From Streptococcus intermedius SK54 = ATCC 27335 (GTDB lineage Bacteria > Bacillota > Bacilli > Lactobacillales > Streptococcaceae), in NCBI RefSeq assembly GCF_000413475.1, contig NZ_ATFK01000003.1, positions 124,001 through 188,000 on the forward strand: a stretch of 64,000 nucleotides of DNA, given 5' to 3'. This document shows, one piece after another, positions 1-64,000 of this stretch. Every line of letters starts with the position of its first letter. Positions within the stretch are counted from its first letter, which is position 1. The translations under genes were made by a program, and so were the position numbers. The notes under the pieces were generated by a model that searched no databases, was not told where the DNA came from, and saw only the letters and a list, made by a program, of their open reading frames with translations.

Positions 1-1
1 T

Positions 2-184
2 CCTTATACAGAAAATGGCAAAAGTATTGCACCTTTTGTGGAGCAGTACAAGTCGATTACGGGCTTTGAAGCCAATCTTCACCTTTCTAGAGCCCGACAT
101 TTGGTTAAGCTAGATAAGCACTCAGCAGGTGAAAAAAAACGTCAAGCGTGGATAGAAAAGATGAAGGAGGAGCTAGAAAAATGA
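2..184 (+). CDS. rexB: RexB (AddB-type) ATP-dependent nuclease subunit, C-terminal end only
   Basis: This is the last 60 codons of a gene that begins before the window. The reading frame from base 2 has no stop until TGA at 182-184 and ends in a basic, helical tail (…[14 protein letters not shown]). RexB partners RexA in the streptococcal equivalent of AddAB/RecBCD, which resects double-strand breaks. The identification rests on position: the stop overlaps the RexA start codon (ATGA), the usual rexBA arrangement. The visible tail is too short for an independent family call, and the nuclease motif lies outside the window or further upstream. Confidence 0.8.
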
Positions 185-3100
185 AGAGACTACCATTTTT
201 GAATCAAGCAGAAATTTGTGCTTTGCAGCATCAAGAAGCACAGTCTAATAAAACTCAAAAACGTACAGCAGAGCAAATCGAAGCCATCTACTCCTCTGGT
301 CAAAACATTCTCGTGTCTGCTTCTGCAGGATCAGGAAAAACCTTTGTAATGGTGCAGCGGATTATTGATCAAATTATGCGGGGAGTTCGTATTGAGCAGC
401 TCTTCGTTTCAACTTTCACCGTAAAAGCAGCTAGTGAATTAAAAGAGCGCTTGGAGAAAGAGTTGTCCAAGGCCTTGAAAGAAACAACTAATGAGGAACT
501 TAAACAGCACTTGGCGCAGCAATTAGCTGATATTCCCAATGCAGATATTGGAACTATGGACTCTTTCACTCAAAAAGTCCTGAATAAATATGGTTATCTG
601 TTGGAGTTGGCACCAAATTTTCGCATTTTACAAAGTGCGAGTGAACAATTATTGCTACAAAACGAAGTTTTTGAGCAAGTTTTTGAAGACTTCTATCAAT
701 CTGATCAGGCAGCTTTGTTTAAAAAAATGGTCAAAAACTTTACAGGTCAGAGGAAAGATTTGTATGGTTTTCGAGAGCAAGTTTATAAGATTTATTCTTT
801 TTTGCAGTCTACTAGTAATCCAATAGAATGGTTGGAAAAAGACTTTTTGAAAGGTTATGAGTTTGCAGATTTCCAAGAAGAGAAAGCACAACTCTTAACG
901 AAGACTAAAGAAGCCCTCTTTGATTTAGAAGATTTTTTCCATTATCATTTGATCCATGAAGCCAAGGAATTTCCCAAAGCAAAATATCTTGAAAATGTGC
1001 AGCGTGTGCTTGATGGCCTTTCAAGTTTACAAGGGCATTCCTCTGAGAAAGTCTATCTCACAGCGCTCAATCATATTGTAGAAATATCGCGTGACAGCAA
1101 TGGAAAAGCCTTGACGAACAGCGGTCGTAAAGAAGAATTAAAAGAAATCATCAACGCCTATAACGAAAAACGCAAAGAAAAAATTCAAGTTCTACGAGAC
1201 TTGGCGGATCAATTTTATCGTTTTGAATTTCAAATGACCTACCATGAGGAAGCAAAAGAAATTTTGCTTGTTTTGCAGCAATTTATGAAATCGTTTGTTA
1301 CAAGCTATTTGAATCGCAAAAAAGAAGAAAATGCTTTTGAATTTGCGGACATTAGTCATTTTGCTATTCAGATTTTAGAAGAATGTTCGGATGTGCGTCA
1401 GTTTTATAGGAACAAATACCATGAAGTTATGGTAGATGAATATCAAGATACTAACCACACGCAAGAGCGGATGCTAGAACTGTTATCAAATGGGGATAAT
1501 CGCTTTATGGTAGGGGATATTAAACAGTCTATTTACCGTTTTCGTCAAGCGGATCCGCAGATTTTCAATGAGAAATTCAAAACCTATAAAGAAGATAGCA
1601 GACAAGGGAAATTGATTGTCTTAAAAGAGAATTTTCGCAGTCATTTGGAAGTCTTGGAAGCCACCAATGATGTGTTTAAGCGCCTCATGGATGAGGAAGT
1701 GGGAGAAATTGATTACAATGAAACGCATTATCTGGTCGCTGGAAATCCTGATAAAAAAGAACCAAATCCCTTGTATCAGACAGAATTTCTCATTTATGAT
1801 GGAGCGCTTGAAGCGGATAAGGAAGAGAATGACAAGGAGGTTTCTTCTGTTTCTGCAGGAGAAGTAGAACTGGTAATTAAAGAAATTATTCGCCTGTACA
1901 ATGAAGAAAATGTCCAATTTGAGGATATTACTTTGCTAACGGCTTCGCGGACGCGCAACGATGTGATTTTAGCTGAATTTGCTAAATATGGTATTCCTGT
2001 CGTTTCAGACGGTGGTGAGGACAATTACCTTCAGTCTGTTGAAGTCATGGTGATGTTAGACACCTTGCGTACAATTAACAACCCTCTCAATGATTATGCT
2101 TTAGTGGCGCTTTTAAAATCGCCAATGTTTAACTTTACAGAAGATGAATTGGCACGTTTAGCTTTGCAAAAGAAGGTGACTGAGACAAATTATGTTGTCC
2201 ATCAGGAAAATCTCTATGAGAAGTTGAAGAATGCTCGGAATGGGTACGGGCAATATCCTGAACTTATCACGCCTCCTCTTTTAAAAAAAATCCAGCAATT
2301 TCAAGGAACACTACAGGCTTGGCGAGAGTATGTGAAAACAAATTCACTATATGATTTGCTTTGGAAAATTTATCAAGATCGCTTTTATTACGATTATGTG
2401 GGAGCTTTACCAAATGGAGCGGGACGCCAGGCCAATCTTTATGCACTGACCTTACGAGCAAATGATTACGAAAAAATGAGTTTTAAAGGCTTGTCACGTT
2501 TTATTGGGATGATTGATAAAATCTTGGAAACACAGAATGATTTAGCCAGTGTAGTCAGTGCAGCTCCGAAACATGCGGTTCGCCTGATGACGGTTCATAA
2601 GAGCAAAGGTTTGGAATTTAAATATGTCTTTTTGCTTAATATGGACAAAGTATTTAATCGTAAAGATAGCAGTTCTGCTTTGATTCTCAGTCGTCAAAAT
2701 GGTGTTGGAATCAAGTATGTGGCTGATGTAGCAGTAGATGTTGCTGATAAGTTAGCTCCAAACCATGTTCGCTTGTCTATTGATACTCTGCCTTATGAGC
2801 AAAATGAACGTGAGATCCATTTAGCCAGCATTTCGGAACAAATGCGTCTACTCTATGTTGCCATGACACGGGCTGAAAGGAAACTGTATTTAGTTGGTAA
2901 AGGTCATCAGAACAGTTTGGAGAAAAAAAGCTTCCCTACTCCAGTGAAGGGGCATTTAGCTGCATCTATCAGGCAAAGTATGACAAGTTTTCAAGATTGG
3001 ATGTGGGCTTTACATGTAGTATTTGAGAAAGATAATCTAGCTTTTTCAACGCGATTTGTGACAGATAATGACTTGACAAGTGAAAAAATAGGTCAACTGA

Positions 3101-3861
3101 AATTGAAAGATGCGGTTATTGAAGAGGATTTAATAGAGAATCGCCAATCTGAGGATATTCGCAGGGCTTTGGATATTTTGGAAAATGTAGATCGACTGAA
3201 TACTCAGTATCGAGCTGCCATTCATCTACCGAGTGTTCAAACACCAAGTCAAATCAAGAAATTTTATGAACCAGTTATAGATACAGATGGTGTTGAAATT
3301 ATGGAGAAAAGGAATCCGACCATTGTAGGAAAAGCTTCTTTTGAGCTACCAAATTTTGCTAAAAAAGCTCCAGTTACAGGAGCGCAAATTGGTAGCGCCG
3401 TCCATGAACTGATGCAGCGTATTCCTTTGGATCAAGCCCCTACGATAGCTATTTTGAGAAAAGTTTTAAAACAGGTTCAGGCAGAAGCAAGTGTTAAAAA
3501 GAAAATTAATTTGCAAAAGATAGCTAGTTTCTTTGGGACTGAACTTGGACAGCTCCTTTTGAAGTATACAGACAGAGTATATCGTGAAGCCCCTTTTGCT
3601 ATGTTAAAGCAGGATCCAGCAAGTGGACAAGATTTTGTTGTTCGTGGGATATTAGATGGCTATCTTCTATTAGCTGACCGAATTATTCTCTTTGACTATA
3701 AAACGGATCAATACACTCATTCAAGTGAATTAGTCAAACGATACCGAGGGCAATTAGCACTTTATGCCGAAGCTCTTAGGCGTTCGTATGGTATTGAAAA
3801 AATTGAAAAATACCTAGTGCTACTAGGTGAATCTCAACTTCAAGTAGTCAAGGTGGATTAG
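181..3861 (+). CDS. rexA: RexA (AddA-type) helicase-nuclease subunit
   Basis: RexA is the helicase/nuclease subunit of the RexAB complex that processes DNA ends for recombination. The 1226-residue product has a UvrD-type Walker A (ASAGSGKT, about residues 47-54), a Walker B/helicase motif II (VDEYQDTN, about 418), a later helicase motif around [11 protein letters not shown], and a C-terminal PD-(D/E)XK-type nuclease motif (DYKTD, about 1172). The length fits the family. I chose ATG 181 over an upstream start at 148 because GGAGG lies at 166-170 and ATG overlaps the rexB stop, which suggests translational coupling. A strong terminator follows 12 bases after the stop. Confidence 0.95.
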
Positions 3862-3872
3862 ATAAGATTTGG

Positions 3873-3909
3873 AAAGAAGTGGGCTGCTGAATGCGCCCAC
3901 TTCTTTTTT
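3873..3909 (+). terminator. rexBA intrinsic terminator
   Basis: An 11-bp perfect stem (AAGAAGTGGGC paired with GCCCACTTCTT) with a short loop is followed by a run of T residues. It sits just after the rexA stop. Confidence 0.9.
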
Positions 3910-3990
3910 AGAAAAAACCATTTTCCCGAACGTTAAAACATCACGAAGGATGAAAAGTTCATAAAATGTACAATTTATTTCAAAAAAATA

Positions 3991-4123
3991 TTGAAAATTT
4001 CAGAAAAATTAGGTAAACTACTATGTAACCGGATGATGGAGGAATGATATTTGAAATTATATTCTGATGTTACAATTCAATATTATAAAAGAAATCAAAA
4101 GGCAGCTTTGTGCGGCCTTTTTG
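3991..4123 (+). ncRNA. Candidate small transcript (promoter plus terminator, no convincing gene)
   Basis: A promoter-like pair, TTGAAA (3991-3996) and TAAACT (4014-4019) with 17 bases between, would start transcription near 4026. A hairpin AAAAGGC/GCCTTTT with a T tail at 4097-4123 would end it, giving an RNA of about 100 bases. Inside lie GGAGG (4038-4042) and a complementary pair TGTAAC (4024-4029)/GTTACA (4069-4074) that would enclose it. A 31-codon frame starting at TTG 4051 has good spacing to GGAGG but runs through the terminator to 4146, so a stable peptide gene is unlikely. Function is unknown. Confidence 0.4.
4097..4123 (+). terminator. Intrinsic terminator of the candidate small transcript
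   Basis: A 7-bp stem AAAAGGC/GCCTTTT with an 11-base loop is followed by T residues. No protein gene ends nearby: rexA already has its own terminator 190 bases upstream. Confidence 0.6.
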
Positions 4124-4308
4124 TTAAACTGAATAGAACTTTATGAAAATTTTCACTTAAAAAGTTTAAACCTTTTCGTGGGAATTTTGCAGCAATAGAA
4201 TGAAAAGTATTAAACTCTATCAGAATCTAGTTATTTTTGATAATAGTACTCATTGTTTGAAGAAATGTTCGATTTTGAGAATTTTTTGTAATATTATTGG
4301 AAATTTAC

Positions 4309-4337
4309 TTGAAAAGCAATAGGAAAAATAGTAAAAT
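4309..4337 (+). promoter_or_regulatory. glg operon promoter
   Basis: TTGAAA (4309-4314) and TAAAAT (4332-4337) are separated by 17 bases. The predicted start near 4344 lies about 32 bases before the glgB ATG. Confidence 0.7.
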
Positions 4338-4345
4338 AGAATTAA

Positions 4346-4359
4346 AGAAAACGCTTACA
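4346..4359 (+). promoter_or_regulatory. cre site (CcpA operator) of the glg operon
   Basis: AGAAAACGCTTACA matches the catabolite-responsive-element consensus TGWNANCGNTNWCA at all but the first base. It lies immediately downstream of the predicted transcription start, a position where CcpA normally blocks transcription. Glucose repression of glycogen genes is therefore inferred. Confidence 0.7.
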
Positions 4360-4375
4360 AAAGTGAGGTGGCAGA

Positions 4376-6286
4376 ATGGATAGACAAGAAGCATTAAGAA
4401 CTTTTACCACAGGTGAAAATTTCCATTTACAGCACTATTTGGGAGCTCATCAAGATGAAGTAGATGGGCAAAGTGGCTACACATTTCGTGTGTGGGCACC
4501 AAACGCTCAAAGTGTTTATCTGATTGGAGACTTTACGGATTGGTATGAACATCAAATTCCCATGGTACGTAATGAAGGTGGCGTATGGGAAGTATTTACG
4601 GAGTTACCTCAGGAAGGAGACATTTACAAATATAACATTAAGCGAAGTAGCGGCCAAGAAATTTTGAAAATTGATCCACTGGCAGTTTATTTTGAAAAAC
4701 GTCCGGGTACAGGAGCTGTTGTGCAAACGCTTCCTGAAAAGAAATGGAAAGATGGCCTATGGTTGGCCCGCAGAAAGCGCTGGGGATTTTTCTCTAGGCC
4801 AGTAAATATTTATGAAGTTCATGCAGGATCTTGGAAGAAAAATGAAGACGGAACTCCTTATTCATTTGCCCAATTAAAAGATGACCTCATTCCATATCTG
4901 GTCAAAATGAATTATACTCATGTGGAATTTATGCCACTAATGGCACACCCACTTGGCTTGAGTTGGGGCTATCAGTTGATGGGATATTTTGCCCTTGAAC
5001 ATACATATGGAACACCGGAGGAATTCCGTGATTTTGTAGAAGAATGTCATATCAATAATATCGGAGTTATCGTAGATTGGGTGCCTGGGCATTTCACGAT
5101 TAATGATGATGCTTTGGCTTATTATGATGGCACACCTACATTTGAGTATCAAGATCATGATCGTGCCCATAATTATGGCTGGGGTGCTCTTAACTTTGAT
5201 TTAGGAAAGAATGAAGTACAGTCTTTCTTGATTTCTAGTATCAAGTTTTGGATCGACTTTTATCACTTAGATGGAATCCGTGTGGATGCGGTTAGCAATA
5301 TGCTTTATCTAGACTATGACAGCGGCCCATGGCAACCAAATATAGACGGTGGCAATCGCAACTACGAAGGTTATTACTTCCTTCAACGCTTGAATACTGT
5401 TATCAAGCTTGCTCATCCAGATGTTATGATGATTGCAGAAGAAAGCACGAGTGATACGAAGATTACGGGTATGACGGAAATGGGTGGTCTTGGATTTGAC
5501 TACAAGTGGAACATGGGCTGGATGAATGATATTTTGCGCTTCTACGAAGAAGATCCAATTTACCGCAAGTATGATTTTAATCTAGTAACCTTTAGTTTCA
5601 TGTACGCCTTCTCTGAAAATTTCTTACTGCCTTTCTCTCATGATGAAGTGGTGCATGGTAAGAAGAGCCTCATGCATAAAATGTGGGGAGATCGCTATAA
5701 TCAATTCGCTGGCTTACGAAATCTCTATACATATCAAATGTGTCACCCAGGGAAGAAACTTCTTTTCATGGGTAGTGAATGGGGACAATTTTTAGAATGG
5801 AAATGCGAAGAATCTTTGGAATGGCATGACTTGGCGGATGATATGAATGCCAAGATGCAGCATTTCACTTCTCAGCTCAATCAGCTTTACAAAGAACATC
5901 GTGTTCTATGGGAAAATGATTTGAATTGGGACGGTTTAGAGATTATTGATGCGGATAACATTGACCAGAGTGTACTTTCCTTTATTCGTAAAAATGACAA
6001 AGGAGATATGTTGGTATGTGTATTTAATATGGTTCCAGTAGAACGTAAAGACTTTACCATTGGCGTTCCAGTAGCAGCAATATATGCAGAAATTTGGAAT
6101 ACCGAATTAGAAGAATGGGGAGGTGTATGGAAAGAGTACAATCAAACAGTTCAGTCTCAAGAAGGGTTGTGGAAGGATTATCCTCAGACGCTGACCTTTA
6201 CTTTGCCAGCATTAGGGGCAAGTATTTGGAAAATTAAACGTCGTGTGAAATCAGCAAATGGAAGCAAAAAGTCCAAAAAGGAGTAG
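4376..6286 (+). CDS. glgB: 1,4-alpha-glucan branching enzyme GlgB (GH13)
   Basis: GlgB makes the alpha-1,6 branch points of glycogen in the cytoplasm. The 636-residue protein has an N-terminal CBM48-like module ([19 protein letters not shown], about residues 35-53) and a GH13 catalytic barrel. The nucleophile region is [12 protein letters not shown] (Asp about 304), the acid/base region is MIAEEST (Glu about 355), and the transition-state stabiliser region is [11 protein letters not shown] (about 422). ATG 4376 has GAGGTGG upstream. It is the first gene of glgBCDAP; glgC begins 3 bases after its stop. Length and motifs are complete. Confidence 0.97.
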
Positions 6287-6289
6287 CAG

Positions 6290-7432
6290 ATGAAGAATGA
6301 AATGTTAGCTTTAATTCTTGCCGGTGGGCAAGGAACACGTCTTGGAAAACTCACTCAAAGTATTGCCAAACCGGCAGTACAGTTTGGTGGGCGTTACCGC
6401 ATTATTGACTTTGCATTGTCAAATTGTGCTAACTCAGGGATTCATAATGTAGGTGTCATTACTCAATACCAACCGTTAGCTTTGAATAGTCATATTGGAA
6501 ATGGTTCTAGTTGGGGACTGGACGGTATTAACACAGGAGTATCTATTCTCCAGCCATATTCAGCAAGTGAGGGCAATCGTTGGTTTGAAGGAACGAGTCA
6601 TGCGATTTATCAAAACATTGATTATATTGATACTATCAATCCTGAATATGTCTTGATTTTATCTGGTGATCATATTTACAAAATGGATTATGATGATATG
6701 CTTCAGTCTCATAAGGACAACAATGCTAGCTTGACAGTAGCTGTTCTAGACGTTCCGTTGAAAGAGGCAAGCCGCTTTGGTATTATGAATACGGATGCTA
6801 ATAATCGTATTGTTGAATTTGAAGAAAAACCGGCTGAACCTAAGTCAACAAAAGCTTCTATGGGAATTTATATTTTCGATTGGAAACGTCTGCGCAATAT
6901 GCTTGTCGCTGCTGAAAAGAGCAATGTAGATATGTCTGATTTTGGTAAAAATGTTATTCCAAATTATCTAGAATCTGGTGAAAGTGTCTATGCTTATGAA
7001 TTCAACGGCTACTGGAAAGATGTTGGTACGATTGAATCGCTTTGGGAAGCCAATATGGAATATATCGATCCAAACAATGCTTTGGATAGTCGCGATCGCC
7101 AATGGAAGATTTATTCGCGAAATTTGATTTCCACACCAAATTTTCTTGGTAAACATGCTCATGTCGAAGATTCTTTGGTTGTGGATGGCTGTTTTGTAGA
7201 TGGAACGGTTAAGCATTCCATTCTTTCTACGGAAGCCCAAGTGCGTAAAGATGCAGTCGTAGAAGATTCTGTTGTAATGAGTGGTGCTATCATTGGTCAA
7301 GGCGCAAAAATCAAACGTGCGATTATCGGTGAAGGAGCTATCATTTCTGATGGTGTAGAAATTGATGGAACAGATGAAGTGCAAGTTATCGGATACAATG
7401 AGAAAGTGGGGGTACCATCAGATGAAGATTGA
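6290..7432 (+). CDS. glgC: Glucose-1-phosphate adenylyltransferase catalytic subunit GlgC
   Basis: GlgC makes ADP-glucose from ATP and glucose-1-phosphate, the committed step of bacterial glycogen synthesis. The 380-residue product has the nucleotide-binding signature [10 protein letters not shown] (residues 11-20), an internal FEEKP motif, and a C-terminal left-handed beta-helix of hexapeptide repeats. An AAGGAG-type ribosome site precedes ATG 6290. The last 11 bases overlap the start of glgD. In Firmicutes, GlgC pairs with GlgD to form the active heterotetramer; that family knowledge is applied here by inference. Confidence 0.97.
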
Positions 7433-8561
7433 TAAATATTCAGCAATTTTAGGAAATACAGTTGGATTTCATGATATGCCTACTTTGACAAATCATCGTC
7501 CGGTTGCTAGTTTGCCGTTTGGTGGGAAATATCGTTTGATTGACTTTCCGTTGTCCAGCTTGGCTAATGCAGGGATTCGGAGCGTTTTTGGTATTTTCCA
7601 ACAAGATAATATCAGCTCTGTCTTTGACCATATCCGTTCTGGACGTGAATGGGGGCTGTCTACTCTTTTGAGTCACTACTATCTTGGTATTTATAATACG
7701 CGTGTAGAAAGTTCTACTGTTGCTAAAGAATACTACGAGCAATTGTTAACTTACTTAAAACGTTCGGGTAGTGATCAGACAGTAGCATTGAACTGTGATG
7801 TTTTAGTGAATATTGACTTAAATCAAGTTTTCCACTTACATACGACAACTGACCAGCCTATTACAGTGGTCTATAAAAAATTGCCAAAAGAAGGTATCTC
7901 TGAAGTTAACGCGGTATTAGAGATTGATGAAACAGACCATGTGAAAAATCATCATCTTTTTGATGATAAAGAACAGCAAGATTTGTACAATATGTCAACA
8001 GATATTTTTGTTGTAGATACACTCTGGCTGATTGAAAAGTTAGAAGTAGAAGCACAAAAAGAATTTCCTCAAAAATTACGTTACGTTTTACGTGATTTAG
8101 CTGTTCAGGAAAAGGCATTTGCTTACGAATACACTGGTTATTTAGCAAATATTCATTCTGTCAAGTCATACTTCGATGCTAATATTGATATGCTTGATTC
8201 GCATAAATTCTATTCTCTTTTCTCTCCAAATCAAAAGATTTATACTAAAGTAAAAAATGAAGAGCCAACTTATTATGCAATCGGTTCTAAGGTTTCAAAT
8301 TCTCAATTTGCTTCTGGTAGTATTATCGAAGGAGAAGTGAGCGATTCTGTCATTTCTCGTAATACTCGTATTAAAAAAGGAAGTCGTGTAAAAGACAGTA
8401 TTCTTTTTCCTCGTGTCCTTATTGGTGAAAACGCAGTGGTTGAGTATGCTATTTTAGATAAGGGGGTTGAGGTTGCTGAAGATGTGACCATTCGAGGAAC
8501 GGTTGATAACCCCGTTGTTATTAAAAAAGGTGAAAAAGTAACAGAGGATAGAATGCAATGA
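7422..8561 (+). CDS. glgD: GlgD, non-catalytic partner of ADP-glucose pyrophosphorylase
   Basis: GlgD is a GlgC paralogue of 379 residues that raises GlgC activity. It keeps the fold ([22 protein letters not shown] and C-terminal beta-helix repeats). The glycine-rich nucleotide-binding loop of GlgC is replaced near the N-terminus by [17 protein letters not shown], so catalytic activity is not expected. I set the start at ATG 7422, which overlaps the glgC end by 11 bases and has a G-rich ribosome site at about 7405-7411. Longer upstream frames would only read through glgC. Its stop overlaps the glgA start. Confidence 0.95.
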
Positions 8562-9991
8562 AAATCTTATTTGTAGCAGCAGAAGGAGCACCTTTTTCAA
8601 AAACAGGAGGATTGGGAGACGTCATTGGCGCTCTCCCTAAATCTCTTGTGAAGGCAGGTCATGAAGTGGGCGTGATTCTTCCTTATTATGATATGGTGGA
8701 TAAAAAATTTGGCGACCAAATGGAAGACTTGTTCCATTTTGAAGTAAAGGTCGGTTGGCGCGGTCAATATGTCGGTGTGAAACGTACAATTTTAAATGGT
8801 GTGACCTTCTATTTTATAGACAATCAATACTATTTCTTTCGTGGTCATGTTTATGGTGATTTTGATGATGGTGAGCGTTTTGCTTATTTCCAAATGGCTG
8901 CTGTTGAGTTGATGGAAAGAGTAGATTTCATTCCAGATGTATTGCATGTGCATGATTATCATACCGCGATGATTCCATTTTTAGTGAAAGAAAAATACCA
9001 TTGGATTCAAGCTTATCATGGAATTCGGACTGTGTTAACCATTCATAATTTAGAATTTCAAGGTCAATTTTCTGATGGGATGCTCTGGGATTTATTCGGA
9101 GTGGGTTATGAGCGCTATGCTGATGGAACATTGCGCTGGAATGATTGCCTTAACTGGATGAAAGCGGGGATTTTATATGCAGATCGTGTAACAACGGTAT
9201 CACCAAGTTATGCACATGAAATTATGACACCAGAGTTTGGTTGTGGTTTGGATCAAATTTTGCGGATGGAGTCAGGCAAAGTATCAGGTATTGTCAACGG
9301 AATTGATACAGATATTTATAATCCAGAAACAGATGCGTTACTAGAATACCACTTTAACAAGGATGACTTATCTGGTAAGTTAGCAAATAAGCGTAGTTTA
9401 CAGAAAAAAGTTGGTCTACCTGTGCGAGATGGTGTACCTCTAGTGGGGATTGTATCACGTTTGACTCGGCAAAAAGGTTTTGATTTAGTTGTGGATCAAT
9501 TACACAATTTACTACAAGATGATGTACAAATTATTCTTTTAGGAACAGGAGAACCATCTTTTGAGCAATCCTTTTCTTGGTTTGGACAAGCTTATCCAGA
9601 AAAATTATCCGCTAATATCACTTTTGATGTGAAATTAGCCCAAGAAATTTATGCGGCGTGTGATGCGTTCTTAATGCCGAGCCGTTTTGAACCATGTGGC
9701 TTATCTCAAATGATGGCAATGCGTTATGGAACTTTACCGCTTGTACATGAAGTAGGTGGTCTTCGTGATACCGTTCAACCATACAATGCTTATGAAGGAA
9801 CAGGAACTGGATTTAGTTTCAACAATTTCTCAGGTTATTGGCTGAAATGGACATTTGACAGGGCTATTGATGTATACCACAATGATAAAGAAGCCTGGAA
9901 GAAGCTTCAAAGGCAAGCTATGGAGCGTGATTTCTCATGGGATACCGCTAGCCAAGCTTATAGCCATTTGTACCAATCTCTTTATTCATAG
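8558..9991 (+). CDS. glgA: Glycogen synthase GlgA (ADP-glucose, GT5)
   Basis: GlgA extends alpha-1,4-glucan chains using ADP-glucose. The 477-residue GT-B enzyme has the ADP-glucose-binding motif KTGGLGDV (residues 15-22), an HNLEFQG loop, a [11 protein letters not shown] linker, and the C-terminal acceptor and nucleotide region [20 protein letters not shown] 8558 overlaps the glgD TGA by two bases, so translation is probably coupled. All expected regions are present. Confidence 0.97.
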
Positions 9992-10012
9992 AAAGGAGTT
10001 TGCCATTCAGAA

Positions 10013-12412
10013 ATGGAGCTAACAAAAGAACAGTTTCTTCAAGATTTTAAAGATATTTTGCATGAAGAACAATTGATTAAGGTAGAAGATGCTACTCCGG
10101 CAGAGCTGTTTCAAACCTTAGCACATACTATTCGTAAATATATTACTCCTATGTGGTTAGAACGACGGAACAAACTAGTAGAAGATAAGCAAAAAATTGC
10201 TTATTACTTTTCTATTGAATTTCTGCCTGGGCGAATGCTGGAAACCAATTTATTAAATCTTGGAATCCTCGATGTTGTCAAAGAAGGCTTTGACGAATTA
10301 GGTGTTGATTTTACAGCTGTAAAACGGGCTGAACACGATATGGCGCTAGGGAATGGCGGTTTGGGTCGCCTTGCAGCAGCTTTTATGGATTCGCTTGCAA
10401 CTACAGGCTATCCGGGATTTGGTAATGGAATCCGCTATCGCTACGGACTTTTTAAACAAAAAATTGTAAATGGATATCAAGTCGAATTGCCAGATGATTG
10501 GTTTGGCAGCCTGGGAAATGTCTGGGAAACGCGGAAAGATCATGATGTTGTAGATGTTAAAATCTTTGGAAATGTCTATCTGCAAGCCAACAAAGAAGGG
10601 CGAATGCTTCCCATTTATGAAAATTCACAAACTCTTCGTGCAGTGCCTTACGATGTGCCACAAATTGGCTTTGAAAATGATACTGTCAACAATCTTCGCC
10701 TTTGGGATGTCGAAATTCCTGAAGAATATGAGCTAGAATATCCAACGATTGAAGCACGCCGCAAAGTACAAGATATTACAGCTATTTTGTATCCAGATGA
10801 TTCAAACTATGAAGGAAAAGAACTGCGCTTGATTCAAGAATATTTCATGACCAGTGCTGGCTTGCAGACAATTATCAAATCCTATCGGAAACAAGGTCTG
10901 CCTTTAGAGCAAATTCATGAAAAGGTATCGGTTCATATCAACGATACCCACCCAGCAGTAGCACCAGCAGAGTTTATGCGGCTTTTACTTGATGACTGCG
11001 GTCTTGAATGGGCAGATGCTTGGAATGCAACAGTAAAGACGATGAGTTATACCAATCACACCATTCTTTCGGAAGCCTTAGAAAAATGGGATGCGGAACT
11101 CTTTAAAAATGTTCTTCCTCGTGTTTACCAAATCATCCTTGAAATTGACAATCGCTATGTCTCTGAAATGGCTGCGCGTGGCATTGATCCGCAAGTGATT
11201 GAACATACACGGATTGTCAAAGATAATCAAGTGCATATGGCTCACTTGGCTATTATTGGTGGTCATTCTGTGAATGGTGTAGCTAAACTTCACACAGAAC
11301 TTCTAAAAGAAGATACGCTCCGTGATTTTTATGCCATTTATCCTGAAAAATTCAATAATAAAACGAATGGTATCATTCAACGCCGCTGGCTGCAAATTGC
11401 AGATGAACCTTTATCAAATGAAATTGACCACTTGATTGGTAAAGGCTGGCGGACGGATATTCATGAATTGCGCAAACTTTTAGACTACAAAGATAATCAG
11501 CATGTTTTGAGCGAATTTTATAATGTTAAGCAGGAAGCTAAAGCACGTTTAGCAACTTTTATCAAAGAATCTACAGGAGTGGAAGTATCAACGAAAGCTA
11601 TCTTTGATGTGCAAGTGAAACGACTCCATGCTTACAAACGCCAGTTGCTCAACCTGCTTCATATCCTTAAATTGTATTGGGATTTGAAAGATAATCTTGA
11701 TAAAGATATGGTGCCGCGAGTTTTCATTTTTGGTGCTAAAGCAGCACCAGGTTATCATTTTGCAAAATCTGTTATTAAATTGATCAACGAAGTAGCAAAT
11801 CTTGTGAATAATGATGAAAGTTTACAAGGCAAATTAAAAGTTATTTTCCTTGAAAATTATCGTGTCAGTTTAGCTGAACTCATCATTCCAGCGGCAGATG
11901 TGTCTGAACAAATCTCTCTTGCTTCCAAAGAAGCTTCTGGGACCTCTAATATGAAATTTATGATGACGGGAGCTATTACCTTGGCAACTCTTGATGGCGC
12001 CAATATTGAAATCAAAGATGAAGTTGGAGACGACAATATTGTGATTTTCGGTATGGACAAAGATGAAGTCTACGACCATTATGCACGTCATGATTATAAT
12101 TCACGTGGTGTATACGAAAATAATCCAATCATTCGTCGTGTGGTTGATAGTTTGGTAGATGGTACTCTTCCAAATGTCCGAAATGAAGGCTCTGAGATTT
12201 ATGAAGCTTTGATTACACACAATGACGAATACTTCCTTCTGGAAGATTTTGCTTCGTATGTAGCTGCACAAGAAAAAATTGATCAACTCTATCGCGACAA
12301 AGAAAAATGGGCGCGTATGAACCTTGTTAATATCGCAACGTCTGATAAATTCACATCAGATGATACGATTGAACAATACGCCAAAGAAATTTGGAACCTG
12401 AAAAAGGATTAA
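10013..12412 (+). CDS. glgP: Glycogen/maltodextrin phosphorylase GlgP
   Basis: GlgP releases glucose-1-phosphate from the non-reducing ends of glycogen or maltodextrin. The 799-residue GT35 protein has NGGLGRLAAAFMDSLA near residues 113-128 and the pyridoxal-phosphate lysine in GTSNMKFMMTGA (Lys about 648). It is the last gene of the glg operon, so synthesis and breakdown enzymes share one message. The ribosome site GGAG (9995-9998) lies 14 bases from ATG 10013, longer than usual. No better in-frame start is visible. Confidence 0.96.
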   Translation: MELTKEQFLQDFKDILHEEQLIKVEDATPAELFQTLAHTIRKYITPMWLERRNKLVEDKQKIAYYFSIEFLPGRMLETNLLNLGILDVVKEGFDELGVDFTAVKRAEHDMALGNGGLGRLAAAFMDSLATTGYPGFGNGIRYRYGLFKQKIVNGYQVELPDDWFGSLGNVWETRKDHDVVDVKIFGNVYLQANKEGRMLPIYENSQTLRAVPYDVPQIGFENDTVNNLRLWDVEIPEEYELEYPTIEARRKVQDITAILYPDDSNYEGKELRLIQEYFMTSAGLQTIIKSYRKQGLPLEQIHEKVSVHINDTHPAVAPAEFMRLLLDDCGLEWADAWNATVKTMSYTNHTILSEALEKWDAELFKNVLPRVYQIILEIDNRYVSEMAARGIDPQVIEHTRIVKDNQVHMAHLAIIGGHSVNGVAKLHTELLKEDTLRDFYAIYPEKFNNKTNGIIQRRWLQIADEPLSNEIDHLIGKGWRTDIHELRKLLDYKDNQHVLSEFYNVKQEAKARLATFIKESTGVEVSTKAIFDVQVKRLHAYKRQLLNLLHILKLYWDLKDNLDKDMVPRVFIFGAKAAPGYHFAKSVIKLINEVANLVNNDESLQGKLKVIFLENYRVSLAELIIPAADVSEQISLASKEASGTSNMKFMMTGAITLATLDGANIEIKDEVGDDNIVIFGMDKDEVYDHYARHDYNSRGVYENNPIIRRVVDSLVDGTLPNVRNEGSEIYEALITHNDEYFLLEDFASYVAAQEKIDQLYRDKEKWARMNLVNIATSDKFTSDDTIEQYAKEIWNLKKD

Positions 12413-12415
12413 GCT

Positions 12416-12446
12416 AGAGGCTGGAACCTATCCAGCCTCTTTGTTG
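12416..12446 (+). terminator. glg operon terminator
   Basis: A 9-bp perfect stem AGAGGCTGG/CCAGCCTCT with a 7-base loop is followed by a short T-rich tract just past the glgP stop. Confidence 0.75.
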
Positions 12447-12660
12447 AAAAGTTAGTTTATTTCATTTGATAGAGGAAGATTTTGTGAAGTATCAGATTTC
12501 AATAAATAAGAACAAGATTACTGTTTTTTTATAAAGGTAGATTTATAGTGAAACAAACTTCGTATTTTCGCTATCTAGGTTTACCATTATTGCAGAAATA
12601 ATTTGCTTTTTCAGAAAATGAAATAAATACTTATAAAACGTTTCCAAAAGACAAAAACAT
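12447..12660. other. AT-rich intergenic stretch with a cre-like site
   Basis: No open frame with a ribosome site is visible between the glg terminator and the atp promoter. Read on the minus strand, 12633-12646 (TGGAAACGTTTTAT) matches the cre consensus at 12 of 14 positions. Its centre lies about 56 bases upstream of the predicted atp start site, a position compatible with activation rather than blockage. Evidence is weak. Confidence 0.35.
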
Positions 12661-12689
12661 TTGACAAAAAGAGTTTTTAGGACTAAACT
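12661..12689 (+). promoter_or_regulatory. atp operon promoter
   Basis: A consensus TTGACA (12661-12666) and TAAACT (12684-12689) are separated by 17 bases. They lie 36 bases upstream of atpE. Confidence 0.8.
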
Positions 12690-12725
12690 AAGTAAGTAAA
12701 TTTTAAACATAAAGGAGAATTCATC

Positions 12726-12926
12726 ATGAATTTAACATTTTTTGGATTATGTCTTGCCTGTATGGGTGTTTCGCTCGCTGAAGGTTTTTTAATGGCAAAT
12801 CTATTTAAATCCGCATCGCGTCAACCAGAAATCATTGGTCAGTTGAGAACGCTCATGATCATGGGGATTGCCTTTATCGAAGGTACTTTCTTCGTAACAC
12901 TTGCGATGTCATTCATCATTAAATAA
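12726..12926 (+). CDS. atpE: F0F1 ATP synthase subunit c
   Basis: Subunit c forms the proton-driven ring of the membrane F0 sector. The 66-residue product is two transmembrane helices joined by a polar loop (SASRQPE). Glu52, in FIEGTFF of helix 2, is the expected proton-binding carboxylate. AAAGGAG lies 7-8 bases before ATG 12726. It is the first gene of the operon, ahead of subunit a, which is the streptococcal order. In S. pneumoniae, changes near the second-helix carboxylate confer optochin resistance. Confidence 0.97.
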
Positions 12927-12965
12927 GAAAAGAAAGTTATCCTTTAGAAAAGGGGGTGGAGTTCG

Positions 12966-13679
12966 TTGGAAGAAAGTGTAAATCCAACCATCACTTTAGG
13001 TCCGGTGACCTTTGATCTGACTCTACTTGCTATGTCTCTTCTAACTGTATTTATCGTATTTGCCTTTGTTTATTGGGCTAGTCGGAAAATGACGCTGAAG
13101 CCTTCTGGTAAACAAAATGTCTTAGAATACCTCTATGATTTTGTCATTGGCTTTACAAAGGGAAATATTGGCGATAAATATATAAAGAATTATTCTCTAT
13201 TTATCTTTTCCTTATTCCTTTTCGTTGCAGTAGCTAACAATCTTGGTTTGATGGCAAAAGTGCAGACAACCAATGGTTATAATTTGTGGACATCTCCAAC
13301 GGCCAATCTTGCCTTTGACTTAGGATTTTCATTTTTGATTACCTTAATTTGTCATGTTGAAGGAATTCGCCGACGGGGAGTGAAAGCTTATCTCAAGGCA
13401 TTTGCGACACCTGCTGGAATGACTCCAATGAATATTTTGGAAGAATTCACTAATTTTGCCTCTCTGGCTCTGCGTATCTATGGTAATATTTATGCAGGTG
13501 AAGTTCTGTCTGGTTTGTTGTTAACTTTATCACAACAAGCTGCTGGTTGGTATCCAATTGCTTTTGTCTTGAATCTTGTTTGGACTGCTTTTTCAGTCTT
13601 TATTTCATGTATTCAAGCATATGTATTTACCATGTTGACATCTATGTATCTAGGTAAGAAAATTAACAGTGAGGAATAG
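12966..13679 (+). CDS. atpB: F0F1 ATP synthase subunit a
   Basis: Subunit a is the membrane stator half-channel that carries protons to the c-ring. The 237-residue protein has five to six hydrophobic helices and the conserved fourth-helix arginine region [14 protein letters not shown]. The start is TTG 12966, preceded by a G-rich ribosome site (AGGGGGTGGAG, 12951-12961). No ATG gives a full-length product. Confidence 0.95.
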
Positions 13680-13693
13680 AAGGGAGATAAGAG

Positions 13694-14188
13694 ATGAATA
13701 TTACTTTAGGTAGTCTTATTGGGGATTTTATCCTTGTAGCAGGCTCATTTCTTCTGTTAATCATTTTAATCAAGAAATTTGCCTGGGAGAATATCACAAG
13801 TACTTTTGAGCAACGTGCTAAAAAGATTTCAGATGATATTGATGGTGCAGAATCAGCTCGTCAAAAAGCAGAAGATTTGGCGCAAAAAAGAGAAACAGAA
13901 TTAGCAGGTAGTCGTCAGGAAGCGACAACTATTATTGAGAATGCTAAAGAAACTGCTGAGAAAAATAAGGCAGGAATCTTGGCAGATGCAGCTGATGAAG
14001 CTGGACGTTTAAAAGAGAAAGCAAATCAAGAAATTGCTCAAACCAAAGCAGAAGCCTTGAACAGTATTAAAGGTGATGTAGCTGATTTGACTGTAAATCT
14101 TGCTAGTAAAATTTTAGGACAACAGTTGGATCAAGAAGCTCATAAAGAGCTGATTGACCGCTACATTGACAAGCTAGGAGATGCTTAA
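13694..14188 (+). CDS. atpF: F0F1 ATP synthase subunit b
   Basis: Subunit b is the peripheral stalk that links F0 to F1. The 164-residue product has one N-terminal membrane helix (about residues 10-27), then a long charged coiled coil rich in Ala, Lys and Glu. AGGGAGA precedes ATG 13694. Its stop shares one base with the atpH start. Confidence 0.96.
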
Positions 14189-14724
14189 TGGACAAAAAAA
14201 GATTTGCGGTAGTTGAAAAATATACCACACCTTTTGTCCAGCTTGTGATTGAAAAAGGGCAACAAAAAAATGTCTTTGAACAGCTTTATCAAATGAAAGA
14301 CATTTTGGATGATACAAACTTAGTTGCCTTTCTATCGCACATTGGTGTTGATGATACAGAAAAAGAAAAAAGCCTTCGCTATTTTCAAGGATCTGATTCG
14401 CTTTTGATTGACAACTTCATTGAAGTTATTATTCACAATCATCGTGAAGATCTTTTTTATGATATTTTAGTAGAAAGTCTTCATCAGCTTGAAATGATTA
14501 GTAATGAATTTGAAGTGACGATTAAATCCGTTCAGACTTTATCTGAGACTCAAAAATCCAAAATTATTCCAATTGTTGAACGAAAATTTGGATTGCAAGT
14601 TCGTTCCTTAAAAGAAGAACTTGATGCGAGTCTTATTGGTGGCTTTATCATCACTGCTAATAATAAGACAATTGATGCAAGTATTAAACGTCAATTACAA
14701 ATAGTAAAAGAAAAATTGAAATAG
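14188..14724 (+). CDS. atpH: F0F1 ATP synthase subunit delta
   Basis: Subunit delta (OSCP) joins the peripheral stalk to the top of F1. The 178-residue protein has a helical N-terminal domain and a C-terminal domain with the family pattern LDASLIGGFIITANNKTIDASI. ATG 14188 overlaps the atpF stop by one base, a sign of translational coupling. Confidence 0.95.
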   Translation: MDKKRFAVVEKYTTPFVQLVIEKGQQKNVFEQLYQMKDILDDTNLVAFLSHIGVDDTEKEKSLRYFQGSDSLLIDNFIEVIIHNHREDLFYDILVESLHQLEMISNEFEVTIKSVQTLSETQKSKIIPIVERKFGLQVRSLKEELDASLIGGFIITANNKTIDASIKRQLQIVKEKLK

Positions 14725-14736
14725 AAAGTGGTGTGA

Positions 14737-16245
<1,509 letters not shown>

Positions 16246-16260
16246 GAAGAGAGGTGTCAG

Positions 16261-17139
16261 ATGGCAGTTTCATTAAATGATATAAAAAATAAAATTGCAT
16301 CCACAAAAAACACCAGTCAAATCACAAATGCTATGCAGATGGTGTCTGCTGCAAAGTTGGGAAAATCTGAAGAAGCAGCCAAAAATTTTCAAATCTATGC
16401 TTCTAAGGTCAGAAAATTATTGACGGATTTACTTCATGGACATGAAGCTCAAAATTCCAAATACCATCCTATGCTTGTTAGTCGTCCGGTTAAGAAAACA
16501 GCTTATATCGTTATCACATCGGATCGTGGCTTGGTAGGTGGTTATAATGCGACCATTCTCAAATCCATGATGGAACTTTTTGCGGAATACCATGATAAAG
16601 ATGATTTTGTCATTATTTCAATCGGAAGTATGGGTTCGGATTTCTTTCGTGCTCGTGGTCTCCAACCAATTTATGAACTGCGTGGTTTAGCAGATCAACC
16701 AAGCTTTGATGAAGTCCGTAAAATCATTAACAAAACGGTTGAAATGTATCAAAACGAATTATTTGATGAATTGTATGTTTGTTATAATCATCACGTCAAT
16801 AGTTTAACAAGCCAAATGCGTGTTGAACAAATGCTTCCAATTGTGGATTTGGATCCAAATGAAGCAGATGAAGACTACGTTTTGAATTTGGAATTGGAAT
16901 CAAGTCGTGATGTCATTTTGGATCAATTGTTGCCTCAATTTGCTGAGAGTATGATTTATGGGGCAATTATTGATGCGAAAACTGCTGAAAATGCAGCAGG
17001 AATGACCGCCATGCAGACAGCAACAGATAACGCAAAGAAAGTTATCAGTGATTTAACGATTCAGTATAACCGTGCTAGACAAGCTGCTATCACGCAAGAA
17101 ATTACTGAAATTGTGGCGGGTGCAAGTGCACTAGAATAG
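16261..17139 (+). CDS. atpG: F0F1 ATP synthase subunit gamma
   Basis: Subunit gamma is the central rotor shaft. The 292-residue protein has the typical N-terminal helix ([30 protein letters not shown] region) and a matching C-terminal helix ([15 protein letters not shown]) that form the coiled coil inside the F1 hexamer. A GAGAGG ribosome site lies close before ATG 16261. Confidence 0.96.
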
Positions 17140-17158
17140 TGTCACATAAAATAAATAG

Positions 17159-18580
<1,422 letters not shown>

Positions 18581-18590
18581 GAGGTGACTT

Positions 18591-19010
18591 ATGGCTCAAA
18601 TGACAGTACAAATCGTTACACCTGATGGTCTGGTTTTTGATCATCATGCAACGTTTGTTTCCGTTAAAACTCTTGATGGAGAAATGGGGATTTTGCCGCA
18701 TCATGAAAACATGATTGCTGTTTTGGCTGTCGATGAGGTCAAAGTGAAGCGGATTGATGAAGAAGATCATGTCAATTGGATTGCGGTGAATGGTGGAATT
18801 GTCGAAGTTGCTGATAATTTGATTACCATCGTTGCAGACTCTGCTGAACGCGCTCGTGATATTGACATTAGTCGTGCTGAAAGAGCAAAATTGCGTGCCG
18901 AGCGTGCCATTGAAGAAGCACAGGAAAAGCATTTAATTGACCAAGAACGTCGTGCCAGAATTGCCCTTCAACGTGCCATTAATCGAATTAACGTTGGAAC
19001 AAGATTATAA
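18591..19010 (+). CDS. atpC: F0F1 ATP synthase subunit epsilon
   Basis: Subunit epsilon regulates F1 hydrolysis and contacts the c-ring. The 139-residue product has the N-terminal beta-sandwich ([12 protein letters not shown]… [11 protein letters not shown]) and a C-terminal two-helix domain rich in Arg, Ala and Glu. It ends the atp operon, 10 bases after atpD, and runs directly into a terminator. Confidence 0.96.
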
Positions 19011-19037
19011 TAAAAAGGCCATTTGGCCTTTTTATTA
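19008..19037 (+). terminator. atp operon terminator; left copy of the pilus-flanking repeat
   Basis: A 13-bp perfect stem with loop ATTT (core AAAAAGGCC-ATTT-GGCCTTTTT) begins at the atpC stop. A 22-base core of it (19014-19035) recurs identically at 24900-24921, on the other side of the pilus genes. Confidence 0.9.
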
Positions 19038-19374
19038 TAAGGACAACATTACTTTATGATTTAAATAAATTTTTGAGATGAGTTGATAGTTTCCGCTTAT
19101 CTTTTTTTATCAATCATTCACTATAATTTATCGATTTCAAAGAATTCTTTAGTTATGTTTTTAAGAACTGACTGTCCTTTTCTAATATTTAGATTCTAAT
19201 CTTATAATATCTTCACATTATAATTTTTATATTTGCATCATAGAAAACTTCAATATCAAAAGTGTTGTAAAGATATTTAAAAAATGATAATATATAGTGA
19301 AGTTATTGATCTATCAAGATTATATCTTGTTAACATGCGTTATATATAGAGCATTTGTTCCATGGAGTTATAAA
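19038..19374. other. AT-rich leader upstream of the pilus genes
   Basis: This stretch holds no supported gene. A possible promoter is TTGTAA (19265-19270) with TAATAT (19288-19293), 17 bases apart. The composition is strongly AT-rich, so this is a weak call. An in-frame GTG at 19297 could extend the next gene by 26 codons, but it lacks a ribosome site. Confidence 0.35.
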
Positions 19375-22300
19375 TTGAAAAAGTTTTTATCCCTATTTAC
19401 AATATTAATTGTATTGTTCCCATATATTCATTTCACAACAGCATTTGCAACAGATATTTCGGGTTCTCAAGTTCAGCAGTCACGTTCGTCTGATGAATCT
19501 GCTTCTGTAAATTCTGGTAGTGCTATATCAGATGGTACAAGCACGACAGCCTCTGCTTCTAAAAAAGAGTTAACGAAACCTTCTTCCAAAACACAATTTT
19601 CAGGTGACGAAGTCGATGTTACAGTAGAGGGTACATCAGAAGTTATAAACTCTTCTTTGACGGTCAAGAGGATATTGCCAAAGACAAAAGAAGAAATTAC
19701 AAAGTATACTACCACGATAAACGCAGTACAAAATTCTTCTAATAAATTAGTAAATGCAGCACAGATTTATCAATTGGAAAAATCAAAGGTGACAAATTCT
19801 CAGCTTTCAACAACATTTACGTTTAAATCACCCTTAAATTTAAGAGGAATAAAGAACGATAAAAGCAATGTTGCTGTTGCAGCTATTGATCGAAATCAGA
19901 ATGTTAAAGATTTGAATGCTGATATTACTCTAGATGAGTCTGGTTCTATTGCCAGTATAAAATTAGCGCGACTGCCAGATGTATATCGATTCGTCATTTA
20001 TACAACTTCTGAAAAAACAGATTCTACAGTACTTTCCTTTGAAGGGTATGGAAGGATTACATTTGCCGCTGGAACAACGATTCAGGAAGCTACAAAATAT
20101 ACTTTAGAGGATTTTAGCAGGAGAGTTCAAGTTAAGATTTTGGTATCGGACAAAGAAAAAACAGAACTTTCTGATTATAAAGAAGTTGCTTTTAAGCAGG
20201 TAACGACGTGGAATAATACGGTTACAATTGAAGATGTTGACCTCGACAAATATGATTTAGTCAAGGTTCGGTACCAAGAAGCACACACTAATCAAGAAAC
20301 AGATAGCTACAAGTTAGCAAACGATTATCCAGTGTCCTCTTATCTTGGAGGAAATTACCAAGACGATAAAGCTAGCTTTAAAAAAATCTGAGAACATTAT
20401 CAAAGTGTATCTAAAAAAGACAAAATCAGTCTCTGATGGAGCTCCCATTGCAAAGCCAAGGACGAGACGAGCTACTCAAAATCGTGCGGCTGATGATGGA
20501 AATAACGCAGCAAGTTTACCACATAATAAACGAATTGATTATTTGGGCGATAAAAAGAACAATCCTGATACAACTGTGGATGACGGACAGCGTGATACAT
20601 CTGACCTGTATCGCTTATATATGGATATTACAGGCAAACAACAACCTATAGATGTATTGGTTGTAGCTGACCAATCTGCTAGTATGCAATTTGGTATTGG
20701 TGGGGGACAGCCTTCACGGCATAACATACGGCGTGATACTGCTATTAATAATGCTTTGAATGGACAAAACGGTTTATTGAAAAAATTTCTTGATATGAAT
20801 CCTGAAAATAAGCTTGCTGTTATTAGCTTTCAAGGAAATGTACAAAAACAATATTGGAATGGAAATTACTGGGACGCAGATCATCCGTCAATTGCAGAAA
20901 GTAAAGATGCCAGCATCTTAGCAAATTGGGGACGTCCAAATTCAGTTTCAGTACAAGCGAAAAATAGGAATGGTACCAACTATGCTGCAGGTCTTCACTT
21001 GGCAAATAAAATGTTAAACGACCCAAGCATTGCAAATAATGGTCATCGTAAGATTATGATTTTTATTAGTGATGGTGTTCCGACTTTTTATTTCCATAAT
21101 GGATATAGATATGGAACAGGTATTGGTACGGATGTGAATAATGTTCGAAATTCTAAAGAATACTCTAAACAGGCTTTTGATGAGTTTAAGAATAAGAACC
21201 CAAATGTAACAACGTATACATTAGGTGTTTCAAAAGACATTACAAGTGAAACAGAAACTTCTAGTCCTGAAGTCCTTAAATATATGGCTGAACATGGGAA
21301 TGGATTATTTGCTGGTGTGACTGATACTGCGTCACTTGAAAGAAGTCTAAATGCGATTGTGGATGCTACTAAAGTTACCGAAATGAATGTGACGGATGAA
21401 CTAAGCCAATATGTTAACTACTACAGCGAACAACCTGATGTTAAGATAACTAGAAAGCATGTTGGGACAGGACAAGTGGAAACGCTTTATGAAAAGAATC
21501 AAGTAACTACAAAAGGTAGAGGCATTATTGATTCAGTAGGCTTCCACCAACTATCTTCCAAAGATTCTACAGGAAAAATCAATCTGAAGTTTAAGTCGAA
21601 TTTTCGGATGGACGATCAGTATATCTACACCTTATCTTATAATGTGAAATCATCAGAAGAAGCTTATCGTACATATTCTCATGATAAAGGTAAATATAAG
21701 GCTAAGGGAGATGACGATACTGACTATAAAGGCAATGTCACAAGTTCCAGTAAAGAAGGATTCTATACCAACAAAGATGCTTATGCTACCTATAAAGTGG
21801 ACAATGTGATTAGAACGATTCATTATAAGCATCCAGTTGCTCAAGTTGAGCCTACAGAAACTTCTTTAACGAAAGTTGCTTTTGAAAATCAAAACACAAA
21901 ATTATCAGCAGTTCGTTTTGAGTTAAGAGAGGAAGATAAGCGATCTGTTTGGACTAGTGGGGAAACAAATAGTAATGGTCAGTTAACCTTATCTCATTTA
22001 AAAAAAGGAAAAACTTATTATCTATTTGAGACCAAAGCTGCTTCGGGTTATACCTTACCAGAAAAGCCTTGGAAAATAACGGTAACAGAAAATGGCGAAG
22101 TTTCCATAATAGATCAGTTAAATCATAAACTAAGTAAACAAAGTAATCGCTTTGTGATTACCAATCATAAAATATATCAGCTACCATCTTCAGGCGGAAC
22201 AGGTCCATATCTGTATACAATTATTGGTGTTATGGTGGTAGCGACTTCAACACTCGTTTATGTTCAGCGTAAACGAAGGGAGGTGATGGATGATGCTTAG
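19375..22300 (+). pseudogene. Pilus tip adhesin with VWA and CnaB domains, split by a one-base frameshift
   Basis: The gene reads as one surface protein of about 974 residues if one base is removed from the A7 run at 20380-20386. The upstream frame (TTG 19375, GGAG at 19364-19367) has a signal peptide (MKKFLSLFTILIVLF…, cleavage after AFA near residue 25) and stops at 20391 after 338 residues. The downstream frame carries a VWA domain with the MIDAS motif DQSAS, GTNYAAG and SDGVP, then a CnaB domain with YYLFETKAASGY, then a sorting signal LPSSGG, a membrane helix and a basic tail. As read, neither half can be both secreted and wall-anchored. It could be a true mutation, a phase-variable or slippage-rescued gene, or a sequence error. 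Confidence 0.8.
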
Positions 22301-22366
22301 TAAAAGATAGTTTCAGACAATCGTTATCCATCACACAAAAAATAATGAAGAAAGAAAGTGAAAAAG

Positions 22367-24001
22367 ATGAATTTATTGAAAAAGTTAGTTGCATTTATCG
22401 CGACTATGTTTGCTGTAGGAGTTTTTGGAACATTAAATGTCTCAGCGACATCAAACACAGATACAGCTACGTTAAAGATTACTAACATTGAAGGTAATCC
22501 AACTGTTAAATTGTATAAAATTGGTACAGGTGAGTATAATGCTAACAATGATTCCTTTATAAAGTTTAAGTATGAAAATGGCGTTTCATTAACTGAAACA
22601 GGTCCAACATCCCAAGAAATTACAAAGATAGCTAACGATATTAATAAAGGTATAATTTCGCCTACGTTAGTAAATACTGGAAATGCGACTAATGGTACCT
22701 ATACATATCAAGCGACTGGTGCTGGTGTATATATTGCAATTTTGACTGGTGCGACAGATGGTCGGACTTATAACCCAGTTCTTCTTGCAGCTTCTTATAA
22801 TGGCGAAGGTATATTAAAAGGTGGAGAAGTTTCAAGCAAAGCTAACTATCTTTATGGCCAAACGACAGTTGCTAAGTCAACTTTGCCATCTATTAAAAAA
22901 GAGGTAAGTAATACTACTAAGGATGGTGACAAAGATACAGCTTCAGTGGGTCAAGAGTTAACCTATAAATTAACAGTACAATTACCAAGTTACTCTGAAA
23001 ATGCTTCAAATAAGACAGTATTTGTTTCTGATGAAATGTCAGAGGGTTTGACGTTTGATTATACTAGTTTAACAGTCACCATGGGTAGTAAAATTGGTAA
23101 AATTGATATAACTACGAATTCAGTAAGTATTGATGGTAAAAAAATTGCAAATGTCGCTAAAACTGCGAATGGTTTTCGTTTAAACTTTGATTATGATAAT
23201 TTAGATTCTACTACTAGCCTACAGGTGACGTATAAGGCTGTTGTAAATGAAAAAGCTGTTGTTGGTAGTACAGGTAATACAAATACAGCGAATTATTACT
23301 ATGCTTCAAATCCCACACAAGGAGAAACACATAAAACAACAGACGAACCGGCAGAAGGAAATGGCCTTACAAAAAAAGAAGATAGTAGAAAAGTTTATAC
23401 TTATCGTATAGCATTCAAGAAAACTGGTCAAAATAAAACTGCACTTGCAGATGCTGTGTTTGGAATTTATGCAGATCAAAATGCGACTAGGTTGATTGAT
23501 ATTGTTAAAACAAATAATAAAGGATATGCTACTTCTAACCAAGTGGGAGCTGGTACGTATTATATCAAAGAAATGAAAGCTCCAAAGGGCTATTCATTAA
23601 ATACTAAAGTCTATTCTGTGGAAGCAAAATGGAGTTCAGTTACAGCATCAACAGTTGTTACTAGAACAGAAACAATTTATACAACAAATGAATCTGAAAA
23701 AGCACCAGGTTCAAGTAGTGTAGGTTGGCTAAAAAATGGAAATTACTATAAACAAAAGATTGATGGAGCTCAAGAGGCTTATATCAAGTCAACAACGGGC
23801 TCAACTGCTACAACTTCAACAGTAGAATTGAATAAAGGGGAGGGAACTGGTACTGCTGTATTAACCACTGACATTCCCAACACAAAACTTGGAGAACTAC
23901 CTTCAACTGGTGGTATTGGTACACTTTTATTTACAATGATTGGTGTAGTAGTGATGGCAGCTACAGCTGGAATTTATGTTCTTAAACATAAAAAATCATG
24001 A
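22367..24001 (+). CDS. Major (backbone) pilin, LPSTG-anchored
   Basis: The 544-residue protein is probably the pilus shaft subunit. It has a signal peptide (MNLLKKLVAFIATMFAVGVF…, cleavage after VSA), an N-terminal domain, and a fimbrial isopeptide-forming domain starting near PSIKKEVSNTTKDGDKDTA. A C-terminal CnaB-type domain follows, with E-box-like YYIKEMKAPKGYSL. The protein ends in LPSTGG, a membrane helix and the tail KHKKS. A GTG nine bases upstream (22358) is an alternative start; I prefer ATG 22367 because GAAAG lies at suitable spacing. It is followed by a hairpin and then sortase C, which would polymerise it. Confidence 0.85.
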   Translation: MNLLKKLVAFIATMFAVGVFGTLNVSATSNTDTATLKITNIEGNPTVKLYKIGTGEYNANNDSFIKFKYENGVSLTETGPTSQEITKIANDINKGIISPTLVNTGNATNGTYTYQATGAGVYIAILTGATDGRTYNPVLLAASYNGEGILKGGEVSSKANYLYGQTTVAKSTLPSIKKEVSNTTKDGDKDTASVGQELTYKLTVQLPSYSENASNKTVFVSDEMSEGLTFDYTSLTVTMGSKIGKIDITTNSVSIDGKKIANVAKTANGFRLNFDYDNLDSTTSLQVTYKAVVNEKAVVGSTGNTNTANYYYASNPTQGETHKTTDEPAEGNGLTKKEDSRKVYTYRIAFKKTGQNKTALADAVFGIYADQNATRLIDIVKTNNKGYATSNQVGAGTYYIKEMKAPKGYSLNTKVYSVEAKWSSVTASTVVTRTETIYTTNESEKAPGSSSVGWLKNGNYYKQKIDGAQEAYIKSTTGSTATTSTVELNKGEGTGTAVLTTDIPNTKLGELPSTGGIGTLLFTMIGVVVMAATAGIYVLKHKKS

Positions 24002-24008
24002 TGAATGA

Positions 24009-24041
24009 AATACTGGGATTGCCTAATACAATCCCAGTATT
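24009..24041 (+). promoter_or_regulatory. Hairpin between major pilin and sortase genes
   Basis: A 12-bp perfect inverted repeat (AATACTGGGATT/AATCCCAGTATT) with a 9-base loop begins 7 bases after the pilin stop and is followed by TTATATG. The T tract is short, so it may be a leaky terminator or an mRNA stabiliser that sets pilin above sortase. The sortase ribosome site lies immediately downstream. Confidence 0.65.
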
Positions 24042-24055
24042 TATATGAGGTTAGA

Positions 24056-24892
24056 GTGAAACATAAGAAAAAAAATATTGGTTTAATTCTATTTTTTATA
24101 TTTGGTTTTCTTATTCTGATATATCCGATTGTTAGTAATGCTTGGAATTCCTATCGGGCAAATCAACTTTTATCGTCTTATGACAAAAAAATCAAATCAA
24201 ATCAAAAAAAAGAAAATATCAAGATGTGGGAAGATGCAATTGCGTATAACAATGAGTTGGGAATACAACCAGTACCGGATGCCTTCTCTGTACGGGATGG
24301 TATTCATGATACAAAATATGAATCGCTTTTGAATGTGAACAAAAATGGTATTATGGGATATGTTGATATTCCGTCAATTAAAGTAAAACTTCCAATTTAT
24401 CACTATACTACTGACGAGTCGCTAAGCAAGGGAGCTGGTCACTTATTAGGGAGTTCCTTACCAGTTGGTGGAGAGGGGACTCATGCTGTTGTGTCTGCTC
24501 ATAGGGGGCTTCCAACTGCAGAGATGTTTACCAATCTTCCTAGTTTAAAAAAAGGAAAGTATTTTTATTTTCATGTTTTAGATAAAATTATTGCCTATAA
24601 AGTTGACCAGATTTTAACAGTTAAACCTTATCACGTTTCTGCATTATCTGGAGAAAAAGGAAAAGATTATGCGACGTTGATTACTTGTACACCATATGGG
24701 GTCAACACGGAGCGTTTGCTCGTTAGAGGACATAGGGTACCATATAATCCAAAAACATATCAAAAGGAAAAAGCAAGTAAAGGAAAAATTGATTCTAGTT
24801 TTTGGTTCCTGCAGTTGCTATCGGTTGTGATCGGATTGATATTAGCTTTTGTAGTCGTCTATTTTTATGTATTATTTACTAAAAAGAAGTAA
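24056..24892 (+). CDS. Class C (pilus) sortase
   Basis: The 278-residue transpeptidase is expected to link pilin subunits covalently. It has an N-terminal membrane helix (about residues 8-26), the catalytic triad His149 (VSAHRG), Cys211 (LITCTPYG) and Arg220 (TERLLVRG), and a C-terminal membrane helix typical of class C. The lid region reads SVRDGIHD instead of the common DPF/DPW motif. I chose GTG 24056, preceded by GAGG (24047-24050). The longer frame from 24005 lies inside the hairpin and has no ribosome site. It is the last gene of the island. Confidence 0.9.
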   Translation: MKHKKKNIGLILFFIFGFLILIYPIVSNAWNSYRANQLLSSYDKKIKSNQKKENIKMWEDAIAYNNELGIQPVPDAFSVRDGIHDTKYESLLNVNKNGIMGYVDIPSIKVKLPIYHYTTDESLSKGAGHLLGSSLPVGGEGTHAVVSAHRGLPTAEMFTNLPSLKKGKYFYFHVLDKIIAYKVDQILTVKPYHVSALSGEKGKDYATLITCTPYGVNTERLLVRGHRVPYNPKTYQKEKASKGKIDSSFWFLQLLSVVIGLILAFVVVYFYVLFTKKK

Positions 24893-24899
24893 ACACGGT

Positions 24900-24921
24900 A
24901 AAGGCCATTTGGCCTTTTTAT
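24900..24921 (+). terminator. Pilus operon terminator; right copy of the flanking repeat
   Basis: A 7-bp stem AAAGGCC/GGCCTTT with loop ATTT is followed by T residues. The 22 bases are identical to 19014-19035 in the atp terminator. Confidence 0.85.
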
Positions 24922-24963
24922 ATTGGTTCTGTTGCTATCAATACATGATTCATCTTTGAAAAT

Positions 24964-24991
24964 TTGCTCTCATCTGTTTTTTTGGTATAAT
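24964..24991 (+). promoter_or_regulatory. Promoter of the DUF1146-murA block
   Basis: An extended -10 (TGGTATAAT, hexamer 24986-24991) has a weak TTGCTC (24964-24969) 16 bases upstream. Transcription would begin close to 24998, the A of the next ATG. Confidence 0.6.
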
Positions 24992-24997
24992 AGGAAT

Positions 24998-25228
24998 ATG
25001 ATTCAGTTAATTTTTACACTTAGTAGCCATATGATTTTTATTTTTCTTTCATTTCACTTGCTTTCTACTGTTGTGAATTGGGAAAGACTATTAAAGGTGA
25101 ATGCTGATAATGCTCTTAAGATTCGATTATTAATTTTATTGCTTAGTATTGCATTAGGTTTTTTACTTAGTTCTTTCTTCCTTAATCTCTATACATTGGG
25201 ACGAGATGTGTTTAATAGTAATTTATAA
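24998..25228 (+). CDS. DUF1146 (YwzB-like) small membrane protein
   Basis: The 76-residue product has two membrane helices (about residues 4-24 and 43-67), with VNWERLLKVNADNALKIRL between them, matching the DUF1146 family. The family commonly lies between atpC and murA in Firmicutes; its function is not known. ATG 24998 is chosen over an upstream TTG because it gives the family's usual length. Its ribosome site is weak (AGGAAT), and the promoter -10 ends only 6 bases upstream. Confidence 0.85.
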   Translation: MIQLIFTLSSHMIFIFLSFHLLSTVVNWERLLKVNADNALKIRLLILLLSIALGFLLSSFFLNLYTLGRDVFNSNL

Positions 25229-25265
25229 GATAAGAAAAGAAATACAATAGGTGTTTTGGAGAAAT

Positions 25266-26546
25266 ATGGATAAAATTATTATACAAGGCAGTTCGAATCC
25301 ATTAGTTGGTTCGGTTAAAATTGAAGGTGCCAAAAATGCTGTTTTGCCCTTGCTTGCAGCAACTATTCTAGCGACGACAGGGAAAACAATTCTAACCAAT
25401 GTTCCGGTTCTATCGGATGTGTTTACGATGAACAATGTGGTTCGTGGATTGAATACAAAAGTGACTTTTGAGCAAGAAGAGAACAGGATTACGGTGGATG
25501 CTACACAGCCGTTGAGTGAAGAAGCGCCTTATAAATATGTGAGTAAAATGCGTGCTTCTATCGTGGTATTAGGTCCGATTTTGGCACGTAATGGTCATGC
25601 CAAAGTTTCTATGCCTGGTGGTTGTACGATTGGAAGTCGTCCTATTGACCTTCATTTGAAAGGATTAGAGGCAATGGGGGCTGAAATTAAGCAGACGGCT
25701 GGATTTATTGAGGCCAAAGCTAACCGATTGCATGGAGCTCATATTTACATGGATTTTCCAAGTGTGGGTGCGACGCAAAATATCATGATGGCAGCAACTT
25801 TAGCAGATGGTGTAACAGTGATTGAAAATGCAGCGCGCGAACCGGAGATTGTTGATTTAGCTGTTTTATTGAACAAAATGGGAGCTAAAGTTCGTGGTGC
25901 AGGTACAGAGACACTAACCATTACTGGAGTTGAGGAGCTGATGGGGACAAGCCATAGTGTAGTACAAGACCGCATTGAAGCCGGGACTTTTATGGTAGCA
26001 GGTGCTATGACTGGTGGTAATATTCTTATTCAAGACGCTATCTGGGAGCATAATCGTCCACTTATTGCGAAATTGCTAGAAATGGGTGTCTCTGTTACCG
26101 AGGAAAATGAGGGGATTCGGATTCGTTCAGATTTGGGCAAACTGAAGGCAGTCAATGTCAAAACACTTCCTCATCCTGGTTTCCCAACAGATATGCAGGC
26201 ACAATTTACAGCTTTGATGACGGTTGCTAAGGGCGAATCCACTATGATTGAGACTGTTTTTGAGAATCGTTTCCAACATCTGGAAGAAATGCGTCGAATG
26301 GGTCTACACTCGGAAATTATGCGAGACACAGCTCGTATTGTTGGTGGCCAAGCTTTGCAAGGGGCCGAAGTGATGTCAACGGACTTGCGTGCAAGTGCCG
26401 CGCTAATTTTGACTGGTTTGGTTGCAGACGGTGAAACAAAAGTAGGACAACTAACTCATTTGGATAGAGGTTATTATCAATTTCATAAAAAACTAGCTAA
26501 TTTGGGTGCAAATATTAAGCGAGTGAAGGAAGAAGACGATGAATAA
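25266..26546 (+). CDS. murA: UDP-N-acetylglucosamine 1-carboxyvinyltransferase MurA
   Basis: MurA transfers enolpyruvyl from PEP to UDP-GlcNAc, the first committed step of peptidoglycan synthesis and the target of fosfomycin. The 426-residue protein has the N-terminal [15 protein letters not shown] region and the reactive cysteine in [11 protein letters not shown] (Cys120), so fosfomycin binding is possible. GGAG precedes ATG 25266. An upstream in-frame start at 25251 lacks a ribosome site. Its last codons overlap the epuA start. Confidence 0.96.
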
Positions 26547-26715
26547 TAATTTGAAATATGTTAAAAAACAAGTCGGAATTGTTTTGGCCGTCTTATTGTT
26601 TGGTTTGATTTTGTTTGCACTTGGCTTGGTTGTTGGCTATGGTGGAAAAAATCCATGGGATATTCTATCTCCAGACAAGTGGCAGGAGATTGTTAGCAAA
26701 TTTACAGGACGATAG
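26539..26715 (+). CDS. epuA: EpuA-like small membrane protein (annotated as RNA polymerase beta-associated family)
   Basis: The 58-residue protein ([20 protein letters not shown]…) has one hydrophobic helix at about residues 11-33, followed by the conserved [15 protein letters not shown] segment. It overlaps murA by 8 bases and precedes endA, the order known in other streptococci, where epuA lies upstream of endA. Function is unproven; databases list the family as DNA-directed RNA polymerase subunit beta, a doubtful label for a membrane peptide. Confidence 0.85.
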
Positions 26716-26777
26716 TATTTATTGAAAGAAGGTTGAGAGTTGCTCAGCCTCCTATTTTATTTTAAGAAAGGAGAAAA

Positions 26778-27623
26778 ATGTCGCAGAGAAAATCCAATCA
26801 AAAAGTAATGCAGAGTGTTATTGGAGGGATTATTGCACTTAGTTTAGCTATTGGTGCTTATTATTTTCGAACAAATAATAATGGTACAGTTCATCAAGAT
26901 AGTTCTGCCATTAACAAAAGTCTCGAGCAACATCATGCGGGTCCTAGTAAAGATCTGGCTCAGAGTGTATTGACAGGTAATGTGCGTTCACAATTTAAAG
27001 GGAAAATCGAGTGGAATGGCGCAGGAGCTTTTATTGTCAATGAGAATAAAAATGATTTAGATGCTAAAGTGGGAAGTATTCCTTATGCGGATAATAAGAC
27101 AAAATTGGTCAGAGGTCGAACTGTTCCGACGGTAGCAAATGCTCTTTTGTCTAAAGCTACTCGTCAGTATAGGAATCGTGAAGAAACAGGTAATGGTTCA
27201 ACAACTTGGACACCTGCTGGCTGGCATCAGGTGAAGCATTTATCAGGTGAATATCATCATGCAGTTGACCGTGGACATCTGCTAGGCTATGCCTTGATTG
27301 GTAACTTGAAAGGTTTTGATGCTTCGACTAGCAATCCTAAAAATATTGCGGTGCAAACGGCTTGGGCGAATCAAGCAAATGCTAGCCATTCTACAGGTCA
27401 AAATTTTTATGAAACGAAAGTACGTAAAGCTCTTGATAAAAATAAACGAGTTCGGTATCGAGTAACCTTGATTTACGCAAGTGAGCAGGATTTAGTACCG
27501 GTTGGTTCACATATTGAAGCCAAGTCTAGCGACGGTAGTTTGGAAATAAATGTCTTTGTGCCAAACGTACAGACAGGAATTCGATTAAATTATCAGACAG
27601 GAGAAGTGACGGTCACCAACTAA
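26778..27623 (+). CDS. endA: Membrane-anchored DNA-entry nuclease EndA
   Basis: EndA is a beta-beta-alpha-metal nuclease on the outer face of the membrane. In competent streptococci it degrades one strand of incoming DNA; it also degrades neutrophil DNA traps. The 281-residue protein has a signal anchor (about residues 13-27) and the DRGH catalytic motif (residues 164-167, His167), plus downstream Asn residues ([16 protein letters not shown]) expected for metal binding. AAAGGAG precedes ATG 26778. The active site looks intact. Confidence 0.93.
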
Positions 27624-27649
27624 ATTTGGAGTTAATAGCTCATATGCTT

Positions 27650-27678
27650 TTGCATTTTTATCATCTTTTTGTTATACT
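27650..27678 (+). promoter_or_regulatory. Promoter of the ABC exporter operon
   Basis: TTGCAT (27650-27655) and TATACT (27673-27678) are 17 bases apart. The predicted start near 27685 lies directly before a hairpin. Confidence 0.6.
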
Positions 27679-27687
27679 GTTTTTGCA

Positions 27688-27741
27688 TAGGCGTGCTTTG
27701 GCACGCTCTATTTTGTCTAAAAAGTGTATAAGTGCTTTTTT
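27688..27741 (+). promoter_or_regulatory. Two terminator-like hairpins in the ABC exporter leader
   Basis: The first hairpin, GCGTGC-TTTG-GCACGC (27691-27706), is followed by TCTATTTTGTCT. The second, AAAAAG/CTTTTT (27719-27740), ends in a T run. The first may terminate endA transcripts. Because both lie downstream of the predicted exporter promoter, they could also act as attenuators. No convincing leader peptide is visible; a two-codon ATG ATG TAG (27757-27765) overlaps the ribosome site. Confidence 0.5.
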
Positions 27742-27776
27742 ATTGCGGATTATTTTATGATGTAGGGAGGAGAAAC

Positions 27777-29513
27777 ATGAAGTATATTTGGTCTTATTTG
27801 AAAAAATATCCAAAATGGTTGCTATTGGATTTCTTTGGTGCTGTCTTCTTTGTTGTGGTGAATCTCGGTTTACCGACTGTTTTAGCACGGATGATTGATG
27901 AAGGGATTAATCAAGAAGACAACAACCGTTTGTATTATTGGGCGATTGTGATGCTTATTGTGATTTTGTTGGGAATTTTGGGGCGGATCGTGCTTTCTTA
28001 TGCAGCTGGTAAGTTGACAACGAGTATGGTGCGTGATATGCGTAATGACATCTACGACAAATTGCAAGAGTATTCCCATCATGAATACGAGCAGATTGGT
28101 GTTTCATCCTTAGTGACACGGATTACCAGTGATGCTTTTGTTTTGATGCAGTTCGCAGAACAATCCCTAAAAATGGGTGTCATTACACCAATGATGATGA
28201 TTTCTAGTGTGATGATGATTTTTTTCACTAGTCCTTCCTTGGCTTGGATTGTTGCAATTTCTGTTCCTTTCCTCGGTATTGTCGTTTGGTATATAGCGGT
28301 CAAGACTCGTCCTTTATCAGAAAAACAACAAAAAACTTTAGATAAAATCAATCAATATGCACGTGAGAATTTAATGGGTCTGCGCGTTATTCGTGCTTTT
28401 GCTCGAGAAGAATTTCAAGAAGAGCGTTTTGCTTCACAAAATGATATTTATGCGAATAATTCGAATCGTCTGTTCAAGTTAACTGGTTTGACAGAACCTC
28501 TTTTTGTTCAAATTATCATCGCGATGATTGTTGCCATTGTCTGCTTTGCTTTAAAACCACTAGGTACAGGAGATTTGCAAATTGGAGATTTGGTTGCTTT
28601 TATCGAATACAGTTTTCATGCATTGCTGTCATTTCTGTTGCTATCTAGCTTGTTTACTATGTATCCTAGAACTGCTGTTTCGAGTGAACGGTTGAAAGAA
28701 GTAATGAAAATACCCATTTCGATCAATCCAAACGAAGATGGTGTGATTGAGACAGAGAGTCATGGTTATTTAGAGTTTGATAATGTTACCTTTGCATATC
28801 CTGGTGAGACAGAGAGTCCAGTCTTGCATAATATTTCCTTCAAAGCAAAACCTGGTGAAACAATTGCCTTTATTGGTTCAACAGGTTCAGGGAAATCATC
28901 TCTGGTGCAGTTAATTCCACGCTTCTATGATGTAACTTTAGGAAAAATTTTAGTGGATGGGGTAGATGTGCGCTCCTATAATCTAAAAGCATTGCGGCAG
29001 AAGATAGGCTTCATTCCACAAAAGGCTTTGCTATTTACGGGAACAATCGCAGAAAATCTGCGGTATGGGAAAGAACATGCCAGTTATGAAGAATTGACAC
29101 AAGCGGCAGATGTAGCACAAGCTAGAGATTTTATCGAAAGTAAGGAAGAACGCTTTGAAACCCATTTAGCTGAAGGGGGAAGCAATCTCTCAGGTGGGCA
29201 AAAGCAACGCCTTTCTATCGCACGTGCTGTCGTGAAAGAACCAGATATTTATATCTTTGATGATTCATTTTCTGCGTTGGACTATAAGACCGATGCCATT
29301 CTTCGAAGTCGACTCAAAGAAGTTACGCAAAATGCTACTGTATTGATTGTAGCACAACGTGTGGGAACCATTATGGATGCAGATCAGATTATTGTTCTGG
29401 ATAAGGGAGAAATTGTCGGGCGCGGAACACATGAAGAATTGTTGCAACAAAACGATATCTATCGTGAAATTGCTAATTCTCAGCTTAATAGTCAGTCACT
29501 AACAGAAGAATAG
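27777..29513 (+). CDS. Heterodimeric ABC exporter, subunit with degenerate ATPase site
   Basis: The 578-residue half-transporter has six membrane helices followed by an ABC domain. Walker A is GSTGSGKSS (about residue 367) and the signature is LSGGQKQR. The catalytic Glu after Walker B is Asp (FDDSFSALD, about 496) and the switch His is Gln (VAQRVGT, about 527). This is the pattern of the non-catalytic member of pairs such as BmrC or LmrC. GGGAGGAG lies upstream of ATG 27777. The partner gene begins 9 bases later. Multidrug or lipid-linked export is likely, but the substrate is unknown. Confidence 0.92.
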   Translation: MKYIWSYLKKYPKWLLLDFFGAVFFVVVNLGLPTVLARMIDEGINQEDNNRLYYWAIVMLIVILLGILGRIVLSYAAGKLTTSMVRDMRNDIYDKLQEYSHHEYEQIGVSSLVTRITSDAFVLMQFAEQSLKMGVITPMMMISSVMMIFFTSPSLAWIVAISVPFLGIVVWYIAVKTRPLSEKQQKTLDKINQYARENLMGLRVIRAFAREEFQEERFASQNDIYANNSNRLFKLTGLTEPLFVQIIIAMIVAIVCFALKPLGTGDLQIGDLVAFIEYSFHALLSFLLLSSLFTMYPRTAVSSERLKEVMKIPISINPNEDGVIETESHGYLEFDNVTFAYPGETESPVLHNISFKAKPGETIAFIGSTGSGKSSLVQLIPRFYDVTLGKILVDGVDVRSYNLKALRQKIGFIPQKALLFTGTIAENLRYGKEHASYEELTQAADVAQARDFIESKEERFETHLAEGGSNLSGGQKQRLSIARAVVKEPDIYIFDDSFSALDYKTDAILRSRLKEVTQNATVLIVAQRVGTIMDADQIIVLDKGEIVGRGTHEELLQQNDIYREIANSQLNSQSLTEE

Positions 29514-29522
29514 GAGGGAAAG

Positions 29523-31292
29523 ATGAAACAACATAGTTTTATGCGTTTGTGGAGTTACTTAAAAGTTTATAAACTCTCAGTAATCCTTGCTATCTTTTTG
29601 AAGGTGGTGAGTATTGTGATGAGCGTGCTAGAGCCTTTTGTACTTGGTCTTGCTATTACAGAATTGACACGAAATGTGCTGGACATAGCAAAAGGAGTCG
29701 AAGGCGCCAGTATAAACACAACATATGTTTTTTGGGTAATGGCACTTTACCTTTTGCGTGGTTTGTTCTATGAAATTGGGGCTTACTATTCTAATTATTT
29801 TATGACCAATGCAGTGCAAAATACAGTACGGGACATGCGCAATGAGTTGAGTTCTAAAATTAATCAAATTCCAGTTTCTTACTTTGATAAGCATCAATTT
29901 GGAGATTTACTAGGGCGCTTTACCAGTGATGTAGAGACTGTTTCAAATGCGCTTCAACAATCATTCTTACAAGTTGTAAATGCGGTTTTGACCATTACCT
30001 TAGTTATCGGAATGGTCTTGTATCTTAATTTTCAACTGGCTTTGATAGTGATTGCTAGCATTCCATTGACCTATTTTGGGGCGACCTTTATTTTGAAAAA
30101 ATCACAACCGTATTTTAAAAAGCAAGCAGATACGCTAGGTGTCATGAATGGATTTGTTCAAGAAAATCTAACTGGTTTTAATGTGCTGAAACTCTATGGT
30201 CGTGAAGAAACATCTTCAGACGATTTTCGAGAAATCACGCAAAACCTCCAAGAAGTCGGGTTCAAAGCTAGTTTTATTTCTGGCTTGATGATGCCAATTT
30301 TGAACGCAATTTCAGATTTGACTTATCTGCTTGTAGCAGTTGTTGGTGGTTTGCAAGTCATTTCTGGACAATTAACAATTGGGAACATGCAAGCTTTTGT
30401 ACAATATGTATGGCAAGTAAACCAACCAATTCAAAATTTAACGCAGTTAGCTGGGCAATTACAAAGTGCTAAGTCTTCGCTGGATCGTATTTTCCAAGTC
30501 TTAGATGAACCAGACGAAGTAACGGATATAAAAGAGCAATTAGAACATGATTTGACAGGACAGGTTAGTTTTCAACATGTTGATTTTCAATATGTTGAAA
30601 GCAAACCGCTCATTCGCGACTTCAATTTGGAGGTAAAGCCGGGTGAAATGGTAGCAATTGTCGGTCCGACCGGTGCTGGAAAGACCACCCTCATCAATCT
30701 ACTTATGCGCTTTTACGATGTAACAGCAGGTTCAATTTCTGTTGATGGTCACGATATTCGCAACTTATCGCGCCAAGATTACCGCAAGCAATTTGGCATG
30801 GTCTTGCAAGACGCTTGGCTCTATGAAGGAACAGTCAAGGATAATTTGCGTTTTGGAAATCTGAGTGCAACAGATGAAGAAATTATGGACGCTGCCAAAG
30901 CTGCTAATGTAGATCATTTCATTCGGACACTCCCAGGTGGCTATAATATGGAAATGAATCAGGAATCTAGCAATATCTCGCTGGGGCAAAAACAATTATT
31001 GACCATTGCGCGAGCACTATTGGCAAATCCCAAAATCTTAATTTTGGATGAAGCAACCTCGTCAGTGGATACGCGCTTAGAGCTCTTGATTCAAAAAGCG
31101 ATGAAGAACCTCATGCAAGGACGGACAAGCTTTGTCATTGCTCACCGCTTATCGACAATTCAAGAAGCTGATAAAATTTTAGTCCTTAAAGACGGACAAA
31201 TTATTGAACAAGGAACTCATGAATCACTTCTAGCTGATAGAGGCTTCTATTATGATTTATATACGAGCCAATTTGCTAAGAAAGAAGCTTAA
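29523..31292 (+). CDS. Heterodimeric ABC exporter, catalytic subunit
   Basis: The 589-residue half-transporter has six membrane helices with an enlarged first loop, then an ABC domain. Walker A is GPTGAGKTT (about 381), Walker B ends LDEATSSVD (Glu about 510), and the switch is IAHRLST (His about 541), so its own catalytic residues are intact. Its signature is altered to ISLGQKQ. Paired with the previous gene, this gives one working and one degenerate ATP site, the standard asymmetric arrangement. AGGGAAAG precedes ATG 29523. Confidence 0.93.
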   Translation: MKQHSFMRLWSYLKVYKLSVILAIFLKVVSIVMSVLEPFVLGLAITELTRNVLDIAKGVEGASINTTYVFWVMALYLLRGLFYEIGAYYSNYFMTNAVQNTVRDMRNELSSKINQIPVSYFDKHQFGDLLGRFTSDVETVSNALQQSFLQVVNAVLTITLVIGMVLYLNFQLALIVIASIPLTYFGATFILKKSQPYFKKQADTLGVMNGFVQENLTGFNVLKLYGREETSSDDFREITQNLQEVGFKASFISGLMMPILNAISDLTYLLVAVVGGLQVISGQLTIGNMQAFVQYVWQVNQPIQNLTQLAGQLQSAKSSLDRIFQVLDEPDEVTDIKEQLEHDLTGQVSFQHVDFQYVESKPLIRDFNLEVKPGEMVAIVGPTGAGKTTLINLLMRFYDVTAGSISVDGHDIRNLSRQDYRKQFGMVLQDAWLYEGTVKDNLRFGNLSATDEEIMDAAKAANVDHFIRTLPGGYNMEMNQESSNISLGQKQLLTIARALLANPKILILDEATSSVDTRLELLIQKAMKNLMQGRTSFVIAHRLSTIQEADKILVLKDGQIIEQGTHESLLADRGFYYDLYTSQFAKKEA

Positions 31293-31328
31293 TAAGTAAG
31301 AGAATAGACAAAGCCTCTCAAAGTAATG

Positions 31329-31386
31329 AAAACACGACCTCAGTCTGGACTAGCAGTTAGTTAATTGGATGAGTTCGTGTTTTTTA
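31329..31386 (+). terminator. ABC exporter operon terminator
   Basis: AAAACACGACCTCA (31329-31342) pairs with TGAGTTCGTGTTTT (31370-31383) at 13 of 14 positions, with a long loop and a T run. Confidence 0.7.
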
Positions 31387-31415
31387 TTTTTGATCGTACT
31401 AAGATTGAAAGGCAA

Positions 31416-31600
31416 TCATTTTGTATCGCGACTATTTTTCACAACATCTTTGAGGAGAAAGTCCATTTCTTCGATCAGTTTGGGAGATGTAGGGAATAGG
31501 TTTCGTTTTACATGTCAGCTAGGCTGATAGCAAGAACTGGTTTTATACATAATTGTCCTAGTCGATAGCAAGCATTCATTTTAGTTTGCCTGTTATCCTC
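31416..31600 (-). pseudogene. Possible decayed coding remnant, family unknown
   Basis: On the minus strand two short frames read like protein. One begins at ATG 31575 (MNACYRLGQLCIKPVLAIS) and stops after 21 codons. A second, in another frame, continues to a stop at 31416-31418 (LIEEMDFLLKDVVKNSRDTK). Together they look like the end of a frameshifted gene, but I cannot name a family. The rest of 31387-31663 holds nothing I can support. Confidence 0.3.
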
Positions 31601-31663
31601 GTTGATGATTTTAATCGTGGCTTGTGAATGGCTCCATTAAGGCAAATAGCTGCAAAGATTACA

Positions 31664-32665
31664 TTATCGAAAGAGATTAATCAACCAAATAATGAAATAA
31701 AATCCAAGAAAAATAGCATGCCATTTCCAATAGAGTACAATCAGTCCGATTGTTTCGCGAATCCAAGCTGATGGGAGAAAATAAAGAGCAGTCCTAGATC
31801 CGATGCTTCGCCCTTTTAAGCCAAGTTTTCGCATGTAAATACCAGCTCGCAAAGAGTGGAAAGAATTGGTGATGACCAAGCAATAGTAATTTTCCTTACT
31901 TTTTTCGTCTAAAATAGTTTTGCTAAACTGCAAATTTTCTAAGGTATTGGTTGACTGCCGTTCAATTATAATATCGTCTTGTGGAATACCTACTTGTCTT
32001 AAATATTGTGCCATTGCTTCTGCTTCGGCTATTGGTTCATCGACACCTTGTCCTCCAGAAACGACAATTTTGGGATGGTTATGAAATTTTTCATACATCG
32101 TTTTCCCCTTTTCGAGTCGTTGAGCTAGAAGAGGCGGTATTCGGTCACCAATCAATCCTGAGCCTAAGATGATAAGATAGTCCGGACGTTTTATGACGGG
32201 GAATATATTATAAACAAAACCGTAAAGGATATAGGACGCATAAAGATAGCTACCATAAATTAGAAGTCCATTTGTAAGAGATAGAATCTTATGAAGAAAG
32301 ATAAAATGAGGGAAGAAAAAAGTAAGTACTAGGGAAAGAGCAATGGTGATACCATAAAAGAGGGAGAGGAGATTAGCTATATGCCTACCTTCATAGATCA
32401 TCATCTGCCGGCCATTAAAAATGAGATAACTAGATGAAGCTATGACACTCAATGGAATGAAAAAGGCTAGGATGAGTAAAATAAGCATTGTTAGATTTCT
32501 ATTGGCAAGTTGCTCAATATGGACTACAAAACGACCAGAAATAATTAGGGCGAATAAAATAAGAATGATACTAAGGAAATATGCATGGAAAAGTCGCCTT
32601 GGTTCTATATAGAATAAAATGAAAAAAAGCAGAGCAGGAAGAAACCAAACAAGATGCAATACCAT
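31664..32665 (-). CDS. YdcF/SanA-like (DUF218) membrane protein
   Basis: The 333-residue product has about five N-terminal membrane helices (residues 1-165), then a DUF218 domain. This contains YLIILGSGLIGDRIPPLLAQRL, VVSGGQGVDEPIAEAEAM, IIIERQSTNTLENLQFS and VITNSFHSLRAGIYM, and a final hydrophobic helix follows. Relatives (YdcF, SanA, ElyC) affect the cell envelope or bind nucleotides such as SAM; the exact role is unknown. The gene stands alone on the minus strand, transcribed away from ssrA. The ribosome site (AAAGGA) is rather far from its ATG at 32665. Confidence 0.85.
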   Translation of the reverse strand: MVLHLVWFLPALLFFILFYIEPRRLFHAYFLSIILILFALIISGRFVVHIEQLANRNLTMLILLILAFFIPLSVIASSSYLIFNGRQMMIYEGRHIANLLSLFYGITIALSLVLTFFFPHFIFLHKILSLTNGLLIYGSYLYASYILYGFVYNIFPVIKRPDYLIILGSGLIGDRIPPLLAQRLEKGKTMYEKFHNHPKIVVSGGQGVDEPIAEAEAMAQYLRQVGIPQDDIIIERQSTNTLENLQFSKTILDEKSKENYYCLVITNSFHSLRAGIYMRKLGLKGRSIGSRTALYFLPSAWIRETIGLIVLYWKWHAIFLGFYFIIWLINLFR

Positions 32666-32758
32666 ATCTAGATAACAATCCTTTCAAACAAATTCCATTT
32701 TAGTATAGCATAAAAGTTCTTATAAAAAGTAGATTTCAAAAACAATGGACGCAAAAAA

Positions 32759-32788
32759 TTGAAATTTTTAGTAAAAGTGTGGTATAAT
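32759..32788 (+). promoter_or_regulatory. ssrA promoter
   Basis: TTGAAA (32759-32764) and an extended -10 TGGTATAAT (hexamer 32783-32788) lie 18 bases apart, 14 bases before the mature 5' end of the tmRNA. Confidence 0.8.
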
Positions 32789-32801
32789 ATTTTCATGTCT
32801 T

Positions 32802-33148
32802 GGGGTCGTTACGGATTCGACAGGCATTATGAGGCACATTTTGCGACTCATCAAGCGGATGTAAAGCGCCAGTTAAATATAACTGCAAAAAATAATAATT
32901 CTTACGCTTTAGCTGCCTAAAAAACAGCCAGCGTGACCAGATTCGGATCGCTCGTGTTCGATGACAGGTCTTAATAATAGCGAGATACGATTAAGTCTTG
33001 TCTAGGGACTTGATAAGAGATTAATAGACTCGCTTGGCTTTGGCTTGAGTTATGTGTCAAAGTGAAGTTAAATCCAATACATAACCTATGGTTGTAGACA
33101 AATGTGTTGGCAGGTGTTTGGACGTGGGTTCGATTCCCACCGGCTCCA
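32802..33148 (+). ncRNA. ssrA: Transfer-messenger RNA (tmRNA)
   Basis: tmRNA rescues stalled ribosomes and tags unfinished proteins for proteolysis. The 5' end GGGGTCGTTACGG and 3' end ACCGGCTCCA form the alanyl acceptor stem, and a T arm GGTTCGATTCC lies at about 33126-33136. The tag frame GCA…TAA at 32885-32920 encodes AKNNNSYALAA. The 347-base length is normal for streptococci. The CCA end is encoded. Confidence 0.97.
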
Positions 33149-33159
33149 TTTATAAATGT

Positions 33160-33247
33160 GGAAGATTACTCAAGAGGTTTAAGAGGCTGTGTTGGAAACG
33201 CAGTAGGCGTGTAAAAGCGTGCGTGGGTTCGAATCCCATGTCTTCCG
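33160..33247 (+). tRNA. tRNA-Ser (anticodon GGA)
   Basis: The 88-base cloverleaf has acceptor pairing GGAAGAT/GTCTTCC, anticodon loop TTGGAAA with anticodon GGA, a long variable arm and a T loop GGTTCGAATCC. CCA is not encoded. It lies 11 bases after ssrA and probably shares its transcript. Confidence 0.95.
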
Positions 33248-33256
33248 TTTTGGGAC

Positions 33257-33282
33257 AAAACGCTCATTGGTGGCGTTTTTTT
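33257..33282 (+). terminator. Terminator of ssrA-tRNA-Ser
   Basis: AAAACGC pairs with GCGTTTT around a 9-base loop, followed by a run of T residues. Confidence 0.8.
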
Positions 33283-33337
33283 ACTAGAAGATAAAATGAG
33301 TGAGAAACGGATTCACTCATTTATTTTTTGAAAAATA

Positions 33338-33365
33338 TTGAAATTTTTCTGAAAAGTAGTAGACT
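33338..33365 (+). promoter_or_regulatory. Promoter of the lrgAB-type pair
   Basis: TTGAAA (33338-33343) and TAGACT (33360-33365) are 16 bases apart, 26 bases before the GTG start. Confidence 0.5.
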
Positions 33366-33391
33366 GTTACTAGAAAGTTTGGAGGTTTCTC

Positions 33392-33772
33392 GTGAAATTA
33401 TACGTACAGTTGATGATTATCTTTTCGATTTCTTTAATAGGAGAAGGGATTTCCTATCTTTTTCATTTGCCAATTCCAGGAAGCATTATTGGGCTCGTTC
33501 TTCTTTTTTTAGCTTTGCAATTTAAAATGATCCGATTACGACATGTAAGTATGGTGGGCAATTTTTTATTAGCTAATATGACGATTCTTTTTTTGCCACC
33601 GGCTGTCGGAATTATGGATAAATTTTCTGTGATTGCGCCTTACTTGCTGCCAATTATTTTAATGATTATTGGAGCGATTGTAATTAATGTGATTATCATT
33701 GCTCTAGTCGTTCATTTTATCAAAAATCACTTTGAAGGAGATTATGGAGAAGGAGAAACAAGAAATGTCTAA
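33392..33772 (+). CDS. lrgA: CidA/LrgA family holin-like membrane protein
   Basis: The 126-residue protein has four membrane helices and the family pattern LPIPGSIIGLVLLFLAL and LLANMTILFLPPAVGIM. LrgA and CidA modulate murein hydrolase activity and, in newer work, pyruvate transport together with LrgB or CidB. The start is GTG 33392 with a strong GGAGG at 33381-33385. The stop overlaps the next gene by 8 bases. Assignment as LrgA rather than CidA is by similarity in memory and by the paired lrgB. Confidence 0.85.
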   Translation: MKLYVQLMIIFSISLIGEGISYLFHLPIPGSIIGLVLLFLALQFKMIRLRHVSMVGNFLLANMTILFLPPAVGIMDKFSVIAPYLLPIILMIIGAIVINVIIIALVVHFIKNHFEGDYGEGETRNV

Positions 33773-34460
33773 TTTGTGGGGCAATCCTTTATTTGGTTTA
33801 GCTTTATCAATTTTTGCTTATCTGGTAGGAATGTTGATTTTTCGTAGATTTCCGCACCCTTTGACGCCCCCTTTATTATTAGCCACCATATTTGTCATTG
33901 TATTTTTAAAATTGACAGGTATCTCTTACAAACATTACTATGTTGGTGGGGCTTATTTGAATAATCTCATTGTACCGTCAACAGTTGCACTAGGAATTCC
34001 TTTGTATAAAACATTTCATCTTATGAAACATCACGCCAGAAGTATCTTGATTGGTATTTTTGTAGCAGTTGTGGTCAATACGAGTTTCACTGCTTTAGTC
34101 GCTAAGGCTTTTGGAATGGATTTTTTCTTAGCCATTTCATTATTTCCAAAATCAGTAACAACAGCAATGGCAGTCGGAATCACGGATAAAATGCAAGGGA
34201 TAACAACGGTGACTTTGGTGGTCGTAGTAGCAACGGGAATTTTGACAAGTGTGATAGGTCCGACCGTTTTAAGGATATTAAAAATCAAAGATCCTGTTGC
34301 AGTGGGATTAGCTCTTGGAGGAACGGGACATGCTGTTGGGACAGGAACAGCCTTTAAATACGGACAGGTTGCAGGTGCCATGGCTGGTCTAGCCATTGGA
34401 GTGACAGGAATTATGTATGTTATTGTCAGCCCAATTGTTGCAAGTATTATTTTAAAGTAG
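33765..34460 (+). CDS. lrgB: LrgB/CidB family membrane protein
   Basis: The 231-residue protein has multiple membrane helices and conserved LrgB motifs: PLTPPLLLATI, YYVGGAYLNNLIVPSTVALGIPLYK, PKSVTTAMAVGI and GGTGHAVGTGTA. It acts with LrgA in control of autolysis or pyruvate movement. ATG 33765 is preferred because GGAG (33752-33755) is 9 bases upstream. An earlier ATG at 33744 lies too close to its GGAG. Confidence 0.88.
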   Translation: MSNLWGNPLFGLALSIFAYLVGMLIFRRFPHPLTPPLLLATIFVIVFLKLTGISYKHYYVGGAYLNNLIVPSTVALGIPLYKTFHLMKHHARSILIGIFVAVVVNTSFTALVAKAFGMDFFLAISLFPKSVTTAMAVGITDKMQGITTVTLVVVVATGILTSVIGPTVLRILKIKDPVAVGLALGGTGHAVGTGTAFKYGQVAGAMAGLAIGVTGIMYVIVSPIVASIILK

Positions 34461-34542
34461 TAAACAATCTAATTGTTATTTTTGCTAGGAGAAAAAATCA
34501 TGTGCTCAGCATGTTTTCTGTCCCATTTCCTAAAAAACATGG

Positions 34543-34548
34543 TATAAT
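34543..34548 (+). promoter_or_regulatory. apt promoter (extended -10)
   Basis: TGGTATAAT places a perfect -10 hexamer 35 bases before the apt start. No good -35 is visible. Confidence 0.55.
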
Positions 34549-34583
34549 AGAGAGTAAAAACTTTTTTTGATAGAAAGACAGTT

Positions 34584-35096
34584 ATGGATTTAAAAAATTA
34601 TATTGCAACCATTGAAAATTATCCACAAGAAGGAATTTTATTTCGTGATATTAGCCCATTGATGGCAGATGGAAATGCATACAGCTATGCCATTCGAGAA
34701 ATTGTTCAATATGCTACAGACAAGAAAATTGACATGATTGTTGGTCCAGAAGCGCGTGGCTTTATTGTTGGATGTCCAGTAGCTTATGAGCTTGGTGTTG
34801 GTTTTGCTCCAGTACGTAAGCCTGGGAAATTACCCCGTGAGGTTATCTCAGCTAGTTATGAAAAAGAGTATGGAATAGATACTTTAACAATGCATGCAGA
34901 CTCCATCAAACCTGGACAACGTGTACTGATTGTTGACGACCTCCTTGCAACAGGCGGAACGGTTAAAGCAACCATCGAAATGGTTGAACGTCTAGGTGGT
35001 ATCGTTGCAGGTTGTGCTTTCCTTATTGAACTAGATGAATTGAAGGGGCGCGAAGCTATCGGTGACTATGATTATAAAGTGCTCATGCACTATTAA
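34584..35096 (+). CDS. apt: Adenine phosphoribosyltransferase Apt
   Basis: Apt salvages adenine to AMP using PRPP. The 170-residue protein has [21 protein letters not shown] and the PRPP-binding loop [16 protein letters not shown]. Length and start (ATG 34584, GAAAGA upstream) fit the family. Confidence 0.97.
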
Positions 35097-35161
35097 GATA
35101 TAATTGAAAGCTGTATCTTTTTTCACTATAATAAAATAAGAAAATAAAAGGAGATATTTTC

Positions 35162-36048
35162 AAGCCTATTAAGATTGATTAGAAATTACCAGCTGTTGAC
35201 ATTTTAAGATCGGAAAATATCTTTGTCATAGATGGAGAGCGTGCAGAACACCAAGATATTCGTTCTTTGAATATCTTGATTTTAAACTTAATGTTACAAA
35301 AGATAGTGACGGAAACATAGTTGTTGCGGTATTTAGCAAATACGCCTTGCAACTTCGTATTGGGTTCCTTTTCATGTCATCTCATGTCTTTAAAACAATG
35401 CATGCAGACTATCTGGAGACTTTTTATAAGATCTTTGGTGAGATGAAAGATTACTATTTCGCTGGTTTGATTATCGCTGGAGCCCAGTCGAACAGTTATT
35501 TTTTAAAGCAATAGATTATTGGGAAGAGTTTCAGCAAGGCATTGATTGATCCAAATCACATGTGTATTCTACTTTGCATGGTTGTTAGGGAGCGCAAGCA
35601 GCTCTTTATGTTTGGTATGGTATTTCTAAACATCAGTTGAATCGTAAATTGTCTGGTATCTACAAGCAATCCATACCAGAAAAGTCAAATCTATTATTTT
35701 CTGGTTTTGATGATGAATATAGGGCGTTTCATTCGCGCTATACAGAAGGTTGCAAAGAAAATATAATTTGGAAATTTTATTTTGTGAAAAAAAGACTAGT
35801 GCCTCTGTTATAGCAAGTCGTGATCTTCATGAGGTCTATAGTTTTGCTCATTTAGAATATGACCAGGGAACCTTAGCAAGAGAATATTTTTGGGATCTAG
35901 ATGCAGGGTTAAATCCATATATTCCAGAAAATTATTTCAAAAATGATGATATTGCTTCAGTTCCATGTTTGTGTTGGAATCTAGCTGCGGCACTTTTTTC
36001 AATAATTTGATTCATTATGCTGTTTACCAAGAAACGCCATTTGACTGA
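35162..36048 (+). pseudogene. metA: Decayed homoserine O-acyltransferase metA
   Basis: Translating this stretch across frames rebuilds a MetA protein: [103 protein letters not shown] and YQETPFD. The ribosome site AAAGGAG (35147-35153) survives. The start codon is AAG (35162-35164), codon 7 is TAG, and the Trp after the active-site cysteine (CWGAQA) is TAG (35586-35588). Several frameshifts follow. MetA acylates homoserine in methionine synthesis, so this route is lost here unless a second copy exists. The apt-metA neighbourhood also occurs in other streptococci. Confidence 0.93.
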
Positions 36049-36098
36049 GAAAGTGCAGCTAATGACGCTTCCTTCTTTGCTTATTTATAAGAGGTGTT

Positions 36099-36773
36099 AT
36101 GACTTATTTATCAGCGTATAAAACAGGCAATTTAGTATTGCCAAATGATCTTCTTTTTCATTTTCATAAGATATTTGATAATAGTGATGATTTTTTAGTT
36201 TGGCAATTTTTCTATTTGCAAAACACAACATCAATAGAAGAGATTTCACCTAATCAGATTGCGGAAAGTATTGGGAAATCCGTTTCAGAAGTCAATCGTT
36301 CCATGTCAAATTTGACAGAAAAAGGATTGTTGCAGTACAAAACGATTGTACTCAATGGTGAAATTGAGGCGGTTTTTGATGCGTTACCAGCACTTGAACG
36401 GTTGGATGAAATTGTAGGGAGTCACTCAACTACTGTGCAGACTGTTCCTCAAAATGTTTTAAAAGACTTGGTTGAGACTTTCCAGCAGGAACTAGGTCGT
36501 CTTTTGACGCCATTCGAAATAGAAGATTTAACAAAAACGATTCAAGATGATAAAACTAATCCTGAACTTGTTATTGCTGCTCTTCGGGAGGCTGTTTTTA
36601 ATGGTAAAGCAAATTGGAAGTATATCCAAGCCATCTTACGAAATTGGCGTCGTGAAGGCATTACAACAGTAAGCCAAGTCGAAGCGAAGCGAGAGGAACG
36701 TGAAACGACTAATCCGCAAAATATCACTGTTTCAGATGATTTTTTGAATGCTATGGATTTGTGGCGCGATTAA
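36099..36773 (+). CDS. dnaD: DnaD-domain replication protein
   Basis: The 224-residue product has an N-terminal winged-helix part (about residues 20-80, …IAESIGKSVSEVNRSMSNLTEKGLL) and a C-terminal DnaD/DnaB-like domain (about 115-195) ending in the family motif YIQAILRNWRREGI. DnaD helps load the replicative helicase in low-GC Gram-positives. AAGAGGTG precedes ATG 36099. Downstream of the gene is a 508-base gap. Confidence 0.9.
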   Translation: MTYLSAYKTGNLVLPNDLLFHFHKIFDNSDDFLVWQFFYLQNTTSIEEISPNQIAESIGKSVSEVNRSMSNLTEKGLLQYKTIVLNGEIEAVFDALPALERLDEIVGSHSTTVQTVPQNVLKDLVETFQQELGRLLTPFEIEDLTKTIQDDKTNPELVIAALREAVFNGKANWKYIQAILRNWRREGITTVSQVEAKREERETTNPQNITVSDDFLNAMDLWRD

Positions 36774-36902
36774 ATGTTGGAGTTTATTGAAACACCATTT
36801 GAATATTGAAGAAGAATGATGTCGTCATTATCTAGATACCTGTTGAGTGGTAAATTTAGAAATAATAATGAAGTATAGCAACTTTATTTTTCAAAGTGGC
36901 TA

Positions 36903-37004
36903 TGGGGTAAGTGTTGGCAAAAGAGTAAAAATTCAGGCTTTATCATAGCAGTAGTGGATTGGCTACCGCTATGATAAAGCTCATTTTTGTGCTCATTTAC
37001 CCCA
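36903..37004. repeat. About 100-bp nested imperfect palindrome
   Basis: The outer arms TGGGGTAAGTG (36903-36913) and CATTTACCCCA (36994-37004) pair over 11 bases with one G-T. The inner arms (36937-36954 and 36963-36980, GCTTTATCATAGC…GCTATGATAAAGC) pair over 18 bases with one mismatch and are followed by ATTTTTG. The inner hairpin could end dnaD transcription. The whole structure also resembles a miniature mobile element, although no target duplication is obvious. Confidence 0.6.
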
Positions 37005-37180
37005 GACTGAGTTTTTAATCAATGATTGGACGAGTGGCAGGTAGGCAGTGTCAGTTGGGAAAGTAAAGAAAAAAATGTCAACTACTCAATACTGAACTAT
37101 TTAGACAGGAGAATCTCTCTAATTCTTCTTCTGAAAAATAATTAAAAATCTTTTGAATTTATCTGTACCAAACAAAAAAA

Positions 37181-37242
37181 TGCAAGCGTTTTAGATAAAA
37201 ATTAGAAAAAGGATTGATAAAAACGAAAAGGTAGTATAGAAT
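37181..37242 (+). promoter_or_regulatory. pgcA promoter with upstream cre-like site
   Basis: TTGATA (37214-37219) and TAGAAT (37237-37242) lie 17 bases apart. TGCAAGCGTTTTAG (37181-37194) matches the cre consensus at 12 of 14 positions and is centred about 61 bases upstream of the predicted start, where CcpA can activate. Confidence 0.5.
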
Positions 37243-37281
37243 GGAATTAGTGAGAAATAATATAATAAAAGGAGTCGTTAT

Positions 37282-38973
37282 ATGAACTATAAAGAAGTTT
37301 ATGAACAATGGCTAAACAATGATTTTTTCGATGAAGAAACAAAAGCTGATTTGTTATCTATTAAGGATGATGAAGCTGAAATTGAAGATCGATTTTATAA
37401 GGGACTTGAATTTGGGACAGCTGGTCTTCGTGGGAAATTGGGTGCTGGTACCAACCGCATGAATAAATATATGGTAGGAAAAGCAGCACAAGCATTGGCT
37501 GAAACACTAAAAGATCATGGTGAGGAGGCTGTTAAAAGGGGTGTTGCAATCAGCTATGATGTTAGATACAAATCGAAAGAATTTGCTGAACTAACATGCT
37601 CTATTATGGCTGCACACGGAATCAAAACATATATTTACAATGGAATTCATCCTACGCCAATGTGCTCATATGCGATTAGAAAATTGCACTGTAAGGCTGG
37701 TGTGATGGTGACAGCTAGTCATAATCCACAAGAATACAATGGCTATAAAGCATATTGGGAAGAAGGGTCACAAATTTTAGATGACATTGCAGGCCAAATT
37801 GCAGGTCACATGGATGAAATTGTCAACTTTGAAGACATCAAATCTATTCCTTTTGAAGAAGCTTTGGAAAGTGGGCTTGCAAATTATATTGATGTATCTG
37901 TTGAAGAAGATTACTACAAAGAAGTTCTTAACTTGACCATCAATGAGGATGTTGATAAATCTATCAAAGTTGGCTATACGCCTTTGAATGGTACAGGAAA
38001 CATTCCGGTTAGAGAAATTTTAAAAAGAAGAGGTTTTGAAAATATCTATGTCGTAAAGGAACAAGAATTTCCTGATCCAGATTTTACAACAGTTGGTTAT
38101 CCCAATCCAGAATTTCCAAAAGCATTTGCTTATTCTGAAAAACTTGGAAAAGAAAATGATTGTGATATTTTGATTGCCAATGACCCAGACTGCGATCGTG
38201 TTGCGCTGGAAGTAAGAAATGCAAACGGTGATTATGTCTTTTTAAACGGAAATAAGATTGGTGCTTTGCTTTCTTATTATATTTTCTCACAACGTTCTGC
38301 TCTCAATAATTTACCTGAAAATCCTGTCATGGTGAAATCTATTGTTACAGGTGATTTATCTAGAGCGATTGCGAAGAAATATGGTATTGAAACAGTAGAA
38401 ACCCTGACTGGATTTAAAAATATTTGTGGCAAAGCTAACGAATATGATCGTACTAAAGAAAAAACGTATGTTTTCGGTTACGAAGAAAGTATCGGTTTCT
38501 GTTATGGAACATTTGTTAGAGATAAAGATGCTGTCAGTGCTTCTATGATGATCGTGGAGATGGCTGCTTACTTTAAGAAACAGGGTAAGACTCTGTTAGA
38601 TGTTTTAAATGATATCTATGCAGAATTTGGTTTCTATAATGAAAGACAAGTTTCTCTTGAGTTAGAAGGTGTAGAAGGTCAAGAGAGAATCGCTCGCATG
38701 ATGGAAGAATTTAGAGAACATCCTTTGACAACAGTTGGAGCAATGGAACTTGAAAAAGTGATTGACTTTAAAGATGGCTACCTTGATTTTCCAAAACAAA
38801 ACTGTTTGAAATATTACTTTAAAGATGGTTCATGGTATGCACTCAGACCGTCAGGGACCGAACCTAAAATCAAACTATACATCTATTCAATTGGTAAAGA
38901 CGAAAAGGAAAGTGTTGAAAAACTCGATCTCATCGAAAAGGCTTGCCGAGAAAAAATGGATAGCGTGAAATAA
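37282..38973 (+). CDS. pgcA: Alpha-phosphoglucomutase (phosphohexomutase family)
   Basis: The enzyme interconverts glucose-1-phosphate and glucose-6-phosphate. This feeds both glycogen (glg operon in this window) and cell-wall polysaccharide precursors. The 563-residue protein has the phosphoserine loop TASHNPQEYNG (Ser146), the metal loop DPDCDR (301-306), the sugar-specificity loop GYEESIG and the phosphate-binding loop RPSGTEPKIKLY near the C-terminus. AAAGGAG precedes ATG 37282. The gene stands alone with its own promoter and terminator. Confidence 0.95.
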   Translation: MNYKEVYEQWLNNDFFDEETKADLLSIKDDEAEIEDRFYKGLEFGTAGLRGKLGAGTNRMNKYMVGKAAQALAETLKDHGEEAVKRGVAISYDVRYKSKEFAELTCSIMAAHGIKTYIYNGIHPTPMCSYAIRKLHCKAGVMVTASHNPQEYNGYKAYWEEGSQILDDIAGQIAGHMDEIVNFEDIKSIPFEEALESGLANYIDVSVEEDYYKEVLNLTINEDVDKSIKVGYTPLNGTGNIPVREILKRRGFENIYVVKEQEFPDPDFTTVGYPNPEFPKAFAYSEKLGKENDCDILIANDPDCDRVALEVRNANGDYVFLNGNKIGALLSYYIFSQRSALNNLPENPVMVKSIVTGDLSRAIAKKYGIETVETLTGFKNICGKANEYDRTKEKTYVFGYEESIGFCYGTFVRDKDAVSASMMIVEMAAYFKKQGKTLLDVLNDIYAEFGFYNERQVSLELEGVEGQERIARMMEEFREHPLTTVGAMELEKVIDFKDGYLDFPKQNCLKYYFKDGSWYALRPSGTEPKIKLYIYSIGKDEKESVEKLDLIEKACREKMDSVK

Positions 38974-38987
38974 GTGCAGCACATATA

Positions 38988-39027
38988 AAAACTTGAAGTT
39001 CTCTTTTGAAGAACTTCAAGTTTTTTT
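38988..39027. terminator. Convergent terminator between pgcA and the reductase gene
   Basis: AACTTGAAGTTCT pairs with AGAACTTCAAGTT over 13 bases and is followed by seven T residues on the plus strand. The A-rich upstream side lets it serve the minus-strand gene too. Confidence 0.85.
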
Positions 39028-39032
39028 GCGTT

Positions 39033-40001
39033 TTAAAGACTAGTCGAATGTTTTGGTTGTACTTTTTGTTCTGGATAGATATAGTTCATAGCATTGTTGA
39101 TGGCTGTAGGAGCTTCCCCAAGACCAGTTGCAATCAAATCAATTTTACCATCATAGCTGCAACAATCTCCAGCAGCATAGATCCCTACAACAGAAGTTTC
39201 TTGTTTGCTGTTCACAATAATCTTATGACGATTAAGCTCCAATCCCCAGTTTTTTAAGTTCCCAACAGATGATTTAAAGCCATAATTGACAAACAGTTGA
39301 TCCAGCGGAAGAAGCTCCTTTTCATCACTCTTTACTTTAGTGATTTCAAGATGAGTAAGTTTATTTCCTTCGCCGATAAGCTTATTTGGTACAAATGGTG
39401 TTTTGATTGTTACATTTGAAGCTTTTAATTGATTCACACTATGTTCTAAAGCTCGGAAGGTGTCTCGACGATGGATGATCTGTGTCGGAGCGATTTTATC
39501 AAAAGCAAGTGCCCAATCCACTGCAGAATCACCACCTCCTAGAACCACAATGTTCTGTCCAGCGTATTGATTGATATTGGAAACGTGATAATGAATGTTT
39601 TCAAATTGTTCTACATTGTCCAAATCAAGTGAGCGAGGTTTAAAAGCCCCACCTCCCATGGCAATTAAAATTGCTCTTGAAATGTGTTTTCCTTTACTTG
39701 TCGTCAAGGAAAACAATCCATCATTTTTTTCAATATCTAATACTGTCTCATCAAGGTGAATGCTTGTTTCAAACGTTTTCAGTTGCTCAATTAAACGTTC
39801 AGTCAGTTCTTCACCAGTTAAATCAGTAAAACCAGGAACATCCAGAATTTTCTTTTCAGGATAGAGAATGGCGGGCTGTCCACCGAGCTGAGGAAGTGAA
39901 TCAATCACATTCACCTTTGCTTGACGCATGTGTGCATAAAAAGCAGCAAAAAGTCCCACGGGACCTCCACCAATAATCGTAATATCAAAAATTTCAGACA
40001 T
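39033..40001 (-). CDS. Ferredoxin/flavodoxin-NADP+ reductase, thioredoxin-reductase-like
   Basis: The 322-residue flavoprotein has an FAD-binding N-terminus (IIGGGPVGLFAAFYA), the thioredoxin-reductase-like region PQLGGQPAILYPEKKILDVPGF, an NADPH-binding motif (VVLGGGDSAVDWAL) and a C-terminal FAD motif (GIYAAGDCCSYDGKIDLIATG). It lacks the CxxC redox pair of true thioredoxin reductases. That places it with the YumC-type ferredoxin-NADP+ reductases. A ribosome site AAGGAG precedes its ATG at 40001. Confidence 0.9.
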   Translation of the reverse strand: MSEIFDITIIGGGPVGLFAAFYAHMRQAKVNVIDSLPQLGGQPAILYPEKKILDVPGFTDLTGEELTERLIEQLKTFETSIHLDETVLDIEKNDGLFSLTTSKGKHISRAILIAMGGGAFKPRSLDLDNVEQFENIHYHVSNINQYAGQNIVVLGGGDSAVDWALAFDKIAPTQIIHRRDTFRALEHSVNQLKASNVTIKTPFVPNKLIGEGNKLTHLEITKVKSDEKELLPLDQLFVNYGFKSSVGNLKNWGLELNRHKIIVNSKQETSVVGIYAAGDCCSYDGKIDLIATGLGEAPTAINNAMNYIYPEQKVQPKHSTSL

Positions 40002-40132
40002 GATTTCTCCTTAAAATGATAACGTATTTCTATTTTATCACAAAATGTAGGAAAACTATAGAGAATACGTGTTAGCAGGCATGAATTATGATACAATAGT
40101 TACAGATTATATTATTTATTAAGGAGAAATAC

Positions 40133-42676
40133 ATGCAAGCAGTTGCACATTTTATTGAAACATTTGTTCCAAATCACTATACGATTTTTTTAGATTTGAA
40201 TCGGGAGCAAAAAACATTTACAGGTAAGGTAACTATTAGCGGAGAAGCAAGAGGTGAAACAATTTCACTTCATCAGAAAGATTTAGTGGTTCAATCTGTC
40301 GAAGTAGCTGGTCAAGCGCGCCCGTTCTCTGTAGATAATGAAAATGAAGCAGTTTATATTGAGCTTGGTCATTCAGGAACTGTTGAAGTAACTCTCTCTT
40401 ATACAGGTAAAATTACAGATAATATGACAGGAATTTATCCTTCTTACTATACTGTTGATGGAGTTAAAAAAGAAGTGCTTTCTACTCAATTTGAAAGTCA
40501 TTTTGCGCGTGAAGCTTTTCCAAGCGTAGATGAGCCAGAAGCAAAAGCAACTTTTGATCTTTCTTTGAAATTCGATCAAGCAGCAGGAGAAATAGCGCTT
40601 TCAAATATGCCGGAAATTGATGTAGAAAATCGGAAAGCAACTGGGATCTGGACATTTGCAACAACGCCTCGTATGTCCTCGTACCTCTTAGCATTTGCAG
40701 CCGGCGATTTGCAAGGTGTTACAGCTAAGACAAAGAATGGCACTTTGGTGGGTATATACTCTACTAAAGCCCACCCTGCTTCAAACTTAGAGTTTGCCCT
40801 AGACATTGCAGTTCGCTCTATTGACTTTTATGAAGAATATTATGGGGTGAAGTATCCAATTCCTCAATCCCTACATGTAGCTTTACCAGATTTCTCTGCA
40901 GGTGCTATGGAAAATTGGGGCTTGGTCACTTATCGTGAGGTTTACCTCTTAGTAGATGAAAATTCAACTGTTACTAGTCGTCAGCAAGTAGCTCTTGTGA
41001 TTGCTCACGAATTGGCGCATCAATGGTTTGGTAACTTGGTCACAATGAAATGGTGGGATGATCTTTGGCTCAATGAAAGCTTTGCCAACATGATGGAATA
41101 TGTCTGTGTGAATGCCATTGAACCAACTTGGAACATCTTTGAGGATTTCCAAACAGGTGGTGTTCCTTTGGCTCTAAAACGGGATGCGACTGATGGTGTC
41201 CAATCTGTCCATGTGGAAGTAAAACATCCAGACGAAATCAATACGTTATTTGATCCTGCGATTGTTTATGCTAAAGGAAGTCGTCTTATGCACATGCTTC
41301 GTCGTTGGCTAGGAGATGAAGCTTTTACAAAAGGCTTGAATGCTTATTTTGCCAAACATCAATATGGTAATACAATTGGTCGTGACTTATGGAATGCTCT
41401 TGGTGCAGCTTCAGGACGTGACGTAGCAGCCTTTATGGATTCGTGGCTAGAACAACCAGGCTATCCTGTTTTGACAGCGATTGTGGAAAATGACACTCTC
41501 AAAATTTCTCAAAAACAATTCTTTATTGGTGAAAAAGAAGAAAAAGGTCGTCTATGGGTTGTACCGTTGAATAGTAATTGGACTGGTATCCCAGATACTC
41601 TAGAAACAGAAACGCTTGAAATTCCAAATTATACAGCTCTTGCAGCTCAAAATGAAGGAGCACTTCGTCTTAATACGGAAAATACAGCGCATTACATTAC
41701 TGATTATCAAGGCGAATTGCTAGACAATATTTTGGCAACTATTACAGACTTAGATAATACAAGTAAGCTACAAGTAGTGCAAGAACGTCGTTTATTGGCT
41801 GAAGCTGGTTTCGTTTCATTTGCAGATTTGATTCCAATGGTTGAAAGATTAACTAATGAAACATCTTATCTTGTGGTATCTGCAGTGAAGTCTGTGCTAA
41901 CTAGTTTGAAGATTTTTGTGGATGAAGGGACAGAAACAGAGGCAGCCTTTAAGAAGTTACTTATCAAACTGAATCAAGCTAACTTTGACCGACTTGGCTT
42001 TGAAGCGAAAGACGGTGAAACAGATGAAGATGAATTGGTTCGTCAAATCGTTGTAGCGAATATGATTGCGGCTGATGATGAAAAAGCGAGTCAAAAAGCT
42101 AGCCAAATTTTTGAAGCTTATCACGATACTTTGGAAAAACTTCCTGCAGCCACTCGTTTGCAAATTTTGATTAACCAAATCAAACACCATGAGACAAAGG
42201 AATTGACCGATAAATATCTATCAACCTACATCACAACGGTTGACGGTAACTTCCAACGTCAATTGGCTTCTGCTCTATCTTATACGAAGAACGAAGCAAC
42301 TCTAGCGCATCTTTTAGAAGAATGGAAGAATAAAGATGTTGTGAAACCACAGGACTTAGCAATGAGTTGGTATTTTACTTTCTTACAACACGATTTCACA
42401 CAAGGAACAATCTGGACTTGGGCACGTGATAATTGGGAATGGATCAAGTCTGCTCTTGGTGGAGATATGAGTTTTGATAAATTTGTCATTTATCCAGCAA
42501 GTGCTTTCAAGACGCATGAACGTTTAGCAGAATACAAAGCTTTCTTTGAACCGCAATTATCAGATCTAGCAATTAGCCGTAATATTAGTATGGGAATCAA
42601 AGAAATTGCTGCCCGTATTAATTTGATTGACAAAGAAAAAGCAGCTGTTGAAGCAGCGATCCAAGCTACTGTATAA
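40133..42676 (+). CDS. pepN: Lysyl/general aminopeptidase N (M1 family)
   Basis: PepN is a cytoplasmic zinc aminopeptidase that helps use peptides as an amino-acid source. The 847-residue protein has the substrate-binding GAMEN motif (257-261), the zinc motif HELAH (His292, His296) and the third ligand Glu315 (NESFAN). AAGGAG precedes ATG 40133. Upstream, TACAAT (40092-40097) may be the -10. The length equals that of lactic-acid-bacterial PepN. Confidence 0.96.
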   Translation: MQAVAHFIETFVPNHYTIFLDLNREQKTFTGKVTISGEARGETISLHQKDLVVQSVEVAGQARPFSVDNENEAVYIELGHSGTVEVTLSYTGKITDNMTGIYPSYYTVDGVKKEVLSTQFESHFAREAFPSVDEPEAKATFDLSLKFDQAAGEIALSNMPEIDVENRKATGIWTFATTPRMSSYLLAFAAGDLQGVTAKTKNGTLVGIYSTKAHPASNLEFALDIAVRSIDFYEEYYGVKYPIPQSLHVALPDFSAGAMENWGLVTYREVYLLVDENSTVTSRQQVALVIAHELAHQWFGNLVTMKWWDDLWLNESFANMMEYVCVNAIEPTWNIFEDFQTGGVPLALKRDATDGVQSVHVEVKHPDEINTLFDPAIVYAKGSRLMHMLRRWLGDEAFTKGLNAYFAKHQYGNTIGRDLWNALGAASGRDVAAFMDSWLEQPGYPVLTAIVENDTLKISQKQFFIGEKEEKGRLWVVPLNSNWTGIPDTLETETLEIPNYTALAAQNEGALRLNTENTAHYITDYQGELLDNILATITDLDNTSKLQVVQERRLLAEAGFVSFADLIPMVERLTNETSYLVVSAVKSVLTSLKIFVDEGTETEAAFKKLLIKLNQANFDRLGFEAKDGETDEDELVRQIVVANMIAADDEKASQKASQIFEAYHDTLEKLPAATRLQILINQIKHHETKELTDKYLSTYITTVDGNFQRQLASALSYTKNEATLAHLLEEWKNKDVVKPQDLAMSWYFTFLQHDFTQGTIWTWARDNWEWIKSALGGDMSFDKFVIYPASAFKTHERLAEYKAFFEPQLSDLAISRNISMGIKEIAARINLIDKEKAAVEAAIQATV

Positions 42677-42689
42677 CAACTAAATAAAA

Positions 42690-42720
42690 AGAAAGGTTGA
42701 ATGAAAGTTCAGCCTTTTTG
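42690..42720 (+). terminator. pepN terminator
   Basis: AAAGGTTGAA pairs with TTCAGCCTTT (one G-T pair) around a 6-base loop, followed by T residues. Confidence 0.8.
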
Positions 42721-42757
42721 TAATGTTCGTTACTGTTTTAGTAAAAGAATGATAGTT

Positions 42758-42818
42758 TTTGAAAGAAAATGCTTGACTTTGAAAGAAAAAGGCGTATAAT
42801 AAATTGTAAACGATTGCA
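42758..42818 (+). promoter_or_regulatory. fru operon promoter, candidate FruR operator repeats and cre
   Basis: TTGACT (42773-42778) and TATAAT (42795-42800) lie 16 bases apart. TTTGAAAGAAAA occurs twice (42758-42769 and 42778-42789), exactly 20 bases apart and flanking -35, which suits a repressor binding two helical turns apart. TGTAAACGATTGCA (42805-42818) is a perfect cre over the predicted start site. Repression by both FruR and CcpA is inferred. Confidence 0.7.
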
Positions 42819-42832
42819 GAGAGGGTGGTATT

Positions 42833-43576
42833 ATTTTAAAATCAGAGCGCAAACAGGCGATCTTAGAGGAGCTCAATCGTCATCAGGTTGTTTCACTGGA
42901 CAACTTAGTTCGTTTGTTAAATACTTCTGAATCAACAGTTCGTAGAGATTTAGATGAATTGGAGGGCGAAAGAAAACTGCGCCGGATTCATGGTGGAGCA
43001 GAAAGCATTCACTTTCTCCAAGAGGAAGAAAGCAATCAAGAAAAATCTATCAAAAACGTTCAAGATAAATTGCGAATTGCACACAAAGCGGCGGGATTGA
43101 TCCAAGAACAAGATGTCATTTTTATTGATGCTGGAACGACAAATGAATTGTTAATCAATGAGCTCTCAAGTACGCATATGACAGTTGTGACCAATTCTAT
43201 CCACCATGCGACAAAATTAGTTGAGAAAAACATTCCAACAGTTATTATCGGTGGGGTGGTTAAAAGCTCAACGGATGCTAGTATCGGGGGTGTTGCTTTG
43301 AATCAAATCGGCCAGTTGAATTTCAACAAAGCCTTTATTGGTATGAATGGAATTGATGAAAATTTCTATACAACGCCTGATATGGAAGAAGGAGCAGTCA
43401 AACGAGCGATTCTTGAAAACGCCAAGCAGACCTACATCTTAGCTGATGCTTCAAAAATCGGTCATTCCTCTTTCGTGAAAGTCGCCCCTATCAAACGTGC
43501 TAGCATTATTACGAGTGCATGTGTCAATGAGCAATTGGAAAAGATAAAAGAAAAAACGGAGGTTATTGAAGTATGA
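42833..43576 (+). CDS. fruR: FruR, DeoR-family repressor of the fructose operon
   Basis: The 247-residue protein has a DeoR-type helix-turn-helix (about residues 7-55; LNTSESTVRRDLDELEGERKL) and a sugar-phosphate-sensing domain (IFIDAGTTNELL, GGVVKSSTDASIGG). The natural N-terminus, judged by the family pattern LKSERKQAILEEL, starts at ATT 42833 or the adjacent ATT 42830. GAGGGTGG is at 42821-42828. No ATG, GTG or TTG occurs in frame until 42914, which would remove half of the DNA-binding domain. Fructose-1-phosphate is the likely effector. Its stop overlaps the fruK start. Confidence 0.88.
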   Translation: MLKSERKQAILEELNRHQVVSLDNLVRLLNTSESTVRRDLDELEGERKLRRIHGGAESIHFLQEEESNQEKSIKNVQDKLRIAHKAAGLIQEQDVIFIDAGTTNELLINELSSTHMTVVTNSIHHATKLVEKNIPTVIIGGVVKSSTDASIGGVALNQIGQLNFNKAFIGMNGIDENFYTTPDMEEGAVKRAILENAKQTYILADASKIGHSSFVKVAPIKRASIITSACVNEQLEKIKEKTEVIEV

Positions 43577-44484
43577 TTTATACTGTTACGCTTAACCCTT
43601 CTATTGACTATATTGTCCGTTTGGATAAGGTCAATGTTGGAAGCGTGAATCGTATGGAGAGCGATGATAAATTTGCTGGTGGCAAAGGTATCAATGTCAG
43701 TCGTGTGCTCAAACGTTTGGGAATTGATAACACAGCGACTGGCTTTATCGGTGGTTTTACTGGAAAATTTATTACTGATACCTTGGAAAATGAAGCGATT
43801 GCGACTGATTTTGTTCAAGTGTTAGAGGATACGCGCATCAATGTGAAAATTAAAGCAGATGCTGAAACAGAAATCAATGGAACGGGTCCGATCGTCACAT
43901 CAGAGCAATTAGCAGAATTGAAAGAAATCCTTTCAGGACTGTCAGAGCAAGATACAGTGGTGTTTGCAGGATCAAGCAACAAAAATCTGGGGAATATCGT
44001 CTATAAAGAGTTGATTCGTTTAACGAGACAAACCGGTGCACAGGTTGTTTGTGACTTTGAAGGACAAACCCTTATTGATTCACTGGAATTTCAGCCATTG
44101 TTGGTTAAGCCGAATAACCATGAACTTGGTGATATTTTTGGAGTGAAGCTGGAAAAGCTGGATGAGATTGAAAAATATGCTCGTGAAATTCTAGCCAAGG
44201 GTGCGCAACATGTCATTATTTCTATGGCAGGTGATGGAGCGCTTTTGGTAACAAAGGACGGAGCATATTTTGCAAAGCCAATCAAAGGAATCGTAAAAAA
44301 TTCTGTTGGAGCTGGTGACTCCATGGTTGCAGGCTTTACTGGTGAATTTGTTCGTTCAGGAAATGCTGTTGAAGCTTTTAAGTGGGGAGTAGCTTGCGGA
44401 ACTGCAACAACCTTCTCTGATGATTTAGCGACAGCCGATTTCATTAATAAAACGTATGAAAAAGTAGAGGTAGAAAAAATATGA
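43573..44484 (+). CDS. fruK: 1-phosphofructokinase
   Basis: The enzyme phosphorylates fructose-1-phosphate, the product of the fructose PTS, to fructose-1,6-bisphosphate. The 303-residue PfkB-family protein has N-terminal TLNPSIDYIVRLD, the GGKGINVSRVLKRLG motif and the C-terminal ATP/active-site motif NSVGAGDSMVAGF. ATG 43573 overlaps the fruR TGA, and its stop overlaps fruA, so all three genes are probably coupled. Some annotations call it fruB or pfkB. Confidence 0.95.
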   Translation: MIYTVTLNPSIDYIVRLDKVNVGSVNRMESDDKFAGGKGINVSRVLKRLGIDNTATGFIGGFTGKFITDTLENEAIATDFVQVLEDTRINVKIKADAETEINGTGPIVTSEQLAELKEILSGLSEQDTVVFAGSSNKNLGNIVYKELIRLTRQTGAQVVCDFEGQTLIDSLEFQPLLVKPNNHELGDIFGVKLEKLDEIEKYAREILAKGAQHVIISMAGDGALLVTKDGAYFAKPIKGIVKNSVGAGDSMVAGFTGEFVRSGNAVEAFKWGVACGTATTFSDDLATADFINKTYEKVEVEKI

Positions 44485-46430
44485 AGATTCAGGACTTACT
44501 GAGAAAAGATGTAATGTTGCTTGATTTACAAGCGACTGGAAAAACAGCTGCTATTGATGAAATGGTTCATTGTTTAGTTGACCGTGGTTATGTGACAGAT
44601 TTTGAAACATTCAAAGAAGGAATCTTGGCTCGTGAAGCGTTAACGTCAACAGGCTTAGGGGACGGAATTGCCATGCCACACAGCAAAAATGCCGCAGTAA
44701 AAGAAGCAACAGTTCTCTTTGCAAAATCAAACAAAGGTGTGGATTATGAAAGTTTAGACGGGCAACCGACAGATTTATTCTTCATGATTGCTGCACCAGA
44801 AGGAGCGAATGATACTCACTTGGCTGCACTTGCAGAATTGTCCCAATACCTGATGAAAGATGGATTTGCAGATAAACTTCGTCAAGTGACTTCACCAGAC
44901 GAAGTGATTGCGTTATTTGACCAAGCGTCTGATAAAGCAGCAGAGTCTGCAACGGTAGAAACGGCAAGCAAAGATGGTGATTTTCTTGTTGCAGTTACAG
45001 CATGTACAACAGGTATTGCACATACTTATATGGCTCAAGAGGCACTTCAAAAGGTAGCCGCCGAAATGGGAGTTGGTATCAAAGTCGAAACCAATGGTGC
45101 CAGTGGTATCGGAAACAAGCTGACAGCAGAAGATATTCAAAAAGCAAAAGCAGTTATTATTGCAGCCGATAAAGCTGTAGAAATGGATCGATTTGATGGG
45201 AAACCATTGATTAATCGTCCGGTTGCTGATGGTATTCGTAAAACAGAAGAGTTGATTAACTTAGCCCTATCAGGGAAAGCAGAAGTATATGATGCAGCTA
45301 ATAAAGAAGCGGCCTATTCTACAACGAATGCAGCAGGCGGTTTCTACAAACACTTAATGAGTGGTGTTAGCCAAATGCTTCCATTTGTTATTGGTGGTGG
45401 TATTATGATTGCTATTGCCTTCTTGATTGACCAAGCGATGGGAGTTCCAAAAGATCAATTGGCAAATCTTGGAACTTACCATGAACTTGCAGCTATGTTT
45501 AAGAATATTGGTGGTTTGGCTTTTGGCTTTATGCTTCCTGTTCTTGCTGGTTATATCGCTTATTCTATTGCTGAAAAGCCAGGCTTGGCACCAGGGTTTG
45601 TAGCAGGTAGTATGGCTGCGGCAGGTCTTGCTTTTGGAAAAATTCCATTTGCAGCAGGCGGGAAAGCAACCCTTGCTCTTGCTGGCGTCCCTTCAGGTTT
45701 CCTTGGAGCACTAGTAGGTGGTTTCCTTGCAGGTTACGTTGTAAACTTCCTCAAGAAAGCTTTGAGCGGTCTTCCAAAATCACTAGAGGGCATCAAGTCT
45801 ATTTTGCTTTATCCGCTTTTAGGAATCTTGCTGACTGGTTTCTTGATGCTATTGGTGAATATCCCAATGGCAGCTATCAATACTGGTTTGAATAGTTTCC
45901 TAGAAGGCTTATCTGGTAGTTCAGCTGTCCTTCTTGGACTCGTTGTAGGTGGTATGATGGCTATTGATATGGGTGGTCCTTTCAATAAGGCAGCATATAT
46001 CTTTGGTACAGGAACTCTTGCAGCAACTGTTTCAACAGGTGGTTCAGTTGTGATGGCAGCAGTTATGGCTGGTGGTATGGTTCCTCCTCTTGCAGTTTTT
46101 GTTGCTACTCTTCTTTTCAAAGATAAGTTCACCGAGGAAGAACGTAATTCAGGGTTGACAAATATTGTCATGGGGTTATCATTTATAACAGAGGGTGCTA
46201 TTCCCTTTGGTGCTGCTGACCCTGCCCGTGCTATTCCAAGCTTTATGGTTGGCTCTGCTTTAGCAGGTGCTCTTGTCGGCATGGCTGGTATTAAATTAAT
46301 AGCACCACACGGAGGAATCTTCGTTATTGCACTTACTTCAAATGCTCTTCTCTATATCATCTTTATCTTGATTGGTGCAATTGTAAGTGGTGTATTATTC
46401 GGAGCACTTCGCAAACCATTGAATAAATAA
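44481..46430 (+). CDS. fruA: Fructose PTS enzyme IIABC
   Basis: FruA imports fructose and phosphorylates it to fructose-1-phosphate at the membrane. The 649-residue protein has domains in the order IIA (His67 in AMPHSKN), IIB (Cys175 in TACTTGIAHTYMA) and IIC with about eight or nine membrane helices (from residue 285). Phosphate passes from HPr to the histidine, then to the cysteine and the sugar. ATG 44481 overlaps the fruK stop. All three domains are intact. Confidence 0.97.
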   Translation: MKIQDLLRKDVMLLDLQATGKTAAIDEMVHCLVDRGYVTDFETFKEGILAREALTSTGLGDGIAMPHSKNAAVKEATVLFAKSNKGVDYESLDGQPTDLFFMIAAPEGANDTHLAALAELSQYLMKDGFADKLRQVTSPDEVIALFDQASDKAAESATVETASKDGDFLVAVTACTTGIAHTYMAQEALQKVAAEMGVGIKVETNGASGIGNKLTAEDIQKAKAVIIAADKAVEMDRFDGKPLINRPVADGIRKTEELINLALSGKAEVYDAANKEAAYSTTNAAGGFYKHLMSGVSQMLPFVIGGGIMIAIAFLIDQAMGVPKDQLANLGTYHELAAMFKNIGGLAFGFMLPVLAGYIAYSIAEKPGLAPGFVAGSMAAAGLAFGKIPFAAGGKATLALAGVPSGFLGALVGGFLAGYVVNFLKKALSGLPKSLEGIKSILLYPLLGILLTGFLMLLVNIPMAAINTGLNSFLEGLSGSSAVLLGLVVGGMMAIDMGGPFNKAAYIFGTGTLAATVSTGGSVVMAAVMAGGMVPPLAVFVATLLFKDKFTEEERNSGLTNIVMGLSFITEGAIPFGAADPARAIPSFMVGSALAGALVGMAGIKLIAPHGGIFVIALTSNALLYIIFILIGAIVSGVLFGALRKPLNK

Positions 46431-46451
46431 TGATGAGTTTCATCATTCTAG

Positions 46452-46482
46452 GAGTTGGAGAAAAATTCTCTGACTCTTTTTT
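46452..46482 (+). terminator. fru operon terminator
   Basis: GAGTTGGAGAA pairs with TTCTCTGACTC (one mismatch or wobble) around a 3-base loop, followed by six T residues. Confidence 0.8.
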
Positions 46483-46553
46483 AATCCTAAAAGAAACATT
46501 GGAAGAAGATGATTTTCATATTGATTAAAATAGTCAGGTGTTTGAAAATATGA

Positions 46554-46559
46554 TATAAT
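46554..46559 (+). promoter_or_regulatory. Extended -10 promoter upstream of the DUF1149 gene
   Basis: TGATATAAT gives an extended -10 (hexamer TATAAT) 31 bases before the start codon. The -35 is poor. Confidence 0.55.
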
Positions 46560-46590
46560 TTTACTAACGCATATTTTGAGGAGAAACGAA

Positions 46591-46965
46591 ATGGAATTAC
46601 AACGCGAAAAAGAGTTTGTCAGTCAATATCATTATGACGCACGTAATCTAGAATGGGAAAAAGAAAATGGAACCCCAGAAACAAAAGTAGATGTCAATTT
46701 TCAATTGTTAAATCAAAATCACGAAGAACAAGTGACTTCTATCGTTGTAATTGTGAGTTTTATGGTTGTCTTTGATGCTTTTGTAATTAGTGGAACCATC
46801 TCGCAGATCAATCATATTATAGGGCGAATTATAAACGAACCAAGTGAATTTGAGCAGGACGAAGTAGAACAATTGGCCCGCCCAAGTTTATCCATATTAA
46901 ATCGTTTGACCTACGAAGTAACAGAAATTGCTTTAGATTTACCAGGTATCAATTTGGAGTTTTAA
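46591..46965 (+). CDS. DUF1149 family protein
   Basis: The 124-residue protein (MELQREKEFVSQYHYDARNLE…) matches the streptococcal/lactococcal DUF1149 family, which has a SecB-like fold in known structures. No enzymatic residues are known. ATG 46591 follows GAGGAG (46578-46583); an in-frame upstream start at 46576 lies in that ribosome site. It begins a tight run with degV, dapB, cca and the ABC-F gene, separated by 3-10 bases or overlapping. Confidence 0.85.
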   Translation: MELQREKEFVSQYHYDARNLEWEKENGTPETKVDVNFQLLNQNHEEQVTSIVVIVSFMVVFDAFVISGTISQINHIIGRIINEPSEFEQDEVEQLARPSLSILNRLTYEVTEIALDLPGINLEF

Positions 46966-46968
46966 TGC

Positions 46969-47817
46969 ATGAAATTAGCCGTAATTACCGATTCATCAGC
47001 ATATTTGGATAGCAAAGTAGCAGAAAATGAGCATTTATTTGTCTTAGATATTCCTATTAGGATTGACGGGGTTGAGTATATCGAAGGAAAGAATCTTTCT
47101 GCTAGCGAATTTTATCAAAAAATGGCAGCTTCGAGTGAATTGCCAAAGACGAGCCAACCGAGTATTGCCAGTTTAGTAAATCTCCTTTCCTTAATAGAAG
47201 GGCAAGGTTATACGCATGTCATTGGCCTGTTTTTATCAAGTGGGATTTCGGGTTTTTATCAAAATATCCAGTATTTGAAAGATGAATTTCCAAGCTTAGA
47301 AATTGCTTTTCCAGATTCAAAAATTACAAGTGTGCCGCTTGGGATGATGGTGGAACATATTTTAAATTGGGCTCGGCAGGAATTCTCATTTGAGCAAATT
47401 TTAAGCAATCTTGACGTTCAAATCAAGGGAATTGGCGCTTTTATTATGGTGGATGACTTAAATCACTTGGTGAAGGGGGGGCGTTTGTCCAATGGCGCTG
47501 CTATTCTTGGAAACTTGCTCAGTATCAAACCAATTCTTTATTTTGATGACGAGGGAGTTATTGAAGTTTATGAGAAAATTCGTACCGAGAAAAAAGCTAC
47601 GAAACGGCTGATTGAGATTATCAAAGAACAAACAGTACAAGGAAATTATCAAGTGATGATTATTCATGGAAATGCACTAGAAAAAGCAGAACATTTACAT
47701 AAGTTGTTGTTAGAAGATGGTGTTTCCGGAGAGATTCCTATTGCGACATTTGGTAGTGTGATTGGAACTCACTTGGGATCTGGAAGTATTGCTTTGGCTT
47801 ACATTCCGATTGTTTAA
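46969..47817 (+). CDS. DegV family fatty-acid-binding protein
   Basis: The 282-residue protein has the DegV pattern: [10 protein letters not shown] at the N-terminus, then [12 protein letters not shown], then [16 protein letters not shown], and [13 protein letters not shown]. Members such as FakB bind a fatty acid for phosphorylation by FakA. Whether this copy works with FakA or has another role cannot be told from sequence alone. It starts 3 bases after the DUF1149 stop. Confidence 0.9.
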
Positions 47818-47827
47818 GGAGAATTCC

Positions 47828-48595
47828 ATGAGTATAAAAGTCATTATTGCTGGTTTCAAAGGAAAAATGGGACAAGCGGCTTATAAAATGGTGACAGAAG
47901 ATAACGCACTAGAGGTCGTCGGTCTTCTGGATCTACTCACTTCGCAAAAAGAAGTGGCTGGTGTTCCTGTTTTTAATCAGAAGGAAGATTTGATTGGCTT
48001 GGAAGCAGATGTATGGGTTGATTTCACAACTCCTAAAGTGGCGTATGAGCATACTCGTTTTGCATTAGAACATGGCTTTGCTCCTGTGGTCGGAACGACT
48101 GGATTCACATCTGATGAAATTGAAGAGTTAATTGAACTGTCACGGAAAAGAGAACTAGGAGGCTTGATAGCGCCTAATTTTGCTGTGGGGGCGGTTCTCT
48201 TAATGCAATTTGCAGCTCAAGCAGCAAAATACTTTCCAAATGTGGAAATTATTGAATTACACCATGATCAGAAAAAGGATGCGCCGAGCGGTACTGCGAT
48301 TAAAACAGCTGAACTGATCAGCAAAGTTCGCCCACAAAAACCTCAGGGGGCAGTGGATGAAAAAGAAGTATTGCTAGGAGCGCGTGGTGCAGAATTGGAT
48401 GGTATGCGCATTCATTCAGTTCGCCTACCAGGTTTGGTAGCTCATCAAGGAGTTATCTTTGGTGGTCAAGGTGAGGGACTGACACTTCGCCATGATTCAT
48501 ATGATCGTCAATCTTTTATGACGGGGGTGAATTTAGGTATTAAGGAAGTGGTCAATAAAAAAGAACTTGTCTACGGATTGGAATATTTGTTATGA
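47828..48595 (+). CDS. dapB: 4-Hydroxy-tetrahydrodipicolinate reductase DapB
   Basis: DapB makes tetrahydrodipicolinate for lysine and, in many bacteria, wall peptide synthesis. The 255-residue protein has the nucleotide-binding GFKGKMG (residues 9-15), GTTGFT, and the catalytic [15 protein letters not shown] segment. AGGAG (47817-47821) sits 6 bases before ATG 47828; an earlier in-frame start lies within degV. Its stop overlaps cca. Confidence 0.96.
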
Positions 48596-49791
48596 GATTA
48601 GAGAATATGCCTTCTGAATTTCAGGAGGCTTTACCAGTATTAAAGAAAATTAAAAATGCCGGTTTTGATGCGTATTTTGTTGGCGGATCGGTCCGCGATG
48701 CTTTATTGGAACGACCCATTCATGATGTGGATATAGCGAGTTCTAGTTATCCAGAAGAAACAAAACATATTTTTGAACGAACGATTGATGTCGGTATTGA
48801 ACATGGGACAGTTTTGGTATTAGAAGATAATCATGAGTACGAAGTGACGACTTTTCGGACAGAGGATCTCTATGTGGATTATCGCAGACCTAGCCATGTT
48901 ACTTTTGTTCGTTCTCTTAAAGAAGATCTAAAGCGACGGGATTTTACAATCAATGCGTTAGCTTTGGATGAAGCTGGGAATGTGATTGATTTATTTGAAG
49001 GATTAGATGATCTGAAACATCAGATTTTACGTGCTGTAGGAATACCTTCGGAACGATTTAATGAAGACGCCTTGCGTATCATGCGAGGCTTTCGTTTTCA
49101 GGCATCCTTAGGCTTTACGTTAGATGCAGACACATTTGATGCCATGAAAGGCTGTGTTCCACTATTGGAAAAAATTTCTGTAGAGCGAACTTTCATTGAA
49201 TTTGACAAATTACTGACATCATTTTATTGGCGTAAGGGATTGAAAAGTCTGATTGCCAGTGGAGCAATGGACTATTTGCCTGATATGCGCAATCATCAAT
49301 CGCAATTGGAGACCTTATTTAATTTTCAAGTAGATTTTCAATTTACGAGTTCAGAGCAAGCTTGGGCTGCTCTTTTAATGGCTCTTCAAATAAAAAATAT
49401 CAAAAGATTCCTCAAGCATTGGAAGACCTCAAATGAATTTCAAAAGCGCGTAGAGCAAATTGTTATGATTTTTAATCTTCGTCAAACGCATTTTTTGGAT
49501 AAAGAAGAATGTTACCGCTTTGAATTGGACTTGATAATACAAGCTGAGGAAATCAGACAAGCACAGGGCTTAGCGATTGATTTTGAAAGAATTTATTCTA
49601 CTTATGATTCTTTAACAATTCATGATAAACATGAGATTGTCGTCAATGGTGGCCTGTTAATCAAAGAGTTTGGTTTTAAGCCTGGACCTGCTTTAGGCCA
49701 ACTCTTGACTGAGATTGAGATGGCTATTGTGAATGGCGTTTTGGATAATCGTCTTGAGGCTATTTTAGCTTTTGTAGAGGAGAGAAAATGA
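48592..49791 (+). CDS. cca: CCA-adding tRNA nucleotidyltransferase
   Basis: The enzyme adds or repairs the CCA end of tRNAs, needed here because tRNA-Ser in this window lacks an encoded CCA. The 399-residue class II polymerase has GGSVRDALL (31-39), the metal pair DVD (45-47), an RRDFTINAL motif and [13 protein letters not shown]. It overlaps dapB upstream and the ABC-F gene downstream by 4 bases each. Confidence 0.96.
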
Positions 49792-51653
49792 ATGACTTTA
49801 TTGTTGAAAAGTTAACTAAGACAGTAGGGGATAAGACAGTTTTTAAAAATATTTCTTTTATTATTCATGACTTGGATCGTATTGGATTGATTGGGGTTAA
49901 TGGTACTGGAAAAACGACTCTTTTAAACGTTCTGTCCGAGAAATCTGGTTTTGATGGAGATATTAACCCTTTTTCTGCTCATTCAGACTATAAAATCGGT
50001 TACTTAACACAAGATCCGCACTTTGATGACGATAGGTCAGTGCTTGATACAGTCTTGTCTAGTACTCTGCGAGAAATTCAGCTTATTCGTGAATATGAGC
50101 TACTACTATCTAACTATGATGAAAATAATCAGTCTCGTTTAGAGAAAGTAATGGCTGAAATGGATGCTCTCCAAGCTTGGGAAATCGAAAGTCAAGTCAA
50201 GACTGTTTTATCTAAGTTGGGGTTGGACGAGTTATCTGCTAAGGTTGGCGATTTGTCAGGAGGTTTGCGACGTCGCGTTCAATTGGCGCAAGTCTTGTTA
50301 GGAGATGATGACTTATTGCTCCTTGATGAACCAACCAACCATTTGGATATTGATAGTATTGAATGGTTGACGAATTTTTTGAAGAATTCCAAAAAGACAG
50401 TTCTTTTTATTACCCATGATCGTTATTTTTTAGATTCTGTTTCAACTCGAATTTTTGAGTTAGACAGTGGTAGTTTAGTTGAATATCAAGGAAATTATCA
50501 GGATTATGTCCGTTTGAAGGCAGAACAAGACGAGCGTGATGCTGCTCTTTTACATAAAAAGCAGCAACTGTATAAGCAAGAGTTGTCATGGATGCGCCGT
50601 CAGCCACAGGCCAGAGCAACCAAGCAGCAAGCACGAATCAATCGTTTCCATGACCTTAAGAAAGATTTAGCGGGTCAGGCAACTGACAGTAGTTTGGAAA
50701 TGAATTTCGAAACCAGTCGTATTGGTAAGAAAGTGATTGAATTTAAAGATGTTGACTTTGCTTATGGTGACAAGAAAATTCTTTCTCATTTTAACTTATT
50801 GATTCAAAATAAAGATCGGCTTGGGATTGTGGGTGATAACGGTGTTGGAAAATCGACCTTGCTCAATTTGATTGCTAGAAAATTAGTACCTCAGTCTGGT
50901 GAACTTGTCATTGGCGAGACAGTTCGTGTGGCTTATTTTTCACAGCAAATTGAAGGATTAGATGGATCTAAACGCGTTATCAATTTCTTGCAAGAAGTGG
51001 CTGAGGAGGTTAAAATAGGCAATGGAACAACATCAATTGCGGAACTATTGGAGCAATTCCTCTTTCCGCGCTCTACTCATGGTACTTTGATTGAAAAGCT
51101 TTCTGGTGGAGAGAAAAAGCGTCTTTATCTACTGAAACTTCTCTTGGAAAAACCGAATGTCTTGCTTCTTGATGAGCCAACCAATGATTTAGACATTGCA
51201 ACTCTGACGGTATTGGAGAATTTTCTGCAAGGTTTTGCTGGACCAGTCATTACAGTCAGCCACGATCGCTATTTCCTTGATAAAGTAGCAGATAAGATTT
51301 TAGCTTTTGAAGTGGGAACTATCAGAGAGTACTTCGGGAATTACACGGATTATTTAGATGAAAAAGCTTTTCTGGCTGAGAGTTCGGCCATTTCTAAAAA
51401 GACTGGAAAGGAAAAGACAGTGAAGGTGCGTGAGGAGAAGAAGCGCATGAGCTATTTTGAAAAGCAGGAGTGGGATACCATTGAGGGGGATATTGAGGTA
51501 CTGGAAAAGCGGATTTCTGAGATTGAATCCACTATGCAGGAGAATGGAGCCGACTTTGTCCGCCTATCTGAACTTCAGAAAGAATTGGATGAGCAGAACG
51601 AAAAATTACTGGAAAAATATGAACGCTATGAATACTTGAGTACATTAGTATAG
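49788..51653 (+). CDS. ABC-F family ATPase (Uup-like)
   Basis: ABC-F proteins act on the ribosome rather than in transport. The 621-residue product has no membrane helices and has two ABC domains: Walker [10 protein letters not shown] (about 36) and GDNGVGKST (about 349), signatures LSGGLRRR and LSGGEKKR, and LLLDEPTN twice. The linker between them is rich in Arg, Gln and Lys, and a C-terminal coiled coil (about 545-620) is typical of Uup. Motifs do not point to antibiotic resistance. The start overlaps cca. Confidence 0.9.
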
Positions 51654-51709
51654 AGTTAACAACTACATATATGTATTACGAGCATCTTTACATTTTTAAA
51701 CAAGGTCTA

Positions 51710-51738
51710 TTTACAAATCCTATAAAATTTGGTATAAT
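51710..51738 (+). promoter_or_regulatory. pheS leader promoter
   Basis: TTTACA (51710-51715) and extended -10 TGGTATAAT (hexamer 51733-51738) are 17 bases apart. Confidence 0.8.
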
Positions 51739-51744
51739 GCCAAT

Positions 51745-51943
51745 TAATTAAATAAGAATCCGCAAGACTAGTAGCTTAGGGGAAGTTTGACAGGGAGAAG
51801 AACCAGAGACTGAGAGTTCTTTAGATGAAAACTAGGTAAATTCACTTGCAAAGGGATTTAGAATTAAGGTCTGGAAAACCAGATGAAAACGGATGGTACC
51901 GCGTGTCAACGCTCCGCTTATGGAGTCTGACAAGCGGTTTTTT
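51745..51943 (+). promoter_or_regulatory. T-box riboswitch, phenylalanine specificity
   Basis: The leader binds uncharged tRNA-Phe and then prevents termination. Stem I closes with GCAAG (51762-51766) and CTTGC (51845-51849). AGTA (51770-51773) is the 5' side of the specifier loop, and the specifier codon is probably TTC (51841-51843). The T-box sequence GGATGGTACCGCG is at 51891-51903. The terminator ACCGCGTGTCA (51898-51908)/TGACAAGCGGT (51928-51938), with an inner CTCC/GGAG, is followed by T residues, so T-box and terminator share bases. Confidence 0.9.
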
Positions 51944-51958
51944 ATATTTGGAGGAATT

Positions 51959-53005
51959 ATGTCAACCATTGAAGAACAATTAAATAAGCTTAGAGAAGAA
52001 ACTCTGGCGTCGCTGAAAAAAATTTCAACTGAAAATGAAAAAGAAATGCAGAATCTGCGTGTTTCTGTCCTTGGAAAGAAAGGCTCTTTAACAGAAATTT
52101 TAAAAGGTATGAAAGATGTCTCTGCTGATATGCGTCCGATTATCGGGAAACATGTCAATGAAGCACGAGATGTGTTGACTGCTGCTTTTGAAGAATCTGC
52201 AAAATTATTGGAAGAACAAAAAGTTGCCAATCAGTTGGTTAGGGAGTCAATAGATGTAACGCTTCCGGGCCGGAAAATTCTTGCTGGGAATCGTCATGTT
52301 CTTAGCCAGACAAGTGAAGAAATTGAAGATATTTTTATTGGGATGGGTTATCAAGTTGTAGATGGTTTTGAAGTCGAAACAGACTATTACAACTTTGAGC
52401 GGATGAATTTACCCAAAGACCACCCAGCGCGTGATATGCAGGATACTTTCTATATTACAGAAGAAATTTTACTGCGGACTCACACTAGTCCGGTTCAAGC
52501 TCGAGCGATGGATGCACATGATTTTTCTAAAGGACCTTTGAAAATGATTTCGCCAGGGCGTGTGTTCCGACGAGATACGGATGATGCAACGCATTCTCAT
52601 CAATTTCATCAAATTGAAGGTTTAGTTGTCGGAAAAAATATTTCTATGGCAGACCTTCAAGGGACATTGGAGCTCATTGTGCAAAAGATGTTTGGGGAAG
52701 ACCGTAGCATTCGTTTGCGTCCGTCTTATTTTCCATTTACAGAGCCGTCTGTTGAAGTGGATGTTTCCTGCTTCAAATGCGGTGGTCAAGGGTGCAATGT
52801 TTGCAAAAAGACTGGTTGGATTGAAATTATGGGAGCCGGGATGGTGCACCCTCGTGTTCTTGAAATGAGTGGCATTGATCCGGATGTTTATTCTGGTTTT
52901 GCCTTTGGCCTTGGGCAAGAACGTGTGGCTATGTTGCGCTACGGAATCAATGACATTCGCGGATTTTATCAAGGAGATGTTCGGTTCTCAGAACAATTTA
53001 AATAA
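51959..53005 (+). CDS. pheS: Phenylalanyl-tRNA synthetase alpha subunit
   Basis: PheS carries the catalytic site of the alpha2-beta2 enzyme that charges tRNA-Phe. The 348-residue protein has an N-terminal coiled coil (about residues 1-90), class II motif 2 around [21 protein letters not shown], and motif 3 [22 protein letters not shown] lies 4 bases before ATG 51959; a longer open frame upstream runs through the T-box and is not used. A GNAT gene lies between it and pheT. Confidence 0.97.
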
Positions 53006-53009
53006 ATGT

Positions 53010-53537
53010 ATGTTAATAAAAGTAAAAGAAGAACAGGCTGAAGTTCTAAGAACACTAGAAGTGCAGACTTATTTAGAAACCTTTGGCCCTTATATCAAGA
53101 CAGAAGACATGCAAGATTATTTTGCGCATGAGCTCTCACTTGAGCGGATTCAGAAGGATTTGGCACTGGTAGAGTCAGAGACTTATTTTGCATTAGATGA
53201 AACAGAGAAGATTGTTGGTTTTATCAAATTTAACTGGGGGCAGGAACAGACTGAGCCAGTAGAGGCAGACTATTCAATGAGGAATGCTTTTGAGGTGCAT
53301 CGTATCTATGTTTTGAAACCGTATCAAGGACAAGGTTTTGGCAAGGAAATGTTTGAATTTGCCCTGCAGGAAGCCATGAAACGAAAATGTTCATGGGTGT
53401 GGCTAGGCGTTTGGGAAAAGAATTTTAAGGCCCAAAACTTTTACTTTAAATATGGTTTTGAGCGTTTTAGTGAGCATGAATATGTGACAGGTGAAACGGT
53501 TGACATTGATTGGCTCATACGGAAAAAATTAAAATAA
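53010..53537 (+). CDS. GNAT family N-acetyltransferase
   Basis: The 175-residue protein has the GNAT core: VHRIYVLKPYQGQGFGKEMFEFAL (acetyl-CoA-binding motif QGQGFG) and WVWLGVWEKNFKAQNFYFKYGF. The substrate is unknown. It starts 4 bases after the pheS stop with no clear ribosome site, so it probably depends on ribosomes finishing pheS. Its position between pheS and pheT is shared by several streptococci. Confidence 0.88.
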   Translation: MLIKVKEEQAEVLRTLEVQTYLETFGPYIKTEDMQDYFAHELSLERIQKDLALVESETYFALDETEKIVGFIKFNWGQEQTEPVEADYSMRNAFEVHRIYVLKPYQGQGFGKEMFEFALQEAMKRKCSWVWLGVWEKNFKAQNFYFKYGFERFSEHEYVTGETVDIDWLIRKKLK

Positions 53538-53673
53538 TCGAGAAAACGTTGAGTACTGCTTTCGTGTTCTCAATAGCTCTGCGAATTAAAAGAAAGGAAA
53601 TAAATATGAGGTGGAATGTTTGAGAAAAAGCAAAAAATTCTCAAAGATTTTGATGTACTCATATAGATGAATT

Positions 53674-56079
53674 ATGCTAGTAAGTTATAAATGGTTAAAA
53701 GAACTGGTTGATGTAGATGTGCTAAGTGAAGAATTAGCTGAAAAAATGTCAACAACAGGAATAGAAGTAGAAGGGGTTAGTTCACCTGCTGAGGGATTGT
53801 CAAATATTGTCGTTGGTGAAGTGGTCAGTTGTGAAGATGTGCCTGAGACACACTTGCATGTATGTCAAGTGAATGTGGGTGAAGAAGTGCTTCGCCAAAT
53901 TGTTTGCGGCGCTCCGAATGTACGAGCAGGGATCAAGGTTATAGTGGCGCTTCCCGGAGCTCGTATTGCGGATAATTACAAGATTAAAAAAGGAAAAATC
54001 CGCGGTTTAGAATCTCTTGGAATGATTTGTTCTCTTGAAGAATTAGGTATCTCTGACTCGATTGTTCCAAAAGAATTTTCTGAAGGGATTCAAATTTTGC
54101 CAGAAGAAGCTGTCCCAGGGGATTTGGTTTTCCCTTATCTTGACTTGGATGATGAAATTATTGAACTTTCTATCACACCGAACCGTGCGGATGCTCTTTC
54201 AATGCGTGGGGTAGCATATGAGGTGGCAGCGATTTATGACAAACCAGTTCATTTTCAAGATTTTCCTTTACTAGAGACAGGTAGGCAAGCAGCAGAACAA
54301 CTATCTGTTGCCATTGAAACAGAAAAGGCGCCTTTTTATGCAGTGCGTATTTTAGAGAATGTTACCATTACTCCAAGTCCGCAGTGGCTTCAAAATCTAC
54401 TTATGAATGAGGGAATTCGTCCAATCAATAATGTAGTAGATGTGACAAATTATATGTTGCTATATTTTGGTCAACCAATGCATGCCTTTGATTTAGATAC
54501 TTTCGAAGATAATCAAATTGTCGTACGTGAAGCGCGTGCAGGTGAAAAGTTAGTAACTCTTGATGATGAAGAGCGTGATTTAGAAACGAGTGATCTTGTT
54601 ATTACCGTAGCAGATAAGCCTGTAGCATTGGCTGGTATTATGGGTGGAAGTGAAACGGAAATCTCCCCTAAATCAAGGCGTGTAGTGCTTGAGGCAGCAG
54701 TTTTTGATGGAACTTCCATTCGTCAGACGAGTGGGCGTCTCAATCTTCGCTCAGAATCATCCTCTCGTTTTGAAAAAGGAATTAATCTAGCAACAGTAAC
54801 GGAAGCCCTCGATGCGGCAGCTAGCATGATTGCAGATCTTGCAAGAGCAAATGTACAAGCTGGCATCGTTTCAGCAGGTCAAGTAGACACATCGGATGTT
54901 GAAGTTGCTTCAACATTGGTAGACGTCAACCGTGTGCTTGGAACAGAATTGACTTATACTGATATTGAAGATGTTTTTCGCCGTCTTGGTTTTGGTCTTA
55001 CTGGTAATGCAGAGAAATTCACAGTGAGTGTGCCACCTCGTCGTTGGGATATTCATATTGAAGCTGACCTTTATGAAGAAATTGCACGTATTTATGGTTA
55101 TGATAGATTGCCGGCAACATTGCCTAAAGATGATGGAACTGCTGGCGAATTAACAGAAACCCAAAAACTTCGTCGCAAAGTTCGTACTATTGCAGAAGGT
55201 GCTGGTCTGACGGAAGTCATCAGCTACGCCCTAACCACTCCTGAAAAAGCTATGCAATTTAGTATGAAGCCAAGTAACTTAACAGAATTGATGTGGCCAA
55301 TGACAGTAGAACGCAGTGTTCTTCGGCAAAATATGGTAGCTGGTATTTTGGATACTGTTGCTTATAATATTGCACGGAAAAATAAAGATTTAGCACTGTA
55401 CGAAATCGGAAAAATCTTCGAGCAAGCTGGAAATCCAAAAGCAGAATTGCCAACTGAAATCAATAGCTTTGCCTTTGCTTTGACAGGTTTGGTAGTTGAA
55501 AAAGATTTTCAAACTTCTGCTGTACCAGTTGATTTCTTTTATGCAAAAGGAGTTCTGGAAGTACTGTTTGACCGCCTAGGACTGAAAGTAGAATACACAG
55601 TGACGCAAGCATTAGCCAGCATGCATCCGGGACGTACAGCAGCCATTTTGCTGGACGGACAAGTCATTGGCTTTGTTGGTCAAGTTCATCCAGTAACTGC
55701 TAAGGATTATAATATCCCAGAAACGTATGTAGCAGAAATCAACCTAACAGCTATTGAAAAAGCGATTCAACCAGCAAAACCATTTGTAGAAGTTACTAAA
55801 TTCCCAGCTGTAACACGTGATATTGCTTTGCTCCTTAAAGCAGAAATCAGCCACAAAGAGGTGGTTGCAGCTATTGAAGCTGCTCGTGTGAAGCGTTTGA
55901 CAGATATTAAATTATTTGATGTTTTCTCAGGCGAAAAACTTGGGCTTGGTATGAAGTCCATGGCCTACACTTTGACTTTCCAAAATCCAGAGGATACTTT
56001 GGAAGATGAAGAAGTGGCTCGCTACATGGAAAAAATCCAAAAATCCCTTGAAGAAACGATTGGTGCAGAAATGCGGTAA
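53674..56079 (+). CDS. pheT: Phenylalanyl-tRNA synthetase beta subunit
   Basis: PheT binds tRNA and edits misacylated Tyr-tRNA-Phe. The 801-residue protein has an N-terminal tRNA-binding (EMAP-like) domain (about 40-150), the B3/B4 editing region (about 200-390), B5, a catalytic-like fold and a C-terminal anticodon-binding domain (about 708-800). ATG 53674 has no good ribosome site. The preceding 136-base gap contains a strong one (AGAAAGGA) placed before a five-codon frame ATGAGGTGGAATGTT-TGA at about 53606. Confidence 0.95.
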
Positions 56080-56090
56080 TACTAGAACTA

Positions 56091-56140
56091 GGAGTGAGAC
56101 AGAACTAAAAATTTTAGTTCTTAGTCTCACCCCTATTTTT
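56091..56140 (+). terminator. pheST terminator
   Basis: GTGAGAC (56094-56100) pairs with GTCTCAC (56124-56130), and inside it AGAACTAAAA pairs with TTTTAGTTCT. A T run follows. The structure is symmetrical enough to work in both directions. Confidence 0.85.
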
Positions 56141-56154
56141 ATCTTGTAAATCTT

Positions 56155-56391
56155 TCTTCTTTTTTGACCACGAGCATTTTCAGTGATACGAAGGTCTTCA
56201 ATGAAAAGTGTTTTGATCAGCATCAACACAAGATTTGTGGCTCTTTCATGATACAAAAAGTGTCCTAAGATTTTACCTTTTATTTTCATAAACAAAGATA
56301 AGTGGATGGTCCTGAGACATCCATATTTTGAATTATTCATCATTGAATTTATGACCAGACTGTTTGGTCGGACTTTATGGTGAACAAGCAA
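56155..56391 (-). pseudogene. Probable GNAT acetyltransferase remnant
   Basis: On the minus strand the frame reads KGKILGHFLYHERATN… LFIEDLRITENARGQKR. This fits the central part of a GNAT domain, a beta strand followed by the RGQ turn of the acetyl-CoA loop. It then runs into a basic tail with no helix after the loop, and the start region is out of frame. 56392-56591 has no supported gene. The call rests on a short motif only. Confidence 0.4.
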
Positions 56392-56591
56392 GACTTACTC
56401 TAAAAGATGATTTAGTATTGAAATATCGCTTTGGACTGATTTTCTGCTGGAGCGTATTGAGCCTCCTGTTATAATTATTGAGGATTTTTATATGAAACAG
56501 TAGATGATGGTTAGTCATTTGTGTTAAGAAAACAAGATACAAAAAGAATCCGCAATATGCGAATTCTCATAATGGGAGCAGAATAGTCTCA

Positions 56592-57128
56592 TCAATTTTT
56601 AAAATAAGGATGATTTTTTAAATTTTTAAAAATAGGAATAGTAACAAGACAAATTACGATAAGTTTTATGAGATCTGGTAGGATAAAAGGAATAATTCCA
56701 ACAGTGATAGCTTTATCCAAACTAAATCTTGCTAATAACATTAAACCAAGTACTCCGCCGATAAAAACCAAAGCATCTCCAAGTATATTTGCTAAGAATA
56801 TCGTCAAAAAGCTGCTATTTTTTGATGTTAGACTGGCAGTTACCAGAGCATAAAACAAATAAAACCAGAGATAACCTGCATTTGGGCCGACAAGTGCTTG
56901 TAATCCGCCGCTTCCGCCTGCAAAAACAGGGAGTCCAATAGCACCTAAAAGAAGATAAAGTGTAACTGCTAATAGAGCTTCTTTTCGATGAAAAATGGTG
57001 GCTACTAAGCCAACTGCCATATTTTGCAGAGCAAAAGGAACTGGACCGATAGGAATTGTAATTTGAGCAAGGACGGCTATTAAAGCTGCACCAACAGCTG
57101 GTAAAATAACAGTAAATGATTTTTTCAT
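56592..57128 (-). CDS. bioY: Biotin transporter substrate-binding component BioY
   Basis: BioY is the membrane S-component of an ECF-type biotin importer. The 178-residue protein has six membrane helices and family motifs IPIGPVPFALQNMAVGL, LYLLLGAIGLPVFAGGSGG and GPNAGYLWF. No biotin synthesis genes are nearby, so the cell probably depends on imported biotin. The promoter carries a candidate BirA operator (separate entry). Confidence 0.93.
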   Translation of the reverse strand: MKKSFTVILPAVGAALIAVLAQITIPIGPVPFALQNMAVGLVATIFHRKEALLAVTLYLLLGAIGLPVFAGGSGGLQALVGPNAGYLWFYLFYALVTASLTSKNSSFLTIFLANILGDALVFIGGVLGLMLLARFSLDKAITVGIIPFILPDLIKLIVICLVTIPIFKNLKNHPYFKN

Positions 57129-57129
57129 T

Positions 57130-57189
57130 ATTGTAACCCTTTGTTTTATAATATGGTAACTATTATAAAGTAAATATAAAAAATGTCAA
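57130..57189 (-). promoter_or_regulatory. bioY promoter with candidate BirA operator
   Basis: On the minus strand, a perfect -35 TTGACA (57184-57189) and -10 TATAAT (57162-57167) are 16 bases apart. ATTGTAACC (57130-57138) and GGTAACTAT (57155-57163) form an inverted repeat (7 of 9 positions) with a 16-base spacer over the start region, the geometry of BirA operators. Confidence 0.55.
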
Positions 57190-57199
57190 GTAATAAATA

Positions 57200-57232
57200 A
57201 AAAGGTGAAAGCATAAACTGAATTCACCTTTT
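57200..57232 (-). terminator. Terminator of the small membrane peptide gene
   Basis: AAAAGGTGAA pairs with TTCACCTTTT around a 13-base loop. The minus strand continues into a T-rich tract. Confidence 0.75.
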
Positions 57233-57242
57233 GTCGAAGGAG

Positions 57243-57371
57243 TTATTTTTTGCGGTATATTACTTTTCCTCTATTTTTGCTGCGAAAGTATAGTATCAAA
57301 AATGCAATTAGTCCAAAGATATTTAAAAAGATAAGTAAGGTAGTTACAAGAACTATTTTTACTTTTTGCAT
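57243..57371 (-). CDS. 42-residue single-span membrane peptide, unknown
   Basis: The product MQKVKIVLVTTLLIFLNIFG… has one hydrophobic helix (about residues 5-28) and a strongly basic tail ending VIYRKK. A near-perfect ribosome site TAGGAGG lies 7 bases before its ATG (57369-57371), and a terminator follows 11 bases after its stop. This supports a real small gene. The frame stays open further upstream, but with no better start. I do not recognise it; size and layout resemble small bacteriocin-like, toxin or regulatory membrane peptides, without proof. Confidence 0.6.
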   Translation of the reverse strand: MQKVKIVLVTTLLIFLNIFGLIAFLILYFRSKNRGKVIYRKK

Positions 57372-57567
57372 AGGAAAACCTCCTAAAATAGGTTTGATAT
57401 GATCAGAACAAAGATTTACATCTTTATCGCCTAAAAAATCAAAGGAAAAGGGAGCCTTACAAAATGTGGAGTTAGCGGATAAACTAAAGTCTATCTGCAA
57501 TTCTGGCTATTGAAATAAGATTGGAAAAATTCTAAGAGCAAGACATTTATGGGAATTATTTCCACTC

Positions 57568-58917
57568 TCAGCGCATGGTAACAAATTCTTCTGATCCAGT
57601 AGGATGGATGGCAACGGTCGCATCAAAATCTGCTTTGGTCGCTCCCATTTTAATAGCAACTGCAAACCCTTGAATCATTTCATCAACACCGTAGCCAATT
57701 CCGTGAAGCCCAATGACTTTCTCTTCTGTTCCTGTTGTAATCAGTTTGAACTTAGCTTGTTGTCTGTGTTGGGTGACAGCTGAATACATGGAAGTAAAAC
57801 CAGAGGTATAAATATGGAGATTTTCTGCTCCATATTGTTGGATTGCCTGTTCTTCAGTCAAGCCAACGGTTCCAATCGCTGGATGAGAGAAGACAACAGT
57901 TGGAATGATAGAGTAATCCATTTTAGCTTCAGTTTTTCCATTAAATAAGCGCTCTGCTAAGGTACGCCCCGCCTTGATAGCAACAGGGGTTAATTCTTTT
58001 TCTCCTGTAACATCTCCTAGAGCATAAATACCTTGTGTTGCTGTATTTTGAAATTCATCAACTGAGATAAAACCACGAGGATTTAAAGTGAGGCCGGTCG
58101 CTTCTAAATTTAATCCTTTGGTGTTGGCAGTCCGCCCTGTTGCCCAGATGATATGCTGAGCGATATGACTCGTTCCGTCCTCAAAAGTAATGCGAATCAA
58201 ACCATTTTCATATCTTTCAAGTTTTTCTGGTATTTTGTGGATATGTAGAGTAGGACCTGATTTTTTCATTTCTTCTACAAGCCCCTCAACGATATATGAA
58301 TCAAAATTGCGGAGAGGACGATCCCGACGAACAAAAAGATCTGTTTTTACGCCTAAAGCATGCAGAAGTCCAGCTAGTTCAACTGCGATATAGCCTGCAC
58401 CAAGAATGGCAACGGATTGCGGGAGTTCTTCCCATGCAAAGACATCGTCAGAAGTTTCACCTAATTCTGCTCCAGGGATTGCTGGAATATGAGGGTGGGC
58501 ACCAGTTGCGATAACAATATGTTTAGCTTGAATGATCTCGCCATTTACTTCAACTGTATTGCGGTCTATGAATTTGGCACGACCTTTAATCACCTCAACT
58601 CCATTCCGAGTGAAACTATTATGGTAAGAATGGCGTGCACGGTCAATATATGCTTCGCGATTCTTTCGAAGTGTCCTAAAATCAAATTGCTGATTATCTG
58701 AAGTAAATCCATAATCTGGTCCATAGTCTTGAATAGCTTCGGCAATTTGTGCACCATACCACATGATTTTTTTTGGAACGCAACCGACGTTGACACAGGT
58801 GCCTCCTAATTTCTTTTCTTCAATAACGGCAGCTTTTGCCCCATGTTCTCCAGCACGGTTCATGGTTGCTATTCCTCCGCTACCGCCACCAATGGCAATG
58901 ATATCAAATGTTCTCAT
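57568..58917 (-). CDS. gor: Glutathione-disulfide reductase
   Basis: The enzyme reduces oxidised glutathione with NADPH. The 449-residue flavoprotein has the FAD motif IGGGSGG (residues 9-15), the redox pair in [13 protein letters not shown] (Cys41, Cys46), an NADPH motif [13 protein letters not shown] followed by [10 protein letters not shown], and a C-terminal [10 protein letters not shown] with the catalytic histidine. The arginines after the NADPH motif favour NADPH. ATG is at 58917. Confidence 0.95.
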
Positions 58918-58949
58918 ACGAGTCTCCTTTTTATCTGTAGTATGAAATT

Positions 58950-58978
58950 ATTGTAACGTTTTTAGAAAATGATTGCAA
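58950..58978 (-). promoter_or_regulatory. gor promoter
   Basis: On the minus strand, TTGCAA (58973-58978) and TACAAT (58950-58955) are 17 bases apart, 33 bases before the gor start. Confidence 0.65.
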
Positions 58979-59220
58979 AAATCTGCTACAAAACGTGATA
59001 GAAAACTTGCTTATTCCATTGTATCACATGGTTAATACAGACGAAGTAATGAAAAAGGGAGACAAATGTTAAAAGAGTCAGATATTTCTTGGAACGACTA
59101 TCTTGTTTTAAAATTATATGTTATAACAAAAAGAAGAAATCGTTTTCATTAGGAGGAAAAAGAGCTGAAAAGATTGAAGAAGTAGTTGTTTAGCCTGATT
59201 GGTGTGACTTCAATCTGCTT

Positions 59221-59364
59221 TTTGAAATGCCTGCTGGGATAACGCCTCTTGTTGCTGGCATTGGGGTTATGAATAGTATGGTAGAGCGGGTTTGTGAAAT
59301 TGGTTTTCGAAAAGCATTTGGAGCAACTCGTGGAAATATTTGGATGCAATTTGTCATAGAATAG
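59221..59364 (+). pseudogene. MacB/FtsX-type ABC permease fragment
   Basis: A 47-codon frame reads [37 protein letters not shown] then stop. This is the characteristic end of the MacB-type permease domain (GIGVMN… REIG.RKA.GAT…I..QF..E). There is no start codon with a ribosome site and no membrane helix after it, so it is a remnant. The rest of 58979-59436 shows nothing further I can support. Confidence 0.8.
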
Positions 59365-59436
59365 ATAGTATTGACAGCAATTGAATTCTTGTTTTATAGA
59401 TAAAAAGCTGTCTTTTATAGTATGGAAAAGGAAGGA

Positions 59437-59487
59437 AAAAACTCCAACAGCTACTCATCTTTTAGTGAGTTACTCGTTGGAGTTTTT
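59437..59487. terminator. Terminator facing the DUF3042 gene
   Basis: AAAAACTCCAAC (59437-59448) pairs with GTTGGAGTTTTT (59476-59487), with further inner pairing ACTCA/TGAGT. The T run exists on both strands; the minus-strand gene ends 18 bases away. Confidence 0.8.
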
Positions 59488-59505
59488 ATAATATTATAAG
59501 CTAGT

Positions 59506-59676
59506 TTAGTGTGACACACGTTTACGAGCCGCTTTTTTACGATTTTCTTCAATAAAAGCTGCTTTCTTTTCTTCAGGTTCGATTACTTTTTTCTTAAATG
59601 TATAAACTGCACCTGCAACAGCAGCAACAGTACCAGCAACCCCAGTAACAACCCCTTTAACAAATCCTTTAGCCAT
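59506..59676 (-). CDS. DUF3042 family small protein
   Basis: The 56-residue product has an Ala/Gly/Val-rich N-terminal helix (MAKGFVKGVVTGVAGTVAAVAGAVY) and a charged, lysine-rich C-terminus (EPEEKKAAFIEENRKKAARKR). The family is common in streptococci and lactobacilli and has no known function. A strong ribosome site (AAAGGAG) precedes the ATG at 59674-59676. It is divergent from miaA and shares an AT-rich promoter region (59677-59753). Confidence 0.85.
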   Translation of the reverse strand: MAKGFVKGVVTGVAGTVAAVAGAVYTFKKKVIEPEEKKAAFIEENRKKAARKRVSH

Positions 59677-59753
59677 TAGATTTCTCCTTTTTTGAACTTT
59701 ATTTATGTTATAATATATAGTAACGAAAAATTAAATTTTTTTCAAGGGAAAAG

Positions 59754-60638
59754 ATGAAAACAAAGGTAATTGTGATTATAGGCCCTACAGCAGTAGGAAA
59801 GACATCTCTTAGTATAGAAATTGCAAAACGTTTTAATGGTGAGATTATTAGCGGTGATAGTCAGCAAGTCTATAAAAAACTGGATATAGGAACGGCTAAA
59901 ATCACTCCAGAAGAGCAAGAGGGGATTCCTCATTATTTGATAGATGTGCGAGAAGTGAGTGAAGCTTATTCAGCTTTTGATTTTGTAAAGGAGGCAGAAA
60001 CTGCTATTAAAACGATTGTAGCAAAAGGAAAAATCCCTATCATTGTGGGAGGAACAGGGCTTTATATTCAAAGTCTACTGGAAGGCTATCATTTGGGTGG
60101 TTCAGCTTCTCATGAGGATATTTTAGCCTATCGATCAGAGTTAGATAGTTTAACGGATGAGGAATTGTTTAGCAAAATAGCAAAGCTAGGATTGACTATT
60201 CCCCAGATGAACCGTAGGAGAGCTATACGAACATTAGAAATTGCTCATTTGGGGAAGGACCTTGAAAACAAACAGTCTGATTATGATGCCCTGCTAATTT
60301 GTCTAGATGATGCCCGAGAAGTTCTCTATGAGCGTATTAATCAGCGGGTGGATCTAATGCTGAAGGCTGGGCTTTTAGAAGAGGCAAAGTGGCTTTATGA
60401 TTATTATCCGCATGTTCAAGCTAGTAAGGGAATTGGCTACAAGGAACTTTTCCCTTACTTTGCTGGGGAGCTGACCTTGGAGGAAGCTACAGATAAAATA
60501 AAGCAACATACTCGTCGCTTTGCCAAACGCCAGCTAACTTGGTTTCGCAACCGCATGAATGCAGCCTTTTATCAGGTTTCAAAACCGAAGGACAAAGAGC
60601 GGATGATGCAGGATATAAAGGAATTTATGAATGATTGA
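59754..60638 (+). CDS. miaA: tRNA dimethylallyltransferase MiaA
   Basis: MiaA adds the isopentenyl group to A37 of tRNAs that read UNN codons. The 294-residue protein has the P-loop GPTAVGKT (10-17), [17 protein letters not shown], and a basic C-terminal region ([15 protein letters not shown]) that contacts tRNA. TATAAT (59709-59714) lies 40 bases upstream. Its end overlaps hflX by 8 bases. Confidence 0.96.
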
Positions 60639-61869
60639 AACAGAAAAACAGCAGGAACGAGTCATCCTCATCGGAGTAGAATTGCAGGGAATAGATAATT
60701 TCTCCCTGTCTATGGAAGAATTGGCCAGTCTAGCCAGAACTGCTGGTGCTCAAGTGGTGTCCTCTTACATTCAGAAACGAGAAAAGTATGATAGCAAGAC
60801 TTTTATTGGTGCTGGAAAATTAGAAGAAATAAAACACATGGTAGAGGTAGATGAGATCTCCACCGTAATTGTCAACAATCGTTTGACACCTCGTCAGAAT
60901 ATCAATTTGGAAGAGATTCTAGGGGTCAAGGTTATTGATCGTATGCAGTTAATTTTGGATATTTTTGCTATGCGAGCTAGGAGTCATGAAGGGAAGCTTC
61001 AAGTGCATTTGGCTCAGCTAAAGTACTTATTGCCGCGACTGGTTGGACAGGGTATTATGCTTAGCCGTCAGGCTGGGGGAATTGGTTCTCGTGGCCCCGG
61101 TGAAAGTCAGTTAGAACTCAATCGTCGTAGTGTTCGTAATCAGATTCATGATATTGAGCGACAACTCAAAATTGTAGAAAAAAATCGAGCAACTGTGCGG
61201 GAAAAACGTTTGGATTCTAGTGTTTTTAAAATCGGTCTGATTGGTTATACTAATGCTGGAAAGTCCACGATTATGAATGCCTTGACGAACAAGAATCAAT
61301 ATGAGGCAGACGAACTTTTTGCCACTTTAGATGCGACAACTAAAGGTGCTAATCTGACGGGGAGGCTGAATGTAACATTGACGGATACGGTCGGTTTTAT
61401 TCAGGATTTGCCGACTGAGTTAATATCTAGCTTCAAATCGACCTTAGAAGAGAGCAAAAATGTGGATCTTTTGGTTCATGTGATTGATGCCAGTGATCCG
61501 AATCACGAGGAACATGAAAAAACGGTCTTGGCAATTATGAAAGACTTGGATATGCTAGATATTCCTCGCTTGACTCTTTATAATAAAGCTGACAAAGCAG
61601 GAAATTTTCTTCCAACTTTAACTCCCTATGTCTTGATTTCGGCAAAGATGGAAAATAGCAGAGCAGTCTTACAAGAAGCTCTGTTGGATAAGATGCGAGA
61701 ATTATTTGTTCCTTTTTGTATCAAGGTTGGCTCTAGCAAGGCCTATAAGTTGTATGAATTGGAAAGTCTAGCAATTATCGATAAGAGAGAGTATGTGGAA
61801 GAAAGTGAAGTGATTTCTGGCTATATAGCAGAAAAAAATAAATGGAGACTAGAAGAATTTTATGACTGA
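60631..61869 (+). CDS. hflX: Ribosome-associated GTPase HflX
   Basis: HflX splits stalled or stressed ribosomes. The 412-residue protein has an N-terminal ligand-binding-like domain with [10 protein letters not shown], a glycine-rich loop ([23 protein letters not shown], about 141-163) and a GTPase domain with G1 GYTNAGKST (205-213), DTVGF and NKAD. ATG 60631 lies inside the end of miaA, and its stop overlaps the next gene. Confidence 0.95.
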
Positions 61870-62491
61870 TTATATCAATTTAGCGCTTAAATACGGTGGC
61901 TTTACGAGTTTAGATCGTATTTATCTAGAAAAAGTTTTGGATAAGCTGTCCAATTCGCAAAAGTTGACTTTTATCACACCGCCACCTAGTGTAATCAATG
62001 CGTATTTTTCTGAACTCTACCAAAAAAAGAGTCCAGAGGCAGCAACGGATTATTTTTTAGAATTGAGTAAGGAATTATTGCTTTTTAACAGCTCTCCTAA
62101 TTTTGAGGAGGAAAAGCCTTTTATCCGACTGAATCTTTCAGGTAAATCTTATGGTTTTTGTTTTGAAAACGAAGATGGAATTGGATTAATTTTTCCAGAA
62201 ATTCCAGAGGTGATTGAGCCGGATTTACTCTTTGACATTGCTCAACTTTTCCCTCAGTATCTAGTTTATGAAGATGGAAAAGTTATTCGGATGATACCGG
62301 CTGCTCCTGAAGAAATTGTGCAAAAGCAGGCGCTTTCCGCTCTAACTGACTGCTATGAATTGGCGGATGGGCGGATAAAACTGGAAGGCTATAATCAGGA
62401 AGAGTTAAGTCAGCTGGCTCAAACCTATTCCGGTCAGCTTTATTATCGCTCTCAGAATCGCTCTGCGATGATTTATATTAAGAAAAAATAG
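61862..62491 (+). CDS. Conserved streptococcal protein in the miaA-hflX-rnz operon
   Basis: The 209-residue product has no membrane helix and no motif I can tie to a function. It is acidic, with a central [27 protein letters not shown] segment. Some database entries name the family cystathionine beta-lyase, but no pyridoxal-phosphate enzyme motif is visible, so I do not use that name. It overlaps hflX by 8 bases and precedes rnz by 10, so it is translated as part of the operon. Confidence 0.75.
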
Positions 62492-62501
62492 AAAGAAAAA
62501 G

Positions 62502-63431
62502 ATGCAACTACAATTTTTAGGTACAGGAGCTGGTCAGCCTTCTAAGGCTCGGAATGTTTCTAGTCTGGTTTTGAAACTATTGGATGAAATCAATGAAATT
62601 TGGATGTTTGATTGTGGTGAAGGAACCCAGAATCGCATTTTAGAGACGACGATTCGTCCCAGAAAGATTAGAAAGATTTTTATCACTCATTTGCATGGGG
62701 ATCATATTTTTGGTCTACCGGGCTTTTTATCCACTCGATCATTTCAAGCTAATGAAGAGCAAACAGATATTGAAATATATGGACCGATTGGCATTAAAAA
62801 TTTTGTCATGACGAGTCTGCGAGTGTCGGGTTCGCGCCTGCCTTATCGGATTCATTTTCACGAATTTGACGAAAAACACTTAGGGAAAATTTTAGAAACC
62901 GATAAATTTACAGTTTATGCAGAGAAACTAGACCATAGCATTTTTTGTGTGGGTTACCGCATTATGCAGAAAGATTTGGAAGGTACGTTGGATGCTGAGA
63001 GTCTGAAAGCTGCTGGTCTTCCTTTTGGCCCTCTTTTTGGTAAGGTAAAAAACGGGGAAGATGTAGTGCTAGCAGACGGAACGAAAATTATAGCAGCAGA
63101 TTATATTTCAGCTCCGAGACCCGGTAAGGTTATCACCATTCTGGGTGATACACGTAAAACGCATGCTAGTGTAAGACTTGCTATCAATGCGGATGTATTG
63201 GTTCACGAATCCACTTATGGTAAAGGAGATGAAATAATTGCCAAAAATCATGGCCACTCTACCAATCTACAAGCAGCAGAAGTCGCTAAAGAGGCGGGTG
63301 CTAAGCGTCTCTTGCTTAATCATATTAGCGCACGTTTTCTCTCAAAAGATATTGGTAAAATGCGTAGCGATGCTAGTTCCATTTTTAAAAATGTCCACTT
63401 AGTAAAAGATTTAGAAGAGGTGGAATTATAA
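62502..63431 (+). CDS. rnz: Ribonuclease Z
   Basis: RNase Z trims the 3' end of tRNA precursors that lack an encoded CCA, which then go to the CCA-adding enzyme. The 309-residue metallo-beta-lactamase-fold protein has FDCGEGTQ and the zinc motif HLHGDH (His63, His65, Asp67, His68). Further ligand regions are LDHS, LGDT and the final HISAR. AGAAAGAAAAAG precedes ATG 62502. All active-site residues are present. Confidence 0.96.
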
Positions 63432-63476
63432 AATTCTGCCAAGATAGCTCTTGAAATTTGCAAGAAAGAGGAAATG

Positions 63477-64000
63477 ATGAATCTATTATTTGTTAGACAT
63501 GGAAAAGATTCTGACCAACATAGAGGAGGATGGAGTCAGCTTGATCTTCTTCCTGAGGGAAAAAGGGAAGCAGAAACATTGGCAAATTACTTAGCTCAGC
63601 ACAAAGAAAATTATTACTTTACGAAAGTGATTACGAGTGATTTGAAAAGAGCTGAGACGACTGCAATGATTTTAGCAGAGAAGCTTCAGCTGCCATTGGA
63701 GAAAGTAAGAGACTTACGCGAAACAAATAATGGCGATTTGGCAGGAATGTTAAATAGCGAGGCTGATCAAAAATTTCCTCATCTTTATTTTAGAAGTCTT
63801 GCAATGGACGAGCATTATCCAAATGGAGAAAGCCCGATAGAATTTTATCAACGGATAAAAACTTGGTTTGAACTTTTTTTGAAGGAAAATCATAACTCAG
63901 ATGAGACACAAATTGTGGTTACACATGGTGGAGTACTCAACATTATTTATCATTTGGTGAACCAGATAGAATGGACGAATAAAAGCAATTTATTTCACGC
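63477..64000 (+). CDS. Histidine phosphatase (phosphoglycerate mutase-like) family protein, 3' end cut
   Basis: The frame is open to the window end (174 codons). It begins MNLLFVRHGKDSDQ, the RHG catalytic motif of the histidine phosphatase superfamily. ITSDLKRAETTAM follows, then LRETNNGDLAGM, and VTHGGVLNIIYHL carries the second catalytic histidine. The substrate is not predictable. AAAGAGG (63466-63471) precedes two adjacent ATG codons (63474, in another frame, relevant only for spacing to 63477, the in-frame start). The gene follows rnz by 45 bases. Confidence 0.85.
   Translation, partial: MNLLFVRHGKDSDQHRGGWSQLDLLPEGKREAETLANYLAQHKENYYFTKVITSDLKRAETTAMILAEKLQLPLEKVRDLRETNNGDLAGMLNSEADQKFPHLYFRSLAMDEHYPNGESPIEFYQRIKTWFELFLKENHNSDETQIVVTHGGVLNIIYHLVNQIEWTNKSNLFH

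Follow-up and report, generated by a model that had tools for sequence, protein, structure and literature searches.

The locus between atpC and murA in Streptococcus intermedius SK54 = ATCC 27335 raises the question of how a block of pilus genes, framed by two copies of the same terminator hairpin, came to lie there. We addressed it in a 64,000-nucleotide stretch of DNA (the window; positions count from its first letter), for which a first-pass annotation had proposed that a three-gene pilus island entered at the atpC terminator and left a duplicated junction, or was acquired by recombination at it. According to our analysis, a T6-type operon was probably inserted at the atpC terminator in this lineage, with duplication of the hairpin, and then spread by ordinary homologous recombination.

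The island measures 5.9 kb and encodes a vWA ancillary pilin, a T6 backbone pilin, and one class C sortase (Table 1). The count of three genes stands, although they occupy four reading frames, the ancillary pilin gene being split by a frameshift near 20345-20391; in this count the remaining ORFs, all shorter than 100 aa, lie outside the domain search. The N-terminal frame of the ancillary pilin, which includes an A7 run at 20380-20386, is 22% identical, over 181 aa, to the N-terminal portion of an uninterrupted 1029-aa relative at locus L177, and the C-terminal frame is 43% identical to the L177 pilin. Read as it is, the interrupted gene would not be expected to yield a full ancillary pilin. 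The backbone pilin matches PDB entry 4p0d, the T6 protein, with an E value of 2.6e-153 over residues 29-515; in an order-wide sample searched at E 1e-60, it was found in 2 of 395 genomes, namely, the window's own and one with 41% identity. The backbone pilins of genomes G150 and G184, which match in another comparison, are absent from the 395-genome matches, presumably because these genomes were not drawn. Five genomes carry sortases at 58 to 66% at other locations; the 19-kb stretches examined there contain neither an atpC nor a murA match.

Table 1. Features of the atpC-murA locus in the window (G263 is one of the four genomes closest at the locus)
Feature	Position	Strand	Basis or remark
atpC (ATP synthase epsilon), left neighbour	18591..19010	+	ORF, AtpC identities; last 141 bp identical to G263
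Left hairpin, atpC terminator	19005..19040	+	Perfect 16-bp stem, ATTT loop, holds 22-mer copy 1; folding -19.8 kcal/mol, z -7.5
Left inner flank, non-coding, presumed pilus promoter region	19036..19374	+	
Ancillary pilin, N-terminal frame, early end by frameshift	19375..20391	+	ORF list
Ancillary pilin, C-terminal frame	20381..22300	+	Pfam: vWA (VWA_2), DUF7604, SpaA (Cna-B-like), LPXTG-type anchor
Backbone pilin, T6 type	22367..24001	+	T6_Ig_like 1.6e-44, GramPos_pilinBB, SpaA, anchor
Pilus class C sortase	24056..24892	+	NF033745 278.4 bits (cut-off 160); PF04203
Right hairpin, 22-mer copy 2, terminator-like	24900..24921	+	7-bp stem + T tail
Discordant stretch right of island	24922..26521	.	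87 SNPs in 1600 nt vs G263
DUF1146 gene, right neighbour, inside discordant stretch	24998..25228	+	
murA, 3' end near right edge of discordant stretch	25267..26546	+	

Judged by its genes, the island belongs to the FCT-1/T6 type of pilus operon: it combines a T6-type backbone pilin with a single, frameshifted ancillary pilin gene specifying vWA and Cna-B-like domains and with one pilus sortase, and it holds no other gene for a pilin or a signal peptidase. The FCT-1 (M6/T6) operon of S. pyogenes shares the T6 backbone pilin, matched over nearly its full length, and, in the excerpts of PMC3490378 and PMC7900414, a vWA and Cna-B-like ancillary pilin, one pilus sortase, and only two pilins. FCT-1 lies between hsp33 and spy0136, whereas the island is flanked by atpC and DUF1146-murA, away from the hsp33 neighbourhood of FCT regions, in a species of the anginosus group, and its ancillary pilin gene is frameshifted. 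T6-type pilus operons are known from group A streptococci, and one is now documented at a different place in the chromosome of an anginosus-group species; a survey of a limited literature collection by titles and abstract starts gave no report of a pilus at atpC-murA and nothing for S. intermedius with 'T6 protein'. The interrupted gene resembles the S. suis srtF cluster, for which excerpts of PMC2797073 describe, in most of the strains tested, a disrupted ancillary pilin gene beside open backbone and sortase genes; that cluster has a signal peptidase gene, sipF, and a nonsense mutation, whereas a frameshift is found here.

The borders hold the clue to the entry. Exact copies of a 22-base core lie at 19014-19035 and 24900-24921, as first annotated; the left one starts 3 nt past the atpC stop, and the right one, likewise confirmed to lie directly 3' of the sortase gene, starts 7 nt past its stop. 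They form the only direct repeat of at least 20 nt detected in the 64 kb (whole-window search with that minimum and an exact seed of 16). An 18-nt core, allowed up to 3 mismatches, matched four times in the window (mean of 100 shuffles, 0.10), at two places only, each place being matched on both strands because the core is nearly palindromic. For the same reason, the two island borders also match as inverted repeats, with 91% identity; apart from the hairpins themselves, we found no terminal inverted repeats there. A terminator-consensus scan reports the left hairpin on the minus strand only, because the plus-strand T run sits inside the long stem. The 22-mer has no match in viral contigs, and Rfam gave none at gathering score over 18500-25500.

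Beyond the window, the exact core occurs twice in the whole genome, at both borders of the island, and in 1 of 147 genomes searched, which is the window's own, itself included in the 147. When either AATT or ATTT was accepted, the core was present in 4 of 284 genus genomes, with two sites in the window genome and one in each of three relatives, where the AATT form lies at the atpC terminator; the ATTT form was confined to the window's two hairpin sites. Chance or a common terminator as the source of the repeat is ruled out by this rarity in the genome and in the 147- and 284-genome sets, and by the window repeat search. Since this is the only site in the group with the core, and since the ATTT change is common to both copies, the sequences support the view that the second hairpin arose by duplication of the atpC terminator.

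GC-rich stems and T runs are widespread among bacterial terminators, and the right copy taken alone looks like a plain 7-bp terminator; the pilus operon could, on this ground, have brought its own terminator, by chance like that of atpC. We regard such independent origins as highly improbable, indeed as nearly refuted: the 18-nt core is known among the 284 genomes only from the group's atpC terminator and the second copy here, the two copies have the ATTT change in common, and the 200 to 250 nt 3' of the sortase match in five relatives (L177 to L181), inspected by eye, hold no such hairpin, the genomes of these relatives being devoid of the core.

In the four genomes closest at the locus among those compared (G263, G231, G172, and G054, which is S. 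anginosus J4206), the site is empty, and a single hairpin lies between atpC and DUF1146-murA. Each empty site thus holds one copy, as the first-pass annotation expected, none of these four relatives carries both hairpins, and the island is not common to the whole clade; the window's species is represented by one genome, the window's own. At the position where both window copies read ATTT, the four empty sites all read AATT, and among the relatives examined no empty site with ATTT was seen. J4206 was missed by the AATT/ATTT pattern of the 284-genome search because its AATT palindrome is expanded. These states bear on whether the group instead acquired the island early and the relatives later lost it by recombination between the hairpins. 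The 22-nt direct repeats would allow precise deletion, and G263 differs from the window in just this stretch of a high-identity tract; yet two ATTT copies would leave ATTT behind, contrary to the AATT of 4/4 empty sites, and four empty relatives would need repeated loss, so that we deem this history very unlikely.

The estimated atpC-murA distance is 340 to 514 bp in 46 genomes versus 6259 bp in the window genome (47 placed); the 46 were picked by eye from listed rows because their atpC and murA matches are adjacent, and the atpC of G263 came from a separate locus comparison. The adjacency of atpC and DUF1146-murA proposed for other streptococci holds for part of the genus, in a set chosen for adjacency, and fails in the mitis-group loci examined, where other sequence lies 3' of atpC. 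As regards the duplicated junction, the single hairpin at empty sites and the site-private core bear out entry at the terminator, but a clean target-site duplication is not established, because the stem of the left copy is longer, 2 adjoining nt present in three of the empty sites are missing from it, and the inner flanks differ.

Within the left inner flank, ~19074-19108 shows a weak, no more than suggestive, resemblance to the atpC-DUF1146 spacer of the host. When 19034-19160 was locally aligned with the spacer, 0, 13, 9, and 53 of 1000 shuffles reached the score for G263, G231, G054, and the window's right copy, respectively, and 2 of 1000 reached the summed score; the neighbouring stretch, 19160-19374, gave 411, 399, 354, and 407 of 1000. 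Post hoc, this is suggestive of a longer duplication that may reach into the left inner flank. Promoter-like sites in this flank region number 20, with no excess over the shuffle mean of 27.1.

A palindromic terminator duplicated at both ends of an insert is also what a terminator-targeting insertion element or recombinase, since lost, might leave as a target-site duplication. We consider such an agent quite unlikely: the four pilus gene frames contain no transposase or integrase domain according to Pfam (smaller ORFs lie outside the search), no tRNA or tmRNA was found between 12 and 32.8 kb, junction included, no inverted repeat other than the hairpins marks the borders, and the backbone pilin has no match in 72,556 plasmids at E 1e-20, with one stretch in viral contigs matching a pattern and none confirmed. 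The island may be set beside PI-1 of S. agalactiae, which excerpts of PMC4074840 present as an accessory pilus block at a fixed chromosomal site; it is bordered by direct repeats, and other strains retain the intact site without the insert. Here, too, both borders carry the direct repeat, of which empty sites hold one copy. PI-1 spans 16 kb and includes transposable elements (same excerpts), whereas the island is 5.9 kb, has three genes and terminator-derived repeats, and shows neither a transposable-element domain in its pilus gene frames nor the integrase or recombinase gene of integrase-driven islands in the four frames searched with Pfam.

The identity profile against G263 adds a second line of evidence. 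The two sequences are 99.2% identical over 16000-19010, with one SNP in the last ~800 bp left of the hairpin, and 94.4% identical over 24922-26421, right of the island and into murA; 26522-28000 has 17 SNPs. Apart from the discordant stretch, a tract with 96.6 to 99.8% identity spans about 12.5 to 33.4 kb, while the mean over compared chunks is 93.3%, this tract included (168 of 408 chunks with a match of at least 400 nt). Because the right 1.5 kb is discordant and the left is not, the island together with its right flank resembles a single exchanged block with its left edge at the terminator, which suggests movement, or exclusion, of the island by homologous recombination with one edge there. 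Acquisition by recombination at the terminator, the other half of the first proposal, thereby gains some support from the discordant right flank and the 99% identity up to the hairpin on the left. The switch right of the island may nevertheless be an unrelated event, since switches between ~90% and 98% are frequent along the contig (for instance, 98 to 99% again at 37.9 to 39 kb).

The same profile would arise if G263 took the 21-kb tract from an island-bearing donor and kept its own empty hairpin-murA segment, the discordance then reflecting exclusion of the island. A large heterologous insert would naturally break an imported tract at the island's edge, and identity is high on both sides of the discordant stretch; no evidence favours this course over gain in the window's lineage, and we give it somewhat less than an even chance. 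The 1.5-kb right flank does not tell which of the two changed, because G231 (88.9% to the window genome, 88.6% to G263) and G054 (88.9% to both) are nearly equally distant from them. Exclusion by G263 concerns the direction of exchange and is compatible with a duplicated atpC hairpin.

In the favoured history of insertion with hairpin duplication, a T6-type (FCT-1-like) operon would have entered between atpC and DUF1146-murA at the atpC intrinsic terminator, and the second hairpin, behind the sortase gene, would be a duplicate of that terminator. The ATP synthase and pilus operons would each end with their own terminator, and insertion would therefore be near neutral for both neighbours. Thereafter, the island would have been carried between strains by ordinary homologous recombination, probably via natural transformation, autonomous movement being unlikely because the island genes include no integrase. 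For competence in S. intermedius, the excerpt of PMC3897883 cites unpublished data; it reports that the 34 examined strains of S. constellatus subsp. pharyngis lacked competence, a point against transformation should G263 belong to that subspecies. The atpC terminator might even be a general seam for cassette exchange in the group, at which surface-structure operons are swapped by transformation without an integrase: the duplicated palindrome would offer short homology at the cargo's left edge and murA a long right arm, and an exchange in either direction would leave transcription termination intact on both sides. We think this broader role rather unlikely.

The duplicated terminator and the empty relatives point to where the pilus operon entered, and an empty site, a duplicated terminator, and a nearby recombination edge are all visible at one locus. 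The 22-nt repeats could permit loss of the island by slippage or recombination, and hairpin copy number combined with the ATTT/AATT state could mark gain and loss of the adhesin operon in strain collections. Within S. intermedius, the island may be fixed and not variable, since two srtC orthologs were present in all strains studied according to the excerpt of PMC3897883 and the window genome has two strong sortase matches.

According to our analysis, the 22-base core of the atpC terminator hairpin at 19014 to 19035 is repeated exactly at 24900 to 24921, just after the sortase gene, as the first-pass annotation had reported, and this pair is the sole direct repeat of at least 20 nt found across the window. 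An 18-nt core of the hairpin occurs twice in the whole SK54 genome, both times at the borders of the pilus island between atpC and DUF1146-murA, and SK54 was the only one of 147 genomes searched to contain it. When either ATTT or AATT was allowed in this core, it matched four of the 284 genomes searched from the genus, namely, twice in SK54 and once each in G172, G263, and G231, which together with G054 (S. anginosus J4206) are the closest relatives at the locus. Folding predicted a 16-bp stem for the left hairpin; the predicted stem of the right one has 7 bp and runs into T residues. In J4206, the atpC terminator (positions 3170 to 3225 of the fetched stretch L176) has grown to GGCCAATTGGCCAATTGGCC, and its stem is longer (-22.7 kcal/mol). 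The hairpin seems able to change size.

In each of these four relatives, compared at one genome per species, atpC is directly followed by one hairpin and then by DUF1146-murA; among them we found neither the island nor an island-free site with two hairpins. The AtpC of J4206 is 98% identical to that of the window, the nearest among named records. The other three probably belong to the anginosus group, given their DNA identity to the window at DUF1146-murA (89 to 94%, with the next genome at 75% among the matches listed). Sialidase is a trait of S. intermedius, and of the five genomes tested (SK54 and the four relatives), only SK54 had a Pfam sialidase match. The estimated atpC-murA distance is 6259 bp in SK54 and 340 to 514 bp in 46 of 47 placed genomes, the four empty relatives included, these 46 having been chosen by eye for adjacent matches among those listed. 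The expected adjacency of atpC and DUF1146-murA in other streptococci holds for part of the genus, these 46 included; genomes with matches far apart or on separate contigs, for example, G041, G056, G229, and mitis-group genomes, were left out of the distances.

Both window hairpins carry ATTT, whereas those of G263, G231, G172, and G054 carry AATT, the one in G054 (J4206) being a longer, tandem version. Since the core is confined to the atpC site among relatives and to the pair in SK54, and since both window copies have ATTT in common, the atpC terminator is the most likely source of the second copy. Three empty sites have an ACG triplet a short way past the stop codon, as does the window before the right hairpin copy, and the left inner flank is weakly similar to the host spacer; both hint, neither firmly, that more than 22 nt were once duplicated.

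The four reading frames between the hairpins represent three genes, encoding an ancillary pilin, a backbone pilin, and a sortase; the description as a three-gene island stands, with the qualification that the ancillary pilin gene is frameshifted and hence split in two. Its first, N-terminal frame had no Pfam match, while the second matched vWA, DUF7604, SpaA, and anchor domains. The frameshift was read from a draft assembly of 10 contigs and lies beside an A7 run; it may be a real break, a slippage switch, or an assembly error. A broken ancillary pilin gene is also described for S. suis srtF clusters in PMC2797073. The backbone pilin contains T6_Ig_like, pilin backbone, SpaA, and anchor domains in Pfam and matches the solved T6 protein (PDB 4p0d) with an E value of 2.6e-153 across residues 29 to 515. 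The last gene has a Pfam sortase domain and scores over the NCBIfam cut-off for a class C sortase. This composition is the same as that given for FCT-1 pili, two pilins and one sortase, in excerpts of PMC3490378 and PMC7900414. The gap between the genes for the backbone pilin and the sortase holds an inverted repeat (24008 to 24042), with perfect 14-bp arms around a loop of 7 nt, which might attenuate sortase expression.

The AtpC, MurA, and EndA proteins of G263 are 100%, 97%, and 99% identical to those of the window. DNA identity to G263, taken in 500-bp chunks, was 89.6 to 94.8% at 6.0 to 12.5 kb and 96.6 to 99.8% at 12.5 to 19.0 kb; the next three chunks, on the right side of the island, gave 94.0, 96.2, and 92.2%, followed by 97.0 to 99.6% at 26.4 to 33.4 kb and then 85.9%. 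Correspondingly, we counted 17 SNPs at 17000 to 19010 (one within the final ~800 bp), 87 at 24922 to 26521, and 17 at 26522 to 28000. Because agreement is high left of the hairpin and drops over ~1.5 kb on the right, the island and this right flank look like a single block that was exchanged as a unit and whose left boundary is the terminator. Switches in identity to G263 are frequent along the contig, so the right-hand switch may instead be an unrelated event. Over the discordant flank, G231 is 88.9% identical to SK54 and 88.6% to G263, and either of these two may be the genome that was changed. The ~21 kb from 12500 to 33400 are mostly 97 to 100% identical to G263, the representative of another species, with an interruption at the island, and look like a recent exchange between species. 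Identity averages 93.3% across the portion of the contig that was compared, with the tract counted in; this covers the 168 of 408 chunks that matched over at least 400 nt, and to the left of window position -17500, most of the chunks had no counterpart in the fetched stretches.

Features located in the window
Feature	Position	Remark
Ancillary pilin frameshift	near 20345-20391	A7 run at 20380-20386
tmRNA	32802-33148	near right end of ~21-kb tract
tRNA-Ser	33159-33248	near right end of ~21-kb tract

The empty sites, the private hairpin, the shared ATTT change, and the discordant right flank agree with the initial proposal of entry at the terminator with a duplicated junction, or of acquisition by recombination. 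The island probably entered at the atpC terminator, which was duplicated, with both neighbors retaining a terminator; later exchange between lineages fits homologous recombination in which murA would serve as the right-hand arm. We infer that transformation may have been the route of exchange, that the insertion was probably neutral, and that the island could be lost via the hairpin repeats. In portions of PMC3897883, S. intermedius is described as competent on the basis of unpublished data, and 34 strains of S. constellatus subsp. pharyngis are recorded as not competent; DNA uptake by transformation in S. constellatus is stated in a 2026 abstract. The island could be fixed in S. intermedius, since two srtC orthologs are described for all S. 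intermedius strains studied in PMC3897883 and since SK54 has, besides the island's own, another strong sortase match on contig C2.

Related loci were found elsewhere in the genus. In G150 (stretch L177), the ancillary pilin is uninterrupted (1029 amino acids), and the backbone pilin and sortase are 56% and 62% identical to those of the island; an ORF ~1.8 kb upstream of these pilus genes is presumably Hsp33-like. The FCT region of group A streptococci is bordered by hsp33, according to an extract of PMC7900414. The four other relatives found through their sortases look damaged or incomplete within the fetched stretches. In G184 (L178, 12394 to 13498), a T6-type backbone pilin gene is interrupted by ORFs that look like an IS3-type transposase. 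G044 has a sortase alone in its stretch, with an internal TAG, and in the stretch from G219, the sortase is partial and contains a TAG, and the backbone pilin has no full match, while G015, a draft with 4% contamination, matched all three pilus genes in overlapping pieces. The second locus of SK54 (L194, contig C2, 44001 to 63000) combines a sortase with a distant backbone pilin match; at its G263 counterpart (L182), two sortases matched, one of which contains an internal stop. The two loci are 81% alike over 6.5 kb, with flanks at 96%.
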